A stretch of 64,000 nucleotides of DNA. Origin: an uncultured Flavobacteriales bacterium. GTDB taxonomy: Bacteria; Bacteroidota; Bacteroidia; Flavobacteriales_F; PHOS-HE28. This document shows, in pieces, positions 1 through 64,000 of this stretch (position 1 is the first letter of the stretch; every line of letters starts with the position of its first letter). The translations under genes were made by a program, and so were the position numbers. The stretch spans positions 1 to 64,000 of the forward strand of contig CALMPI010000002.1 in NCBI GenBank assembly GCA_937872175.1, written 5' to 3'. The notes below the pieces were generated by a model, which was not told the origin of the DNA, ran no database searches, and saw nothing but the letters and a program-made list of their open reading frames with translations.

Positions 1-460
1 GGCCCACGCAGGTGCAGTTCGCATCCCAGGTGTCGTTGCCGGTGGTGGCGAGGCCATCATCGCAGGCGGTGCCCGGCAGGGCGCTGCCGCCCGGGGTGCC
101 TTCGCAATCGATCAGCTGACCGACGCAGGTGCAGTTGGCATCATACGTGTCGTTGCCGGTGGTGGCGAGTCCGTCATCGCAGGCGGTGCCGGGGAGGGCG
201 CTGCCGCCCGGGGTGCCCATGCAGTCGATCAGCTGACCGACGCAGGTGCAGTTCGCGTCCCAGGTGTCGTTGCCCGTGTTGGCATTGCCATCGTTGCAGG
301 CGGTTCCGGGCAGAGCAGCTCCGCCAGGCACACCGAGGCAGTCGATCAGCTGACCCGCGCACACGCAGTTCGCGTCCCAGGTATCGTTACCCGTGGTGGC
401 GAGACCGTCATCGCAGGCGGTACCCGGCACGGCCGGACCACCCGGAACACCGTTGCAATC
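1..460 (-). repeat. 117-bp in-frame tandem repeats (39 aa)
   Basis: The complement of the Asp-Cys codons that start each unit (gcaatc or gcagtc) ends at 460, 343, 226 and 109, exactly 117 bp apart. Unit two to unit four differ at only a few positions, mostly silent, while the first unit is more diverged. This points to recent duplication or gene conversion at the left side. The array continues beyond the window edge, so the total copy number is unknown. Confidence 0.9.
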
Positions 461-1306
461 CGGGGGAAGCTGTTGCGGGTAGGTGAGGAGAGGGCTCACC
501 ACTTCGCCGGCGCCGGCCTGGTTCCACACGTAGGTCTCCAGGTTGCTGTTGGGGTCGCTCAGCTGCACGTTGATGTGGAAGCTGAAGGTGCCGTTCGTCG
601 TGAACTGACCGATGAGCACGCGGTTGGTGCCGCTGGGGTCCACACCCTGGCTGGCAGGCAGCGTGGTCCACGCGTCGTTGATCACCTGCAGGCTGCTGGC
701 CGATCCGGTCAGGGCCGCGAAGTCGATCAGACCGCTGATGTTGTAGGTCAGCGCGGGTCCCGTGCCCGGGATGCTGCCGTCGTTGCCGGTGAAGCCCGGG
801 TACACACCGCAGGTGGTGAGGTCACCGTCCGTGTCGGCCGTGCGCAGCACACCGAACTGCTGGGTGGCCGCACCGCAACCCGCCGTGCCGCCGGCGGTAC
901 CGGTGGTGTTCACGGTGATGTAGCTGTCGAAGGCCGTGCCCTCGTCGACGCGACGCGTCTGGGCCGGGATCTCCGAGCCGAAGTTGTCATCGTTCCAGAA
1001 GGTCGTCGTCGTGGAGAAATCCAGCGGGTTGAGGCTCACGCCGCTCCCGGGAAAGGTCTCCGGCGCACCGAACACCTGGTTCAGCTTGTAGCCGGACAGC
1101 ATGTCCACATACACCCGGTACACCTTGGATCCCGGGGCGATCGTGAAGCTGCTGTTGCCGAGGTCGTTGTTCAGGTAATCGGCATCGGCCTGTGTCACCG
1201 TGTGGAACTCCTCCACGATGATGCCTTCCAGGCCCTGGGCCTGGGCCACCAGGGTGCCGCAACAAAGGGCGGTCCCCAGCAGGAGTTGTTTGAATGTCTG
1301 GTTCAT
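1..1306 (-). CDS. Secreted protein with Cys-rich tandem repeats, paralog A (3' end cut by window)
   Basis: The frame stays open from an ATG to the left edge, giving at least 435 residues; the C-terminus is outside the window. Residues 1-23 form a signal peptide ending near AQA. The next part, from GLEGIIVEEFH to the NRVLIGQFTTNG motif near residue 240, is the same domain found in the three neighbouring paralogs (3173-6675). From about residue 283 the protein becomes a series of 39-residue repeats of the form DCxGxPGGxALPGTxCDDG...NDTWDANCxCxG with four conserved Cys. Three full units and most of a fourth are visible. By analogy with two paralogs a type A sorting domain may follow. The molecular function is unknown; the Cys pattern suggests small disulfide-bonded stalk modules on an exported surface protein. 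Confidence 0.85.
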   Translation of the reverse strand, partial: MNQTFKQLLLGTALCCGTLVAQAQGLEGIIVEEFHTVTQADADYLNNDLGNSSFTIAPGSKVYRVYVDMLSGYKLNQVFGAPETFPGSGVSLNPLDFSTTTTFWNDDNFGSEIPAQTRRVDEGTAFDSYITVNTTGTAGGTAGCGAATQQFGVLRTADTDGDLTTCGVYPGFTGNDGSIPGTGPALTYNISGLIDFAALTGSASSLQVINDAWTTLPASQGVDPSGTNRVLIGQFTTNGTFSFHINVQLSDPNSNLETYVWNQAGAGEVVSPLLTYPQQLPPDCNGVPGGPAVPGTACDDGLATTGNDTWDANCVCAGQLIDCLGVPGGAALPGTACNDGNANTGNDTWDANCTCVGQLIDCMGTPGGSALPGTACDDGLATTGNDTYDANCTCVGQLIDCEGTPGGSALPGTACDDGLATTGNDTWDANCTCVG

Positions 1307-1390
1307 GGTTGGAATGGTTAAAGAGGGACGGTGCGCCCGGGGAGGGGATCGGGGCAGACCCGCCTCCCCGGGGACCGTTCAGGGGGTCGC

Positions 1391-2938
1391 TTAGTAGCAG
1401 GTGTTGTTGAAGGCGTTCACGAACAGGCCGAAGTCGGTGGCGTTCACGATGCCGTCGCGGTTCAGGTCACCGGTGCAGCCGGCCGACGCGGCGACGTCCA
1501 GGCCGATCTGCGCGGCCAGCGTCCAGCCCTCGGTCCAAGGCGCCACACCGGGCTGGAAGGCGCCACGGTATTTCGCACCGGTGAAGAAGCCGTCCACCGG
1601 AGGGGTCAACGTGGTCTGCGCGGCCACCGCACCGGCGGGAGGCACCGGATTCACGCGGTCCGTGAGGCTGTTGTTCGCACCCATCGTGTAGGTGGCGTCG
1701 ATCAGCGCGTTCGCGCCCACGCTCAGGTTACCGTCCGCGGCGAACTTCGTCTGCTCAGGGCTGCCGCCGGCGGGCACCACGTTGTTGATCCGCAGGGGCG
1801 TGGCCACTTCCTGGAAGGTGCAGTTCTTCACATTGAACGTCCCTCCGTTCCACGAGGCGCCCACCTCCGTGGTCATGTTCAGGCCGCGCGCGAAACGCGC
1901 GAAGATGCTGTTGGTGATGCTGCCCAGCGTCCGCTCCTTGGCCTCGATCGCCTCGTCGTTCAGGTTGCGCGCAATGATCGTGGCGTTGTAGACGATGGGG
2001 TTCGACTTGATCCCGGTGTTCGTGGCGGCGTCGTCGCCGTCGCTCTCGAATCCATTGTCGCCCTGGTTGTTCGCACCACCGCTGTTGTCCGGTCCTTGGA
2101 TGCCGTACACGAACTGCAGCTTGCCGTTCCAGCCGTTATCCCAGTCGATGTAGTCGTCGTCGCAATGGAAGGCCACGAGGTTCTTGGCGTTCACGGTGCC
2201 GCCGAAGAACTCGAAGCCGTCGTCCTTGTTGGCCACCACCTCCACGTGGTCGATGGTGGTGCCGGTGCCCACACCGCCCAGTGTCAATCCATTGATCTCG
2301 TTGTTCGCGCCGATGATCTCGCCGCCATGGCGCAGGCTCACGTACCGGATCACGCCACTGTTGTCATCGTTGATCTCGGTGCCGACCGGGTTGCCGAACT
2401 CGTGCCGCGGGTCACCCACCGCCAGGCCCTCGATCGAACCCACGCCGTTCACGGCCGTCTCCGTCGGGTCATTGTCCGTGTTCTGCTTGTTGGTGTAAGC
2501 GCGGCCCAGCACCACCAGGCTGCCCCATTGTCCGCGGTTCAGCACGGAATAGGAACCGTCGAGCGGGTCGTTCACGGAGGTCATGATGATCGGGCAGGTC
2601 TCGCTGCCGTTCGCCCAGATCTGCCCCCCGCGCGTCACGATGATCGCATGGGCGGCTCCTGCGTTGCTCTGGGCCTTGATCACCGTGCCCGGCTCGATGA
2701 ACAGGTCCTGGCCATTGCCCACGTAGTGACGGGTGTCCAGGATGTACAGGTTGTTGCAGGTCAGCGTCGTGTTGGCGCTGAGCTGGTTGTCGTTCGCATC
2801 CACCAGTGTGGACATGAGCACTTGGGGGCGCGACGCTACGTCCGGACAGCCGCAGGCGCTGCCCACGGACTGGGCCGAGGCCGCATGTCCGGCAGCGGCC
2901 AGACCGGCCACCATCAGGGTTCGATTCACGTGTTTCAT
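1391..2938 (-). CDS. Secreted right-handed beta-helix protein with C-terminal dockerin-like repeat
   Basis: A 515-residue protein. The start was taken at MKHVNRT because a signal peptide ending HAASAQ follows directly; upstream in-frame codons look non-coding. The body is rich in Asn, Gly and Asp with repeated beta-strand turns and contains the DDGFEFFGGTVN motif around residue 250 and DDDYIDWDN shortly after. These mark a beta-helix family that I recognise from Bacteroidota and other Gram-negatives but for which I know no assigned function. The last 28 residues contain one EF-hand-like dockerin motif (DLNRDGIVNATDFGLFVNAF) and a terminal Cys in place of a T9SS type A domain. It lies 84 bp upstream of paralog A on the same strand, with a 234-bp gap before it, so it may start its own transcript. 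Confidence 0.85.
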   Translation of the reverse strand: MKHVNRTLMVAGLAAAGHAASAQSVGSACGCPDVASRPQVLMSTLVDANDNQLSANTTLTCNNLYILDTRHYVGNGQDLFIEPGTVIKAQSNAGAAHAIIVTRGGQIWANGSETCPIIMTSVNDPLDGSYSVLNRGQWGSLVVLGRAYTNKQNTDNDPTETAVNGVGSIEGLAVGDPRHEFGNPVGTEINDDNSGVIRYVSLRHGGEIIGANNEINGLTLGGVGTGTTIDHVEVVANKDDGFEFFGGTVNAKNLVAFHCDDDYIDWDNGWNGKLQFVYGIQGPDNSGGANNQGDNGFESDGDDAATNTGIKSNPIVYNATIIARNLNDEAIEAKERTLGSITNSIFARFARGLNMTTEVGASWNGGTFNVKNCTFQEVATPLRINNVVPAGGSPEQTKFAADGNLSVGANALIDATYTMGANNSLTDRVNPVPPAGAVAAQTTLTPPVDGFFTGAKYRGAFQPGVAPWTEGWTLAAQIGLDVAASAGCTGDLNRDGIVNATDFGLFVNAFNNTCY

Positions 2939-3172
2939 GGTCGGGAGAGTGTTAGGGTGTTTGGGGGTTCTGGAGTACTCGTTCAGGTGGGACAAAACTG
3001 TCCGCGCCCGACCCCATGGGGCGTTAGGGCCACGCTATCCTTTGCTTATGGATCAGGCCTTTCCAGGTGAATTCCGATGTCCATTCGATCACACGGACTT
3101 AACATCGGCCGTCCTGAGCCCAGGACCTTGTCATCCGTGCCGTCCCTGCTCGGATGGCGCTCCGCCAAAGCC

Positions 3173-3895
3173 TTACTTCCGTCCGCTCGACGCCTGACCG
3201 GCGGAGCCCTTCAACAGCGGGAACAACAGCTCGTCCGGCTCGTCGGCCACCGTGGATACGCACCGGACCAGTGATCCATCCGGCCGTTGCACCTGTGCGT
3301 TCAGTGCATAGGTGAGCTGACCTTGTGTGGTGAACTGTCCGATGAGGACGAGACCGCTTCCGGCCAGCCCGGCCGTGCCGCCCAGGACCGCCCAGGCGCC
3401 GTTCATGGTGTGGATGCAGCAACCCGGTGCACTGCCCAGGTAGCCCGGCTCCATGTACATGTTCACCACTTGGGGCACGCTGTCCATGGCCACCAAGCCA
3501 TCCGCGGTCCCGTCGGTCGTGTCCAGGTCGCGAGGAACACCCCAATGCCGGTCGCTCGCCGCACCAATGGACAGCCAGGAGTCGTACCCGTCCTCACCTT
3601 CCCGGATGTCCCGATGGTGCATGCGATCGCCGTACTTCACACTGTTGGGCGAATTCACGAAGTGTGTGCTGGTCCGGATGAGCAGCTCGTTCTGCTCATC
3701 CCCGTACACCATGTTCAACCGGTGGCCTTCGGGCAGGTCGATGTACAACCGGTAGGTCACCAGCTCAGGACCGCCGCCCGCATCCGGACGCACCGCGTAC
3801 CGCTCCAGGAGCACCCCCTCCAACGGGTCCTGCGCCGTTGCGCCGGCTGACCACGCCAGCAGTCCGAGGGCGACCGCGCACGGAAGGACGCGCAT
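3173..3895 (-). CDS. Secreted protein, paralog B (minimal form without sorting domain)
   Basis: A 240-residue protein with signal peptide MRVLPCAVALGLLAWSAGA followed by TAQ. It aligns along its length with the N-terminal domain of its neighbours: LEGVLLERYAV at the start, a TYRLYIDLPEGH strand, DSWLSIGAASDRHWGVP in the middle, DGLVAMDS, and LVLIGQFTTQGQLTYALN near the end. It stops about 40 residues after that motif, with no Cys repeats and no recognisable T9SS sorting domain. It is therefore either retained in the periplasm, exported with a partner, or a truncated copy. Only 3 bp separate it from the upstream paralog C, indicating co-transcription. Function unknown. Confidence 0.8.
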   Translation of the reverse strand: MRVLPCAVALGLLAWSAGATAQDPLEGVLLERYAVRPDAGGGPELVTYRLYIDLPEGHRLNMVYGDEQNELLIRTSTHFVNSPNSVKYGDRMHHRDIREGEDGYDSWLSIGAASDRHWGVPRDLDTTDGTADGLVAMDSVPQVVNMYMEPGYLGSAPGCCIHTMNGAWAVLGGTAGLAGSGLVLIGQFTTQGQLTYALNAQVQRPDGSLVRCVSTVADEPDELLFPLLKGSAGQASSGRK

Positions 3896-3898
3896 CGG

Positions 3899-5284
3899 TC
3901 AGCGTTTCACCACACGCCTGACCGTGCGGGCATCACCGTGCACCACTTCGAGGAAGTAGATGCCGCTCGACCGTTCGCTCAGGTCCAGGATGCCGGACCA
4001 CGTGCCGGGGACGACGCCAAGATCACGGGCCACCACGCGCTGACCGAGGGTGTTCTTCAGTTCGATGCGTATCCGGCTTCCCCCGGCCCCGGTGATGCTC
4101 ACGGTGAACCGTTCCAGCACCGGGTTCGGATGCAGGTCGATGATCAGGTCATCAGCGCCCTGTTCCCCGATGCCCACGGTGCCCGAGCAGATGCAGCCCG
4201 TCTGCCAGGTGTCGTTCACCGTGTTGGGGTCTCCGTCATCACAGGGCTGGCCCGGCAATGCAGGGCCTCCAAGGACGCCTTCGCAATCCTCGCCCACGCA
4301 CACGCAGTTCGCGTCGTACACATCGTTCGCGGTGTCCCCATTGCCGTCATCACACGGCGTTCCCGGCAGGGCGCTTCCACCCGGCACACCAGCGCAATCC
4401 ACCTGCTGGCTGGACGAATCGAAGCAAAGCCAGGGGGTGCTGAACTTGTTGTCCGCGTTATACCCTCCGCCCAGCGTATCCGCGGGGATGATGGTGGCAT
4501 AGTACTCCAGGATCTCGTGGCAGTTCGGGTCGTTGCAGACAAGGCTGTCCGGAATGCGCACCCACAGGTTCAGGCAGAACGTCAACGTGCCGTCGGTGGT
4601 GAACTGGCCCAGGAGGATCCGGTTCGAGGCCGTGGGGCCTTCGATGTTCCCGATGTTGCTGCTCCAGGCGAAGTTGTCCGAGCTGTAGCTGCTCCCGTTC
4701 AGGTCGTTGAAGATCGTCGGCGCGGATCCCACCGAAAGGATCCCCGGCGGTGTGCCCGGGATGAGCCCGTCGGCCTGCGTCAGGGGAATGCCGGCCAGTG
4801 GGTCGGTGTTCACCAGCATCGGTGTGCCGGTGCTGCCACCGTCGTTGCTGGTGAGGATGGAGCCGTCGGGGTCCTCGTCCTTCGGCACGCCCCAGTGCGC
4901 ATCGCTCGCCGCGCCGACGGTCAGCCAGCTGTCGATCGCCACCGAGTTCTTGTTGAGGTGGATGTCGTTGATGTCCACCGCCCACGCCTCGCCCCGGTCG
5001 TCGTTGTAGAAGAAGGTCGTAGTCGTGTTGAAGCTGATGTCATGGCCTGGAAAGCCGCCCACGGTGATGAGCTTGTAGCCGGCCTTCAGGTCCGCGAACA
5101 CGCGATACGTGATCTCTCCTTCGTCAAGGTCGCTGCTGCCGTCCGAGTCGGACGCATCGTTCGCATCGGCCACGTAGTAGCGTTCCACCAGGATCCCTTC
5201 CAGACCGGAGGGGTCCGGCGGGGCGTACTGGCCCAGCAGGCCGGTGGCGGTCATGAGCAGCGGGAGGAGGAGTGTGCGATGCAT
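3899..5284 (-). CDS. T9SS-exported secreted protein, paralog C with two Cys-rich repeats
   Basis: A 461-residue protein starting at MHRTLLLPLLMTATGLLGQ, a good signal peptide; the 18 upstream in-frame residues are unlikely to be translated. The family domain spans roughly residues 25-280 (LEGILVERYYVADANDASD, DSWLTVGAASDAHWGVPKDEDPDGS, DPLAGIPLTQADGLIPG, NRILLGQFTTDG). Two copies of the Cys-rich 39-residue-type module follow (DCAGVPGGSALPGTPCDDG and DCEGVLGGPALPGQPCDDG). The last 80 residues are a T9SS type A sorting domain (LHPNPVLERFTV, then GIYFLEVVHGD and RRVVKR). It should therefore be exported across the outer membrane by the T9SS and surface-attached. The biochemical role is unknown. 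Confidence 0.87.
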   Translation of the reverse strand: MHRTLLLPLLMTATGLLGQYAPPDPSGLEGILVERYYVADANDASDSDGSSDLDEGEITYRVFADLKAGYKLITVGGFPGHDISFNTTTTFFYNDDRGEAWAVDINDIHLNKNSVAIDSWLTVGAASDAHWGVPKDEDPDGSILTSNDGGSTGTPMLVNTDPLAGIPLTQADGLIPGTPPGILSVGSAPTIFNDLNGSSYSSDNFAWSSNIGNIEGPTASNRILLGQFTTDGTLTFCLNLWVRIPDSLVCNDPNCHEILEYYATIIPADTLGGGYNADNKFSTPWLCFDSSSQQVDCAGVPGGSALPGTPCDDGNGDTANDVYDANCVCVGEDCEGVLGGPALPGQPCDDGDPNTVNDTWQTGCICSGTVGIGEQGADDLIIDLHPNPVLERFTVSITGAGGSRIRIELKNTLGQRVVARDLGVVPGTWSGILDLSERSSGIYFLEVVHGDARTVRRVVKR

Positions 5285-5364
5285 GGGACGTGGTTCGGGG
5301 GCGAAACTACCGGGGGCACTTTGCGCCCATCGGAGCATTGGGTTACCAGATCGTGACGTGATCC

Positions 5365-6675
5365 TTATTCCCGGATGAGCCGACCTGTGCGGATGGATCC
5401 CGGGCCTTCCAGGCGGATCAGGTACGGACCCGGGGGTAGTTGCGCCACATCGAGGTGGACCTGACCCTGCGGAGCGCCGTCGAGCCGTGCGACCAGCACC
5501 GTGCGCCCGACCCCGTCCAGCACGCGGACCACCCCGGCCGGCGCGCCGTTCCAGTCCACGATGACCACATCGTCACGAACGGGGTTGGGGCGGAATGTCC
5601 ATTCCGATCGGCCCGTGATGGGAGCATCCACCGATACATCGGGGCAGACGAGGGTGATGTCGAGGCCGTTGCAGTTGTCCGGGCCGTAGCAGCACAGCTG
5701 GGCCACCGGGAAATTGGCCGTGGGGTCGAAGTTGCACGCCAGCGTATCCAGGCAGCCGAACACGATGGGCGTGGCACAGGATCCGTCATCGCAGCCGGCC
5801 GTGGGGTCGAACTCCAGGAAGTCCGGGTCGGTGCAGCCGCACACAGGCGGGTACTGGAGCAGCCCGCTCGCCACCTCTCCGGGCTGGAGAAGCGTGTCGG
5901 AACAGACGTACTTGATGATCGTGCCATCGGCACGCTGCACTTCGATGTTCAGGCAGAACGAGAGCTCGCCGGCCGTGGTGAACTGACCGATGAGGATGCG
6001 GTTGTCCGGTGATGGTCCGCGCACACCCGGAGCGATGCAGCTGATGCGCGTGTCCCAAGTGATGAAGGCATTGCCCGCTGTGCTGTCTCGGAACAGGCTG
6101 TCGGGGCTGGTGCCCGTTACCGCGAAGCCGGCTGGCAGTGCAGTGCCCCCGTTCAACGGCACCAGGCCGTCCAGGGAGTCGAGCGGAGCGCCAGCGAGGG
6201 GATCGGCGTTCTGCAGCAGGCCACCGGGGATCATCGCACTACCGCCATCATTGCCGCCCAGGATGCTGCCGTCGGGGTCCCCCTCCTTCAGCACACCGAA
6301 CTTCTGGTTGCTCCCGGCGCCAACGGAGAACCAGGAGTCCAGCGCCACGGTGTTCTCGTCCAACGCGCCATTGTTGATCTCATGTCCGAAGGTCCTTCCA
6401 CGATCGGCATTGTTGAAGAAGTTCGCGGTGGACGAAATGTTCAAGGGGTGTGGGACATCGCCGTAGAGGGCCCGCAGCGCGCAGCTGTCGCACAGGTCCA
6501 CGAACACCCGGTAGGTCCGCGAGCCCGTGGCGAGCCCGCCACCGATGAGGTCCGTGGCGTCGTTCGCATCGGAGATGTAATAGGTCTCCACGATGACGTT
6601 CTCCAGGTCCGCTTGGGCCTGTAGTTGCACAGGGCCTGCCAGGGTGGCCAGCAGCAGAAGGTGGCGTGCGCTCAT
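5365..6675 (-). CDS. T9SS-exported secreted protein, paralog D
   Basis: A 436-residue protein with signal peptide MSARHLLLLATLAGPVQLQAQ. The family domain (LENVIVETYYISDANDATD, DSWFSVGAGSNQKFGV, DPLAGAPLDSLDGLVP, NRILIGQFTTAG) covers about residues 22-260. Instead of the 39-residue repeats of its paralogs it has a different Cys-rich module of the GCxDPxxxxFDPTAxCDDGSC type, which is common in exported Bacteroidota proteins. A T9SS type A sorting domain (FRPNPVRDDVVIVDW, then GPYLIRLEG) ends it. Its ATG overlaps the stop of the TonB-dependent receptor upstream as ATGA, so the two are probably translationally coupled and functionally linked. Confidence 0.87.
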   Translation of the reverse strand: MSARHLLLLATLAGPVQLQAQADLENVIVETYYISDANDATDLIGGGLATGSRTYRVFVDLCDSCALRALYGDVPHPLNISSTANFFNNADRGRTFGHEINNGALDENTVALDSWFSVGAGSNQKFGVLKEGDPDGSILGGNDGGSAMIPGGLLQNADPLAGAPLDSLDGLVPLNGGTALPAGFAVTGTSPDSLFRDSTAGNAFITWDTRISCIAPGVRGPSPDNRILIGQFTTAGELSFCLNIEVQRADGTIIKYVCSDTLLQPGEVASGLLQYPPVCGCTDPDFLEFDPTAGCDDGSCATPIVFGCLDTLACNFDPTANFPVAQLCCYGPDNCNGLDITLVCPDVSVDAPITGRSEWTFRPNPVRDDVVIVDWNGAPAGVVRVLDGVGRTVLVARLDGAPQGQVHLDVAQLPPGPYLIRLEGPGSIRTGRLIRE

Positions 6676-9600
6676 CGGATGGTGTACGATAGGCTCAGTT
6701 GGTATTCGGTACCCCAGCGGTAGCTGTCGAAGTCCGGTCCATGACCTTCTGCGAAGAGGTAGCTGCGGCGCACCGCGGTGTTCAGCAGGTCGCGAACCCT
6801 GAACTGCAGGCCCCAGTGATCACCGAAGCGCTTGCCCAGTGTGATGTCCAGCACGTGCCGCGGCATTTCAAAGGCCCGCACGGCGTCCGGGTCCCCCTCA
6901 TTGTTCGTCACCGCCAGCTTCGGCCCTTGCAGGTTGTAGGAAACGCTCAGGTCCAGCTTCAGGCTGTCCAGCGCATAGGTGAGCATCGAGTTCACGATGT
7001 AGGGTGCCTGCCCGAACATCGGTGTGCTGTACCTCACCTCCTGCCCGGCGATGAACGTGGTGAGGAACGATCGGGATTCCATCCACGTGAGGTTGCCGCG
7101 CAGCTCAAGGGGCCGGAGCAGCTTCACTCGCCCCTCCAGCTCCACGCCCACGACATAGCTGCGATCGGCGTTGCGCCAGGTGATGCCCCCCCCGGAGGTT
7201 TGGAGGAGTTCGATGTGGTCGCGGAAGGTCTTGTAGAAGCCGCTCAGCGACACGTTCGCGCCCCCCTTGAAGAAGTTCTCCACCCGCAGGTCGTAGTTGT
7301 CGATCGAGGTCATCCGGAGGTCGGGGTTGCCGAACACCGGGGCCTGGAACAGGTAGTCGTAGTACTGAACCACGCTGAGCTCGCGGAAACTGGGCCTCCC
7401 CAGCGAACGGAAGTAGGCTGCGCGCAGGTTCATCGGAGCCTGCTCATCCGAACGGAGGCGGTAGATCAGGTTCACGCTGGGCAACAGGTCCCACTGTGCG
7501 ATGGAACCCGGATACGCGGGCTTCGGATCGGGCGTGCCCGCACCGTTGATGGCCAGATCGCCGACGGTCCCGCGGATGCTGTCTTCACGGGCCACGCCGT
7601 CCTTCCAGAAACGGTAGATGTCGCTGACCAGGTCCGTGCTCTCCACACGCAGGCCCCCGGCGATCCGCAATCTCGGGGTGATGCCATAGTCCGTCATCAT
7701 ATAGCCCGCGGTCACGTGGAGGATGCCGATGTCGTTGTCCTTGAACGTGCCGAAGGGAGCGTAGCGTGAGGGGAACCGGCCTTCCTCGTTCATCTCGAAC
7801 CGACCGGGTTCCTCCCACTGGGTGGGGCCCGGTGCGTCGAGCACCACCATGTACTTCTGATCGTTGCGCCGCGTGTTGTACCGGTAGGCGCCGCCGAACT
7901 TGAGCTTGCGGATAAGCGAAGGATCGTCACCGAGCGGGAGTTCGAAGCCGAGCCGTGCGTCGAGCATCCGTTCGTTGAGGAAGCGATAGATCCTGCCGGG
8001 AGGGGTCAAGGCGCCGTCCACGTCCGTAATGGGCTGGCCCGGGGGAGGCAGCACGTACTGGACCGTCAGGAAGTCCAGCATGTCCCGCCGTCCGGTCGAG
8101 TACGAGATGTCGGGGAGAACGGTGAGGTTCAGCGCGGGAATGAGGTGCTTGCCGCTCAGTTGGAAGGCGAACAGCCTGCGCTGTTCCCAGAACTGTTCCT
8201 CCGAGATGAAGGTCTCCCCACTGATGGTGGGGTCCAGAAAGCTGATGTACCGCGCGTTGTTCTGGCCCAGCGTGTTCGCCATGGCCATGAGCGAAATGGT
8301 GTTGTTGCGGTCGGGGGAGAAGGATAGGTTGCCCAGTGCGTTCCAGCCATTGGACACCACACTGATGCGTTGCTCGGCCTTCCGCTTGAACTGATCACCC
8401 GGCTCCTGGTCCTCGTATCGCTCGAAGGTCCGCAGGAAGGTCGAGCTTCCGTCGTACTGGGTCTCCGTGGAGTACCTCAGGCCCACCAGATAGCCCAACT
8501 TCCCGGGGCGTTCACGCTTCCTTCCAATGTCGATCTGGTTGCCCAGGGTGATGCCCAGGTTGTAGTTCGGGTCCCCCGTTCCCTCGCCCACTCGCCATCG
8601 GCTGTTGTCGAACCGTGTGTTGAGCTCCGCCAGCTCGGCGTTCACGGTGGGTGAGAAGTAGCCCAGGTCATACGTGGCGTTGTAGGTGCCGACCGCTTCG
8701 CCGACCGCCGTGGCATCATAGAGCAGCGCGGGCGCCAGGAGGCCCAATTCGGTGAGCGCAAGGTGCTGCAGCGTGTTCCCCGTGGTCATCGAGGTACTGC
8801 CGAAGCCGGGCGTGGATCCAGTGATGCCCAATCCGTTGAGGTATCCCTGGAGGCCCAGAAGGCTCAACTGCTGGTAGATGTTCGGCTCCACGAACCGAGG
8901 GAAGTCCTCCACGTCCTCGGGCACGCCCTCCGGAAGGCCGCGCATGCCGTCATCCCAGCCCAACCGGTCGGTGCTGCTCGAGGCCGAGGTCACGATACCC
9001 GCGAAACTGGAGTTCGGATTGTAGCCCAGGGTGGTCTGTACGTTCACGAAGAACTTCTGCGGATAGTCGCTTGTGTTCATCGAGATGTGTGCGCCGGACC
9101 AGTCACCGGGCAGGTCGGGGGTCGCGGTCTTCGTGATGATGATGTTGTCCATCAGACCGGTGGGGAACAGGTCCAGTCGCAGGTTGTTCGTGAAGGGGTC
9201 CAGCGTCGGTACCCTGCCGCCGTTGATCGAGGTCACCACATACCGGTCCGCGAGACCGCGGACCGTGACGAACGCGCCCACGGTGGACACCCCTGTCACC
9301 CGACGCACGGCCTGCGACGCATCGCCATCCCCGGTGCGGACCATCGCGTCGCGTGAGATGAAGTCGAAGCTCGTCGCGGAATTGATCTTCATGCGGTCCA
9401 GGTACCCGTCCGATCGTTTGCTGGCCTTGTAGGTCACCTCGAACTCCTTGAGCTCCAGCTTGGCCTCGACCATGTCGAAGTCGCGCACCACCACACCCCC
9501 GCCGCCCAGGTCCACGGCCAGTTCGCGGGGGGCATAGCCGAAGAAGGTGCACTCAAGCACCACCGGTCCGGTCAGTTTCAACGGCAGCGAGTAGTTGCCA

Positions 9601-9779
9601 TCGAAGTCCACGGTGGTTCCGATGGGTGGGGTGGACCCCTTCACCATCACCGCGGCACCGATCAGCGGTTCTCCGCTCAGGGCGTCGCTCACCTTTCCGC
9701 GCACGGTGGACTGCGCGAACATGAGCGCGGGCGCGAGCAGCAGAATGATCAGGATCGAAGGCAGGCGCAGCGGTCTCAT
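6672..9779 (-). CDS. TonB-dependent outer-membrane receptor with carboxypeptidase-regulatory-like domain
   Basis: A 1035-residue receptor. The start MRPLRLPSILIILLLAPALMF gives a clean signal peptide; a longer 14-residue extension is unlikely. Residues about 24-110 form the N-terminal CarboxypepD_reg-like beta-sandwich (STVRGKVSDALSGEPLIGAAV). The plug follows (about 140-240: SQAVRRVTGVSTVGAFVTVRGL, then LFPTGLMDNIIITKTATPDLPGDWSG). The rest is a 22-stranded-type barrel ending with alternating aromatic residues. It imports an unidentified substrate using TonB energy. No SusD partner is present; its partners seem to be the secreted paralogs immediately downstream, one of which overlaps it by 4 bp. 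The substrate cannot be read from sequence. Confidence 0.9.
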   Translation of the reverse strand: MRPLRLPSILIILLLAPALMFAQSTVRGKVSDALSGEPLIGAAVMVKGSTPPIGTTVDFDGNYSLPLKLTGPVVLECTFFGYAPRELAVDLGGGGVVVRDFDMVEAKLELKEFEVTYKASKRSDGYLDRMKINSATSFDFISRDAMVRTGDGDASQAVRRVTGVSTVGAFVTVRGLADRYVVTSINGGRVPTLDPFTNNLRLDLFPTGLMDNIIITKTATPDLPGDWSGAHISMNTSDYPQKFFVNVQTTLGYNPNSSFAGIVTSASSSTDRLGWDDGMRGLPEGVPEDVEDFPRFVEPNIYQQLSLLGLQGYLNGLGITGSTPGFGSTSMTTGNTLQHLALTELGLLAPALLYDATAVGEAVGTYNATYDLGYFSPTVNAELAELNTRFDNSRWRVGEGTGDPNYNLGITLGNQIDIGRKRERPGKLGYLVGLRYSTETQYDGSSTFLRTFERYEDQEPGDQFKRKAEQRISVVSNGWNALGNLSFSPDRNNTISLMAMANTLGQNNARYISFLDPTISGETFISEEQFWEQRRLFAFQLSGKHLIPALNLTVLPDISYSTGRRDMLDFLTVQYVLPPPGQPITDVDGALTPPGRIYRFLNERMLDARLGFELPLGDDPSLIRKLKFGGAYRYNTRRNDQKYMVVLDAPGPTQWEEPGRFEMNEEGRFPSRYAPFGTFKDNDIGILHVTAGYMMTDYGITPRLRIAGGLRVESTDLVSDIYRFWKDGVAREDSIRGTVGDLAINGAGTPDPKPAYPGSIAQWDLLPSVNLIYRLRSDEQAPMNLRAAYFRSLGRPSFRELSVVQYYDYLFQAPVFGNPDLRMTSIDNYDLRVENFFKGGANVSLSGFYKTFRDHIELLQTSGGGITWRNADRSYVVGVELEGRVKLLRPLELRGNLTWMESRSFLTTFIAGQEVRYSTPMFGQAPYIVNSMLTYALDSLKLDLSVSYNLQGPKLAVTNNEGDPDAVRAFEMPRHVLDITLGKRFGDHWGLQFRVRDLLNTAVRRSYLFAEGHGPDFDSYRWGTEYQLSLSYTIR

Positions 9780-9988
9780 GCGGTTGGTCCCCGTCCGGGT
9801 CGGCGAAGGTGCAGGGCCCATGTGGGCTGAGCGTTCCGTTGGCGTTAAGCATGATCTATATCCGACCGATGTGGATCATCGTGCACGGGCCCTCGACCAG
9901 CAAGGCCTGGAAGCGTTCATCCCCGGTCGGCGGACATCGGAGGCCTGCGGCCCGGTCACATTCGCGTAACGATCCGGTCGATCGGATC
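9780..9988. other. Intergenic gap, likely promoter region of the receptor operon
   Basis: About 210 bp between the receptor start and the 3' end of the next minus-strand gene. It should hold the promoter of the receptor and secreted-paralog operon. I see no convincing TTG/TAnnTTTG pair, no strong hairpin and no small coding frame in it. Confidence 0.4.
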
Positions 9989-11287
9989 TTACGCTGGAAG
10001 GTGGTTCGTGATGGCATGTGGCAACGCCCCGATCGCCTGCCGGATGCGCTGTGTCTCGAGGCTCAACCGGCACGCGCGCCGCAGGGTGCGGACGAACCGG
10101 TCCATGTGCCGCTCACGCGCCAGTCGTTCCTCCTTGGGGCTCCGGCCGGGATGGATCGCCTGTTCCTTGAACTGGTCGATCACGCGGTCCATCAGCGATC
10201 GCTCACCAAGCATCAGGTCCCAGGCACGGGTCGGCACGCCCTCCAGCCGGACCCGACCGTCGACCTCGATCCAGCCCTCCTCCCGGTCCGCCTTGATGCG
10301 CAGCCGCCAGATGAAGGGCGCACCCGCCTCAGCATGCACGAGCCGCTCGTACACCGGAGCCGGCAACGGCGTGGCGGTCAGTGGCCACCCCTCGATCATG
10401 TCGTGGCCGAGGTGGAGATCGAGCAGTTCCTGACCCAGGCTGCACCAGGCCTCCAGGTCGGGGTGAAGCATGATGCGTACCGGGCCGGGTGCGGCCCCGT
10501 CCGCCTCCGGTCGTCCTTTCCACGAAGGGTCATGCATCGCCGCGTAGGCATAGTGGATGACGTCCGTGCTGGTGATCGTGCGGTCTATGGTGGCTTTCCG
10601 CAGCGGTCTGCGACGAATGCCTTGCGCACGTGCGGCCCGGACCTCCGACAGCGTGGGCGGGATCATCTGGGGGCCTTCGCCGTGGCGGAGCGGAAGGGCA
10701 CCGTACACCTCTTGGAAGCGGTCCACAGCCCAAGCGCTGATGTTGTCCCGGGCCACTCCCCTGGGATCGAACGTATGACGTGGAAGCAGCACCGTGCGCC
10801 GGCCCGGTCCGGCGAATTGTGCGTGGGGCAGGGCGGACGTGGCGAACGCGAAGGGATGGCCGGCGCCGATCTCCGGTGCGAAGACCAGAAAGGTGTTCCC
10901 TGCTCCTCCTTGCGGTCCGATCAGGAACGGCAGGTCGTCCACCGTCGGCTCAGGGATGGCCTGCCGCATCACATAGGTCCTGGCGAACGGCCTCGGAAGG
11001 AATTCGATCAGGTCCTCCTCATCCGACCGTCGTGCGGCGATCGGCACTGGGCGCCCTGTGGTCCCGGGTTTCCTCCGATCCGCCGCCGCCATGCTTCGCA
11101 ACCGCTCGGTGAGCGCGGCGGGGTCGGTGTCCAGTCGGGCGTCATGTGGATCGATGGGCGGCCCGGTGGTGTAGTGCCTGAAGATCGCATGGTCCGATCG
11201 CCCCGCCTGCACCGCCGCAGCGAACAGCGCGAGCTCCTCGCCGGGTTCGCCGGTCCGTCCCGCGCCGTCATTCCGGGTGTGCGACAT
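9989..11287 (-). CDS. Solo protein resembling the type ISP restriction-modification C-terminal specificity domain
   Basis: A 432-residue cytoplasmic protein, start chosen at MSHTRNDGAG; no signal peptide or membrane segment. Several segments match, in order, landmarks I associate with the C-terminal target-recognition region of type ISP restriction enzymes: a PRPFARTYV segment near residue 110 (family YRPFDxRxxY), GGAGNTFLVFAPE, DNISAWAVDRF, HYAYAAMHDPSWKGR near residue 260 (family YIYAVLHSPxYRxxY), RIMLHPDLEAWCSLGQELLDLHL, and RLEGVPTRAWDLMLGERSLMDRVIDQF near residue 370 (family IPxxAWDYxxGxRSALEWIIDQY). No methyltransferase, helicase or nuclease module is fused or adjacent, so it is an orphan domain. 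It could be a domesticated DNA-binding protein, a remnant, or part of a split system. Family assignment is by motif memory only. Confidence 0.7.
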   Translation of the reverse strand: MSHTRNDGAGRTGEPGEELALFAAAVQAGRSDHAIFRHYTTGPPIDPHDARLDTDPAALTERLRSMAAADRRKPGTTGRPVPIAARRSDEEDLIEFLPRPFARTYVMRQAIPEPTVDDLPFLIGPQGGAGNTFLVFAPEIGAGHPFAFATSALPHAQFAGPGRRTVLLPRHTFDPRGVARDNISAWAVDRFQEVYGALPLRHGEGPQMIPPTLSEVRAARAQGIRRRPLRKATIDRTITSTDVIHYAYAAMHDPSWKGRPEADGAAPGPVRIMLHPDLEAWCSLGQELLDLHLGHDMIEGWPLTATPLPAPVYERLVHAEAGAPFIWRLRIKADREEGWIEVDGRVRLEGVPTRAWDLMLGERSLMDRVIDQFKEQAIHPGRSPKEERLARERHMDRFVRTLRRACRLSLETQRIRQAIGALPHAITNHLPA

Positions 11288-11581
11288 CGGGGCAAAGCAC
11301 GAGGGCCCGCGTGAAGCCCGCCCTATCGGAAGGTTAAGCTTCGCTTGCCGCACCGTTACCCGACGACCGCCCAGACCTGGGATCCTGTTGAGCTGTGGGC
11401 GACCACACCGCCACCATCCCACGGACCTATGCCTACCCCGCGGTAAGATCCGTGTGAGCCGAACCGGGGATCGCCACGGGCCCCGCTTCCCGTGATCTCA
11501 CAGAGCGATGACCCAACCATAGATCCGCGGCCACATCCACGCAATGTCCGCGGGGGTGCTTTGCCGCACGATCCAACCCCC

Positions 11582-14500
11582 ATGTACCCGACGATACCCT
11601 TTCACGCTCCGCTGGTCGGTCCGGCGCGGCAACGCCTCTTCCGATGGGGCAGGTTCCATGAACACCTGTGGTGGTTCGCGCTGGCCATCGGTCTCTCCTG
11701 CATCAGCCTCATGGCGCAGGCCCAGATCAGCATCAGCCATCTGAGCACCTACTCCACCGGCAGCTTCGATACAGGCGCTGCGGAGATCGTGGACTTCGAC
11801 CCCGTCAGCGACCGGATCTACTTCGTGAATGCCGGGCTCAATGAGGTCCGCGCCCTGGATGCTTCGAACCCCGCAGCCCTCACACTGGCCTTCACCTTAT
11901 CCATGGCCGCATACGGCGCTGGCGTGAACAGTGTTGTGGTGGTGCCCGGTGGCATCGCAGTGGCCGTGGAGGCCGACCCGAAGACCGATCCGGGCAAGGT
12001 GGTCTTCTTCGATCCCAACGGCGTCTTCCTGTCCCAGGTCACCGTGGGCGCTTTGCCCGACATGGTGACCGTGACACCGAACGGACAGAAGGTGCTCGTG
12101 GCCAACGAGGGTGAACCCGATGATGACTACCTCATCGACCCGCAAGGCTCGGTAAGCATCATCGACATCAGTGGCGGGATCGCATCCGTGACCGCCGCGA
12201 ACGTGACCACGATCGAATTCACCGGGTACACGCCCGCCATGCTGCCTGGCGTGCGGATCTTCGGACCCGGTGCAACGGTGGCGCAGGACATGGAGCCGGA
12301 GTACATCGCTGTGAGCGATGATTCGCAGAAGGCCTTCGTTGCCTGTCAGGAGAACAACGCGGTGGTGCGCATCGACCTGACGACGAACACGATCGAGCAG
12401 ATCGCCGCGTTGGGCAGCAAGGACAACAGCCTACCCGGCAACGGCTTCGACGCCAGCAACAGTGACGGCGGCATCAACATTTCCACGTGGCCGGTGCGCA
12501 GCTTCTACATGCCCGATGCGATCCACGCCTTCACCATCGCTGGGCAGACCTACGTGGCCTACGCCAACGAGGGCGATGTGCGCGAGTACGATGGATACGA
12601 GGAAGTGAAGCGCGTGTCGAGCGGTTCCGTGGTGCTCGACCCCACCATCTTCCCGAATGCCGCCACACTGAAGCAGAACGCCAACCTTGGGCGCCTGAAC
12701 ATCACCATCGCCCAAGGCGATGCCGACAACGACAATGACCTGGACACCATCTTCACCTTCGGCACGCGCAGTTTCAGCATCCGCGATGTGAACGGTGCGT
12801 TGGTCTACGACAGCGGCGATGACTTCGAACAGATCACCGCGACGCAGCTTCCATCGGAATTCAACAGCAACAACGACGAGAACGGAACCTTCGATGCACG
12901 CAGCGATGATAAAGGACCCGAGCCGGAGGCCGTGACCGTGGGCGTGGTGAACGGTGTACCCTACGCGTTCATCGGTCTGGAGCGCATCGGAGGGATCATG
13001 GTATACGACGTGAGCGATCCCGCGGCTCCCGTCTTCGTGCAATACCTCAACAACCGCGACTTCGCTGGCGATGCGGAGCTTGGCACCGCCGGTGACCTGG
13101 GCCCCGAGTGCATCGTGTTCGTGAGTGCTGCCGACAGTCCCAATGGCACACCGCTGCTTGTGGTGGGCAATGAGGTGAGCGGCACGGTGAGCATCTTCCA
13201 AGTGGCGCCCACCGCGTTCGAGCTGCAGATCCTGCACGCTTCCGACTTCGAGGGCGCCGTACCCGCCACGGAGGACGCCCCGCGTTTTGCCGCCATCGTG
13301 GACAGCCTGGAGCACACCTACGCGAACTCGGTCACGCTGAGCAGCGGCGACAACTTCCTGCCCGGTCCCTTCATGAGCGCGGGTGAGGATCCCACGCTGG
13401 TGGCGCCGCTGAAGGCCGCCTATGAGAACTACTACGGTGGTCCCTTCGCGAACAACGACCTGCGCGCGGGCATCGGCCGGGTGGACATCACGATCATGAA
13501 CATCCTGGGGATCCAGGCCGCTGCGCTGGGCAACCACGAGTTCGATCTGGGCACCAGCGAGCTGCGCAATATCATCGCCGGTCAGAACAGCGGGACCAAC
13601 ATCCGCTGGTCCGGCGCCCAGTTCCCCTACCTCAGCAGCAACCTCGACTTCAGCGCCGATGCCAACCTGAGCAACCTCTTCACGAACACCCGCGAGGAGC
13701 ACACCTTCTTCCAGAGCAACCCGGCGCAGACCGCCTCGGCGATCGCGGCCACCAAGAAGCTTGCTCCCAGCACGATCATCACGGTGAACGGCGAGCGCAT
13801 CGGTGTGGTGGGTGCCACCACCCAGATCCTCGCGAGCATCTCCTCGCCCGGGGCCACCACCATCATCGGTCCCGACGCGGATGACATGCCTGCGCTGGCC
13901 GCTATCCTGCAGCCGGTGGTCGACTCCCTCCGCATGGCGGAAGGGATCGACAAGATCATCCTGTTGAGCCACCTCCAGCAGCTCACCTTGGAGAAGGCGC
14001 TCGCGCCGCTGCTGAACGGTGTGGACGTGATCATCGCCGGTGGTTCGCACACCCTGATGGCCGACGCCACCGATCGCCTGCGCGCCGGTGATGTGGCCGC
14101 CGAGACCTACCCTTTCCTCACGGCCGGCCTCGATGGCAAGCCCATCGCCATCGTGAACACCACCAGCGAGTACAAGTACGTCGGCCGCCTCGTGGTGGAC
14201 TTCGACGCCAACGGTGACATCGTCCCGGCCAGCATCGACCCCGCCATCAGCGGCGCCTATCCGGCCGACAGCCTGGGCGTGGTGGAGGTGTGGGGCGACT
14301 ACGCCGATGCCTTCACGCCCGGCAGCAAGGGCCAGGAGGTACAGAACCTCTGTGGCGCGATCGCGGCGGTGATCGTGGCGAAGGACGGCAACCTCTTCGG
14401 GCGCATCGATGTGTTCCTGGAAGGCCGCCGCACCTTCGTCCGCACCGAGGAGACGAACATGGGCAACCTCAGCGCCGATGCCAACAAGTGGATGGCCCGC

Positions 14501-16489
14501 CGCTACGATCCCGCCGTCACCATCAGCATCAAGAACGGTGGGGGCATCCGCAGCGCGATCGGCTATGTGAACGCCGTGGGTGGCAACGTGAACCTGGAGC
14601 CGCCTCAGGCCAACCCGCTCGCGGGCAAGCAGCAGGGCGACATCAGCCAGCTCGACATTGAGAACTCGCTGCGCTTCAACAACCAGCTGAGCACGCTCAC
14701 CCTGACCGCCGCCGACCTGCGCACCATCCTGGAGCACGGTGTGGCCGCCAGCGGTCCCGGCCAGACCCAGGGTCGCTTCCCGCAGGTGAGCGGTGTCCGC
14801 TTCAGCTACGATGAGACCCTGCCGGCGAACGCCCGCATCCTGAACGCGGTGGTGACGGACAGCGCTGGCATCACGGTGGATACGCTGGTGATGAACGGCC
14901 TCGTCCACGGCGACCCTGCCCGCACCTTCCGGGTGGTGACCCTGAACTTCCTGGCCGGAGGTGGTGATGGCTATCCGTTCAATACGCTCGGCACCGGCCG
15001 CGTGGATCTGAACACCCTGCCCGACGCGGGTCCGGGTGTGGCGAGCTTCACCAATGCCGGCAGCGAGCAGGATGCCTTCGCCGAGTACATGAAGAGCTTC
15101 CACAGCACGTCGGCCTACGCGCTGGCCGAAACGCCCGACAGCCTGGACACGCGCATCGAAGAGGTCAACGACCGCGAGGATGACATCCTGGGTGGTCCGG
15201 TGGCCTGCCTGCTGAACGAAGTGGAGCTGACGATGACCACGGATGCCAGCGCCGACCAGCTCAGCTGGAACATCGTGATCGGCAACACGCAGACCGTGGT
15301 GTGCAGTGGCAGCGGTCTTCCCGCCAGCACCACCTTCACGGCGACCTGCTGCCTGGCCGATGGCTGCTACGACCTGCAGGTCCTTGACAGCTTCGGGGAT
15401 GGCATCGCCGGTGGCGGTTTCGTGCTCCGCGACGCCAACGGCGAACGGATCATCGACAACAGCAACAACGGCGGTTCATTCACCTCCCTGAGCAAGGCAC
15501 CGCTCGGGTTCTGCCTGCCCCTTGGCAGCGACCGGCTCACCGCCGCCAGCTGCGATCTGCTGGCCATCGCGCCCACCGGGGCCATCTCCGCCGAGGTCAA
15601 CCCCGCGGTGAGCGCCCAGTACAACGTGACGAACACCACCAGCGGCTACCAGTTCTGGATCCGCAACCCGCATGGCGGCTACAACCGCCGGGTGTTCCTG
15701 GCGCACAACACCGGCAACGGCCCGGCAGGTGCCACGCGTTGCGCCACGCTGAAGCTGAGCGCGCTCACCACCCTGCCCGTACCGGCGAACGTCCTGCTGA
15801 ACGTGCAGGTACGCTCGCGCGTGGCGGGTGTGTATGCCGAGTTCGGTCCGGCCTGCCAGTTGAAGGTGGCCGTGCCCGCATGCAGCACGACCAAGCTCGT
15901 GGACACCCCGGGCAGTTCCATCTTCTCCTGCGGTGTGGTGAAGCCATTCGGCACCAATGCCCAGATCAGCGCCTTCCCGGTGACCGGGGCCACCACCTAC
16001 CAGTTCCGCTTCGAGCGCGTGGGCGGAGGCTTCGCCCGGCAGATCGCGTCCACCACCAACAACCTCACGCTGAAGTGGAACACCCTGCCCCTCGTGAATG
16101 GGGACACCTACAACGTGACGGTGCGCGTGAGCGTGGATGGCGGTGCCACCTACTGTCCGTTCGGTGACGTGTGCACGGTGACGATCGACAACACGCCGGG
16201 CCAGGTGCAGCGCAGTGTGGACGCGGATGTCGTCGCCGAGAACGTGACCCTTTATCCGAACCCGGTGCGGAATGGCCTCGGCAACGTGCGCTTCGAGGGC
16301 ATGGATGCGTTCGACGGCACGATCGTGCTGGAAGTGATGGACCTGACCGGCCGTCGCGTACTGGCCGAACAGGCGTCCTTCACCCCGTCCATGCGGGTCG
16401 ACCTCTCCGGTCAGCCCGATGGCGTGTATCTGATGACGCTCACCGTGGGTGAGCAGCAATGGACCCGGCGACTGGTGGTACAGCGCTGA
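11582..16489 (+). CDS. Giant secreted choice-of-anchor I / 5'-nucleotidase-family protein with T9SS sorting domain
   Basis: A 1635-residue protein starting at MYPTIPFHAP; the hydrophobic signal core lies at about residues 30-48, ending LMAQAQ. Residues about 50-540 are a choice-of-anchor I beta-propeller-like domain (for example GQKVLVANEGEPDDDY). A UshA-type metallophosphatase follows from about 548 (LQILHASDFEG, SSGDNFLPG, ALGNHEFDLG, LSHLQQ, IIAGGSHT), then the 5'-nucleotidase C-terminal substrate domain (about 920-1150; NMGNLSADA, ISIKNGGGIRSAI). Several Ig/fibronectin-like stretches and a T9SS type A domain (LYPNPVRNGLGNVRF, then GVYLMTLTVGEQQW) end it. It probably releases phosphate from nucleotides or related esters at the cell surface. 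The usual N-terminal DxH metal motif reads DFE, so activity needs testing. A terminator hairpin lies 31 bp downstream. Confidence 0.9.
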   Translation: MYPTIPFHAPLVGPARQRLFRWGRFHEHLWWFALAIGLSCISLMAQAQISISHLSTYSTGSFDTGAAEIVDFDPVSDRIYFVNAGLNEVRALDASNPAALTLAFTLSMAAYGAGVNSVVVVPGGIAVAVEADPKTDPGKVVFFDPNGVFLSQVTVGALPDMVTVTPNGQKVLVANEGEPDDDYLIDPQGSVSIIDISGGIASVTAANVTTIEFTGYTPAMLPGVRIFGPGATVAQDMEPEYIAVSDDSQKAFVACQENNAVVRIDLTTNTIEQIAALGSKDNSLPGNGFDASNSDGGINISTWPVRSFYMPDAIHAFTIAGQTYVAYANEGDVREYDGYEEVKRVSSGSVVLDPTIFPNAATLKQNANLGRLNITIAQGDADNDNDLDTIFTFGTRSFSIRDVNGALVYDSGDDFEQITATQLPSEFNSNNDENGTFDARSDDKGPEPEAVTVGVVNGVPYAFIGLERIGGIMVYDVSDPAAPVFVQYLNNRDFAGDAELGTAGDLGPECIVFVSAADSPNGTPLLVVGNEVSGTVSIFQVAPTAFELQILHASDFEGAVPATEDAPRFAAIVDSLEHTYANSVTLSSGDNFLPGPFMSAGEDPTLVAPLKAAYENYYGGPFANNDLRAGIGRVDITIMNILGIQAAALGNHEFDLGTSELRNIIAGQNSGTNIRWSGAQFPYLSSNLDFSADANLSNLFTNTREEHTFFQSNPAQTASAIAATKKLAPSTIITVNGERIGVVGATTQILASISSPGATTIIGPDADDMPALAAILQPVVDSLRMAEGIDKIILLSHLQQLTLEKALAPLLNGVDVIIAGGSHTLMADATDRLRAGDVAAETYPFLTAGLDGKPIAIVNTTSEYKYVGRLVVDFDANGDIVPASIDPAISGAYPADSLGVVEVWGDYADAFTPGSKGQEVQNLCGAIAAVIVAKDGNLFGRIDVFLEGRRTFVRTEETNMGNLSADANKWMARRYDPAVTISIKNGGGIRSAIGYVNAVGGNVNLEPPQANPLAGKQQGDISQLDIENSLRFNNQLSTLTLTAADLRTILEHGVAASGPGQTQGRFPQVSGVRFSYDETLPANARILNAVVTDSAGITVDTLVMNGLVHGDPARTFRVVTLNFLAGGGDGYPFNTLGTGRVDLNTLPDAGPGVASFTNAGSEQDAFAEYMKSFHSTSAYALAETPDSLDTRIEEVNDREDDILGGPVACLLNEVELTMTTDASADQLSWNIVIGNTQTVVCSGSGLPASTTFTATCCLADGCYDLQVLDSFGDGIAGGGFVLRDANGERIIDNSNNGGSFTSLSKAPLGFCLPLGSDRLTAASCDLLAIAPTGAISAEVNPAVSAQYNVTNTTSGYQFWIRNPHGGYNRRVFLAHNTGNGPAGATRCATLKLSALTTLPVPANVLLNVQVRSRVAGVYAEFGPACQLKVAVPACSTTKLVDTPGSSIFSCGVVKPFGTNAQISAFPVTGATTYQFRFERVGGGFARQIASTTNNLTLKWNTLPLVNGDTYNVTVRVSVDGGATYCPFGDVCTVTIDNTPGQVQRSVDADVVAENVTLYPNPVRNGLGNVRFEGMDAFDGTIVLEVMDLTGRRVLAEQASFTPSMRVDLSGQPDGVYLMTLTVGEQQWTRRLVVQR

Positions 16490-16520
16490 GGACCGGGGAG
16501 CGATCCCCAGGAACGAGGGA

Positions 16521-16546
16521 AGGGGCCGTCCGCTAGGGCGGCCCCT
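16521..16546 (+). terminator. Hairpin terminator after the nucleotidase-family gene
   Basis: Perfect 8-bp GC-rich stem aggggccg / cggcccct with a 10-nt loop, followed by a short T stretch. It lies 31 bp after the stop codon on the same strand. Confidence 0.7.
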
Positions 16547-16656
16547 TTGCGTTCATGGGGATCACGATCGCTTCACATCGTGTTCATCCAGCCTTCGCAC
16601 ACGTCCGGTCACTTCCTTCTAGGTTGCGCCACACTTCCAGCAACTCCGCGCTCCCC

Positions 16657-17358
16657 ATGAAGTTCCGCCTTCTTCCCCTCGCGCTCATCGCCACCACGGC
16701 CTACGCCCAACCCACCACCGACATCGGGCTGTTCGCCGGCACCGCGGCGAACACCTTGGAAGTGCGCGTAAGACCGAACGCTTCGTTCACGGAGGTGATG
16801 AGCTCGCTCACCTTCACCATCCGCTGGGAGTCCACCTCCGGGGCCACCATCGCGGGACCGTCCACGCTGAGCATCGGACAGAACTGCCCGGGCGGCTTCT
16901 TCGTGACACCCAGCGGCGATAGCACGGTCACCAATGGAGGTTTCAACTACTACACCTTCAATGCGTTCGGATTCGCCCAGTTGAGCGCCGCCTGCCCGGG
17001 GCAGACCTGGACCGCGAATACTGAGCGCGTCATTGCCACCATCCCCATCCGTCCCGGCGTCGCCTGCGCCAACTTCCGCATCGTGAACGATGCGTACACC
17101 ACCGCCAACAACAAGGACTTCTTCATTTCCCTGAACGGTCTTCCCCGCACGGGCACCATCTACAGTGCGGCGGCGGTGAAAGCCGTGCGCGGTGACCTGA
17201 ACCGGGACGGCCAGGTGAACATCACCGACTTCGGCCTCTTCGTGAACGCGTTCGGTGCACCATGCACCGGTTGTGCGGCCGATCTGAACTTCGACAATAC
17301 GGTGAACGTGTCGGACTTCGGGCTGTTCGTGAACGTGTTCGGCATCGTCTGCCCCTGA
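16657..17358 (+). CDS. Secreted protein with two C-terminal dockerin-like EF-hand repeats
   Basis: A 233-residue protein; start chosen at MKFRLLPLALIATTAYAQ, a compact signal peptide. The N-terminal part (about 25-170) is a beta-rich domain reminiscent of cohesin or adhesin folds (LEVRVRPNASFTEVMSSLTFTIRWE), with Cys pairs. The C-terminal 55 residues hold two EF-hand-like units, DLNRDGQVNITDFGLFVNAF and DLNFDNTVNVSDFGLFVNVF, separated by a CTGC turn and closed by a terminal Cys. This matches the end of the beta-helix protein at 1391-2938. No T9SS type A domain is present. Likely a calcium-binding exported protein; function unknown. Confidence 0.82.
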   Translation: MKFRLLPLALIATTAYAQPTTDIGLFAGTAANTLEVRVRPNASFTEVMSSLTFTIRWESTSGATIAGPSTLSIGQNCPGGFFVTPSGDSTVTNGGFNYYTFNAFGFAQLSAACPGQTWTANTERVIATIPIRPGVACANFRIVNDAYTTANNKDFFISLNGLPRTGTIYSAAAVKAVRGDLNRDGQVNITDFGLFVNAFGAPCTGCAADLNFDNTVNVSDFGLFVNVFGIVCP

Positions 17359-17497
17359 GCCTCAAGTGCTCCCGCAGCGGTCCACAACCGCCTGTTGATA
17401 GGTCGTGGATACGAGCCCGGCCTCAGCGCTCGGCACCGCGTCCGCTCGAACTACTTTTTGCCCCGGCGATCGACGTGTTCATCGTCGATCGGAAACC

Positions 17498-17956
17498 ATG
17501 GGCGAACGAAGGAATGCGGATGGATTGGGCGCCGAGCTGGCGCGTTGGGTCACCAGCCTGGATCACACCGATCAGGTTGTATGGGCGGTGTTGCGCTTCG
17601 AGGATGTGTTCCTGGGCGACCGGCTCGCTGATGTGCATCTGCGTCTGAAGCTGCTGCGTCGTCAGCTTGCCCCTCGGATCACCGTTTCCCAGGTGCTTGC
17701 CGTGGATGCCTTGCTCGAGGATGGGGCCTGGAAGGATCCGGATGCCGATCTCTCCGCGTTCCGGGATGCCTATCAGTCCGTCCGCACCTGGCGACGCCGG
17801 GATCCCATCCCCAGTGTGTGGCTCGAACCTCCCATTGGAAGGACGGCCTTGGAACCAAGGGTCGGCGCGATCGCACCCGATCCGCACAGGACAACGGATG
17901 CCCCCGCAACATCCACAGCACCGGACCCGGCGACCGGTGGGCCAAACCGGGGTTGA
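17498..17956 (+). CDS. Hypothetical protein
   Basis: A 152-residue frame beginning MGERRNADG. It has strongly GC-rich third codon positions and an ordinary amino-acid mix for its first 100 residues (LARWVTSLDHTDQVVWAVL, then LRLKLLRRQLAP). The last 40 residues are Pro/Thr/Ala-rich and look disordered. No signal peptide, membrane segment or family motif is recognised. A longer frame on the opposite strand covers the same DNA but has an unnatural Arg/Pro/Gly-rich composition. The gene stands alone between two secreted-protein genes. Real coding status is moderately likely. Confidence 0.45.
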   Translation: MGERRNADGLGAELARWVTSLDHTDQVVWAVLRFEDVFLGDRLADVHLRLKLLRRQLAPRITVSQVLAVDALLEDGAWKDPDADLSAFRDAYQSVRTWRRRDPIPSVWLEPPIGRTALEPRVGAIAPDPHRTTDAPATSTAPDPATGGPNRG

Positions 17957-18083
17957 TGACGTTGTGACCACCCACCGGTGCCGGGCCTGAGCCACGAAGG
18001 AAGCGGATCGGGCCGCCTTGCGTGTGAAGTCCGCATCAAGCCTTGGGGAACCTGGCGTGAACCACGCCCGTCCACGTATGAAA

Positions 18084-18104
18084 AAGCCGGCGCGAGGCCG
18101 GCTT
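18084..18104 (-). terminator. Rho-independent terminator for the small secreted protein gene
   Basis: On the minus strand an 8-bp stem (aagccggc / gccggctt, 5-nt loop) is followed by a run of T. It lies about 20 bp after the stop codon of the 129-residue secreted protein. Confidence 0.8.
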
Positions 18105-18124
18105 CCATGCATCAGCGGTGAAGT

Positions 18125-18514
18125 TCAGGGCCGGACGAACCGGCGCACCACCACCTGACCACCGCGCTCCACGCGCGCGGCATAGCGTCCATGCTGCAGG
18201 TGGCCCAGGTCCACGGCGATCGTGGTCCTGTCCGCATACGACCGGTCCTGCACCACGCGGCCGGACTCATCGCGGATCTGCACGTGCAGCGTTCCCTTCG
18301 CATCGGGCTCACTGGTGATCACGAACTGGGCCGCCGGGCTCAGCCGGTCCGTGTCATGGCCATCATCCGTGATCGGGTCCTCGCCCGTTGAGCGTATCGC
18401 GTCGCGGTGCTGCTCCGTCCTGCGCTCCCCGGGGTTCAGTTCTGCCACATCCTGTGCCTTCATGCCCTGAGGGGCCAGCAGCAGCAGTCCGGCGATCATG
18501 GCGTTCTTCGTCAT
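18125..18514 (-). CDS. Small secreted protein with sorting-domain-like C-terminus
   Basis: A 129-residue protein starting MTKNAMIAGLLLLAPQGMKAQ; an alternative start five codons upstream (MERPTM) is possible. After the signal peptide comes a short acidic, polar linker of about 40 residues. The last 65 residues resemble a T9SS type A sorting domain (HVQIRDESGRVVQDRSY, VDLGHLQHGRYAARVERGG, then VVVRRFVRP), but the usual PNP motif is missing. It is therefore nearly all 'tag' with no cargo. It could be a small surface protein, a decoy, or simply a beta-sandwich of similar shape. A promoter-like element lies upstream and a clear terminator downstream, so it is probably monocistronic. Confidence 0.7.
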   Translation of the reverse strand: MTKNAMIAGLLLLAPQGMKAQDVAELNPGERRTEQHRDAIRSTGEDPITDDGHDTDRLSPAAQFVITSEPDAKGTLHVQIRDESGRVVQDRSYADRTTIAVDLGHLQHGRYAARVERGGQVVVRRFVRP

Positions 18515-18550
18515 CGTTGGTCGTTCCATCGTTCGTTCGGTTCGGTGCCG

Positions 18551-18578
18551 CAAAGCGAATGCAGCGATGTTCCGGCAA
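18551..18578 (-). promoter_or_regulatory. Probable promoter of the small secreted protein gene
   Basis: Minus strand TTG, 17 bp, TCGCTTTG, one mismatch to the Bacteroidota TAnnTTTG -7 element. It ends 36 bp before the ATG. The rest of the 340-bp gap up to groEL holds the groEL terminator and no coding frame I would support. Confidence 0.4.
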
Positions 18579-18806
18579 TGCGAAGCGCACATCATCCTTT
18601 GCCGGAACGCCGCGAATTCATCCAGCGTTGAGGCTGCGATGAGGTGCCGTGCGGCGGAGGGAGGCATGCCGGCAATGCGTGACCCTGCCCGGAGCGGTGA
18701 GAGGAACGCACGCCGACCGGCACCTATCGTGGTGCGGATACGGGTGCTTGAGCCCGGTGCCGACACCTGCCCAGGCGGCTGAGCATCCCTGGATCCGCAT
18801 GAACGA

Positions 18807-18834
18807 ACAAGCCCCGGCATTCGCCGGGGCTTGT
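18807..18834 (-). terminator. Terminator of the groESL operon
   Basis: A 12-bp perfect stem (acaagccccggc / gccggggcttgt, 4-nt loop) lies 22 bp after the groEL stop. The minus-strand U tract is weak, but the stem is the strongest hairpin in the gap. Confidence 0.7.
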
Positions 18835-18855
18835 CATTTCCTGTGAACGGATGCC

Positions 18856-20851
<1,996 letters not shown>

Positions 20852-20969
20852 GGTGAATTGGATCGTTCGGTTGGTTTGCGGGCCGCGCATGTCAACCGCC
20901 ATGCCAATGCACCTCTGCCTGCCACACGACTGACGATCTTGCAAGGTTCAGCCCGAAGGGACCAACCAC

Positions 20970-20988
20970 CTGACAGCAGGGCTGTCAG
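20970..20988. promoter_or_regulatory. Inverted repeat between secG and groES
   Basis: Perfect 8-bp inverted repeat ctgacagc / gctgtcag with a 3-nt spacer, beginning 9 bp after the secG stop. Without a U tract it is a poor intrinsic terminator. It may instead be an operator for groESL, whose start is 119 bp downstream. It does not match CIRCE. Confidence 0.45.
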
Positions 20989-20997
20989 CCTGACGCG

Positions 20998-21345
20998 TTA
21001 CGGCGTGGCCGGCGCAGGCTCCTGGGCCGGTGCCTCCTCCTGGGCCGGCGCCACATCCTCGGGGGCCACCGCGCCGCTGGTCACCTGCTCGCTCGGTGCG
21101 TCCAGCTCATCCAGTTCGGCCGCGCCTCCGCTCTGCACCGCCGTGCTCACCAGGCACAGCACCATCAAGGCACCGGCGAGCGTCCACGTCCCTTTCTCCA
21201 GGAAGTCGGCCGTGCGTTGCACACCCCCGATCTGCTGGGCGCCGGTGAATCCCGCAGCCAGCCCACCGCCCTTGGGGTTCTGGGCCAGGACGACAAGGGC
21301 CAGCAGGGCGGCCACGATGAGGATCAGGACAGAGACGACGACCAT
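20998..21345 (-). CDS. secG: Preprotein translocase subunit SecG
   Basis: A 115-residue protein starting [20 protein letters not shown]. The first membrane helix is at about 2-21, followed by the SecG signature [14 protein letters not shown], then a second helix at about 52-72 ([15 protein letters not shown]). The C-terminal 45 residues are an acidic Ala/Pro/Glu tail typical of Bacteroidota. It stimulates SecYEG-dependent export across the inner membrane. It lies 73 bp downstream of the TPR-like gene. Confidence 0.93.
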
Positions 21346-21418
21346 GGTGAAGAAGCGTTGAAGAGGACGCTGTTGGGCAGCGGGGGCGCAAAGTAAACGG
21401 ATCTTGGCGATCCGGCGG

Positions 21419-22471
21419 TCAACCCTTGCCGCGTTCCACCGCAACAGCGCGGGCCAGGAATTCCTCCCTGCGCTGCGGATGCCGCTCCGCCAGCCGCCGG
21501 TAGGCAGCGGCGGCCCGGGCCGTGTCGCCTTGCTGCTCGTAAATGCGCGCCAGCGTCTCGGTCACCAGCTCGGCATGCTCCTCCAAGCTGCGCTTGGCGG
21601 CTTGCTGCGGGGTGAAGAACTCCGCCTTGCGGGGGGCGGCCGGGGCCTGGCCCTGAATGAACCGCTCGATCAAGGCCTTGGTGTCCATCGCTCCGGGCAG
21701 GACCGGTGGGGGGGAGGCCTGCTTCACCGGAGCTTCCGGCGGAGGGGCGGGCACCCGGTCCTCCTTCGGGGACGTGCTGCTCGCCCGCGTTCCTTCGGAG
21801 GGTCCGTCCTCCAGCCACGCCGTGAACCGCATGCGTTCCCGACGAGGGGCCGGCACGGCAGGTCCTTCATCTGTCGGAGGCGGTGGTCCGGGCGCCGGGG
21901 CTGGGGGCGGGGCGGGGGCCTCGGTCCGAGGGACCACGGGGCCCCGCACCTCCTCGGCCGGTTGAGGCGCGGACCAGGTCAGGTCGTACGCGGTCGCCAG
22001 GGCGGCGCTGCGGATCTGGTCGTCCAGTTCGTCCGACGCTGCGATGGACCCTTCGGGTTGCGGGGCGGGAGGGGCCGGTCCATCCGCGGAAGCGACAGGT
22101 TCCTCGGGCGCGCCGACCGCCTGCTCCTGGTCGACCGGCTCCCGCATGGGCACCGGGAGCTCCGGCGTCACCGGCACGGTCAGCGGTCCGGCATCCACCG
22201 GCATGGGCCGCAGGCGCGGTGCGGGGCCCGCATCGGCGTGCACCAGGTCGTGCACCCGCGCCCGGCTGGGCAGATGGGCCGCCACCTGGCGCAGGTGCTC
22301 GTCGTACAGCACGCCACCGGTGGCCGCCTCGCCCACCGTCAACAGCACCTGGGCGCCGCTGAACCACGGGTAGCGGCCCGCCAGTTCCCGCAGCCCGGCC
22401 ACATCGGCGGCGTCCACGGCCGTGGGCTCCTGCAGCAAGGTGTTCAGCCGTTCGCGGTCCATGCGGTTCAC
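21419..22471 (-). CDS. TPR-like protein with long Pro/Ala-rich linker
   Basis: About 350 residues. The N-terminal 60 residues ([30 protein letters not shown]) form a helical domain. A Pro/Ala/Glu-rich, probably disordered region fills about residues 90-255. The C-terminus ([10 protein letters not shown], then [28 protein letters not shown]) is a single TPR-like hairpin. The GTG start overlaps the lptE stop as GTGA; an ATG three codons in is the alternative. In Bacteroidota a gene of this kind commonly sits between lptE and secG, but its role is not known to me. Cytoplasmic by composition. Confidence 0.8.
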
Positions 22472-23055
22472 CAGTTGCCCAGTGTGCGGTCGAAGATATC
22501 CTGTACCAACTGGTCGCTGATGGTCCGCACCAGGCTCTCCTCCACGGTCACCAGATCGGCCGCACTGTCATAGTCGGCGAAACGGCTCACCGTGAAGGTG
22601 CTGGTGCGCGTCGCGTCCAGGGTGTTGGTGTAGGTCACGCTCACCGTCATCGTCAGCCGGTTCAGCGCGGCGGTCTCGTTGGCCTGGATGGACACCGGCT
22701 GCACGTCGTAGCCCGTGATCGCGCCTTCATACCGCAGGTCGCCACCCTCGCGCACCAGCTTCAGGGGCGTCTGGGCCTGCAGCAGGTCGCGCAGGGTTTC
22801 GGTGAACACCTGCGCGGTGCGGGGCGTGCTCAGCGGTGCGCGCGCGTCGAACACCGCCACATCGTACGTGGACGCACCGGCCGGGATGTCCGCTCCCGTG
22901 AAGGAGTAGTTCACCTTGCAGCCGACCTGGGACAGCAGGAGCGGCAGGAGCATCACGCTCAGCGTCCTTCGGCCGATCGGTCGCCCTGCGGGGTTCGCGG
23001 TCCGGCGCCCCGGCACCCTCGCCCCCTCGCCCCCTTGCACCGCTCCACCCTCCAT
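22468..23055 (-). CDS. lptE: LPS-assembly lipoprotein LptE (Bacteroidota type)
   Basis: A 195-residue protein. The ATG overlaps the stop of the sigma-54 activator by one base, favouring this start, although it gives a long basic N-terminus before the hydrophobic stretch (MLLPLLLSQVGC). A start at that internal Met would give a shorter lipoprotein signal. The mature part has the LptE-like sequence KVNYSFTGADIPAGASTYDV, then FTETLRDLLQAQTPLKLV, and ends in VTVEESLVRTISDQLVQDIFDR. It partners LptD to place LPS in the outer membrane. The lipobox is not canonical (QVGC). Confidence 0.85.
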   Translation of the reverse strand: MEGGAVQGGEGARVPGRRTANPAGRPIGRRTLSVMLLPLLLSQVGCKVNYSFTGADIPAGASTYDVAVFDARAPLSTPRTAQVFTETLRDLLQAQTPLKLVREGGDLRYEGAITGYDVQPVSIQANETAALNRLTMTVSVTYTNTLDATRTSTFTVSRFADYDSAADLVTVEESLVRTISDQLVQDIFDRTLGNW

Positions 23056-24269
23056 CACTGAAGCCCGTATTCCTTGATCTTGCGGTAGAGGGTGCGTTCG
23101 CTGATGCCGAGCTCGGCCGCTGCGGTCTTCCGGCGGTTGCGATGCTTGGTCAGGGCCTTCCGGATCAGCTCCTTCTCCTTTTCCTCCAGGCTCAGCGATT
23201 CCTCCACTTCCATGTGCTCCACCTCCTCGTCCGCTTCACCCGGCCGCTGCGGCAGCTGGATGCTCACCGTGCCCGACGGCGTGCCCTGCATCGGCAGCAC
23301 GATCTCCTCGCGGTAGACCGGCGGCGCCACCGTCGGCATCGGTTGACCGTGCATCAGGGCGGCCACCTGCTCCTTCAGCACCGTCAGGTCGTTCTTCATA
23401 TCGAACAGGAACTTGTAGATCAGCTCCCGTTCGCTCACGCTGTCGACGCCTGTGGATCGGACAGCGCCGGCCGGCACCAATGCGGTGCTCTCCTCCGGCA
23501 GGTACTGGCGCAGTGTGGTGGCACCGATCGAGCGCGTCTGCTCGATCACGCTCAGCTGGTCCACGATGTTGCGCAACTGCCGCACGTTGCCCGGCCAGCG
23601 GTACTCCGTGAGCAGCTTCAGCGCATCGGGCTCCAGGGTGATGGCCGGCATGCGGTACCGCTCGGCGGCATCGCTGGCGAACTTGCGGAAGAGCAGGTGG
23701 ATGTCCTCGCGTCGCTCCCGCAACGGGGGCACGTGGATGGGCACGGTGTTCAGGCGGTAGTACAGGTCCTCGCGGAAGCCGCCCCGTTGCACGGCCTGCA
23801 GCATGTTCACGTTCGTCGCCGCCACCACGCGCACGTTGGTCTTCTGCGCCTTGCTGCTGCCCACGCGGATGAACTCGCCGGTCTCCAGCACCCGCAGCAG
23901 GCGCACCTGCGTGGTCAGCGGCAGCTCGCCCACCTCGTCCAGGAAGATGGTGCCCTTGTCGGCCACCTCGAAGTAGCCCTTGCGGGCTTCGTGCGCCCCG
24001 GTGAAGCTGCCCTTCTCGTGGCCGAAGAGCTCGCTGTCGATCGTGCCCTCCGGGATGGCGCCGCAGTTCACCGCGATGTACGGGCCGTGCTTGCGCGAAC
24101 TGAGCTGATGCACGATCTGCGGCATCACCTCCTTGCCCGAGCCGCTCTCGCCGGTGATCAACACCGTCAGGTCCGTCGGCGCCACCTGCGCGGCGATCTC
24201 GATGGCCCGGTCGAGCATCGGCGATCCACCGATGATGCCGAACCGCTGCTTGATGGGTTGTACGTTCAT
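23055..24269 (-). CDS. Sigma-54-dependent transcriptional activator lacking a receiver domain
   Basis: A 404-residue protein. The AAA+ sigma-54 interaction domain begins almost at the N-terminus (about 10-245): Walker A GESGSGKE, the sigma-54 contact loop GSFTGA (consensus GAFTGA), Walker B-like [10 protein letters not shown], and the arginine-finger region. A linker of about 80 residues precedes a Fis-type helix-turn-helix ([20 protein letters not shown], then [18 protein letters not shown]). There is no phosphoacceptor domain, so its activity is probably controlled by expression or a binding partner. It lies 39 bp downstream of miaB and overlaps lptE, an arrangement I recognise from Bacteroidota. 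Its targets are not apparent; no clear -24/-12 site was found. Confidence 0.93.
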
Positions 24270-24308
24270 TCCGTGCCGTGCTCTGGTGCGCCTCCGCGCC
24301 CGTTGGTC

Positions 24309-25715
24309 CTATGAAGCCACTGCGGCGGAGGCCTGGCGACGCGCCACCACCTCCGTCACTTCGCCCTGCAGCGAGCCGCTCGTGCCGCTCATGATCCGAG
24401 CCAGCACCCGGTCGCCGGGGTTCAGCTCAGTGCCTTGGTGCCCGCGCGCCACGATCACGACCACGTTCTGGCTGTTGCGGCCGAACAGGTGCGCGTCGCT
24501 TCGCTTGCTCACGCCCTCGATCAACACCTCCTGCACCTGGCCCACGTGCTGCCGGTTGCGCTCACCGGCATGCTTCATCTGCAGGTCGATCACCTCCTGC
24601 AGGCGCCGGCCTTTCACCCCGTCCGGCACGTCGTCCGCGAACTTCCGCGCGGCCAGGGTCTTCGGGCGCTCGCTGTACTTGAACATGTAGGCCATGTCGT
24701 AGCGCACCGCCTCCATCAGGCTCAGGGTGTCCTGGTGCTCCTCCTCGGTCTCGCCGCAGAAGCCGCTGATGAGGTCGGTGCTGATGGCGCAGTCGGGCAT
24801 GTGCCGGCGGATGGCGGCGATGCGGTCCAGGTACCAGGCCCGGTCGTAGCCGCGGTTCATCCGCTTCAGCACCGCGCTGCTGCCGCTCTGCACCGGCAGG
24901 TGGATGTACTTGCAGATGTTGTCGTGGCGCGCCATCACCGCCAGCACCTTGTCGGTCATGTCCTTGGGATGGCTGGTGCTGTAGCGCACACGCAGCAACG
25001 GGCTCACCCCGGCCACCCGTTCCAGCAGGTCGGCGAAGTCGGTCACCGGCAGCGCGGGGTCCTTCACCGCGCCGCGGCCGTCCACGTTCCAGCGGTAGCT
25101 GTCCACGTTCTGGCCCAGCAGCGTCACCTCGCGGTAGCCCTGGGCCACCAGCTGCCGGCACTCGTCCACGATGCTGTCCGGGTCGCGGCTGCGCTCACGC
25201 CCCCGGGTGAAGGGCACCACGCAGAAGGCGCACATGTTGTCGCAGCCCCGCATGATGGTGACGAAGGCGGTGACCCCGTTGCTGCCCAGGCGAACGGGCT
25301 CGATCTCGGCGTAGGTCTCCTCGCGGCTCAGCAGCACGTTCACGGCCTTTTGGCCGCCTTCCACCTCATCGAGCAGGGCAGGGAGGGTGCGGTAGGCGTC
25401 GGGCCCCACCACCAGGTCCACCAGCTTCTTCTTCTCCAGCAGGTCCTCGCGCATCCGCTCGGCCATGCAGCCCAGCACGCCCACCCGCAGGTCGGGGTTC
25501 CTCCCCTTCAGGTGGTTCAGCCCGTCGATGCGGTTCAGCACCGTCTGCTCGGCCTTGTCGCGGATGCTGCAGGTGTTCAGCAGCACCAGGTCCGCCTCCT
25601 CGGGCCGATCCACCACGGTGTAGCCGTCCCGGGCCAGGATGCTCGCGACGATCTCGCTGTCGCTGAAGTTCATCTGGCAGCCGTAGCTCTCGATATGGAC
25701 GCGCTTGCCGGCCAT
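24309..25715 (-). CDS. miaB: tRNA-2-methylthio-N6-dimethylallyladenosine synthase MiaB
   Basis: A 468-residue radical-SAM methylthiotransferase. The start at MAGKRVHIESYGCQMNFSDS follows the promoter by 14 bp. The N-terminal UPF0004 domain has three cluster Cys (YGCQMN, LNTCSIR, LGCMAER). The radical SAM motif is MRGCDNMCAFCVVPFTRGRE. A TRAM domain closes the protein. It adds the methylthio group to i6A37 of tRNAs reading UNN codons. It heads the minus-strand run that continues through lptE and secG. Confidence 0.97.
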   Translation of the reverse strand: MAGKRVHIESYGCQMNFSDSEIVASILARDGYTVVDRPEEADLVLLNTCSIRDKAEQTVLNRIDGLNHLKGRNPDLRVGVLGCMAERMREDLLEKKKLVDLVVGPDAYRTLPALLDEVEGGQKAVNVLLSREETYAEIEPVRLGSNGVTAFVTIMRGCDNMCAFCVVPFTRGRERSRDPDSIVDECRQLVAQGYREVTLLGQNVDSYRWNVDGRGAVKDPALPVTDFADLLERVAGVSPLLRVRYSTSHPKDMTDKVLAVMARHDNICKYIHLPVQSGSSAVLKRMNRGYDRAWYLDRIAAIRRHMPDCAISTDLISGFCGETEEEHQDTLSLMEAVRYDMAYMFKYSERPKTLAARKFADDVPDGVKGRRLQEVIDLQMKHAGERNRQHVGQVQEVLIEGVSKRSDAHLFGRNSQNVVVIVARGHQGTELNPGDRVLARIMSGTSGSLQGEVTEVVARRQASAAVAS

Positions 25716-25729
25716 GGTGGAAAGGGCTG

Positions 25730-25737
25730 CAAAGGTA
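25730..25737 (-). promoter_or_regulatory. Bacteroidota -7 promoter element for miaB
   Basis: Minus-strand TACCTTTG, an exact match to TAnnTTTG, 14 nt before the ATG. A TTG lies 16 bp upstream of it. Confidence 0.6.
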
Positions 25738-25786
25738 GGGGGATCTTTCCAGGCAACTGACAAGGTGGCAGATGGGTTGTGGGGCC

Positions 25787-25794
25787 TACATTTG
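25787..25794 (+). promoter_or_regulatory. Bacteroidota -7 promoter element for the outer-membrane barrel gene
   Basis: TACATTTG, an exact TAnnTTTG match, 15 nt before the ATG. It is divergent from the miaB promoter, with 49 bp between the two -7 elements. Confidence 0.5.
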
Positions 25795-25809
25795 AGAGAC
25801 CGCTCTCCC

Positions 25810-26514
25810 ATGCGTGCTGCCGTGTTCGTCCTGGGCCTGCTCACGATCACGCAGGCCACAGCCCAGTACGCGATCGGCATCACGGTCGGCGCGGCCCACC
25901 TGGACCTGCAGGAGCGGAAGCGCAAGAACACCACAGGCTCCCTGAACTTCGAGGGGGTCGACCAGCCCGCCTGGTCAATGGCCGTGTTCTACCGCGAGCA
26001 CGCGCCGGGCCGCCTCCACCTGGGGGGCGAGCTGCAGGTCGACCGACGCCGGTTCAGCGCCAGCTGGTCCGATGGCGGCCTGGGCAGTGGCGGGTCCACC
26101 ACGGCCTCCGTGGAGCTCTACACGGTGCGGTTGGCGCTGTTGCCCGAGGTGAACCTGGACCGACCCGGGAACACGCGGTTGCGCTTCGGCCTTGCGCTGG
26201 GGGCGGTGGTCGCGGGCCGGATGAACGGCACCCGCACCGGATGGGGCCTCAACGGCACGGTGGACGAAACGCTCGAGGACGCGGACCCCACAGGCTTTGG
26301 CGGCGAGCTGCGGGCCATGCTGGGCCTGGGCATCCGCGTTCCGCTCACCCCGGGCGGCGAACTGGTCATCGACCCCTTCACCGCCCTCAGCCTGATGCCC
26401 ATGGTCCGCGTCGGTGGCGGCTCGCGCTCCTGGGAGTCGGGCCTGCGCCTGGGGTGGGCGTTCACCACCAAGCGCATGGCCCTCACCGAATGGGCCCGCC
26501 CACCCGTCCGCTGA
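25810..26514 (+). CDS. Outer-membrane beta-barrel protein
   Basis: A 234-residue protein starting MRAAVFVLGLLTITQATAQ, a signal peptide. The mature part alternates hydrophobic and polar residues in about eight strands with Gly/Ser-rich loops (VELYTVRLALLPEVNL, LRFGLALGAVVAG, LRAMLGLGIRVPL, SWESGLRLGWAF), as in small OmpA/porin-type barrels of Bacteroidota. No peptidoglycan-binding domain and no T9SS tag. Function unknown. The 168-bp gap downstream holds a short hairpin (cttcccc / ggggaag) but no gene I can support. Confidence 0.8.
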   Translation: MRAAVFVLGLLTITQATAQYAIGITVGAAHLDLQERKRKNTTGSLNFEGVDQPAWSMAVFYREHAPGRLHLGGELQVDRRRFSASWSDGGLGSGGSTTASVELYTVRLALLPEVNLDRPGNTRLRFGLALGAVVAGRMNGTRTGWGLNGTVDETLEDADPTGFGGELRAMLGLGIRVPLTPGGELVIDPFTALSLMPMVRVGGGSRSWESGLRLGWAFTTKRMALTEWARPPVR

Positions 26515-26682
26515 CGCCTCGCGCGCGCGTTCGTACGTATGCGCGGGCCGCGCACGCCACCGCGCGAGGCCCGTCCCTGTTGAAAAAAAGCTTCCCCATA
26601 GGGGAAGGGTGGGAGGGGGGCTCGCCCGATCCGCCGCACGGCCCTGGATGAACGTTCTTTTGCGGACCAAGGACCGCATCCC

Positions 26683-29289
26683 ATGGCGAAGAAGAACGAA
26701 GCAGGCACGGGCGAACTGGTGATCGTGGAGTCGCCCGCCAAGGCAAAGACCATCGAGAAGTACCTCGGCGAGGGCTATACCGTGCTCAGCAGCTACGGCC
26801 ATGTGCGCGACCTGCCCGAGCGCGACCTCAGCGTGGATGTGGACAACGGCTTCGAGCCCACCTACATCATCCCGGATGACAAGAAAGGCCGGCTCTCCGA
26901 GCTGAAGAAGGAGGCTGACAAGGCGGCCATCGTGTGGCTCGCCACTGACGAGGACCGCGAAGGGGAGGCCATCAGCTGGCACCTGAAGGAGGCGCTGAAG
27001 CTGCCCGATGAGAAGGTGCGCCGCATCACCTTCAACGAGATCACCAAGCCGGCCATCCTCAAGGCCATCGAGAATCCGCGCCAGATCGATGTGCACCTGG
27101 TCGACGCCCAGCAGGCGCGTCGCGTGCTCGACCGTCTGGTGGGCTACGAGCTCAGCCCCATCCTGTGGCGCAAGGTGAAGCCCAGCCTCAGCGCGGGCCG
27201 TGTGCAGAGCGTGGCCGTGCGGCTCATCGTGGAACGCGAGCGCGACATTCTCGGGTTCGCCGAAAAGAGCGCCTTCCGCATCACCGCGTTGCTGGTCACC
27301 GGAGGCAAGGCCACGGTGAAAGCCGAGCTGCCCAAGCGCTTCGCCACCGAGGCCGAGGCCATGGCCTTCCTGCAGGGCTGCGTGGGCGCCACCTTCACCG
27401 TGAACGCGGTGGAGAAGAAGCCCGGCAAACGCACACCCGCGGCGCCGTTCACCACCTCCACGCTGCAGCAGGAGGCCAGCCGGAAACTGGGTTTCGGCGT
27501 CGACCGCACCATGCGCATCGCCCAGGGGCTCTACGAGCAGGGGCACATCACCTACATGCGTACCGACTCGGTGAACCTGAGCGAACAGGCCATCGCCGCC
27601 GCCGAAGCTGCCATCACCGCCCAGTACGGCACGCGCTACTGCAAAGCCCGCCGCTACCAGAGCAAGAGCAAGGGCGCCCAGGAGGCCCACGAGGCCATCC
27701 GCCCCACCGACCTCAATGTGCGCACCGCCGGCACCGATCGTGATGCCGAGCGCCTGTACGACCTCATCAGCAAGCGCACCCTCGCCAGCCAGATGGCCGA
27801 CGCCGAACTGGAGAAGACCGTGGTGAACATCGCCATCAGCGGCCACCCCGGTGATGACCTCGTCGCCCAGGGCGAGGTGATCCTCTTCGACGGTTTCCTG
27901 AAAGTGTACATGGAGGGCCGCGACGACGAGGGCGACAGCGAGGAGCAGGAGGGCCTGCTGCCCGAGATGAAGCAGGGCGAGGTGCTCGGCCTGCAGGAGA
28001 TGACGGCCACCCAGCGTTTCGAGCGCCCGGCCCCCCGCTACACCGAGGCCAGTCTGGTGAAGAAGCTCGAGGAGCTCGGCATCGGCCGCCCCAGCACCTA
28101 CGCGCCCACCATCAGCACGGTGCAGAAGCGCGGTTATGTGGTGAAGGAGAACCGCGAGGGCACACCGCGCCCGTACCGGATCCTCACGCTTGCCGATGGC
28201 GCCATCACCGATCGCACGGCCACCGAGAACGTGGGGGCAGAGAAACAGAAGCTCTTTCCCACCGACATCGGCATGGTGGTGAACGACTTCCTGGTGGAGC
28301 ACTTCCCCACCATCGTCGACCTCAACTTCACGGCCTACGTGGAGGGCGAGTTCGACCAGATCGCCGAAGGCACCATGAACTGGCGCGCCATGCTCAAGGA
28401 GTTCTACGCGCCCTTCCACAAGACCATCGGCACGGTGAGCGAGACCGCGGAACGCGCCACCGGTTCCCGCGTGCTGGGCCAGGATCCCGCGAGCGGCAAG
28501 GATCTGGTGGCCCGCATCGGCCGCTTCGGTCCCATGATCCAGATCGGCGATGCCGAGGACGAGGAGAAGCCGCGCTTCGCCAGCCTGCGCAAGGATCAGA
28601 GCATCGGCACCATCACCCTGGAAGAGGCTCTGGACCTCTTCAAACTGCCCCGCACCCTGGGCGAACGCGATGGCGAGGTCGTCAGCGTGGCCATCGGACG
28701 CTTCGGCCCTTATGTGCGCCTGGGCGGCACCTTCGCCAGCCTTACAGCGGATGACGACCCGCTCAGCATCGACCTGACCCGTGCCATCGAGCTCATCGAC
28801 CTGAAGAAGGCGGCCAGCGCCACGCGCGACCTGGGCGAGCACAAGGGCGAAATGATCGTGGCCGGCCGCGGCCGCTTCGGTCCCTACGTGAAGTTCGGCA
28901 AGACCTACGCGAACATCCCGAAAGGGGAGGACCCCGCCGCAGTGACGCTGGAGCGCGCCATCGAGCTGGTGGAGGCCAAGCTCGCCGGTGCGCGCCAGAA
29001 CATCCTGAAGGAGTTCCCGGGCTCCTCCATCCAGATCCTTGACGGGCGCTACGGCCCCTACATCACCGACGGCAGCAAGAACGCCAACGTGCCCAAGGGC
29101 ACCAAGCCCGAGGACGTGACCCTGGAGCAGGCCACCGAGCTGCTGGCCGCAGCGCCCGAGAAGAAGGGCGGCCGGAAGGGACGTGGACGCAGCGCCCCGG
29201 CACAGAAGGCGCCAGCGAAGAAAGCTCCTGCGAAAAAGGCCGCTGCCAAGAAGGCTCCGGCGAAGAAGGCAGCCTCCAAGAAGGCCTGA
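26683..29289 (+). CDS. topA: DNA topoisomerase I
   Basis: An 868-residue type IA topoisomerase. It has an N-terminal TOPRIM domain (IVESPAKAKTIEKYLGEGY, then ATDEDREGEAISWHL) and the active-site Tyr at about residue 291 in HITYMRTDSVNLS. The GIGRPSTYAPTISTV segment is typical. There are no C-terminal zinc fingers. Instead there are four GRFGPxx / GRYGPY repeats (about 600-800) and a Lys/Ala tail (APAKKAPAKKAAAKK) that should bind DNA non-specifically. It relaxes negative supercoils. It lies directly upstream of the arginase-like gene and the T9SS operon. Confidence 0.97.
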   Translation: MAKKNEAGTGELVIVESPAKAKTIEKYLGEGYTVLSSYGHVRDLPERDLSVDVDNGFEPTYIIPDDKKGRLSELKKEADKAAIVWLATDEDREGEAISWHLKEALKLPDEKVRRITFNEITKPAILKAIENPRQIDVHLVDAQQARRVLDRLVGYELSPILWRKVKPSLSAGRVQSVAVRLIVERERDILGFAEKSAFRITALLVTGGKATVKAELPKRFATEAEAMAFLQGCVGATFTVNAVEKKPGKRTPAAPFTTSTLQQEASRKLGFGVDRTMRIAQGLYEQGHITYMRTDSVNLSEQAIAAAEAAITAQYGTRYCKARRYQSKSKGAQEAHEAIRPTDLNVRTAGTDRDAERLYDLISKRTLASQMADAELEKTVVNIAISGHPGDDLVAQGEVILFDGFLKVYMEGRDDEGDSEEQEGLLPEMKQGEVLGLQEMTATQRFERPAPRYTEASLVKKLEELGIGRPSTYAPTISTVQKRGYVVKENREGTPRPYRILTLADGAITDRTATENVGAEKQKLFPTDIGMVVNDFLVEHFPTIVDLNFTAYVEGEFDQIAEGTMNWRAMLKEFYAPFHKTIGTVSETAERATGSRVLGQDPASGKDLVARIGRFGPMIQIGDAEDEEKPRFASLRKDQSIGTITLEEALDLFKLPRTLGERDGEVVSVAIGRFGPYVRLGGTFASLTADDDPLSIDLTRAIELIDLKKAASATRDLGEHKGEMIVAGRGRFGPYVKFGKTYANIPKGEDPAAVTLERAIELVEAKLAGARQNILKEFPGSSIQILDGRYGPYITDGSKNANVPKGTKPEDVTLEQATELLAAAPEKKGGRKGRGRSAPAQKAPAKKAPAKKAAAKKAPAKKAASKKA

Positions 29290-29417
29290 CGCAGGGACCA
29301 CGCCTCGTTCACCGGGTTGCCAACAGCATCGTGTGCGTAGCTCGGTGCGACCGGGCGCCGTCGTCACCGACCATCGTCGGACCTTCGCCATGACCGGAGC
29401 CACGGCCCGGGTCGCGC

Positions 29418-30587
29418 ATGGACATCAGCCTCTACTTCCGTCCGAGCCCCCGCTTCGGCGCCCAACGCCCCGACCATGCGGCCCACACCTTGGGCGACGG
29501 GGCGCTCTTTCACGGTCCTGCCGGTTTTCCTGAGCTGGAAGGGGCCCAGGTGGCACTGATCGGGGTGCTCGACGATCCGGGCCATGCGCGCCCACGGCGC
29601 TGTGTGGAGGCCCCGGATGCCATCCGTGAGCAGCTGTATCCGCTCTTCCGCCCCCAAGGACGGCTGCAGTTGGTCGACCTCGGTGACATCCATCCCGGTG
29701 CCAGTGCGCAGGATACCCAGCACGCGCTCGCCGAGTCCATCGCCGAACTGGTGCGTCGCGGCATCGTGCCCATCATCCTGGGCGGTGGGCAGGGCCACAC
29801 CTTCACCCAGTACCTGGCCTACGAGAAGTTGGAGCGCACGGCCAACCTGGTCTGCATCGATGCGCGCTTCGACCTGGGCGAGCCCGGACAGGGCCTGGCT
29901 GACAGCAGCTACCTCAGCCACATCGTGCTGCGCCAGCCCAACTACCTGTTCAACTACAGCAACCTCGGCTTCCAGACCTACCTCGTGGATCAGCCCGGCA
30001 TCGAGCTGATGGACAAGCTGTTCTTCGATGCCCATCGATTGGGCGAGCTGCGCGACCACTTGGCCGATGCCGAACCGGTGCTCCGCAACGGCGACACCTT
30101 GAGCGTTGACCTTGCCGCCGTGCGGCGCAGTGATGCACCAGGGACCACCCGGCCCGGTCCCAACGGGTTCCACGCCGAGGAGGTCTGTCAGCTCATGCGC
30201 TATGCCGGCATCAGCGAGAAGATCTCGTCCGTGGGGCTTTATGAACTGGATCCCGGCCGCGACCAGGACGGGGTCACCGCCCAACTGGCGGCCCAGATGA
30301 TCTGGTGCTTCCTCGACGGCTTCCGCTCGCGCACCAACGACCTGCCGTGGCTGGACCGGAAGCGGTTCACCCGGTTCCGGATCCCCATCCGGGGCAACGA
30401 GCAGGAGCTGGTGTTCTACAAGAGCGCCGTGAGCGACCGTTGGTGGATGGACGTGCCCTACAGGGCTGAACAGGAGGCCCGGTTCGAACGCCACCATCTG
30501 GTGCCGTGCAGCTACGCGGATTACCAGATGGCCTGCCGGGAGGAGGTGCCCGACCGCTGGTGGCGCACCTTCCAGAAGCTGGCCTGA
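29418..30587 (+). CDS. Arginase/formimidoylglutamase-fold protein with degenerate metal site
   Basis: A 389-residue ureohydrolase-fold protein. Automatic annotation would call it formimidoylglutamase or arginase. The three metal-binding motifs are altered. GGDHS reads GGGQGHT, DAHxD reads DARFD (His to Arg), and SxDxDxxDPxxAPG reads SVDLAAVRRSDAPG (second Asp to Ala). By motif alignment at least two of the six manganese ligands are missing, so classic hydrolase activity is unlikely. No histidine-utilisation genes are nearby. Its position between topA and the porP-gldKLMN operon is an arrangement I recall from other Bacteroidota, suggesting a conserved non-catalytic role. Cytoplasmic. Confidence 0.85.
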   Translation: MDISLYFRPSPRFGAQRPDHAAHTLGDGALFHGPAGFPELEGAQVALIGVLDDPGHARPRRCVEAPDAIREQLYPLFRPQGRLQLVDLGDIHPGASAQDTQHALAESIAELVRRGIVPIILGGGQGHTFTQYLAYEKLERTANLVCIDARFDLGEPGQGLADSSYLSHIVLRQPNYLFNYSNLGFQTYLVDQPGIELMDKLFFDAHRLGELRDHLADAEPVLRNGDTLSVDLAAVRRSDAPGTTRPGPNGFHAEEVCQLMRYAGISEKISSVGLYELDPGRDQDGVTAQLAAQMIWCFLDGFRSRTNDLPWLDRKRFTRFRIPIRGNEQELVFYKSAVSDRWWMDVPYRAEQEARFERHHLVPCSYADYQMACREEVPDRWWRTFQKLA

Positions 30588-30612
30588 CCGCCTTCGCCCG
30601 CCCCTGCTGGGC

Positions 30613-30642
30613 TTGGGGAAATTTGGACGGTCCGGATCTTTG
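30613..30642 (+). promoter_or_regulatory. Probable promoter of the T9SS core operon
   Basis: TTG, exactly 19 bp, then GATCTTTG (one mismatch to TAnnTTTG), ending about 78 bp before the porP/sprF-like ATG. It would drive porP-gldKLMN. Confidence 0.55.
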
Positions 30643-30719
30643 CTATATTGGCGCCGGGATCAACGCCGGTCCCGAGGGGACCTTCGTCCCATGACGGCCG
30701 GCCTAGAACGGAACCAAGG

Positions 30720-31652
30720 ATGAGGGGGAAACTGACCGCAGCGCTTTGCGCGGGCCTGATGGGTGTTGTGCATGCCCAACAGGAACCGCAGTACACCCAA
30801 TACATGTTCGACCGCCTGTCGGTGAACCCGGCCGTGGCCGGCACCAGCGGCAACATGTGCGTCACCGCCCTGCTGCGCCAGCAGTGGAGCGGCTTCGAGG
30901 GTGCGCCCAAGACCGGCCTCTTCAACTTCCAGATGCCGATCAGCAAGATCAGCAGTGGGGTGGGCCTCTCCGTGTACATGGACCAGCTCGGGCAGCAGAA
31001 GGGCACCATCGCCCGCCTGAGCTATTCCTTCCATCGGAAGTTCGGGCCCGGCACCTTCGGGGTGGGTATCTATGCGGGCATGACCAGCCGCTCCCTGGGC
31101 AGCGACTGGGTGGCCGTGGACCCGGTGGCCAATGACGACGCCATCCCCGACGCCGGTGTGTCCGATGCCGGCTTTGATCTCGGCGCAGGCCTCTACTACG
31201 TGGCCCCCACCTTCTGGGTGGGCATCAGCAGCACCCAGCTTCCGGAGACCGCCCTGGAAGAGGTGAGCATCAAGAACGCCCGCCACTATTTCCTGCAGGG
31301 CGGCTACGACTGGGCCATCGGAGGCAACAAGAAGTACGTGCTCCAGCCCAGCGTGCTCGTCAAGAGCGACGCGGCCACCACCCAGCTCGATGTGAACGCC
31401 ACCTTCCTGTACAATGACATGGTCTGGCTGGGCGTTACCTACCGTACCGAGGATGCCATCGCCCCCATGATCGGCTATCAGTACAAATTCCCCAGTGGCA
31501 ACTCCAGCATCCGCCTGGGGTACAGCTACGATGTGACCACCTCCCAGCTGAGCAACTACAGCAGCGGCAGCCACGAGGTGATGTTGAACTACTGCTTCAA
31601 GATCATCAAGCCGGAGAAGCTCGAGATCTACCGGAACATCCGCTTCCTGTAA
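30720..31652 (+). CDS. Type IX secretion membrane protein, PorP/SprF family
   Basis: A 310-residue protein starting MRGKLTAALCAGLMGVVHAQ, a signal peptide. The family hallmark QEPQYTQYMFDRLSVNPAVAG immediately follows, then barrel strands to the C-terminal IIKPEKLEIYRNIRFL. PorP/SprF proteins are outer-membrane barrels that associate with T9SS components or anchor specific cargo. Here it is the first gene of the gldKLMN cluster, 104 bp upstream of gldK. Whether it is the PorP-like core component or an SprF-like partner cannot be decided from sequence alone. Confidence 0.95.
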   Translation: MRGKLTAALCAGLMGVVHAQQEPQYTQYMFDRLSVNPAVAGTSGNMCVTALLRQQWSGFEGAPKTGLFNFQMPISKISSGVGLSVYMDQLGQQKGTIARLSYSFHRKFGPGTFGVGIYAGMTSRSLGSDWVAVDPVANDDAIPDAGVSDAGFDLGAGLYYVAPTFWVGISSTQLPETALEEVSIKNARHYFLQGGYDWAIGGNKKYVLQPSVLVKSDAATTQLDVNATFLYNDMVWLGVTYRTEDAIAPMIGYQYKFPSGNSSIRLGYSYDVTTSQLSNYSSGSHEVMLNYCFKIIKPEKLEIYRNIRFL

Positions 31653-31756
31653 GTCGGTAACCCAAACACCTGCACGGCCGTAGGAAGTCTAGCCTGAAGT
31701 GTTCGCTTACCCGGACCCAAGGCCCCAACGGTCGAACGGCACAAACGGAGGAACCA

Positions 31757-33106
31757 ATGCAACTTCGTCCCATCATCTACATCGGCGCTGTCGGCTTGCT
31801 GGCCAGTTGCGGCGGCGGCGGACAGGGGCAGCTCATCGGCGTCGTCGGACGTCCGGACTGGTACCAGGTGGATCCTTACGGGATGAATTACATCCCCATG
31901 GGCAGCTACACCATGGGCCCCAGCGATCAGGACGCCCCCTACGCCATGGTCTCCAAGAGCAAGACCGTGTCGGTCCAGGCGTTCTACATCGACCAGACGG
32001 AGATCTCCAACAACGAGTACCGTCAGTTCGTGTACTACGTCATCGACAGCACCGCGAAGAAGCTGCTGGGTGAGGACGACATCGGGGAGCACGTCATCAG
32101 TGAGGATGAGTTCGGCGAGGAGATCGATCCCCCGATCATCAACTGGCGCGAACGCATCAACTGGTATGGCGAGGAGGAGCGCGAGGCCCTGGCCGACATG
32201 TTCTACAGCGAGAGCGAGCAGTTCTATCGCCGCAAGGAGATCGACACCCGCAAGCTCATGTTCGAGTACTACTGGATCGACCTCAAGGAGGCCGCCAGGA
32301 AGGCCGGACGCGACCTGGACCTGAGCTACACGAACACCAAGGGCCAGAACAACGCCATCCGCGGCCACAGCGACCGCAGCAAGTTCATCATCAAGGAGGT
32401 CATCAACGTGTATCCCGACACGCTCGCCTGGGTGCATGACTTCACCTACTCCTTCAACGAACCGATGACGGAGAACTACTTCTGGCATCCGGCCTACGAC
32501 GACTATCCCGTGGTGGGCATCACCTGGACGCAAGCCACGGCGTTCAACGTATGGCGTTCCATGCTGATGAACAGCTGGCTGAGCTCGCAGGAGGAACCCT
32601 TCGTGAACCGCTTTCGCCTGCCCACCGAGGCCGAGTGGGAGTACGCTGCACGCGGGGGCCTGGACCTTCAACCCTATCCCTGGGGCGGTCCGTACATCCG
32701 CAACCGTCAGGGCTGCTTCCTGGGCAATTTCAAGCCCCTGCACGGGAACTACACGGACGACGGTGGCTTCCACACCGTGCCCATCGACAGCTACTCGCCG
32801 AACGACTATGGCCTGTACAACATGGCCGGCAATGTGGCGGAGTGGACCAGCACGGCCTTCGATGAGGCGGTGTACGACTTCGACCACGATCTGAACCCCG
32901 AGTACAGCTACGATGCCCTGGCCAACGACCCGCCTTCGCTCAAGCGCAAGGTGATCCGCGGCGGCTCCTGGAAGGACATCGGCTGGTACCTGCAGACCGG
33001 CACCCGCAGCTACGAATACCAGGACACCTCCAAGTGCTACATCGGCTTCCGCAGTGTGATGACCTATCTGGGCCGCGGAAAGGCCGTCAATGCCGAAGAC
33101 CTCTAA
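31757..33106 (+). CDS. gldK: Gliding motility / T9SS lipoprotein GldK
   Basis: A 449-residue lipoprotein; signal peptide with lipobox LLASC at Cys18. The mature protein is a formylglycine-generating-enzyme-like (SUMF1) domain with DQTEISNNEYRQFVYYV at its N-terminal side, FRLPTEAEWEYAARGG near residue 290, NMAGNVAEWT, and VIRGGSWKD. The domain is structural here rather than enzymatic. With GldN it forms the periplasmic ring under the outer membrane in the T9SS. It is second in the operon, 92 bp before gldL. Confidence 0.96.
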   Translation: MQLRPIIYIGAVGLLASCGGGGQGQLIGVVGRPDWYQVDPYGMNYIPMGSYTMGPSDQDAPYAMVSKSKTVSVQAFYIDQTEISNNEYRQFVYYVIDSTAKKLLGEDDIGEHVISEDEFGEEIDPPIINWRERINWYGEEEREALADMFYSESEQFYRRKEIDTRKLMFEYYWIDLKEAARKAGRDLDLSYTNTKGQNNAIRGHSDRSKFIIKEVINVYPDTLAWVHDFTYSFNEPMTENYFWHPAYDDYPVVGITWTQATAFNVWRSMLMNSWLSSQEEPFVNRFRLPTEAEWEYAARGGLDLQPYPWGGPYIRNRQGCFLGNFKPLHGNYTDDGGFHTVPIDSYSPNDYGLYNMAGNVAEWTSTAFDEAVYDFDHDLNPEYSYDALANDPPSLKRKVIRGGSWKDIGWYLQTGTRSYEYQDTSKCYIGFRSVMTYLGRGKAVNAEDL

Positions 33107-33198
33107 GACCAGAAGACCAGCCTCCGCACTGAACCTGCACGGGGCCGCTCGATAGAAGGACCAACTCTTCAGACCAACCTAAAACGCAAGGACGAACG

Positions 33199-33987
33199 AT
33201 GAAACCCGGTAGCAAGAAGTGGAAGAACTTCATGGCCAAGTTGTACGGGATCGGTGCCGCGGTCGTGATCGTGGGCGCACTGTTCAAGATCCAGCACTGG
33301 CCCGCTGCGGACCTTTTCCTCATCCTGGGCCTCAGTACGGAGGCCATCATCTTCTTCTTCTCGGCCTTCGAACCCCCGCACGAGGACCCCGATTGGAGCC
33401 TTGTGTACCCCGAGCTCGCCACGGGGGAACGCGCCGAGGGTGACGACTTCCGCAAGGACGATCAGCGTTCGATCACCGAGCAGTTGGACGACATGCTGGA
33501 GTCGGCCAAGATCGAGCCGGAGCTCATCGAAAGCCTGGGCAATGGCATGCGCTCCCTCAGCGATCAGGCCAAGCAGATGACCGAGATCACCGGTGCCGCC
33601 GCAGCCACCAACGAGTACGCGAACAGCCTGAAGGACGCCAGCACGAAGGTGAGCAGCCTCAGCGACAGCTACGCCAAGGCCAGCGAGAGCCTCGTGGGCC
33701 TGACGGACAACGTGGACGCGGGCAAGAGCGCCGGCGAGAGCCTCAGCCGCATGAGCCAGAACCTCAGCGCACTGAACGAGATGTACGAGATGCAGTTGCG
33801 CAGCAGCCGCGAGAAGCTCGAAGCCGCCAACCAGATGTTCGAGGGCGTGGGCGAACTGCTCACCAACCTGCGCAACAGCGTGGACGACACCAAGCGCTAC
33901 AAGGACAACATCGCCCAACTGAGCGACAACCTCCAGAAGCTCAACACGGTGTACGGCAACATGCTGAACGCCATGACGGTGCGCTGA
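33199..33987 (+). CDS. gldL: T9SS / gliding motor protein GldL
   Basis: A 262-residue inner-membrane protein. Two membrane helices lie at about 14-30 (LYGIGAAVVIVGALF) and 38-57 (LFLILGLSTEAIIFFFSAF), then a long cytoplasmic coiled-coil tail (about 85-262). Glu48 and Glu58 in or next to helix 2 and Lys30 after helix 1 correspond by alignment to residues I recall as important for proton-driven rotation in the Flavobacterium protein. Five GldL helices surround a GldM dimer to energise secretion. It lies 51 bp before gldM. Confidence 0.96.
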   Translation: MKPGSKKWKNFMAKLYGIGAAVVIVGALFKIQHWPAADLFLILGLSTEAIIFFFSAFEPPHEDPDWSLVYPELATGERAEGDDFRKDDQRSITEQLDDMLESAKIEPELIESLGNGMRSLSDQAKQMTEITGAAAATNEYANSLKDASTKVSSLSDSYAKASESLVGLTDNVDAGKSAGESLSRMSQNLSALNEMYEMQLRSSREKLEAANQMFEGVGELLTNLRNSVDDTKRYKDNIAQLSDNLQKLNTVYGNMLNAMTVR

Positions 33988-34038
33988 GCGCCGCTTGCAT
34001 CCCTGACCTAGCACGGACCAAAACCCGCTGGTAGAACC

Positions 34039-35691
34039 ATGGCAAGTGGCAAACAGACACCGCGTCAGAAGATGATCAACATGATGTACCTCGTGTTGAC
34101 CGCCCTTCTGGCCTTGAACGTGTCCAAGGAGATCCTGGACAGCTTCGTGACCGTGAACAACGGTCTGGAGACCACCAAGTTGACGTTGAAGGACAAGATG
34201 GACGCCACCTATGCGAGCTTCTCGGGGCTCGCCGCGGAGAACCCCAAGAAATACGGAAAGGCATGGGGTGAGGCACAGGCGGTGCAGGCCATGGCCTCGG
34301 ACCTTCTGGCGCACATCGACCGCGTGAAGGTGAAGGTGATCTCCGCGACTGAAGGCCTTCCCGAGGACAAGGTCATCGGCAAGGACGAGAAAGGCCGTGA
34401 CACCATCATCAACCTGGCCTTGGTGGGCAAGAAGGATGACAACAACAAGATCACGGAATTGATGGTCGGCTCCGAACCCAGCAAGCCGAAGGAGGGCGAA
34501 TTGACCGCCCGTGAGCTGCGGGGCAAGATCGAGGCCTATCGCGACAAGATCAAGCAGGTGGCGGCCAGCAACCCGGGCCTCGCGGCCCAGGTGGACCGCG
34601 TGTTCGACCTCAGCGACCGCCGCGATGCCTCCGGAACCATGAACAATTGGGAGAGCATCAACTTCTATCACGTTCCCCTCGCCGCCGGCATCACCATCCT
34701 TTCCAAGCTGCAGAGCGATGTGCGCAACGTGGAGAACGAATGCGTGAGCTACCTCATGGGTGAGGTGGAAGGTGCGGCGATGAAATTCTCGGAGCTCGCC
34801 CCCGTGGTGCTGCCCGTGAGCAACTACATCACCGTGGGCGATTCGTTCCGCGCCGATGTGTACCTCGCCGGCTACGACCCCCTGAACCCGCCCGTCGTGG
34901 AGCTGAGCAAGAACGGCACCATCGATACGGTGAAGCTCGAGGTGATCGGCGACAAGGAGATCGTCCCCATCGGCATCGATGGCAAAGGCAAGCTGCGCCT
35001 CCCGGGGCAGGGTGTCGGGTCCAAGGAATGGAAGGGCATCATCAAGTTCAAGCAGGCCGGACAGGCGGAGAAGCGCTACCCCTTCTACGCCAATTACGAG
35101 GTGGCCCAGCCGAACGTGGTGGTGAGCCCCACCAAGATGAACGTGTTCTACCGAGGGATCGACAACCCCGTGGACGTCAGTGTGCCCGGCTTCAGCGCGG
35201 ACAAGATCACGCCCAGCATCGACAATGGCTCGATCACCAAGGCCGCCCAGGGCTATATCGTGAAGCCCGGCAAGGGCACCGAGGCCACCGTGAACGTGAG
35301 CGTGGAGATGCCCAACGGCCAGCGCAAGAGCATGCCGGGCGTGAAGTTCCGCGTGAAGTCCGTGCCCAATCCCACGCCGCAGTTCGCCGGCAAGGGTGCC
35401 GGCGATGCCACGGTGAAAAAGGCCGAGCTCACCGCCGCCTTGGGCGTCATCGCCAAGATGGAGGGCTTCGAGTTCGATCTGAAGTTCGAGGTGGTCGAGT
35501 TCAACATCGGCGTATCGGTCTCCGGCACGTATGCGGAGAAGAGCAACAAAGGCAACACCCTGAACGCCGACCAGAAGGAGTTGCTGAGCAAGGTGAAGGT
35601 GGGCAGCAAGGTCTATGTGGACAACATCAAGGTCCGCAAGCCTGATGGCACTGTCACCGGTATCGCCTCCCTGTCGTTGAAGGTCGTTTGA
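34039..35691 (+). CDS. gldM: T9SS / gliding motor protein GldM
   Basis: A 550-residue protein. A short cytoplasmic N-terminus (MASGKQTPRQKMINMM) leads into a single membrane helix at about 14-34 (YLVLTALLALNVSKEIL). A periplasmic helical domain (about 40-220) follows, then beta-domains (for example NVVVSPTKMNVFYRGIDNPV, near 360) up to the C-terminal VTGIASLSLKVV. Length and domain order match the family. It transmits motion from the GldL motor through the periplasm to the GldKN ring. The stop overlaps the gldN ATG by one base. Confidence 0.96.
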   Translation: MASGKQTPRQKMINMMYLVLTALLALNVSKEILDSFVTVNNGLETTKLTLKDKMDATYASFSGLAAENPKKYGKAWGEAQAVQAMASDLLAHIDRVKVKVISATEGLPEDKVIGKDEKGRDTIINLALVGKKDDNNKITELMVGSEPSKPKEGELTARELRGKIEAYRDKIKQVAASNPGLAAQVDRVFDLSDRRDASGTMNNWESINFYHVPLAAGITILSKLQSDVRNVENECVSYLMGEVEGAAMKFSELAPVVLPVSNYITVGDSFRADVYLAGYDPLNPPVVELSKNGTIDTVKLEVIGDKEIVPIGIDGKGKLRLPGQGVGSKEWKGIIKFKQAGQAEKRYPFYANYEVAQPNVVVSPTKMNVFYRGIDNPVDVSVPGFSADKITPSIDNGSITKAAQGYIVKPGKGTEATVNVSVEMPNGQRKSMPGVKFRVKSVPNPTPQFAGKGAGDATVKKAELTAALGVIAKMEGFEFDLKFEVVEFNIGVSVSGTYAEKSNKGNTLNADQKELLSKVKVGSKVYVDNIKVRKPDGTVTGIASLSLKVV

Positions 35692-36578
35692 TGAACCAAC
35701 GCCCCATGACCATGAAGCACGTCGTCCGTTCCCTGCAGACCGCCCTCATCGGGTCGGTGCTGCTCGCGTCGTTCGCCGTCACCGCCACGGCACAGACCGT
35801 GTTGGACGGGGCGTACATCAAGGAGCATACGAAGACCAAGCGGGTGGTGCCCTACGCCCACATCCGTGAGGCCGATGTGATGTGGGCCCGCCGCGTATGG
35901 CGCGAGATCGACCTTCGGGAGAAGATCAATCATCCGCTGTACTACCCCGCGACGCCCATCAGCGACCGGAAGAGCCTGTTCGATGTCATCCGCCAGGCCC
36001 TGCTCACTGACGGCTCCATCACGGCCTACAGCGCCGGTGCGTTGGGCGATGAGGATGAGTTCAAGAAGGCGCTGCCCCCCAGCGAGCTCAAGGAAATGTT
36101 CCTGAAGGTGGACACCCAGCTCACCGAGGACCCCAGCAACCCTGGGGAGTTCATCCAGGTGGTGCAGGAGATCCCGCTGGAATCGGCTGAGGTGAAGCGT
36201 TACCGCATCAAGGAGGACTGGGTCTTTGATAAACAGCGCAGTTCGATGGACATCCGCATCATCGGCATCGCGCCGATGCGGGAGAAGATCGGCGACGACG
36301 GCGAGTCCAAAGGCTTCCAGACGCTCTTCTGGCTCTATTTCCCGGAGTGCCGCTATGTCTTCGCCAACTGGGATGTCTTCAACCGGGAGAACGATGCCGA
36401 GCGGCGCAGCTATGAGGACCTCTTCTGGAAGCGCCAGTTCAGCAGCACGATCATCAAGTGGAGCAACGTGTACGACCGGAGCATCAACCAATACCGCACC
36501 GGTCTGGATGCATTGCTGGAGGGCGAGGAGATCAAGCAGTCGCTCTTCGAGTTCGAGCACGACCTTTGGAATTTCTGA
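35691..36578 (+). CDS. gldN: T9SS / gliding motility protein GldN
   Basis: A 295-residue periplasmic protein. The ATG overlaps the gldM stop (TGATG); internal Met codons at residues 6 and 8 are alternative starts before the signal peptide (VRSLQTALIGSVLLASFAVT). The mature sequence has VDGAYIKEHTKTKRVVPYAHIREADV-like family signatures and ends in LFEFEHDLWNF. It forms the outer-membrane-associated ring with GldK. It is the last gene in the operon; a hairpin follows 20 bp after the stop. Confidence 0.95.
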   Translation: MNQRPMTMKHVVRSLQTALIGSVLLASFAVTATAQTVLDGAYIKEHTKTKRVVPYAHIREADVMWARRVWREIDLREKINHPLYYPATPISDRKSLFDVIRQALLTDGSITAYSAGALGDEDEFKKALPPSELKEMFLKVDTQLTEDPSNPGEFIQVVQEIPLESAEVKRYRIKEDWVFDKQRSSMDIRIIGIAPMREKIGDDGESKGFQTLFWLYFPECRYVFANWDVFNRENDAERRSYEDLFWKRQFSSTIIKWSNVYDRSINQYRTGLDALLEGEEIKQSLFEFEHDLWNF

Positions 36579-36597
36579 GCGGAGCGATCCGTCGACC

Positions 36598-36624
36598 GAA
36601 GCCCTCCGCGCCGCGGGGGGCTTC
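36598..36624 (+). terminator. Hairpin after the T9SS operon
   Basis: A stem of at least 10 bp (gaagccctcc / ggggggcttc, one G-U pair) with a short GC loop, 20 bp after the gldN stop and followed by a modest T-rich stretch. Confidence 0.55.
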
Positions 36625-36658
36625 GTCGTTCACGTCCGCCAGGTGGCCCGGAAGCCCG

Positions 36659-36666
36659 TACCTTTG
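36659..36666 (+). promoter_or_regulatory. Bacteroidota -7 promoter element for the ABC-F gene
   Basis: TACCTTTG, an exact TAnnTTTG match followed by GCGG, 23 nt before the ATG. No clear TTG at the expected spacing. Confidence 0.5.
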
Positions 36667-36689
36667 CGGCCTTTTCCGCCCATCCGGTC

Positions 36690-38618
36690 ATGATCGACGT
36701 CTCCGGTCTCACGCTGCACTTCGGCCAGCGCCCCATGTTCGACGGGGTGTCGTTCTTCATCGGGAGCGACGACCGCATCGGCCTGGTGGGGCGCAATGGG
36801 GCCGGCAAGAGCACCCTGCTGAAGATCCTGGCCGGCCAACAGTCCTACGACAAGGGTAGCATCGGTCGTCCGCGTGAGCTCACCCTGGGCTACCTGCCTC
36901 AGCAGATGGACCACGACCTCTCCTTGAGCCCGCGTCAGGTGGCCGAGAAGGCCTTTGAAGAGGCCCAGCACCTGCGCGCCTCGCTCGACCGGATCGAGAA
37001 GGAGCTCGAGACGGCCACCGAGGTGGAGCAACAGATGGAGCTCGCCACCATGCTGGCCCATGCCCATGAACGGCTCAACGCACTTGGGGTCGCTGATCAC
37101 GACCAGCAGGTGGAGCGCATGCTGAAGGGCCTGGGTTTCGTGGGCGAGGACATCCACCGCCCCCTGGCCGAGCTGAGCGGCGGCTGGCGCATGCGCGCCG
37201 AGCTGGCCCGCATCCTGTTGTTGCAGCCCGACCTGCTGCTGCTGGACGAACCCACCAACCACCTTGACCTGCCCGCCATCCAATGGCTCGAGGACCTGCT
37301 GCGCACCTATCCGTCCGCGCTGGTGCTGATCAGCCACGACAAGACCTTCCTGGACCGGCTCACCAAGCGCACCCTGGAGGTGACCGGTGGCGAACTCATC
37401 GACCGCAAGGTGCCGTGGAGCCAGTACGTGGAGCTGCGTAAGGTGGAGCGCGAGCAGCAGATGGCCGCCGCGAAGGACCAGCAGAAGTACATCGAGAAGA
37501 CCCAGGAGCTCATCAACAAGTACCGCGCGAAGGCCAGCAAGGCCGCTTTCGCCCAGAGCCTCATCACCAAGCTGGAGAACCTTGACCGCATCGAGGTGGA
37601 GGACGAGGACCTCCGAAAGCTGGTGGTCCGCTTCCCGCCGGCCCCGCATGCTGGGAAGCTCATCGCCGAGGTGAAGGACGTGAGCAAGGCCTACGGGCCC
37701 AAGCGCATCTTCAGCCATGCGGAGCTCACCATCGGCAAGGGCGAGCACCTGGCGCTGGTGGGGGCCAACGGCACGGGCAAGAGCACGCTCATCCGCATGG
37801 TGGTGGGAGAGGAGCCGTTCGAGGGCGAGATCCGCTTGGGACATGGCGTGGTGCTGGGCTATTATGCACAGGACATGCCCGAGCGCCTTGAGCCCAGGCG
37901 CACCGTGCTGGAGACCGCGGAGGATGCCGCGAGCGAGGAGAACCGCCCACGGGTGCGCGCCATGCTTGGTGCCTTCCTCTTCAGCGGGGAGGACGTGGAC
38001 AAGAAGGTGAAGGTGCTCAGCGGCGGCGAACGTGCGCGCCTGGCCCTGTGCTGCATGCTGTTGCGCCCGCTGAACTTCCTGCTGCTCGACGAACCCACCC
38101 ACCACCTGGACATCCAGAGCAAGGACGTGCTCAAGGAGGCGCTCAAGAACTACGACGGCACCTTCCTGCTCGTCAGCCACGACCGCGATTTTCTGCATGG
38201 CCTCACCCACCGCATCCTGGAGCTCGACGGCGGCCGCATCCGCGATCAGCATCTGGACATCCTGGAGCTGATCGAGAAGCGCAAGGCCCTGCAGGCCGCC
38301 GACATGGGCGCCAGCAGCGCACGGACCGCACCGGCGAAGGGCGCCAACGGCCAGCGCAGCGACTACCACGAGCGCAAGGAGCGCGACAAGGAGCGCCGCC
38401 GGGTGCAGAACCAGGTGGAGCGTGCGGAAAAGGAGCTCGCCACCCTGGAGCAGGAGGAAAAGGCCCTGCAGGCCAAGGTGATGGCCGCCGGCCTGCCCGC
38501 CGCCGAACTGGACAAGGGCTACGCCCGGCTCGGCGAACTGGCCCAGCGCATCGCCGCCGTGATGGCCGACTGGGAGGCCGCCTCCGCCCGCCTCGACCAG
38601 CTCGACGTGGAGGCCTAG
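36690..38618 (+). CDS. ABC-F family ATPase
   Basis: A 642-residue cytoplasmic protein with two ABC domains and no membrane segments. Domain 1 has Walker A GRNGAGKSTLLK near residue 36 and signature LSGGWRMRAELARILL. A helical linker (about 240-320) holds the KxxxxxxxQ-rich coiled-coil between the domains. Domain 2 has GANGTGKSTLIR near 360 and LSGGERARLALCCMLL. The C-terminal 100 residues form a charged coiled coil (KERDKERRRVQNQVERAEKE), as in Uup-type members. ABC-F proteins act on the ribosome or in ribosome assembly. The exact subfamily is not decided, and antibiotic resistance is not implied. Confidence 0.93.
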   Translation: MIDVSGLTLHFGQRPMFDGVSFFIGSDDRIGLVGRNGAGKSTLLKILAGQQSYDKGSIGRPRELTLGYLPQQMDHDLSLSPRQVAEKAFEEAQHLRASLDRIEKELETATEVEQQMELATMLAHAHERLNALGVADHDQQVERMLKGLGFVGEDIHRPLAELSGGWRMRAELARILLLQPDLLLLDEPTNHLDLPAIQWLEDLLRTYPSALVLISHDKTFLDRLTKRTLEVTGGELIDRKVPWSQYVELRKVEREQQMAAAKDQQKYIEKTQELINKYRAKASKAAFAQSLITKLENLDRIEVEDEDLRKLVVRFPPAPHAGKLIAEVKDVSKAYGPKRIFSHAELTIGKGEHLALVGANGTGKSTLIRMVVGEEPFEGEIRLGHGVVLGYYAQDMPERLEPRRTVLETAEDAASEENRPRVRAMLGAFLFSGEDVDKKVKVLSGGERARLALCCMLLRPLNFLLLDEPTHHLDIQSKDVLKEALKNYDGTFLLVSHDRDFLHGLTHRILELDGGRIRDQHLDILELIEKRKALQAADMGASSARTAPAKGANGQRSDYHERKERDKERRRVQNQVERAEKELATLEQEEKALQAKVMAAGLPAAELDKGYARLGELAQRIAAVMADWEAASARLDQLDVEA

Positions 38619-38640
38619 TTCATCCGCAACGAAAGAATGT

Positions 38641-38648
38641 TACCTTTG
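38641..38648 (+). promoter_or_regulatory. Bacteroidota -7 promoter element for tRNA-Met
   Basis: TACCTTTG, an exact match, 8 nt before the mature tRNA 5' end, with TTC 19 bp upstream. The spacing implies transcription starting at or just before the tRNA. Confidence 0.65.
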
Positions 38649-38656
38649 CGGTCCAC

Positions 38657-38729
38657 TGCGGGGTGGAGCAGATGGTAGCTCGTCGGGCTCATAACCCGAA
38701 GGCCGCAGGTTCGAGTCCTGCCCCCGCTA
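38657..38729 (+). tRNA. Initiator tRNA-fMet (anticodon CAT)
   Basis: A 73-nt cloverleaf including the discriminator A: acceptor TGCGGGG / CCCCGCT, D-stem GAGC / GCTC, anticodon stem TCGGG / CCCGA around CTCATAA, T-stem GCAGG / CCTGC. Three features mark it as the initiator. Position 1-72 is unpaired (T opposite T). Three consecutive G-C pairs sit next to the anticodon loop. The D-stem has an A11-T24 pair. CCA is not encoded. It lies between the ABC-F gene and era. Confidence 0.95.
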
Positions 38730-38733
38730 CACA

Positions 38734-38760
38734 AGAGCCCGGTCCGATCGACCGGGCTCT
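38734..38760 (+). terminator. Rho-independent terminator after tRNA-fMet
   Basis: Perfect 11-bp stem agagcccggtc / gaccgggctct with a 5-nt loop, followed by TTCTTTC, starting 5 bp after the tRNA. Confidence 0.88.
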
Positions 38761-38797
38761 TTCTTTCAGCCCCTCCCGCTCCCATCTTCGCAGAGCC

Positions 38798-39673
38798 ATG
38801 AGCCACCGCGCCGGTTTCGTCAACATCATCGGCATGCCCAACGCGGGTAAAAGCACCCTGCTGAACGCGCTGCTCGGTGAGCCCCTGGCCATCACCAACC
38901 CCAAGGCCCAGACCACCCGTCACCGTATCCTCGGGCTCATCAACGGCCCGGACCATCAACTGGTGATCGGGGACACGCCCGGCATCCTGGAGCCGCAATA
39001 CGGTCTGCAGCAACGCATGATGGCCGCGGTCGATGAGGCCTTGCGCGATGCCGATGTGCTGGTGGTCCTTGTGGAGCTGCGCCAGCGTCCTGACCGCTCG
39101 CAGGCGCTGCTCGACCGCGCACGACGGGCCGGCTGTCCCCTGCTCGTGCTGGTGAACAAGGTGGACCTGGGCGGGGAGGACGAGGTGCTGGAAGCCTGTC
39201 AGCGCTGGCAGGAGGCGCTGCCGACCGCGAAGGTGGTGCCGGTCTCGGCGCTCCACGGGTTCCACGTCGACGAACTGCGCCAGCATCTGGTGCAGGCCAT
39301 GCCCGAGCATCCGCCCTACTTCCCCAAGGACGAGCTCAGCGACCGCAACATGCGCTTCTTCGTGGCCGAACTGGTGCGCGAACGCATCCTCGCCCTCTAC
39401 AAGCAGGAGGTGCCGTACAGCTGTGAAGTGGTGGTGAACAGCTATGAGGAGGGCGCCACCCTCACCCGCATCCAGGCCGACATCATCGTGATGCGTGAGA
39501 GCCAGAAGGCCATCCTCATCGGTGAAGGGGGCAGGGCGTTGCGTCGGTTGGGCACCCAGGCCCGGGAGGCGATCGAGCGCTTCGTGGGCACCAAGGTCTT
39601 CCTTGACCTGAAGGTGAAAGCCGACCCCGACTGGCGCGAGGACAAGAAGAAGCTTCGGAACTACGGATACTGA
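38798..39673 (+). CDS. era: GTPase Era
   Basis: A 291-residue protein, family length, starting MSHRAGFVNIIGMPNAGKST right after a CATCTTCG promoter-like sequence. G domain: G1 GMPNAGKST, G3 DTPG, G4 NKVD, then the C-terminal KH domain (SQKAILIGEGGRALRRLGTQ) that binds the 3' end of 16S rRNA. It acts in 30S ribosome maturation. It is followed by der after a 103-bp gap containing a long imperfect hairpin. Confidence 0.97.
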   Translation: MSHRAGFVNIIGMPNAGKSTLLNALLGEPLAITNPKAQTTRHRILGLINGPDHQLVIGDTPGILEPQYGLQQRMMAAVDEALRDADVLVVLVELRQRPDRSQALLDRARRAGCPLLVLVNKVDLGGEDEVLEACQRWQEALPTAKVVPVSALHGFHVDELRQHLVQAMPEHPPYFPKDELSDRNMRFFVAELVRERILALYKQEVPYSCEVVVNSYEEGATLTRIQADIIVMRESQKAILIGEGGRALRRLGTQAREAIERFVGTKVFLDLKVKADPDWREDKKKLRNYGY

Positions 39674-39678
39674 TGAGA

Positions 39679-39774
39679 GTTGCGAGTGACGAGTGGCGAG
39701 TGGTGAGCTGGTGCCCATCTGGACCGGTGCATCACCAACCGCCACTCGCCACTCGTCGCTCACCACTCGCAACT
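39679..39774. repeat. Long imperfect inverted repeat between era and der
   Basis: Left arm from agttgcgagtg into acgagtggcgagtgg; the right arm is its reverse complement with a 7-nt insertion. The inner part (tggtg...cacca) can also pair, so almost the whole gap could fold into one hairpin. Each arm is built from a degenerate 'gagtggcgagtgg' heptamer-like unit. It looks like a dispersed intergenic palindromic element rather than a simple terminator; no T tract. Confidence 0.75.
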
Positions 39775-39776
39775 GA

Positions 39777-41081
39777 ATGAGCAACATCGTCGCCATCGTG
39801 GGCCGCCCGAACGTGGGCAAGAGCACCCTGTTCAATCGCCTCACCGAGCAGCAGGAGGCCATCACCGACCCCACCGCGGGCACCACCCGCGACCGGCACT
39901 ACGGCCAGGTGGAGTGGACCGGGACGGTGTTCAGTGTGATCGACACCGGCGGCTATGTCACCGGCAGCGACGACGTCTTCGAATCGGAGATCCGCCGCCA
40001 GGTGGAGCTGGCCATCGAGGAGTCCGATGTGATCCTGTTCCTGGTGGATGTGCGCCAGGGCCTCACGCCCATGGACGAGGCGATCGCGGGCATGCTGCGG
40101 AGGTCGAGGAGAACGGTGCATCTGGTGGCCAACAAGGTGGACACCGGCGACAAGCAGGCCGACGCCGCGGAGTTCTACACCCTGGGAATGGGCGAGGTGC
40201 ACTGCATCAGTGCCCAGAGCGGCGCCGGCACCGGCGATCTGCTCGACACCCTGGTCGCCGGCTTCCGCAAGCCGAGCGCCGAAGCCCTCCCCGACGTGCC
40301 CAAGCTGGCCATCGTGGGGCGCCCCAACGTGGGCAAGTCCTCCCTTGTGAACGCCCTTCTGGGCCGCCAGCAGAACATCGTGACCCCGGTGGCCGGCACC
40401 ACGCGCGACCCCATCCACACCCGCTACACCGTGTTCGGCTTCGACGTGATGCTCCTGGACACCGCCGGCATCCGCAAACGCCAGCGCGTGAACGAGGACA
40501 TCGAGTTCTACAGCGTGATCCGCTCGGTGCGCGCCATCGAGGACAGCGACGTGTGCCTGCTGCTCGTGGATGCCACCGAAGGCGTGCAGCAGCAGGACCT
40601 TCACATCTTCTCCATCATCGCGCGCAACGGCAAGGGCGTGGTGGTGGTGGTGAACAAATGGGACCTGGTGGCCAAGGAGACCAACACCATGAAGGCCTTC
40701 GAGGCCGAGGTGCGGAAGCGGCTCGCGCCCTTCTCCGACGTACCCGTGGTGTTCACCTCCGTGCTGGAGAAGCAGCGCATCCACAAGGTGATGGAGATGG
40801 CCATGCAGGTGCACGGCGACCGGGAGCGCAAGATCCCCACCCGCCAGTTGAACGATGTGATGCTCCCGGAGGTGGAGCGCATGGGACCGCCCATGTACAA
40901 GGGCAAGACCATCCGGATCAAGTTCATCAACCAGCTGCCCACGCCGGTGCCCTCCTTCGCGTTCTACGCCAATCTGCCCCAGTACATCAAGGCACCCTAC
41001 GTGCGCTTCCTGGAGAACAAGCTGCGCCAGCACTTCCGCTTCACGGGTGTCCCCGTCCGTATCTTTCTGAGGAAGAAGTGA
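39777..41081 (+). CDS. der: Ribosome biogenesis GTPase Der (EngA)
   Basis: A 434-residue protein with two tandem G domains: G1 GRPNVGKSTLFN (about residue 9) with DTGG, and G1 GRPNVGKSSLVN (about 180) with DTAG and NKWD. A C-terminal KH-like domain ends in FTGVPVRIFLRKK. It acts in 50S subunit assembly. It lies just downstream of era and is followed by the transglutaminase-like gene after 6 bp. Confidence 0.97.
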   Translation: MSNIVAIVGRPNVGKSTLFNRLTEQQEAITDPTAGTTRDRHYGQVEWTGTVFSVIDTGGYVTGSDDVFESEIRRQVELAIEESDVILFLVDVRQGLTPMDEAIAGMLRRSRRTVHLVANKVDTGDKQADAAEFYTLGMGEVHCISAQSGAGTGDLLDTLVAGFRKPSAEALPDVPKLAIVGRPNVGKSSLVNALLGRQQNIVTPVAGTTRDPIHTRYTVFGFDVMLLDTAGIRKRQRVNEDIEFYSVIRSVRAIEDSDVCLLLVDATEGVQQQDLHIFSIIARNGKGVVVVVNKWDLVAKETNTMKAFEAEVRKRLAPFSDVPVVFTSVLEKQRIHKVMEMAMQVHGDRERKIPTRQLNDVMLPEVERMGPPMYKGKTIRIKFINQLPTPVPSFAFYANLPQYIKAPYVRFLENKLRQHFRFTGVPVRIFLRKK

Positions 41082-41087
41082 CCCGCC

Positions 41088-43259
41088 ATGCGTGCCCTCC
41101 TCATCGCCAGCCTTGCCGCGATGGGGTGGAGCGCTGCGGCGCAGGACTTGGGCGTGCTGGACCGCCCACAGGCGTGGACCCATGACCCGGTGTGGGATCC
41201 AGGATGGGAGCGGACCAAGGGCACGGTCATCCTCGCCGATACGCTGGAGGTACGCTTCCATGGGGTGAAGCCCCAGTTCCTGAACGTGTTCTTCGAGCGG
41301 CGACGCATCATCCGCTTCGAAACGGAGGCCGACATCCTGAGGCACGGTTCCGTGCAGCTGCCCGAGAGCCTGGACCCGCCCATGGACCGCGGTGAGCGCA
41401 TCTGGGACCCCCTTGCCGAGAACCCCGGTCCACGCTGGCTGAACGTCCGCCTCGACCGGTTCATGGCCCGCGTGCTGCGGCCGGACGGGTCGGCCCATGA
41501 GCTTGAGCCTTTGGTGCGCGTGCGCCGATGGCCGGTGAAGAACCCCACCACCATCGAGCAGGCCTGGTCCTTCACCTTCGACCTTCCGGCCATCGCGCCC
41601 GGTGATGTGGTGGAGCTCCACTGGAAGTACATGGTGCCCTACGACCTGAACCAGCCGGCCACCCAGGGCTGGCGTTCCGCTCCGTGGATGGACAACTGGG
41701 CCCGCCTCACCAGCTGGCGCATCTTCTTCCACGACGCCCTGCCCGTGCGCGCCCAGCAGGTCACCATCCGCTACCTGCGCAAGCAGGGTCTGAGCTTTTC
41801 GGGAGAAGGGCCCCATGCCCTCCGGGAGGACGGGGAGGCCCTGGCCGCCGTGTGGCGTCACACCGGGTTGCCGGGCTGCATGGACGAAGTGAACGCCCGA
41901 CCTGCGGACGATCTGCCCCACATCGTGCTCCGGCTCGAGGTGGAGGATCTGCGCTACTGGGCGCGCGACCGGCTGAGCCACATGCCCGTTCAACAGTCGC
42001 CCTGGATGTACGTGGTGCGCCACCGCGAAATGAACGCGCTCTGGCTGGAACGTGTGGCCCGCAAGAAGGTGCCCGACCGGCAGAACCAATTGGTCAAGGA
42101 CTTCATCGCCGCCACCACCACCGGCCTTTCCGACCGCCCTGTCGCGCGGAGGATCGAGGCGCTCCATGAGCGGATCGCCATGGACTTCGCCTACGATCCG
42201 GACCGTGACTGGTACGCTGATGTGCGCGGCACCGATCAGCGCATGGGCGACCAGGTGGCCGATGCGTTGCTGCGCGACATCAGCCGCCACGACCTGTATG
42301 TGAAGCTCATCGCCCACCACCGCCTGGCGCACAGCACGGCGTACGCCCTCGATCGTCGCGCCGGGGTGCTCACGCCGGACCATCTCACACCCGTGTGGGA
42401 CCTGGAGCAGCTGATCGGGATCGAGGATGGCGCGGGCATGCTCTGGATGCACCCCAAGCGTCGGCGCACCGGGCTGTTGGCCAACGAGCTGCCGTTCTAT
42501 TGGGCCGGGACCCCGGCCCTGCGTGCGGATGTGACACGCCTCGCCATGGACGGGCCGCAGGACGTCGCGTTCACGAGGCTTCCATCGGGAGATCCCGGGC
42601 ATGACCGCCGGAACATCGCGATGGAGGTGGACGTGGACCCCCGGAACGGGACGTGCACCGCCCGCGTGCAGGTGCGGCTGGCCGGGCAGTTCAGCACCGT
42701 GGGCCGTGGGGCCTGGTGCCACGCCGAGCCGGATCCCGCTGTGCACACCGGCTATGGCCACCGGCCGCAGGATGCGGGTCGGTGCATGGTGTTGCGGCAG
42801 GAGGCGTCGCCGTTGAGCACCGATCCGCCGTTCACCACGACCATCACACAGCTGCTCGACCTCGGACCAAGGCTGAACCGGGTCAACGACACCGCCTGGA
42901 CCCTCGATCTCGCGCACCTGCTCATGCACGCGGTACCGGCCCCGTTCGACGCCGCCGCGCGCGCATTGCCGTTCCACTGGGACTTCATCCAGCTCGATCT
43001 GCTGGAGGTGAGCGTGCGGCATCCCGATGGCATGGTCCTGCGGTCGGACATCCCTTCCGGCTCCTGGCGTTCGCCGGGTGCCATGCTCGATGTGCAGGTG
43101 GGATCGACGGGTGGAACGGCCACCGTGAGCTCGCAGCTTTCGGTGACGAACCTGCGGGAGGGCGGTCCGGATCACCGCGCGCTGTCCGACCTGCTCACGG
43201 CCGCCCGGGGCATCCATGACCTGCGGCTGCTCCTGGTCGAGGAGCGGCAGGGACAATAA
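41088..43259 (+). CDS. Secreted DUF3857/transglutaminase-like protein, catalytic residues not conserved
   Basis: A 723-residue protein with signal peptide MRALLIASLAAMGWSAAAQ. The N-terminal half (about 40-310) resembles the DUF3857 beta-sandwich of Bacteroidota (WSFTFDLPAIAPGDVVELHWKY-like strand, then an alternating strand pattern). A helical segment (about 335-480: RIEALHERIAMDFAYDP, then QVADALLRDISRHDLYVKLI) occupies the place of the transglutaminase core, but I cannot find the Cys-His-Asp triad. The rest is beta-rich. It follows der by 6 bp, so it may be co-transcribed although functionally unrelated. Family assignment is tentative; function unknown. Confidence 0.7.
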   Translation: MRALLIASLAAMGWSAAAQDLGVLDRPQAWTHDPVWDPGWERTKGTVILADTLEVRFHGVKPQFLNVFFERRRIIRFETEADILRHGSVQLPESLDPPMDRGERIWDPLAENPGPRWLNVRLDRFMARVLRPDGSAHELEPLVRVRRWPVKNPTTIEQAWSFTFDLPAIAPGDVVELHWKYMVPYDLNQPATQGWRSAPWMDNWARLTSWRIFFHDALPVRAQQVTIRYLRKQGLSFSGEGPHALREDGEALAAVWRHTGLPGCMDEVNARPADDLPHIVLRLEVEDLRYWARDRLSHMPVQQSPWMYVVRHREMNALWLERVARKKVPDRQNQLVKDFIAATTTGLSDRPVARRIEALHERIAMDFAYDPDRDWYADVRGTDQRMGDQVADALLRDISRHDLYVKLIAHHRLAHSTAYALDRRAGVLTPDHLTPVWDLEQLIGIEDGAGMLWMHPKRRRTGLLANELPFYWAGTPALRADVTRLAMDGPQDVAFTRLPSGDPGHDRRNIAMEVDVDPRNGTCTARVQVRLAGQFSTVGRGAWCHAEPDPAVHTGYGHRPQDAGRCMVLRQEASPLSTDPPFTTTITQLLDLGPRLNRVNDTAWTLDLAHLLMHAVPAPFDAAARALPFHWDFIQLDLLEVSVRHPDGMVLRSDIPSGSWRSPGAMLDVQVGSTGGTATVSSQLSVTNLREGGPDHRALSDLLTAARGIHDLRLLLVEERQGQ

Positions 43260-43283
43260 GCGAACACCAGCTACCTTCGGCGC

Positions 43284-43835
43284 ATGCTCCGGCGGGCCGC
43301 ACCCTGGCTCTTGCTTACGGCCCTGTTGGCCTTGGGCTATGCCCAGTTCGGTGCACTGCTGCGGTTCGAACGGCAGAGGGCTTCCATCCAACGGGCGATG
43401 AAGCTCCGCTTGAAGCAGGGAGTGCCCGAGGAGGAGCTCACCACCTTCACACTTACGGCGGAACAATGGCGCGGTCTGCGCTGGGTGAAACCCGGCCGTG
43501 AGTTCCGCCTGACCGACGGGCGCATGTTCGATGTGGTGCAACGCACCGAACGCGCCAATGGGGTGGTGGTGCTGCAGTGCATCGCGGACCATCAGGAGAC
43601 GGCGCTCTTCGCCGGGCTGAAGGAGGCCGTGGCACGCGACCTTGAGGGACGCGTGCCCAGGTCCAGGGAGCGTGTGGTGCACCTGGTGCTCGACCTCGGC
43701 CGTCCGTCTGAAGGACCGGCCATTCCCGAGCAAGCTGCCTTTGCGCAGGCCTGGCCTTCGGCATCGGGCCGGTCGCCTGCGGATGGATGGATCGCCGATC
43801 GCACACCTCCGCCCGAGCGGCGTGTGCACGGCTGA
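43284..43835 (+). CDS. Small membrane-anchored protein paired with a TonB-dependent receptor
   Basis: A 183-residue protein. A single N-terminal hydrophobic segment (APWLLLTALLALGYAQFGALL, about 6-26) anchors it, followed by a charged amphipathic helix and a small alpha/beta domain (TAEQWRGLRWVKPGREFRLTDG, then MFDVVQRTE, then VVVLQCIADHQET). I recognise the pattern from genes found directly upstream of metal-type TonB receptors in Bacteroidota, but no function is known to me. The last 50 residues are Pro/Ser-rich. A TACCTTCG element ends 4 nt before the ATG, suggesting a leaderless mRNA. Confidence 0.7.
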   Translation: MLRRAAPWLLLTALLALGYAQFGALLRFERQRASIQRAMKLRLKQGVPEEELTTFTLTAEQWRGLRWVKPGREFRLTDGRMFDVVQRTERANGVVVLQCIADHQETALFAGLKEAVARDLEGRVPRSRERVVHLVLDLGRPSEGPAIPEQAAFAQAWPSASGRSPADGWIADRTPPPERRVHG

Positions 43836-43933
43836 CCCTCATCCGTACCGGGGAGGATGGAGGTCGTTCCGAAGCGCGATGGACCGCGCTCTCCGGAACG
43901 CACATTCCCCGTTCTCACAACGCTCAACCGAAC

Positions 43934-46351
43934 ATGATACTGAACAGGACCATTACGGTCCTCGTCCTCCTGCTGTGCATCCTGAAGGCCAAGGCCCAGA
44001 TGGTGCTGGTGGTGGACCAGGACGACCAACGACCCCTGGAGGGGGTCGTCATCATCGGCAGTGACCCCACCATGGGGCGCACGACGGACGCGCGTGGGCG
44101 CACCTCCATCGACGGGCTGCCCGGAGATACGCTCATATTCACGGCGCTCGGATATGCAGAGCACCGGATATCGCGTGCTGCCCTGGCAGCCGCCGACAAC
44201 CATATAGCGCTTCATGCGCTTCCGTTCACCCTGCGCGAAGCCGTGGTGAGCGTGAACCGCTGGGAGCAGGGCTCGGAGCGGGTGCCGGACCGCATCACGG
44301 TGATGCGGCCGCGCGATGTGGCGCTTTACAACCCCGGCACGGCCGCCGACATGCTGCAGCGCTCGGGTGAGGTCTTCATGCAGAAGAGCCAGCTCGGTGG
44401 CGGCAGCCCCATGATCCGAGGCTTTGCGGCCAACCGCCTCCTGATCGTGGTGGACGGTGTGCGCATGAACAACGCCATCTACCGCGCCGGCAATCTGCAG
44501 AACATCATCAGCACCGATGCGAACGCCATCGAGCGCGCCGAAGTGGTCCATGGCCCTGGTGCGATGACCTACGGCAGCGATGCGATCGGCGGGGTGATGG
44601 ACTTCCACATGCTCCGTCCACGCTTCAGCCAGGACAGCACCCTGCTGCTGCGTGGCGGTGCGATGGCACGGTACGGAAGCGCAGCGAACGAATTCGGCGG
44701 CAACCTGAACCTCGGTCTTGGCGGCCGACGTGCGGCCTTCATGGGCAGTGCATCGTTCACCCGGTTCGGAGATCTGCGGACCGGCTCCTCCGGCCCCAAG
44801 GACTATCAGCGACCTTGGTATGTGGGGACGATCAACGGTGTGGATTCCATGGTGATGAACGACGACCCGGACCTGCAGGTCGGCAGCGGCTACGACAACA
44901 TCAACCTCTTCGGCAAGCTCGCCTTCCTTCCGGTGGATGCGTTGGAGATCGGACTGAGCGTGTACCACAGCACCACGTCCGATGTGCCACGCTACGACCG
45001 CCTGATCGAACTGCGTTCGAACGGCACCCCACGATCGGCCGAGTGGTACTACGGGCCGCAGGCCTGGACGATGGGCGCGCTCACGGTGAAGCACACCGCC
45101 GGCAAGGGGCCATGGAACACTGCGCGGCTCAGTGTGGCCTATCAGGACTACGCCGAGAGCCGGAACGACCGGAACTACCGCAGCACAAGCCTCCGTACCC
45201 AGGCCGAGGAGGTGACCGGCATCTACATCAACCTCGATATGGAACGCGAACTGAGCAGGCGCGGGCAGCTCTTCTATGGCGGAGAGTATGTGACCAACAC
45301 GGTCGGATCGACCGGAAAGCGGGTCGATCAGGAGACCGGGGAGGAGACCGTGATCAACTCCCGCTACCCGAACGGATCCTCCTGGAGCACCGGCTCGGTG
45401 TATGTCGGCACCATGTTCGATCTCACCGAGCGCCTCACCCTGTCCGCAGGCGCCCGGTTCAACTGGAGCGCCTTGGACTGCGCCTTCGACACGACCCTCT
45501 TCCCCTACCCGGCCACCACCACGAGCCTCAGCAACACGGCATTCACAGGCAATCTCGGACTGGCGTACCGACCGGGGACGGACTGGAAGATCTCGTTGGA
45601 CCTGAGCTCGGGTTTCCGTGCGCCCAATATCGATGACATCGGGAAGGTCTTCGACAGTGAACCCGGTGCGGTCATCGTGCCCAACCCGGACCTGGCACCG
45701 GAGTATGCCTACAGCACCGAGCTGGGCATCGAGAAGGTGGTGTCCGAACGCGTGCGTGTACGCGGTGGTGGCTATTACGTCCTGCTGGACAACGCCATGG
45801 TGCGGCGTCCATTCGCGATCAATGGCCAGGACAGCATCCTGTACGATGGGGAGCCGAGCCGTGTGGACGCGATCCAGAACGCTGCACAGGCCCGGGTGAT
45901 CGGGTGCATGTTGTCCCTGGAGGCCCGCCTGTGGTCCGGTCTGGGCATCGACATGCGGCTGAACTGGCAGGATGGCGTGGAGCAGGACGACGACAACACG
46001 GCGGACGTCCCTCTTCGCCACTCACCTCCGCCGTTCGGCAGCGCGGGGCTCTCCTGGCAAAAGGGTCGGGTGCGCGCCCGATTGTTCGCGGACATCAGCG
46101 CTGGATACTCCTTCGAGGATCTGCCCCCGAGCGAACAGGCCAAGCTTCCGATCTACGCGAAGGATGCCAACGGCGATCCCTACGCGCCCTCCTGGTACAC
46201 CTTGAACCTCAACGGAAGCTATCAGGTGAACAAGGTCCTTTTGGTGTCCGCGGGCGTGGAGAACATCACCGATCAGCGTTACCGACCGTATTCCTCCGGC
46301 ATTTCCGCGCCGGGCAGGAACTTCACGGTGGGGCTGCGCGCTTCGTTCTGA
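43934..46351 (+). CDS. TonB-dependent receptor, haem/iron-type plug
   Basis: An 805-residue receptor starting MILNRTITVLVLLLCILKAKAQ. An N-terminal carboxypeptidase-regulatory-like domain lies at about 22-95. The plug (about 110-225: NPGTAADMLQRSGEVFMQKSQ, GGGSPMIRGFAANRLLIVVDG, AIERAEVVHGPGAMTYGSDAIGG) is of the type seen in haemoglobin/haem and copper receptors. The barrel ends with NFTVGLRASF, a C-terminal Phe as required for outer-membrane insertion. The NITDQRYRPYSSGISAPGRN end motif is classic. The substrate is probably an iron or other metal complex. The small membrane protein 98 bp upstream is the likely partner. Confidence 0.92.
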   Translation: MILNRTITVLVLLLCILKAKAQMVLVVDQDDQRPLEGVVIIGSDPTMGRTTDARGRTSIDGLPGDTLIFTALGYAEHRISRAALAAADNHIALHALPFTLREAVVSVNRWEQGSERVPDRITVMRPRDVALYNPGTAADMLQRSGEVFMQKSQLGGGSPMIRGFAANRLLIVVDGVRMNNAIYRAGNLQNIISTDANAIERAEVVHGPGAMTYGSDAIGGVMDFHMLRPRFSQDSTLLLRGGAMARYGSAANEFGGNLNLGLGGRRAAFMGSASFTRFGDLRTGSSGPKDYQRPWYVGTINGVDSMVMNDDPDLQVGSGYDNINLFGKLAFLPVDALEIGLSVYHSTTSDVPRYDRLIELRSNGTPRSAEWYYGPQAWTMGALTVKHTAGKGPWNTARLSVAYQDYAESRNDRNYRSTSLRTQAEEVTGIYINLDMERELSRRGQLFYGGEYVTNTVGSTGKRVDQETGEETVINSRYPNGSSWSTGSVYVGTMFDLTERLTLSAGARFNWSALDCAFDTTLFPYPATTTSLSNTAFTGNLGLAYRPGTDWKISLDLSSGFRAPNIDDIGKVFDSEPGAVIVPNPDLAPEYAYSTELGIEKVVSERVRVRGGGYYVLLDNAMVRRPFAINGQDSILYDGEPSRVDAIQNAAQARVIGCMLSLEARLWSGLGIDMRLNWQDGVEQDDDNTADVPLRHSPPPFGSAGLSWQKGRVRARLFADISAGYSFEDLPPSEQAKLPIYAKDANGDPYAPSWYTLNLNGSYQVNKVLLVSAGVENITDQRYRPYSSGISAPGRNFTVGLRASF

Positions 46352-46372
46352 CGAACGTACGGAGCGCAATGC

Positions 46373-46405
46373 CTGGCCCGGGTGTGCTCGTCACATCCGG
46401 GCCAG
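46373..46405. terminator. Bidirectional hairpin between convergent genes
   Basis: A 14-bp stem (ctggcccgg perfect, then gtgtg / cacat with one G-U) and a 5-nt loop, 22 bp after the receptor stop and overlapping the last codons of the minus-strand PLP enzyme gene. It probably terminates the receptor transcript. Confidence 0.6.
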
Positions 46406-47554
46406 TGCGTTCTCCAGGTCGGCGATGAGCAGGTCGGGATCCTCCAGGCCGATGTACAGGCGCACCAGGGTGAAGGGCAGGTCGGTGTAATACCCGCTCG
46501 GACCCTTCAGTGCGCAAACCGGCCACTGCAGGCTCTCGTAGCCGCCCCAGCTCACCGCGATGAGGAAGCGACGAAGGCTGTCGCAGAAGCGTTCCACGGC
46601 GGCCTCGTCCGCTGCGTCCAGATCGATCGTCATCAACCCCGCACAACGGCGCATCTGGCGCCTGGCCAGCGCGTGCTGCGGATGGCTTTCGAGCCCCGGC
46701 CAGTGCACCCGCCTCACCTTGGGATGGGCCTCCAGGAAGCGGGCCACACGTTCGGCCGAACCGGCGCTCCGGTGCACGCGCAGCTCCAGGGTGCGGAGCC
46801 CGCGCATCAGCAACCACGCATCGTGCGGGCTCGGTGCCGCCCCCAGCGTCATGAACTCGCGCGCCATCACCTGCCGCATGTGCGCCGCACTGCCCGCCAG
46901 CACCCCGCACACCACGTCGCTGTGGCCATTGAGGTACTTGGTGCCGCTGTGGGCCACCAGGTCGATGCCCAGGTCGATCGGGTTCTGGAACAGCGGGCTG
47001 TTGAAGCTGTTGTCGCAGAGCGTGACGATGCCCCGCTCCCGGGCGATGGCGGCCACGATGGCCAGGTCCTGAAGCTCGAACGTGAGCGAGTTCGGGCTTT
47101 CGGTGATGATGAACGTGGTGTTCGGACGGCAGGCACGCCGGAAGTTCTCCGCCTCGGTGCCGTCCACGTAGGTGGTCTCCACCCCGAAGCGCACCAGCAG
47201 CTCGCTCAACAGCTTCTTCGTCCAGCTGTACGGCTTGTGCACGCACACCACATGGTCGCCGGCCTTGGTGAACGCGATCACCGCGGCGGCGATGGCCGCG
47301 CTGCCACTGCTGAAGAGGAGCGCATCCTCCGCATGCTCGAGCGCAGCGAGCTTCCGTCGCACGATGGCCACCGTGGGGTTGAAGCCCCGGGTGTACAAGG
47401 GGCGCTCGAACTCCTGTTGCACCACGGCGCGCATGGCGGCCACCGTGGGGTAGGCGAAGTTGCCGCTCTGCACCACGGGCGGCACCACGGCATCGTATCC
47501 GTGCGCGCGGTCCTCGCCCAGGTGGTTGAGCAGGTGCGAAAGGTCATCGGTCAT
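46391..47554 (-). CDS. Cys/Met-metabolism PLP-dependent enzyme (cystathionine beta-lyase/gamma-synthase family)
   Basis: A 387-residue fold-type I PLP enzyme. The catalytic Lys is in SGTKYLNGHSDVVCG near residue 200. LLFSSGSAAIAAAV binds the cofactor phosphate, and LCDNSFNSPLFQNP holds the Asp that pairs with the pyridine nitrogen. The substrate Arg near the C-terminus lies in the VRLYIGLEDPDLLIADLENAL segment. It cleaves or forms cystathionine or a related thioether in Met/Cys metabolism. The WGGYESL motif fits cystathionine beta-lyase, but the subfamily is uncertain. A TTCCTTTG element ends 5 nt before the ATG. Confidence 0.92.
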   Translation of the reverse strand: MTDDLSHLLNHLGEDRAHGYDAVVPPVVQSGNFAYPTVAAMRAVVQQEFERPLYTRGFNPTVAIVRRKLAALEHAEDALLFSSGSAAIAAAVIAFTKAGDHVVCVHKPYSWTKKLLSELLVRFGVETTYVDGTEAENFRRACRPNTTFIITESPNSLTFELQDLAIVAAIARERGIVTLCDNSFNSPLFQNPIDLGIDLVAHSGTKYLNGHSDVVCGVLAGSAAHMRQVMAREFMTLGAAPSPHDAWLLMRGLRTLELRVHRSAGSAERVARFLEAHPKVRRVHWPGLESHPQHALARRQMRRCAGLMTIDLDAADEAAVERFCDSLRRFLIAVSWGGYESLQWPVCALKGPSGYYTDLPFTLVRLYIGLEDPDLLIADLENALARM

Positions 47555-47573
47555 GCTGACAAAGGAAGGGCGG

Positions 47574-49181
47574 TCATGGATCGCGCCGGAAGAAGACGAA
47601 TCCGTTGCTCCTTCCGATCTCGGTGAACGTGCCCAGGGCCTGCACCGCCTCCACCGAGGTCACTTTGCACGAGAGGTACACCGGGCGGTCGATGGGACCA
47701 TGGAAGAGCACTTCCTCCGGCGGGGTGGGTCCTGTGGTGCGTCCATAGAACCAGGGGGCGTAGCTCTTGTAGTCCTTGGTGGCGAGGTGGCACCGTTCGC
47801 CCTGGCGCGCGGTGAAGAAGTCGATCGCGGCGCGCTGGCTGTACGCTTCTATGTTGCTGATGAACGCGACCAGGGTGGTGGTGACGAAGAGCGCGCCACC
47901 GCAGAAGAGCACCACGATGCTCATTCGATATCGCGTTGCGCCATGCAGGAAGTGAGCCGCCAGCAGCGCCGCGGCGAGCAGCACCCCGGCCAGTGCCTCC
48001 CGGCCGGTCCAAGTCACCACCGCTTCCAGGTTGCCCAGGGCGAAGGGGTCCGACGACATCAGCGGGCGCAGAAGATCCGGCCGCATGCCCAGGAAGGGCA
48101 CTGCGATCACCACCGCGGCGATCAGGCTGCCGAGCGCACCCAGCGCAAAGCGCGACGGACCGAAAGGGACCCGGTGCTCCCAGATGTGCGCCAGGCGGAC
48201 GGCCGCCAGATAGGTGAGCGGGAAGTAGCACAGGCTGCTGTAGTGGACGATCTTGGTCTTCACGAGGCTGAAGAGCACCAGCACCACCAGGAGCAGCACC
48301 ACCATCCAGCGGCGGTGCAGGCGCTGTGGATCATCCGGTGCCGACGGACGGATCCCCTCGTGCAGGGCGAAGATCGAGGCGGGGAAGCAGCCCACGAGCA
48401 GCACCACCACATGGTAGCCGAGGAAACCGCCGTGACCGGCATCCTCCGTGGTGAGCATGGCCACCTGGCGCCAGAAGAACGCCTGCATGAACGTCGGTCC
48501 GTTCCGCAGCAGGTCGATCGCGGCCCATGAGCCGATGGTGACCAGGAGCGCAAGCGCCATCCAGACCAGCGGCACCACCGGCAGGCGGAGCCGCAAACGC
48601 GACCGGATCAGCATGGCGCCGGCGGTGAGCCCGGGGATGAGGATGCCCACCGGGCCTTTGGTGAGGACGGCCATTCCCAGGAACAGGCCGCCCCACACCG
48701 CATCGCTTCGCCCCGCCCCGTCGAACACCCGGATGATGCGGTCGAGGCCGAGGAAGATGAAGAGGTTGAACCAGGGGTCGATGATGCCGCTGCGGAAGTA
48801 GAGGTGGGGCAGGATGGAGCCTACGTAGGTCAGGGCCCACAGCCGGCCGAAGAGCGGACCGCGCAGCCTGGTGCCCATACCGTGTATCACGAGCAGCGTG
48901 ATCGCGCCACAGACCGCGTTGGGCAGCCGTGCGGCGAACTCGCCCACTCCGAACACGGCCATGCATGCGGCCTGCAGCCAGATGAACAGGGGCGGTTTCT
49001 CGTGGAAGGGCTTGAAGTCGATCCGCGGCCGGAGCACGTCGCCGGTGACCACCATCTCCCGCGCCATCTCGGCGAAGTTGATCTCGTCCCAGTCGAAGAG
49101 ATGCACCGCCCCCAGGCCGGGCACGAACAGCAGCAGGGCCGCCAGGACGATCACCAGCCGGTCGCGCAGGATGTCCGACAT
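47574..49181 (-). CDS. ArnT-like / dolichyl-phosphate-mannose-type glycosyltransferase (GT-C)
   Basis: A 535-residue multipass membrane protein with about 11-12 helices. The first periplasmic loop has the acidic motif LFDWDEINFAEMAREM, and TGD..., FHEKPPLFIWLQA follows, matching the catalytic loop of ArnT/PMT-family enzymes. These transfer sugar from a polyprenyl-phosphate donor to lipid A or a protein on the periplasmic side. The gene upstream encodes a GT2 enzyme that could make the polyprenyl-phosphate-sugar donor; only 2 bp separate them. The acceptor is unknown. Confidence 0.9.
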   Translation of the reverse strand: MSDILRDRLVIVLAALLLFVPGLGAVHLFDWDEINFAEMAREMVVTGDVLRPRIDFKPFHEKPPLFIWLQAACMAVFGVGEFAARLPNAVCGAITLLVIHGMGTRLRGPLFGRLWALTYVGSILPHLYFRSGIIDPWFNLFIFLGLDRIIRVFDGAGRSDAVWGGLFLGMAVLTKGPVGILIPGLTAGAMLIRSRLRLRLPVVPLVWMALALLVTIGSWAAIDLLRNGPTFMQAFFWRQVAMLTTEDAGHGGFLGYHVVVLLVGCFPASIFALHEGIRPSAPDDPQRLHRRWMVVLLLVVLVLFSLVKTKIVHYSSLCYFPLTYLAAVRLAHIWEHRVPFGPSRFALGALGSLIAAVVIAVPFLGMRPDLLRPLMSSDPFALGNLEAVVTWTGREALAGVLLAAALLAAHFLHGATRYRMSIVVLFCGGALFVTTTLVAFISNIEAYSQRAAIDFFTARQGERCHLATKDYKSYAPWFYGRTTGPTPPEEVLFHGPIDRPVYLSCKVTSVEAVQALGTFTEIGRSNGFVFFRRDP

Positions 49182-49183
49182 GG

Positions 49184-49936
49184 TCAGCGGGTGCGTTGGC
49201 CCAGCAGGGCCCAGCCCAGGAGACCCGTGCGGGCCAGGAAATAGCGCCAGCTCGTGCGCACCACGCCAAGCCCGTAGGTCATGCTCCGGCTGAAGTTGAT
49301 GCTGCTGGCCTCGTCGAAGTACTTCGTGGGGCAGGTGATCTCGGCGATGGCGAAGCCCTGCCAGAAGATCTGGGCGATCATCTGGTTGTCGAAGACGAAG
49401 TCATCCGAGCAGTTCCTGTAGGGGCAGGCATCGAGCACCTTGCGATGGAAGGCGCGATATCCGGTATGGTACTCGCTCAGCTTCTCGCCCATCAGCAGGT
49501 TCTGTCCCATGGTGAGCAGCCGGTTGGCGATGTACTTGTACATCGGCATGCCGCCCTTGAGCGCGCCCCCGCCCAGGATCCGCGAGCCGAACACCACCGG
49601 GTACACCCCGTTGCCGATCAGCGCGATCATGCTCGTGAGCAGTTTGGGCGTGTACTGGTAATCGGGATGGAGCATCACCACGATGTCGGCTCCGAGCTCC
49701 TTGGCCTTATCGTAGCAGCTCTTCTGGTTCCCCCCGTACCCCTTGTTCACGTCGTGCACCACGATGTGGCGGATGCCCAGCTGCCGCGCCACCTCCACGG
49801 TGTTGTCCGGGCTCTTGTCGTCCACAAGCACCACTTCGTCCACCAGGTCGAAGGGGATCTCGTCGTAGGTCTGCTTGAGGGTGAGCGCGGCCCGGTAGGC
49901 GGGGAGCACCACGATGACTTTCTGTCCGAGGTACAT
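49184..49936 (-). CDS. Family 2 glycosyltransferase, polyprenyl-phosphate-sugar synthase-like
   Basis: A 250-residue protein; start chosen at MYLGQKVIVVLPAYRAALTL, matching the usual GT2 N-terminus. VVLPAYRAALTLKQTYDEIP, VDDKSPDNTVEVARQL, the DPDYQYTP-type DxD region (MLHPDYQYTPKLL) and GSRILGGGALKGGMP follow dolichyl-phosphate mannose synthase-type enzymes. There is no C-terminal GtrA helix domain; the tail has at most one amphipathic segment. It probably transfers a hexose to a polyprenyl phosphate for use by the downstream GT-C enzyme. A CATCTTTG element lies about 35 nt upstream. Confidence 0.92.
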   Translation of the reverse strand: MYLGQKVIVVLPAYRAALTLKQTYDEIPFDLVDEVVLVDDKSPDNTVEVARQLGIRHIVVHDVNKGYGGNQKSCYDKAKELGADIVVMLHPDYQYTPKLLTSMIALIGNGVYPVVFGSRILGGGALKGGMPMYKYIANRLLTMGQNLLMGEKLSEYHTGYRAFHRKVLDACPYRNCSDDFVFDNQMIAQIFWQGFAIAEITCPTKYFDEASSINFSRSMTYGLGVVRTSWRYFLARTGLLGWALLGQRTR

Positions 49937-49996
49937 GGAGGTCGTTGGTTGCCGGGTGCGGCCGGTCGGGCAAAGATGCTCAACCAACGCCGACCC

Positions 49997-50902
49997 TCAG
50001 GCCCGATCGGCGGTGGACACCAGGTACACCCCACCGAGCACGATCGCGATCATCAGCACCTGCAACAGGCCGAGCCGCTCTCCATCCAGCAGTCCCCAGC
50101 CGATGGCCACCACCGGCATGAGGTAGGTGACCGCAGAGGCCTGTACGGCGCTCGTGCGCTTCAGCAGCGCGTTCCACAGCACCAGGGAGAGGGCCGAACT
50201 GAGCACGGCGAGCAGCGCCACGAAGCCCAGGGCCGGCCAGGCCGCCGGATCGGCCGCCAGGGTGCCGGGGAGGCCGGTGAGGACACAGCCGGCGATGCCG
50301 ATGGGCCCTACGAAGGTGAGGGCCAGGGCCGCGGTGGCCATCGCGGGCAGCATGTAAAGACGGTGCTTCACCACATTGGCGCTGGCCCCATAGCACATCG
50401 TGCCGGCCACGGGCAGCAGCGCGTACAGCGACCAATCCGCCGGTCCGGCACCGGGGTCGAAGACCACCAGGCCCACGGCGCCGATGAGCCCCAGGAGCAC
50501 TCCGACCAGCTGGGCCAGGCGCGCCGGAGTGCCGAACAGCAGCAGCCCGATCACCAGGGTGAAGAGCGGCGTGAGGCTGTTGAGCATCCCGCTGAGGGCG
50601 CTGTCGATGCGGGTCTGCGCCGTGGCGAACAGCAGGGCCGGGATGCCGTTGCCCAGCACACCGGCCAGCAGCAGTGGCCGCCAGTGGGTGCGCAGCATGG
50701 GCCAGTGGCGCAGCACGGCCGGGCACAGCACCGCCCAGGCGATGGCGAGCCGCGCGGAGGCCACTTGTCCGGGGCTCAGCACCGGACGCCCCTCCGCCCA
50801 CAGCCCACGCTTCATCAGAATGAAGGAGGAGCCCCAGATCAGGGCCAGCGTGCCCAACATGAGCCAGGAAAGCCGGTCGGGACCTCGCGGGGGGGACGGC
50901 AT
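49997..50902 (-). CDS. EamA/DMT-superfamily transporter
   Basis: A 301-residue inner-membrane protein with ten predicted helices in two EamA repeats. The first begins LSWLMLGTLALIWGSSFILMKR (canonical WGSSFxxxK) and the second WSLYALLPVAGTMCYGASAN. Start MPSPPRGPDR follows the family length. Members export metabolites or amino acids; the substrate cannot be inferred. It lies 60 bp upstream of the GT2 gene, same strand, and is divergent from the HMA lipoprotein gene. Confidence 0.92.
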   Translation of the reverse strand: MPSPPRGPDRLSWLMLGTLALIWGSSFILMKRGLWAEGRPVLSPGQVASARLAIAWAVLCPAVLRHWPMLRTHWRPLLLAGVLGNGIPALLFATAQTRIDSALSGMLNSLTPLFTLVIGLLLFGTPARLAQLVGVLLGLIGAVGLVVFDPGAGPADWSLYALLPVAGTMCYGASANVVKHRLYMLPAMATAALALTFVGPIGIAGCVLTGLPGTLAADPAAWPALGFVALLAVLSSALSLVLWNALLKRTSAVQASAVTYLMPVVAIGWGLLDGERLGLLQVLMIAIVLGGVYLVSTADRA

Positions 50903-50970
50903 GCGCCGCGAATGTACCGGGACGCTTCCGCACACTACTTTTGTAACAATTCCGTTCTCCTGGGCGTCCC

Positions 50971-51522
50971 ATGTTCACCAACCCCTCCCACGCCATGCGC
51001 TCCTGGATCATCGCCGGCTCCGTTCCGCTCCTTCTGCTCTCCGCCTGCTCCACCGGTGCCGGTGAAGCGACCGAAGCCGCGACGGATGTGGCCGGCGTGG
51101 CCCGCGTGGTGACCGAACAGCTGATCACCCAGGGCACCCCGGTGACCTTCGCTGACCTCAGCATCTCCGGCATGAGCTGCGAGATGATGTGTGGGGGGGC
51201 CATCAAGAAGGCCCTCGCCCAGGTGCCCGGAGTGGCCGCCACGGAGATCAAGTTCATCGAGGGGGATGAGAACGACCACGCCATCGTGACCTTTGATCCG
51301 GCCCAGGTGAGCGATGCCCAGTTGGTGGAGGCCGTGCAGAAACTCCACGATGGACAGTACAAGGTGGTGGCCGTGGCCGTCACCAAGCAGGTGAAGGGCG
51401 AAGGAGCGGCAAGCGAAGGGGAGGAGGCCGCCGGCGCCACCGAGGCGAAGGTGAACGCCGAACTGCCCACCCTGCGTCTCCCGAGCCTCCTGGAACTGCT
51501 CTCGCTGATCCTCCGGGCCTGA
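50971..51522 (+). CDS. Lipoprotein with heavy-metal-associated (HMA) domain
   Basis: A 183-residue lipoprotein; lipobox LLSAC near residue 26. An alternative ATG at residue 9 gives a tidier signal peptide. The HMA ferredoxin-like fold spans about 58-135 (VTFADLSISGMSCEMMCGGAIKKALAQVPGV). The metal site is CxxxC (CEMMC) instead of the CxxC typical of CopZ/ATX1, a variant I associate with Bacteroidota. An Ala/Glu-rich linker and a C-terminal hydrophobic helix (LLELLSLILRA) follow. It probably binds copper or another thiophilic ion in the periplasm. TACTTTTG lies 27 nt upstream, and a hairpin terminator follows. Confidence 0.88.
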   Translation: MFTNPSHAMRSWIIAGSVPLLLLSACSTGAGEATEAATDVAGVARVVTEQLITQGTPVTFADLSISGMSCEMMCGGAIKKALAQVPGVAATEIKFIEGDENDHAIVTFDPAQVSDAQLVEAVQKLHDGQYKVVAVAVTKQVKGEGAASEGEEAAGATEAKVNAELPTLRLPSLLELLSLILRA

Positions 51523-51543
51523 TCCCCGGACCCGGCGCATGTG

Positions 51544-51563
51544 AAGGGGCCTTCGGGCCCCTT
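51544..51563 (+). terminator. Rho-independent terminator of the HMA lipoprotein gene
   Basis: Perfect 8-bp stem aaggggcc / ggcccctt closed by a TTCG tetraloop and followed by T, 21 bp after the stop. Confidence 0.82.
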
Positions 51564-51604
51564 TCGCGTTGTCGCCCCGAACGGAAGGGGCTCTCGGGCG
51601 TTGA

Positions 51605-51612
51605 TAGCTTTG
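51605..51612 (+). promoter_or_regulatory. Bacteroidota -7 promoter element for ctaA
   Basis: TAGCTTTG, an exact match, only 6 nt before the ATG. Transcription would start at or next to the initiation codon, implying a leaderless mRNA. Confidence 0.55.
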
Positions 51613-51618
51613 CCGCCC

Positions 51619-52701
51619 ATGCCGGTCCATGCCCCCCACCGTCCTGTCGTGCGCTGGCTGGTGACGGGCTGTGCGCTGATCGCCTGCATGGTGGCGATCG
51701 GGGGCATCACCCGCCTCACCGGCAGCGGTCTCAGCATCACCGAGTGGAAGCCGATCATGGGGGCCCTGCCGCCCATGAACGAGGGGGAATGGCTGGAGGC
51801 CTTCGAGAAGTACAAGCGCATCCCTGAATACACGCTCAGGAACCAGCTCATGGACCTGGACGGGTTCAAGGCCATCTTCTTCTGGGAGTACCTGCACCGC
51901 AACTGGGGCCGCCTGATGGGGCTGGTCTTCATCGTCCCCTTCGCGATCTTCCTGCGCCAGGGCAGGTTGAAGGGATGGCTCCTGCGCCGGACGCTGGTCA
52001 TCCTTACGGGCGGTGGCCTGGTGGGGGCGCTCGGATGGTTCATGGTGATGAGCGGGTTGGCCGACAACCCGGACGTCAGCCACTTCCGGCTCGCCATCCA
52101 CCTGTGCGCGGCCTTCGCGGTCTTTCTGCTGGTGCTGTGGACCGTGCTCGATCTGCAGGTTGGGCGGCGTGCGTGGCGGGTTGATGGCTCGGCGGCCGCG
52201 CGTTGGTCGCGCCTTCTCCTGGTGCTGGTCGTGCTCCAGGTGGTCTACGGGGCCTTCACCGCCGGCCTCGATGCCGGTCGCATCTACACCACCTGGCCCC
52301 TGATGAACGGCGCCTTCATGCCCGAGAACGTCCACGCCTTCGGCGACCTGGTGAAGGACCTCACCGACCACCGGGACGGGGTGCAGTTCGTGCACCGCAA
52401 CGTGGCGTGGCTGGTGGCTGTTGGCTGCATCGCGCTCGCCATCCTCCTGCGCGCCGATCCGCGCGTGCGGCGCATCGGCCCCTGGCTGATGGCCGCCGTG
52501 CTGCTTCAGTTCGTTCTTGGAGTGGCCACCCTGCTCACCGCGGTGCAGATCGCCCTCGGGGTGCTGCACCAGCTTGGCGCGCTGCTACTGCTCGGCGTGC
52601 TGCTCCGCCTGATCCACGCCACCGGGCGGGTCGTTCCACCGGAGGCTGCCGATGAAGTGCCGCATGTCCGCCCGCACGCGGTCGGTCACCGGGGCCAGTG
52701 A
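51619..52701 (+). CDS. ctaA: Haem A synthase (COX15/CtaA)
   Basis: A 360-residue membrane protein with eight helices. It contains GGITRLTGSGLSITEWKPIMG at the first loop, the conserved HRNWGRLMG, the paired haem-ligand His in HLCAAF and FVHRNVAW, and AGLDAGRIYTTWPLMNG. It oxidises haem O to haem A for cytochrome c oxidase. Start MPVHAPHRP follows a strong -7 box by 6 nt. The final 38 codons are antisense to the end of gldD. Confidence 0.95.
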   Translation: MPVHAPHRPVVRWLVTGCALIACMVAIGGITRLTGSGLSITEWKPIMGALPPMNEGEWLEAFEKYKRIPEYTLRNQLMDLDGFKAIFFWEYLHRNWGRLMGLVFIVPFAIFLRQGRLKGWLLRRTLVILTGGGLVGALGWFMVMSGLADNPDVSHFRLAIHLCAAFAVFLLVLWTVLDLQVGRRAWRVDGSAAARWSRLLLVLVVLQVVYGAFTAGLDAGRIYTTWPLMNGAFMPENVHAFGDLVKDLTDHRDGVQFVHRNVAWLVAVGCIALAILLRADPRVRRIGPWLMAAVLLQFVLGVATLLTAVQIALGVLHQLGALLLLGVLLRLIHATGRVVPPEAADEVPHVRPHAVGHRGQ

Positions 52702-53193
52702 GTCGGAGTTGGGCCGGGCCATGAAGTACAGCGCCCCGTAGAGGAAATGCGTGCTGCTGTCGGTGAGGTAGAACACCAACGGGCTGGCGACATCGCCCTC
52801 GACATCGAAGATGGTGCCGTGCACCTGTGCACGGTCACGATGGACCACCTGGCTGCGGATCCGCGCGGCCTTCAGTTCATGCTTGCGCTTCAGCACGTGG
52901 GCATCGTCGATCAACCGGTCCAGGTCGCCGTTCACGGTGCGATAGGTGAGATGCACCCGGGCCTTGTAGGGGCCGTAGTCCAGGTCGCTCCAGCAGCGCT
53001 GACCATCCGCGCTGCGGGGCAGCACCCGCACGGCGGCGGGCACTTCGGCGGTGTAGCAGCCCGCGTCATGCCCGACGAAGGCCACCGGTGGCAGGTCGAT
53101 GCGGAAATAGCCGTGGGGCAGGGGCCGCGGCTCGGCCGTGCACCCGGTCACCAGGACCAGCAACAGACCCCGAAAGGCACCTTCAGGCCGCAT
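52585..53193 (-). CDS. gldD: Gliding motility lipoprotein GldD
   Basis: A 202-residue lipoprotein; start MRPEGAFRG (an ATG two codons upstream is possible), lipobox VTGC. The GldD signature PHGYFRIDLPP follows, then CWSDLDYGPYKARVHLTY, LIDDAHVLKRKHELKA, and SSTHFLYGALYFMARPN. GldD is needed for gliding and T9SS function in Flavobacterium. The start lies inside the end of gldE, suggesting coupled translation. The C-terminal 38 codons run antisense into ctaA, and the last 15 residues extend past the usual family end. Confidence 0.93.
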   Translation of the reverse strand: MRPEGAFRGLLLVLVTGCTAEPRPLPHGYFRIDLPPVAFVGHDAGCYTAEVPAAVRVLPRSADGQRCWSDLDYGPYKARVHLTYRTVNGDLDRLIDDAHVLKRKHELKAARIRSQVVHRDRAQVHGTIFDVEGDVASPLVFYLTDSSTHFLYGALYFMARPNSDSLAPVTDRVRADMRHFIGSLRWNDPPGGVDQAEQHAEQ

Positions 53194-54508
53194 CCTCATC
53201 GCCCACGCTGATCTTGACCCGCCGTACACGCTTGTTGTCCGAGGATTCCACCACGAAGGTGAAGTTCCTGAGCGAGACCCGCTCGCCCTTCTGGGGGATG
53301 CGCCCGGTGAGCTCCAACACGAATCCGCCCACCGTGCCGCTGTCTCCCCGGTGTTCCTCGAACACCTGTCCATCGATGCCAAGGATGCGGTACAGGTCGT
53401 TGAGCGGCGTGCGGCCCTCGAAGATCCAGGTGCGGTCATCGAGCTTGGTGTAGTTCAGCTCCTCGTCATCGAACTCGTCGGTGATGTCCCCCACGATCTC
53501 CTCGATCACGTCCTCCAGGGTCACCAGACCGCTCGTTCCGCCGTACTCGTCCACCACGATGGCCAGGTGCACCTTTTTACGCTGGAACTCCTTGAGCATG
53601 TCGTCCAGCTTCTTGGTCTCCGGCACGAAGCAGGGCTCGTGCAGGTGGGCCAGCCAGTCCATGTCGGGCTTGTCCAGAAAGGGCAGCACATCCTTGATGT
53701 GCAGCACGCCGATCACGCGGTCCAGGGTGCCTTCGTACACCGGCACGCGGGAGAAGCCGCTCTCGATGATGGCGGGCACCAGTTCCTGGAAGGTGAGCTC
53801 CCTGTCGAAGGCCACCATGGCCGTGCGCGGTCGCATCACCTCGCTCACCTCCACGCTGCCGAACTTCACGATGCCCTTCAGGATGCGCTGCTCCTCGGCG
53901 GTGGTGCTGGCATCCTTGGTGAGCTCGAGGGCATGGCCCAGGCTGTCCACGGAGATGCCTTTGGCCGCCCGTTTCTTGTAGCGCTTCTCGATGAAGGTGG
54001 TGCTGCGGACCAGCAGCTCGTTGAGCGGGCTGAGCACCCACCGCAGTGCCGTGAGGGGTGCGGCCATGGTGGTGGCCACGCGCACGGCATGGCTGGTGGC
54101 GTAGACCTTGGGAAGCACCTCGCCCAGCAGCAGGATCACCAGGGTGACCCCGAGCACCTGGATGCTGAAGACCAGCAGGTCGGACATGCCCGTGGTGTCC
54201 ACCAGCCCGTTGAGCACCACGGTGCTGAGGATGATGACACCGACGTTGACGAAGTTGTTGGCGATGAGGATGGTGGCCAGCAACCGGCGCGGCTTGGAGA
54301 GCAGGTCGATGACGCGGGCGCCGCTCCTTCCGCCGCGCTCGCGCAGGTCGCGCAGCTGGGTCGGGTCGAGGCTGAAGAGCGCCACCTCGCTCGCCGACAT
54401 GGCCGCCGAACCGATCAACAGCAGGACGATGGCCACCAAGGCCGTGGCCGTCAGCGGGTCCAGGCCGGCGGGGAGGAAGGTGGTGAGCGGTACGGGCGGA
54501 GGCTCCAT
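53183..54508 (-). CDS. gldE: Gliding motility protein GldE (CorC/HlyC-type membrane protein)
   Basis: A 441-residue protein; start MEPPPVPLTTFLP. A DUF21 membrane domain with about four helices lies at about 20-195 (LVAIVLLLIGSAAMSASEVALFSL, then VGVIILSTVVL). A CBS pair follows (about 210-340: EVMRPRTAMVAF, VIGVLHIKDVLPFLD, IVVDEYGGTSGLVTLEDVIEEIVGDI), then a C-terminal CorC_HlyC domain. It is paralogous to magnesium/cobalt exporters, but its place beside gldD marks it as GldE. The order mutY-ssb-gldE-gldD is typical of flavobacteria. Confidence 0.95.
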   Translation of the reverse strand: MEPPPVPLTTFLPAGLDPLTATALVAIVLLLIGSAAMSASEVALFSLDPTQLRDLRERGGRSGARVIDLLSKPRRLLATILIANNFVNVGVIILSTVVLNGLVDTTGMSDLLVFSIQVLGVTLVILLLGEVLPKVYATSHAVRVATTMAAPLTALRWVLSPLNELLVRSTTFIEKRYKKRAAKGISVDSLGHALELTKDASTTAEEQRILKGIVKFGSVEVSEVMRPRTAMVAFDRELTFQELVPAIIESGFSRVPVYEGTLDRVIGVLHIKDVLPFLDKPDMDWLAHLHEPCFVPETKKLDDMLKEFQRKKVHLAIVVDEYGGTSGLVTLEDVIEEIVGDITDEFDDEELNYTKLDDRTWIFEGRTPLNDLYRILGIDGQVFEEHRGDSGTVGGFVLELTGRIPQKGERVSLRNFTFVVESSDNKRVRRVKISVGDEDAA

Positions 54509-54542
54509 GGACGGCCCGCTGGTCGGCGGGCTGAGGGCGTGA

Positions 54543-55004
54543 TCAGAACGGCAGGTCGTCCATTTCGTTGGGCTGTCCGGCCGGGGCAGCGCCCACCGGT
54601 TCGGCAGCACGCGGGGCAGGGGCGGTGGCCATCGATCCGGCCGCTGCGGCCAGCTCCGGGCGTTCGCCCGAGGGCCGGTCCAACAGGGTCATTTCCTCGG
54701 CGTGCACTTCGGTGGTGTAGCGCGTGTTGCCGTCGCGGTCCTGCCAGGAGCGTGTACGGAGCTTGCCTTCCACATACACCTTGCTGCCCTTCCGCAGGTA
54801 TTTCTCGGTGATCTCGCCCAACCCGCGCCAGGCCACGATGCTGTGCCACTCGGTCTGCTCGCGCTTCTCGCCGGTCTGCCGGTCCTTGTAGGTCTCGCTG
54901 GTGGCGATGCGGAAGTTGGCCACGGTGGCCCCGTTCTGCAGGTGGCGCACCTCGGGGTCGGCACCCAGGTTGCCGATCAGGATCACTTTGTTGACTCCGG
55001 ACAT
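54543..55004 (-). CDS. ssb: Single-stranded DNA-binding protein
   Basis: A 153-residue protein; OB fold at about 1-108 ([20 protein letters not shown], then [41 protein letters not shown]). A short Ala/Pro linker and the acidic tip MDDLPF that recruits partner enzymes follow. It coats ssDNA in replication and repair. A TACCTTTG promoter element lies 20 nt upstream of the ATG, and it is 34 bp upstream of gldE. Confidence 0.97.
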
Positions 55005-55024
55005 GGTGGGGTATGGAAGAAGTC

Positions 55025-55032
55025 CAAAGGTA
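55025..55032 (-). promoter_or_regulatory. Bacteroidota -7 promoter element for ssb
   Basis: Minus-strand TACCTTTG, an exact TAnnTTTG match, 20 nt before the ssb ATG and between ssb and the end of mutY. Confidence 0.55.
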
Positions 55033-55074
55033 ACCCCATCGGTCCGGACATCCCCGGATCGTGGAAAACTGGCC

Positions 55075-56142
55075 CTAGCCGAACAGGCCCCGCGCACGAC
55101 GCAGCGCCAGGTAGCGTTCGATGAGCCGTGGCACAGCGACCTTCTCGAGCTCGGTCAGGTCCACGGAGCGCCAGTCCGGGGGTGGGGTGAAGGTGCGGGG
55201 GGGCACCACCTCCCAGAACCGTGCGTGGAGCACCTGGTGGCTGAGCACATGGCGGGTGGGGCCGTGATCGCCGGTGATCGTCCACCCTGCGCCCAGCCAG
55301 CGGCGCAAGGCCTTCCGGAAGGCCGCACGGTCCAGCGGTGCCTCGGATTCCAGCAGGGGTGGCTCATGAAGCCCCTGCCAGATGTCCCGGCCCTCTCGTT
55401 TCCTGAGCATCAGGCCGCCATCAACATCGATGCACAGGTAGTTGAAATGGCGATCGCGCACGGTGGCACGACCGACCTTCACCGGCAGGTGGGCGATGCG
55501 GCCCTCGCGGCGGGCGATGCAGCGCGTGGCCACCGGGCACTGGCCGCAGCGGGGCGAGCGCGGCAGGCACACGGTGGCGCCCAGTTCCATCACCGCCTGG
55601 TTGTGGTCACCGGGGTGCTCCGGGTCGAGCAGGTCGCCGGCCAACGCGCTGAACTCCCGACGGCCTGCCGTGGAATCGATGGGCGTGGCGATGCCGAACA
55701 CGCGGGCGAGGACGCGGTACACGTTGCCGTCCACCACTGCTGCGGGGCGGTCGAAGGCGATCGAGGCGATGGCGGCCGCGGTATAGTCCCCCACTCCCTT
55801 CAGGCCGCGCAGAGCTTCCACCGTGTCCGGGAAGCGGCCTCCGTGCTCGTTCACCACGGCCCGCGCCGCGACCAGCAGGTTCCGGGCGCGGCTGTAGTAG
55901 CCCAGACCCTGCCACAGCCGCATCACCTCGTCATCGGCCGCGGCGGCCAGATGATGAACGGTGGGGTGCTTCTCCACGAACCGCTCATAGTAGGCCATGC
56001 CCTGGTCGATCCGGGTCTGCTGCAGGATGACCTCGCTGAGCCAGATCCGGTACGGGTCGCGGGTGTGGCGCCAGGGCAGGTCGCGATGACCGGCGGTATA
56101 CCAGCTGCGCAGGGCCTTGGTGAACCAAGAAGGGCTTGACAT
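55075..56142 (-). CDS. mutY: Adenine DNA glycosylase MutY
   Basis: A 355-residue protein; start [25 protein letters not shown] fits the family. The catalytic Glu is in [10 protein letters not shown]. The helix-hairpin-helix is [12 protein letters not shown] and the catalytic Asp lies in [16 protein letters not shown]. The [4Fe-4S] ligands follow C-x6-C-x2-C-x5-C ([17 protein letters not shown]). The C-terminal MutT-like domain ([21 protein letters not shown]) recognises 8-oxoG. It removes A mispaired with 8-oxoG. Divergent from the HU gene. Confidence 0.96.
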
Positions 56143-56159
56143 CCAAGCACAAAGATGCG

Positions 56160-56189
56160 TTGCGCGGTATGGAAAGAACCCTATCTTTG
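56160..56189 (+). promoter_or_regulatory. Bacteroidota promoter for the HU/IHF gene
   Basis: TTG, exactly 19 bp, TATCTTTG: a perfect match to the phylum consensus, ending 23 nt before the ATG. It is the cleanest promoter in the window. Confidence 0.75.
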
Positions 56190-56212
56190 CGCCCCCAAAA
56201 AGTCTGAAGGGC

Positions 56213-56503
56213 ATGACGAAGGCAGAGCTGGTCGGCATCATCTCGAAGCGTACCGGGATCGAGCGGAACGCCGTGCTTGTGACCATCGAGGCCTTCATGG
56301 AGGAGGTGAAGGCCAGCCTGGAGAAGGGTGAGGACGTGCATCTGCGCGGGTTCGGCAGCTTCGTGGTGAAGCACCGGGCGCAGAAGACCGGCCGCATCCT
56401 GAGCCAGAACACCACCATCGTCATTCCCGCCCACGACGTGCCCGCCTTCAAGCCGGCGGACGTGTTCGTTGACCGGGTGAAGAACCGCCCGGCGAAGGGA
56501 TGA
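56213..56503 (+). CDS. HU/IHF-family DNA-binding protein
   Basis: A 96-residue protein with MTKAELVGIISKRTGIERNAV, the FMEEVKASLEKGEDVHLRGFGSF signature at about 28-50, and the DNA-wrapping arm RAQKTGRILSQNTTIVIPAHDVPAF. It bends DNA as a dimer and organises the nucleoid. Its stop overlaps the next ATG (ATGA). Confidence 0.95.
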   Translation: MTKAELVGIISKRTGIERNAVLVTIEAFMEEVKASLEKGEDVHLRGFGSFVVKHRAQKTGRILSQNTTIVIPAHDVPAFKPADVFVDRVKNRPAKG

Positions 56504-57021
56504 GGCGTTGGGGCACCGTTCACTACCTGGCCGTGGCCGGGGCGCTGGCGGTGGTCGTTCTTTTGTTCCTGCTGCCCCGCACACCGCGCACGGCGCCCGT
56601 CCCTGAACAGGCGGCACCGGCGCCGGATGACCTGCAACGCCGCCTCGATGAGGCGGTGGCCCTGGTGAACGGCCAGGAGCCCATGCAGGGCATCATGCTG
56701 CTCCGCCAGTTGGCCGAGGAGCATCCGGAGCGGCCCGAGGTGCATTGGCACCTGGGCCTCTTCAGCCTGCAAAGCGGGCAGGTGGACAAGGCCGCGGCCC
56801 GCTTCCGCAAGGTGGTGGAGCTGGATACGGCCGGCACGCTCCCCGAAGCGTGGTCCTTGCTGGGGCAGAGCTACGCGATGATGGACAGCATCCTGCCGGC
56901 CATCGACGCGTTGACACGGTACAGGCAATTGACGCCCGATCCCGAAGCCCAGAAGGCCACGGACCAGGCATTGGAGGAATTACGGATCAACCTAGACGAA
57001 CAGGACCATGCCCTGCGGTAA
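56500..57021 (+). CDS. Membrane-anchored TPR protein
   Basis: A 173-residue protein. The N-terminal helix (YLAVAGALAVVVLLFLLP, about 9-26) anchors it, then a Pro/Ala linker and two to three TPR hairpins (GIMLLRQLAEEHPERPEVHW, LGLFSLQSGQVDKAAARFRKV, WSLLGQSYAMMDSILPAIDA). It is overlapped by 4 bp with the HU gene and by 14 bp with the 31-residue gene. A TPR gene at this place, between HU and rng, recurs in Bacteroidota. Role unknown; probably periplasmic scaffolding. Confidence 0.88.
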   Translation: MRRWGTVHYLAVAGALAVVVLLFLLPRTPRTAPVPEQAAPAPDDLQRRLDEAVALVNGQEPMQGIMLLRQLAEEHPERPEVHWHLGLFSLQSGQVDKAAARFRKVVELDTAGTLPEAWSLLGQSYAMMDSILPAIDALTRYRQLTPDPEAQKATDQALEELRINLDEQDHALR

Positions 57022-57103
57022 GAAGCGGAAGCGCCACAAGATGGCCACCCACAAGCGCAAGAAGCGCCTGCGGAAGAATCGCCACAAGAAGAAGCTCCGG
57101 TAG
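57008..57103 (+). CDS. 31-residue basic protein, AURKAIP1/COX24 (mS38)-like
   Basis: A very short frame starting MPCGKKRKRHKMATHKRKKR with 20 of 31 residues Lys or Arg. It matches the small AURKAIP1/COX24-domain proteins (mitochondrial mS38; bacterial bS22-like) that I recall from Bacteroidota genomes, where the same MPxGKKRKRHKxATHKRKK pattern is annotated. It is probably a small ribosomal subunit protein near the decoding region. The start overlaps the end of the TPR gene by 14 bp in another frame. It is easily missed by gene callers because of its length. Confidence 0.82.
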   Translation: MPCGKKRKRHKMATHKRKKRLRKNRHKKKLR

Positions 57104-57212
57104 GACGCTTCAGCCGAGCGCCGGGGCCGTGCCCTGAGCGGCACGCGCCTCTCCGGTGCTGGCTGCGCACATCCCTCAGGATCGTGCCCGAACCCCCTAC
57201 ATCACTCCCCCG

Positions 57213-58781
57213 GTGAGCGTCGATCTCGTTATCCGCTCCTCGGCCGGTGAGGTCGCCCTCGCCCTGCTCCGCACGGTGCCCGGCAGGCAGCACCCCGTGC
57301 TCATGGAGCTCCATCGCGAGCGCACCGAGCGCGGGTTCACCGTCGGCGACATCCACCTGGCCAAGGTGCGCAAAGTGGCCCCGGGCCTCAACGCCGCTTT
57401 CGTGGACGTGGGGCACGAGAAGGACGCCTTCCTGCACTACTTCGACCTCGGTCCCCAGTACCGCAACAGCTTCAAGTTCGCCAAGGGCGCCGTCAGTGGC
57501 ACCATCACCAGCAGCGACCTTACAGGCTGGAAGCTCGACCCCGACATCAACAAGGACGGCAAGATCGCCGAGGTGGTCAGCGCCAGCCAGAGCGTGCTGG
57601 TGCAGATCGCCAAGGAGCCCATCAGCACCAAGGGCCCGCGCCTCACCGCCGAGGTCACCCTGGCCGGCCGCTACATGGTGCTGGTCCCGTTCATCAACAA
57701 GGTGAGCATCAGCACGCGCATCAAGGACGATGAGGAGCGCCGGCGGCTCAAGGACCTCATGCAGCGGATCCGTCCCGCCAACCATGGGGTCATCATCCGC
57801 ACCAACGCCGAGAACAAGCGCACCGAGGACCTGGAGGCCGACCTGAAGAACCTGCTCCAGCGGTGGGACACCTGCTTCCATAACCTGCGGAACGCCATCC
57901 CGCCCAAGCGCGTGCTGGGGGAGATCGACCGCACCAGCGCCGTGCTGCGCGACCTGCTCAACAAGGACTTCACCAGCATCCACGTCAACGACGAGGCCTT
58001 GACCGAGGAGGTGCGGCAGACCCTGGAGCGCATCGCCCCCGAGAAGGCCGGCATCGTGAAGCTGTACAAGGGGAAGCTGGACATCTTCGACCAGTTCGGG
58101 GTCAACAAGCAGATCAAACAGGCCTTCGGCAAACAGGTGATGCTGCCCAGCGGCGCCTACCTGATCATCGAGAAGACCGAGGCCATGCACGTCATCGACG
58201 TGAACAGTGGTGCGCGCAAGGGCGGCAACCAGGACCAGGAGAAGAACGCCCTTGACATCAACATCGAGGCGGCCCGCGAGATCGCCCGTTTGTTGCGCCT
58301 GCGCGACATGGGCGGCATCATCGCCATCGACTTCATCGACCTGTACGACGCCAACAACCGGCGTGAGCTGCACAAGGCGCTCAAGGACGCGATGGCCGAC
58401 GACAAGGCCAAGCACAACGTGCTGCCGCCCTCGCGTTTCGGGGTGATCGAGCTCACGCGTCAGCGTGTGCGCCCCGAGACCGAGATCGACACCACGGAGA
58501 GCTGCCCCACCTGCGGCGGCAGCGGAGAGGTGGGCGCTCCGGTGCTGATCATCGACGCCATCGAGAACGCCCTGAACCACCTGCTGGTGGAGAAGGACAT
58601 GAGCGGTCTCACCCTCCGCGTGCATCCCTTCATCGCCGCCTACCTCTCCAAGGGACTTCCCAGTGTGCAGCACCGGTGGTGGTGGCGCTGGCGCAAGTGG
58701 GTCAAGGTGGTGGGAGAGGGCTCCAGCCAGTACCTGGACTTCCGGGTGGTGGACGGCTCCGGGAAGGACATCCCCCTGTGA
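57213..58781 (+). CDS. rng: Ribonuclease G (Rne/Rng family)
   Basis: A 522-residue protein. The GTG start at VSVDLVIRSSAGEV was chosen because it places the usual (V/L)VIRSS start near residue 5; a GTG 19 codons upstream is an alternative. S1 domain at about 40-130 (VGDIHLAKVRKVAPGLNAAFVDVGHEKDAFL). RNase H-like catalytic part with the metal Asp residues in MHVIDVNSGARKGG and IIAIDFIDLYDANNRREL. The Zn-link CPTCGGSGE joins protomers. It matures 16S rRNA 5' ends and degrades mRNA. Confidence 0.95.
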   Translation: MSVDLVIRSSAGEVALALLRTVPGRQHPVLMELHRERTERGFTVGDIHLAKVRKVAPGLNAAFVDVGHEKDAFLHYFDLGPQYRNSFKFAKGAVSGTITSSDLTGWKLDPDINKDGKIAEVVSASQSVLVQIAKEPISTKGPRLTAEVTLAGRYMVLVPFINKVSISTRIKDDEERRRLKDLMQRIRPANHGVIIRTNAENKRTEDLEADLKNLLQRWDTCFHNLRNAIPPKRVLGEIDRTSAVLRDLLNKDFTSIHVNDEALTEEVRQTLERIAPEKAGIVKLYKGKLDIFDQFGVNKQIKQAFGKQVMLPSGAYLIIEKTEAMHVIDVNSGARKGGNQDQEKNALDINIEAAREIARLLRLRDMGGIIAIDFIDLYDANNRRELHKALKDAMADDKAKHNVLPPSRFGVIELTRQRVRPETEIDTTESCPTCGGSGEVGAPVLIIDAIENALNHLLVEKDMSGLTLRVHPFIAAYLSKGLPSVQHRWWWRWRKWVKVVGEGSSQYLDFRVVDGSGKDIPL

Positions 58782-58827
58782 TCCGGCCCTGCGCCACAAG
58801 GCGTAATTTCGCGGCCGCTTCACCCGG

Positions 58828-59925
58828 ATGATCACCATCGACAAGATCGACGCGCTCCGCGAGCGGCTCGAGGCCCTCAAGGGCTACCTCGCCATCGAGG
58901 ACAAGCGCGGGCTCATCCTCGAGGAGGAGAAGTACACCCACGACCCCGACTTCTGGAACGACCAGAAGAAGGCGCAGGCCACCATGAAGAAGATCCGCGA
59001 GCTCAAGCGGTGGGTGGAGCTGTACGAAGCGGTGAAGCGGGAGCTCGACGACGTGGAGGTGATGTACGACTTCTTCAAGGCCAAGGAGGTGAGCGAACAG
59101 GAACTGGAGGCCCAGTACGCCAAGGCCGCGCACGCCTTGGAGGAGCTCGAGTTCAAGAACATGCTCAGCGCCGAGGAGGACCCGCTGAGCGCGGTGGTGC
59201 AGATCACCAGTGGCGCCGGTGGCACCGAGAGCAACGACTGGGCCCTGATGCTGCTGCGCATGTACCGCATGTGGGCCGAGAGGAACGGATATGCCGTGCG
59301 AGTGCTGGACTACCAGGACGGCGAGGCCGCCGGCATCAAGCAGGCCACCATGGAGGTGGACGGCGAGTTCGCCTTCGGCATGCTCAAGGGCGAGAACGGG
59401 GTGCACCGCCTGGTGCGCATCAGCCCCTTCGACAGCAACGCCCGACGCCACACCAGCTTCGTGAGCGTGTACGTCTACCCCCTGGTGGACGAGAGCATCG
59501 AGATCGACATCAATCCCAGTGACATCACCTGGGACACCTTCCGAAGCGGCGGTGCGGGTGGCCAGAACGTGAACAAGGTGGAGACCGGCGTGCGCCTGCG
59601 CCACGGGCCCACCGGCATCATCATCGAGAACACCGAGACGCGAAGCCAGCTCGAGAACAAGAACAAGGCGCTGCAGCTGCTCAAGAGCCAGTTGTACGAG
59701 GCCGAACTGGAGCGGCGTCGCAGCAAGCGCAGCGAGATCGAGGCCGGAAAGAAGAAGATCGAGTGGGGCAGCCAGATCCGCAACTACGTGCTGCAGCCCT
59801 ACAAGCTGGTGAAGGACGTGCGCACCGAGCACGAGACAAGCAGTGTGGACGATGTGCTGAACGGCGAGATCGACGAGTTCCTGAAGGCCTACCTGATGCA
59901 GCACGGCCAGTCACAGAAGGTGTAG
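58828..59925 (+). CDS. prfB: Peptide chain release factor 2
   Basis: A 365-residue protein. The GGQ motif is in [20 protein letters not shown]; the codon-recognition tripeptide SPF is in [15 protein letters not shown], which identifies RF2 (UGA/UAA) rather than RF1. The frame runs continuously from the ATG; there is no in-frame UGA after the first 25 codons, so the autoregulatory +1 frameshift of many bacteria is absent. A TAATTTCG promoter-like box lies 16 nt upstream. A hairpin follows the stop. Confidence 0.96.
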
Positions 59926-59945
59926 GGGCGACGCAAGCGTCGCCC
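59926..59945 (+). terminator. Hairpin after prfB
   Basis: Perfect 8-bp stem gggcgacg / cgtcgccc with a CAAG loop directly after the stop codon. There is no U tract, so termination may be partial before fumC. Confidence 0.5.
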
Positions 59946-59980
59946 GGATCCTTTATGGGAAGGCCGGGCTGACCAACGCA

Positions 59981-61387
59981 ATGACGAACGACATGGAATA
60001 CCGGATCGAGAAGGACACGATGGGCGAGGTGAAGGTGCCCGCCGATAAATACTGGGGCGCGCAGACCGAGCGCAGCCGCAACAACTTCCGCATCGGCCCG
60101 CCGGGCAGCATGCCGCGCGAGATCGTGCATGCCTTCGCCTACCTGAAGAAGGCCGCCGCCCTCACCAACCTGGAGCTGGGCAAGCTGCCGAAGGAGAAGT
60201 GCGACCTCATCGGCCGCGTGTGCGACGAGATCCTCACCGGCGCGCTGGACGACCAGTTCCCGCTGGTGATCTGGCAGACAGGCAGCGGCACCCAGAGCAA
60301 CATGAACGTGAACGAGGTGGTGGCCTACCGTGCGCATGTGCTCAACGGCGGCACGCTCACGGATGAGCAGAAGGTGCTCAACCCGAACGATGACGTCAAC
60401 AAGAGCCAGAGCAGCAACGACACCTACCCCACGGCCATGCACATCGCGGCCTACAAGCTGACGGTGGAGGTGACGATCCCGGGGGTGGGGAAGCTGCGCG
60501 ACACGCTGGCGAAGAAGGCCGTGGCCTTTCAGGACGTGGTGAAGACCGGCCGCACGCACTTCATGGACGCCACGCCGCTCACGCTCGGCCAGGAGTTCAG
60601 CGGCTATGTGCAGCAGCTGGACAACGGCCTGCGCGCCGTGAACAACGCGCTCGAGATGGTGCGCGAACTGGCGCTCGGCGGAACGGCCGTGGGCACCGGG
60701 CTGAACGCACCGAAGGGCTACAGCGTGCTCGTGGCGAAGAAGATCGCCGAGCTCACCGGGCTGCCCTTCGTCACTGCGCCGAACAAATTCGAGGCGCTCG
60801 CCGCCCACGATGCCATGGTGGAACTGAGCGGCGCGCTGAAGCGGCTCGCCGTCTCCCTCATGAAGATCGGCAACGACATCCGCATGCTCAGCAGCGGACC
60901 GCGCAGCGGTATCGGCGAGGTCGTGATCCCGGACAACGAGCCCGGCTCAAGCATCATGCCGGGCAAGGTGAACCCCACGCAACCCGAAGCGCTCACCATG
61001 GTGGCCGCCCAGGTGATGGGCAACGATGTGGCCGTAGGCATCGGAGCAAGCAATGGCCATTTTGAACTGAACGTGTTCAAGCCGCTGATCGCCGCCAACG
61101 TGCTGCAGAGCGCCCGCCTGATCGGTGAGGCCTGCGTGAGCTTCAACGACAAGTGCGCGGAGGGCATCGAGCCCAACCGCCCGGTGATCAAGCGCCACCT
61201 GGAGAACTCGCTCATGCTCGTCACCAGCTTGAACCCGCACATCGGCTACTACAAGGCTGCCGAGATCGCGAAGAAGGCGCACAAGGAAGGCACCACGCTG
61301 AAGGAGGCCGCCATCGCGCTCGGCCACGTCACCGCCGAGGACTTCGACACGTGGGTGGACCCGGCGAAGATGTGCGGCGAGGGGTGA
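59981..61387 (+). CDS. fumC: Class II fumarate hydratase
   Basis: A 468-residue protein with the usual start [42 protein letters not shown] near residue 98, and the mobile catalytic loop [16 protein letters not shown] near 325. Related aspartase and adenylosuccinate lyase are less likely because of the length and the NDxxNxSQSSND segment ([21 protein letters not shown]). It hydrates fumarate to malate in the TCA cycle, cytoplasmic. Confidence 0.95.
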
Positions 61388-61503
61388 GGCCGAAGGAGCC
61401 AGCGACCGGCTTGGTTACCTTTCGGCCGTGGCCTTGCTGTTGGGGCCTCGCCTGATCCACTCCGATCATGATGACAAAGGGATCTCCGAAAGAGAGCTTG
61501 ACG

Positions 61504-62043
61504 ATGAACCGGCCTGCTCTGACCAGGCAGGTGCTTCCCATCCTCGCAATCACGCTTCTGGCGGCATGCACAGGACCGGCGGTGAAACCGCCTTTGGAGC
61601 GCGTGGAAGGCGGCTATACCGTCCACCTCGAGAAGAACGCCCTGGATCCGGCGAAGGTGAATGGTCGTCAGGTCGATATCGTCATCATGGACCTTGGACC
61701 GCTGGCAAGCGCCGCCACCAGGGAGGATACCATGGCCTTCGTATCCGAAGTGATGAACGAGAACAAGCACGTGGTGAAGGTGACCGGAGAGGCCTCCATG
61801 TCCAGCCCCTATGTGATCACTGTGAAGACGGATGGTGTCTTGGACTATTCGGCCACCAAGGAGCATGTTTTGATCATCGATCGGCACGATCCAACGAATA
61901 CCACGAGCCATCCCAATCTGCATGGCACCCTGGGCTGTGGATCCTGCCTCTTGCTCAATCAGTTCAAGATGGTCTACACGACCTGCCTTACAGGTGACCG
62001 CGATCGCTGTGCAACATGCGTTTCCTGTGACCTGCTCCCTTGA
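61504..62043 (+). CDS. Lipoprotein with Cys-rich C-terminus, function unknown
   Basis: A 179-residue protein; start MNRPALTRQVLPILAITLLAAC, with a canonical lipobox. Residues 25-130 are an ordinary mixed alpha/beta domain (YTVHLEKNALDPAKVNGRQV, then VVKVTGEASMSSPYVITVKT). The last 40 residues contain six Cys: CGSC, then a single Cys, then CATCVSC. These could form disulfides or bind a metal. Codon use is less GC-rich than in neighbours. A TACCTTTCG sequence upstream could be its promoter. The 3' end overlaps the next gene by 17 bp, so they are probably co-expressed. I do not recognise the family. Confidence 0.7.
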   Translation: MNRPALTRQVLPILAITLLAACTGPAVKPPLERVEGGYTVHLEKNALDPAKVNGRQVDIVIMDLGPLASAATREDTMAFVSEVMNENKHVVKVTGEASMSSPYVITVKTDGVLDYSATKEHVLIIDRHDPTNTTSHPNLHGTLGCGSCLLLNQFKMVYTTCLTGDRDRCATCVSCDLLP

Positions 62044-62737
62044 GGGACGCGGGTGGACGAAGCGTGCCACGCTCCTTGTCTGGGCTGTCGTTCCGCTGCT
62101 GCTGGGCGCCCAGGTCATCCCCTCGGGCGCCATGCGCGACGTGATCCACAATGGCCAGGGGGCGGGTGTCATTTCCATGGACAGCCTCACCGGCCCGGGG
62201 CTCTATGGTGTCGGGCCACTGGAGCACCTGCGCGGAGAGATCACGGTGGTCGACGGGGTCTGCCATGTGGCCCGGGTGGTGAACCACAGTGTGAGGGTGT
62301 CCGTGAACAGGGATGTGCGCGCACCGTTCTTCGTCCATACCCGTGTGGATCGCTGGGAGCCTGTGGCCCTGCCGGACAGCGTGCTTGATCTGGCCGCTTT
62401 GGACGCCTTCCTCACGGCACGGGCCGGTATGGACCCCGGACCGTTCGCGTTCCGCCTGGTCGGTGAGGCGGACAGTGCTTCGGCGCACGTCCTCGCCGTG
62501 CCGCAGAACATGGAGGTCCGTTCCAGGGAGGAGGCCCACGCCTTCGATGTGAACCTGAGCTTCGCCGGGGAACCCGTGGAGCTGATCGGGTTCTTCTCCA
62601 CGGCGCATCGCACGGTGTTCACCCATCACGACAGCAACATCCACATGCACGTGATCTCGCCCGATCGGAAGCGGATGGGCCATGCTGATATGGCGACGTG
62701 GCGTCCCGGTGGGATGCGCCTGCTTGTGGGACGCTAG
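62027..62737 (+). CDS. Secreted alpha-acetolactate-decarboxylase-fold protein
   Basis: A 236-residue protein. No ATG gives a sensible signal peptide; the GTG used here gives MTCSLEGRGWTKRATLLV then a hydrophobic core ending LLLGAQ. The mature part follows BudA-type enzymes: LEHLRGEITVVDG (conserved Glu), FVHTRVDRWEP, LDLAALDAFLTA, GPFAFRLVGEAD, and the zinc ligands HMH in NIHMHVISPDRKRMGHADM with a third His 10 residues later. True BudA is cytoplasmic or exported in some Gram-positives; no butanediol pathway genes are near. It could be a decarboxylase or a divergent zinc enzyme. Its stop overlaps the convergent rhodanese stop by 4 bp. Confidence 0.78.
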   Translation: MTCSLEGRGWTKRATLLVWAVVPLLLGAQVIPSGAMRDVIHNGQGAGVISMDSLTGPGLYGVGPLEHLRGEITVVDGVCHVARVVNHSVRVSVNRDVRAPFFVHTRVDRWEPVALPDSVLDLAALDAFLTARAGMDPGPFAFRLVGEADSASAHVLAVPQNMEVRSREEAHAFDVNLSFAGEPVELIGFFSTAHRTVFTHHDSNIHMHVISPDRKRMGHADMATWRPGGMRLLVGR

Positions 62738-63138
62738 CGACCGACGACCGGAAGCCCGGACGCCTGCCAGGCCCGGATACCGCCCCCCAGGTCGGACACG
62801 GTGCGGAATCCCGACTCCCGCAGCGCGTTCGCCGCGGCGGCGCTGCGACGACCCGAGGCGCAGTAGACCAGGACGGGCGCCTCCTTGTCCAGCTCCGACA
62901 TGCGTTGTTCGAGCACACCGCCCGTCCAATCCAGGTTGATCGCACCGTCCAGATGACCGGATGCGAACTCCGCCGGGGTGCGCACATCGATCACCTGCGC
63001 TCCGGGTGTACGCATCGCCTGCTGGAAGGACGCGGGTGCAAGCGCCAATCCCGGGCCGCTTGCGCCGCAGGCCGCGGCCATGCTCAAGAGGAGCAGGAGC
63101 GCTCCTGCGCGGAACGGCATCAGTGTTCTGTGGATCAT
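62734..63138 (-). CDS. Rhodanese-domain lipoprotein
   Basis: A 134-residue protein; signal peptide with a plausible lipobox (MAAAC). Single rhodanese domain with [21 protein letters not shown] and the active-site loop YCASGRRSA containing the sulfur-accepting Cys. It probably handles sulfane sulfur or thiols in the periplasm. It is the last gene in an operon with thioredoxin; its ATG overlaps the trx stop (ATGA). Confidence 0.92.
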
Positions 63139-63452
63139 GGTCGGTCGAGGTGAGGGGAGATGACGTTCATCAGCTGAGCGGCGCTCATCACGCCCGAGGC
63201 ACGCCAGACCATGTGGCCCTGCTTGAAGAGCGCCAGTGTGGGCACTCCCTGGATGCGATAGGCCTGAGCGGCCGCCGGATTCCGGTCCACATCCACCTTC
63301 ACCACCAGCACCCGGTCACCCACCTGGTGTTTGAGGTCCTCCAGGATGGGCGCCATCGCCTTGCACGGGCCGCACCACTCGGCGAAGAAATCCACCAGCA
63401 CCGGCGTTTCGCCGGCGATCAGCTCTTGGAAGGTGCGGGCACGGGTGTTCAT
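63135..63452 (-). CDS. Thioredoxin
   Basis: A 105-residue protein; start [15 protein letters not shown]. Redox site WCGPCKAM near residue 27 with the preceding VLVDFFAEW, cis-Pro in [11 protein letters not shown]. No signal peptide, so cytoplasmic. It reduces protein disulfides and may reduce rhodanese persulfide in this operon. Overlaps by 4 bp both neighbours. Confidence 0.95.
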
Positions 63453-63685
63453 GGGGTCTGCGCAATGGGGGGCGTTCCCAGCTCCTGGGACGGGGGTTGG
63501 ATGGACCGGTCGGGCGTGGCACAGCCTTCGCTCGTGCAGCAGCCCACCTTGAAGAGGGCCCTCAGACCAAAGAAGGCCGCCAGTGCGTAGGCGAACCCGT
63601 CGTTGCTGAGCATGGCCTGGACCAGGAAGGCCATGGCCACTGCGCCGTTCAACCAGCGCATGAGGGGCGTTGCGATCGGTCTCAT
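63449..63685 (-). CDS. DUF2892-type small inner-membrane protein
   Basis: A 78-residue protein starting [20 protein letters not shown]. Two hydrophobic helices (about 12-28 and 30-48) are followed by a Cys-containing segment ([13 protein letters not shown]) and a Pro-rich tail. DUF2892 (YgaP C-terminal-like) proteins often accompany rhodaneses and may help move sulfur species or thiols. Here it is between a rhodanese and thioredoxin, each overlapped by ATGA. Confidence 0.8.
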
Positions 63686-63987
63686 CCGGCCTTGAGCGCA
63701 CGCACGCTCGTCCACGGGCCGCCGTTGTAGGCATCGAATCCCTGACGACGCAGCAGGTCGGCCGCCGCACGGCTACGCATGCCACTGCGACAGCAGGTGA
63801 TGATGGGCTTGGAGCGGTCGAGCTTCGCCAAGTGCGATCCCAGCCGGTCCAACGGAATGTGCTTCGCCCCCTTCACATGACCGGCCGTGAACTCCTCCTT
63901 GCTGCGGACGTCCAGCACCACCGCGCCGGACCGCAGCAGTCCGCCCAGGTCGACCCTCGGTCCACCACCCATGGCGCGCTTGATCAT
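63682..63987 (-). CDS. Cytoplasmic rhodanese-like sulfurtransferase
   Basis: A 101-residue single-domain rhodanese: [25 protein letters not shown] and the active-site loop CCRSGMRS with a double Cys. No signal peptide. It is the first gene of the four-gene operon visible here; further genes may lie beyond the window. It transfers sulfane sulfur to thiol acceptors such as thioredoxin. Confidence 0.92.
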
Positions 63988-64000
63988 TTGCAGGATCCCC

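Follow-up and report, generated by a model that had tools for sequence, protein, structure and literature searches.

The window analysed here, a stretch of 64,000 nucleotides from an uncultured Flavobacteriales bacterium (genome G000), encodes what resembles the target-recognition domain (TRD) of a restriction-modification enzyme, present as a separate gene. The locus raises the question whether such a domain can be kept by its host as a separate protein and, if so, for what use. The TRDs of type IIG/IIL and type ISP enzymes, which readily switch specificity, are under study as DNA readers open to engineering; each works as one half of a clamp, the methyltransferase being the other half. A natural lone TRD under selection would reveal what such a domain needs for working without its enzyme, and would document the reuse of a restriction-modification part by a host. 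No report of a stand-alone, selected TRD was found in the open-access literature, a search outside which most subscription papers lie. The presence of a selected stand-alone TRD at this locus is well supported, and from its conserved and altered parts we infer a likely biochemical role.

Identity and predicted structure of the protein

The gene was assigned to the minus strand, a strand that the initial description left unstated, with its ATG at 11287 and a TAA stop codon at 9989-9991, and encodes 432 amino acids.

9989..11287, minus strand: stand-alone type IIG/IIL (Pfam Type_ISP_C) target-recognition-domain gene, from the open reading frame, Pfam, PDB sequence search and AlphaFold

A plus-strand open reading frame over the same bases (9809-11314), though larger, was rejected as an antisense shadow because substitutions relative to the orthologue in genome G025 are concentrated in the third positions of the minus-strand codons (0.22, 0.17 and 0.50 differences at the three codon positions in turn between G000 and G025).

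Family searches were carried out with the 432-residue protein. PF18135 (Type_ISP_C) was the sole Pfam match, at 85.7 bits (E 4.4e-24) against a curated cut-off of 25.9 bits; the G000 genome carries no second PF18135 copy. PADLOC models of type IIG restriction-methyltransferases matched at E 2.7e-18, and the NCBIfam search returned no match. Among PDB sequences the protein matched DrdV (7lo5, E 1.3e-19), which was also the best relative of a profile built from the three orthologues described below (E 2.9e-49).

An AlphaFold model obtained with 44 aligned sequences, two plasmid-derived rows being left out, reached a pLDDT of 82.8 and a pTM of 0.83; the pLDDT was 37 when only three sequences were used. 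In structure comparison, the best match of this predicted model was to DrdV residues 622-1029 (347 residues, Z 31.6); LlaBIII followed at Z 28.0 and LlaGI at Z 26.7. The next-best row had Z 3.0 and none other was above Z 3. These scores indicate that the domain is complete and that the similarity is far above chance. Since the DrdV match extends over model residues 1 to 425, the protein is a complete target-recognition domain and little else. The original prediction of a 432-residue, type-ISP-like target-recognition protein is thus confirmed by Pfam (4e-24) and by structural matches that include the type ISP C-terminal domain, with DrdV as the best of them.

The C-terminal TRD of DrdV (type IIG/IIL; PDB 7lo5/7lvv) shares its fold with the whole protein and is the closest sequence relative in the PDB. 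The protein differs from DrdV in having neither nuclease nor gamma-class N6 methyltransferase, in the absence of the jaw and back helices, and in the presence of an insert of about 38 residues. The C-terminal specificity domain of LlaGI and LlaBIII belongs to the same Pfam family and has the same fold. These type ISP enzymes, however, carry a nuclease, a helicase-like SF2 ATPase, a coupler and a methyltransferase in one chain, all absent here, and the protein falls in another clade of the TRD tree. No methyltransferase, nuclease or helicase was seen in the protein or in the genes adjoining it. The claim that no methyltransferase, ATPase or nuclease is fused or adjacent therefore holds: the 432 residues are TRD only, and the neighbours are a TonB receptor and surface proteins.

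Orthologues, locus and descent

Two further stand-alone copies were found among 45 genomes of the genus, both in Flavobacteriales MAGs: G025 (68-69% identity) and G005 (32%). In all three species the TRD gene immediately precedes the same TonB receptor gene and is on the side of it that faces groEL.

6672..9821, minus strand: TonB-dependent receptor gene, directly downstream of the TRD gene in all three carriers
11328..11339, minus strand: conserved 12-mer GCTTAACCTTCC upstream of the TRD gene in all three carriers
11292..11300, minus strand: conserved 5' element GTGCTTTGC, its start 39 nt from that of GCTTAACCTTCC in each of the three carriers
9961..9980, minus strand: 20-nt block CGACCGGATCGTTACGCGAA just 3' of the stop codon, identical in G025 and not found in G005

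The 12-mer and then the 5' element precede the gene at identical spacing in 3/3 carriers, and the 12-mer is absent elsewhere in the 176 loci compared. Relative to G025, the TRD gene has a dN/dS of 0.21 along its length, a ratio that is approximate because dS is near 1; the neighbouring genes gave 0.16 (TonB receptor) and 0.15-0.25 (surface proteins). The shared locus, the 5' element and the dN/dS together identify the copies as orthologues under constraint and not as fragments. That the gene is kept intact by purifying selection in three species is well supported. Being intact, selected and at the same chromosomal place in all three, it has probably gained a new use. With the G025 and G005 orthologues intact at the same locus, the original prediction stands on both counts, as the fold matches and the homologues are conserved as stand-alone genes.

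A scan of the genome_contigs set with the protein alone gave no match, and with the alignment it returned only the G025 and G005 loci. No relative was present in 50,697 phage records or in one viral-contig scan. Plasmid matches listed were at 19-29% identity and are annotated as restriction enzymes, methylases or helicases; the two inspected, H2 and H9, are fused enzymes. Recent horizontal gain from a phage or plasmid was rejected, as phage and viral-contig matches were absent and the plasmid matches distant.

A tree built from 46 TRDs groups the three stand-alone proteins in one long-stemmed clade (100/99). This clade is nested among DrdV-kind type IIG enzymes of about 1030 residues (98/92; inner 99/97), apart from the helicase-bearing type ISP enzymes. 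By this tree, the protein descends from DrdV-like single-chain type IIG/IIL enzymes and not from helicase-bearing type ISP enzymes. Of the initial description as a type ISP specificity domain, the specificity domain is retained and the type ISP origin is replaced by a place in the DrdV-like type IIG/IIL clade. On a TopA tree, all three carriers fall inside one seven-species clade (99/98), within which they are not monophyletic (AU p 2.4e-5). Some species of this clade must therefore have lost the gene, and a single origin followed by later loss explains the distribution. The TonB orthologue is absent from 4/4 non-carriers of this clade, two of these genomes being 69-84% complete.

Downstream of the TonB receptor, and encoded on the same strand as it and the TRD gene, are tandem secreted surface proteins. 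In the window, positions 3173-6675 hold three of them, with mutual identities of 28-43%, one showing a weak match to a T9SS sorting tail. Upstream of the TRD gene, on the opposite strand, is a choice-of-anchor I / 5'-nucleotidase protein of 1665 residues with a T9SS tail; together with a dockerin-type protein it occupies 11492-17358, between the TRD gene and groEL. Both genes are absent from the corresponding place in G025. The CGACCGGATCGTTACGCGAA block has stayed identical in G025 while the remaining intergenic DNA has diverged, and may be a terminator or binding site. Condensin-like genes, among them one for an MksE-family protein (tested in L047), are present in the groEL-TonB interval or the groEL flank of many relatives; these loci are L043, L045, L047, L048, L050, L170, L171, L173 and L175. 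No condensin-like genes were seen in this interval or flank of the three carriers. A Wadjet-type defence neighbour in the relatives was considered on the basis of the MksE-family condensin match (7.4e-25) and set aside; JetC matches were only weak, and no defence island is therefore claimed.

Lost and gained parts of the domain

The alignment was used to locate parts of the TRD in the stand-alone protein, with loop definitions and the name of the C-terminal subdomain taken from LlaGI (PMC4872093).

10931..10954, minus strand: position of recognition Loop V, region kept (residues 112-119)
10802..10828, minus strand: position of recognition Loop VI, region kept, with G-P-G/G-S-G (residues 154-162)
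10580..10696, minus strand: insert of about 38 residues with VRAARAQG(I/L)(R/K)R, common to the three stand-alone proteins (residues 198-236)
10463..10522, minus strand: place of the lost back helix YRxKYxxNLKRxFPRIPF (residues 256-275)
10016..10438, minus strand: C-terminal 'guide' subdomain, approximate, kept (residues ~284-424)

Loop VI reads G-P-G or G-S-G in all three stand-alone proteins, and the hairpin region, like those of Loops V and VI, is kept. The conserved T-x-R-D of Loop IV is lost from the stand-alone protein. An I-K-W segment is lost in all three; placed by its position in the alignment, it appears to be jaw helix H (LlaGI 1286-1294), the jaw being the element that in LlaGI closes the clamp formed with the methyltransferase (PMC4872093). 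The helix YR..(K/R)Y...L(K/R)...PR(I/V/L)P, or a close variant of it, is present in 43/43 fused or split relatives and in 0/3 stand-alone proteins. It maps by alignment to the second of the two helices of LlaGI 1395-1428, which are packed on the central sheet (PMC4872093). Of the recognition-region landmarks first noticed in the protein, Loop V, Loop VI and the C-terminal part thus persist, and the Loop IV T-x-R-D, helix H and the YRxKYxxNLKRxFPRIPF helix do not.

The interval holding the insert measures 50-51 residues in the stand-alone proteins versus 11-13 in fused type IIG relatives. Its motif, VRAARAQG(I/L)(R/K)R, is the most conserved new feature of the stand-alone proteins. The insert, which may take the place of the lost back helix, is modelled with low confidence by AlphaFold. 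The net charge of the 432-residue protein is +2.

Proposed role of the lone domain

On the observed identity, stand-alone state, orthology, constraint, losses and gains, the best remaining reading, with about an even chance of being correct, is that the protein is a domesticated, non-catalytic DNA reader, for which we infer DNA binding, site specificity and a regulatory role. In this account, whose evolutionary part is well supported, a DrdV-like type IIG/IIL TRD became a separate gene once, in an ancestor of the seven-species clade, beside the TonB-receptor/surface-protein locus, where purifying selection has held it. The core fold, the Loop V and VI positions and the backbone-guiding C-terminal part have been retained and the basic insert gained. 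The protein would most likely occupy short DNA sites and so alter transcription or the access of other proteins to DNA. In a narrower version, possible but rather doubtful, it would be a free-standing protein, inherited vertically, that acts much like a transcription factor with a DrdV/LlaGI TRD fold and regulates host genes sequence-specifically, for instance those of the adjacent TonB-receptor/surface-protein locus. CTTAAC upstream of the TonB gene was tried as a binding site and rejected, the surrounding promoter-like block being present in non-carriers also; as CTTAAC itself occurs in the non-carrier G062, no target site at the TonB locus is supported.

Base flipping and methylation are impossible for a protein that has no methyltransferase, and with the jaw helix lost the known clamp with the methyltransferase cannot close. 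Three of the six recognition loops of LlaGI come from the methyltransferase (PMC4872093), and in MmeI the methyltransferase makes the minor-groove contacts (PMC4833311). A lone TRD may therefore bind weakly, and its affinity and specificity are uncertain. The loss of the Loop IV motif and helix H, the net charge of +2 and the small number of known orthologues (three) also count against the DNA-reader reading.

The same losses and the nearly neutral charge could be attributed to reuse of the retained fold outside DNA reading, for example in protein binding through the basic insert, whose conserved motif is the chief novelty of the protein and is not a recognition loop. Such a role is nevertheless unlikely, as the protein still has the backbone-guiding part and the regions of Loop V, Loop VI and the hairpin, with the Loop VI glycine motif in 3/3 proteins.

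Alternatively, the protein could act in trans as a specificity subunit, docking on a methyltransferase encoded elsewhere and directing or altering its specificity. Four PF02384 N6_Mtase genes in the G000 genome are candidates for such a partner, although they are known by family match and all sit on other contigs. Solitary hsdS genes, frequent among type I systems (lactococcal plasmids carry 77; PMC6458302), offer a parallel, HsdS being likewise a specificity protein encoded alone. HsdS, however, normally has its own gene, whereas the TRD here derives from a domain that nearly all relatives carry in fused form, and its separation is fixed and old. A genuine split type ISP system does exist in G379, where the TRD is also a separate open reading frame. 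There, the nuclease-helicase-methyltransferase frame is nearby and the TRD keeps the jaw and back helix motifs of fused relatives; the stand-alone TRD has neither, which makes a trans specificity role less likely. Moreover, when the nuclease-methyltransferase portion of the type IIG enzyme from G060 was used as query, nothing was found in G025 at E <= 1, the best E in G000 was 0.47, and G005 gave a 62-residue remnant. A trans-acting subunit is thus improbable, and the suggestion that the protein is half of a split system is disfavoured, as the search of the genome yielded no type IIG nuclease/methyltransferase relative and the motifs kept by the G379 split are lost here. The G379 locus (L177:202-6853; G379:C5) comprises a frame of 1263 residues for the enzyme, one of 485 residues for the TRD and, between them, a 337-residue gene. 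This gene resembles RhuM.

A further reading is an anti-restriction protein that masks sites from an enzyme of the same family, or a defence component; in its favour, full-length type IIG relatives occur elsewhere in the genus. Vertical inheritance at a chromosomal locus beside surface-protein genes, and the failure to find relatives in the phage records and the viral-contig scan or a cognate enzyme in its own genome, make such a role very doubtful. Lastly, decay of such genes does occur in the genus (a 62-residue match in G005, a 73-residue open frame in G025), but the reading of the TRD gene as the decaying remainder of what was once a type IIG enzyme gene is close to refuted by about 430 intact codons in three species, the dN/dS of 0.21, the conserved 5' element, the shared insert and the synteny.

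The short type IIG/ISP gene remnants in the two carrier species, at G005:C54:50807-50992 and G025:C47:6526-6675, represent real decay, and one of the two is 90% identical to the G060 enzyme.
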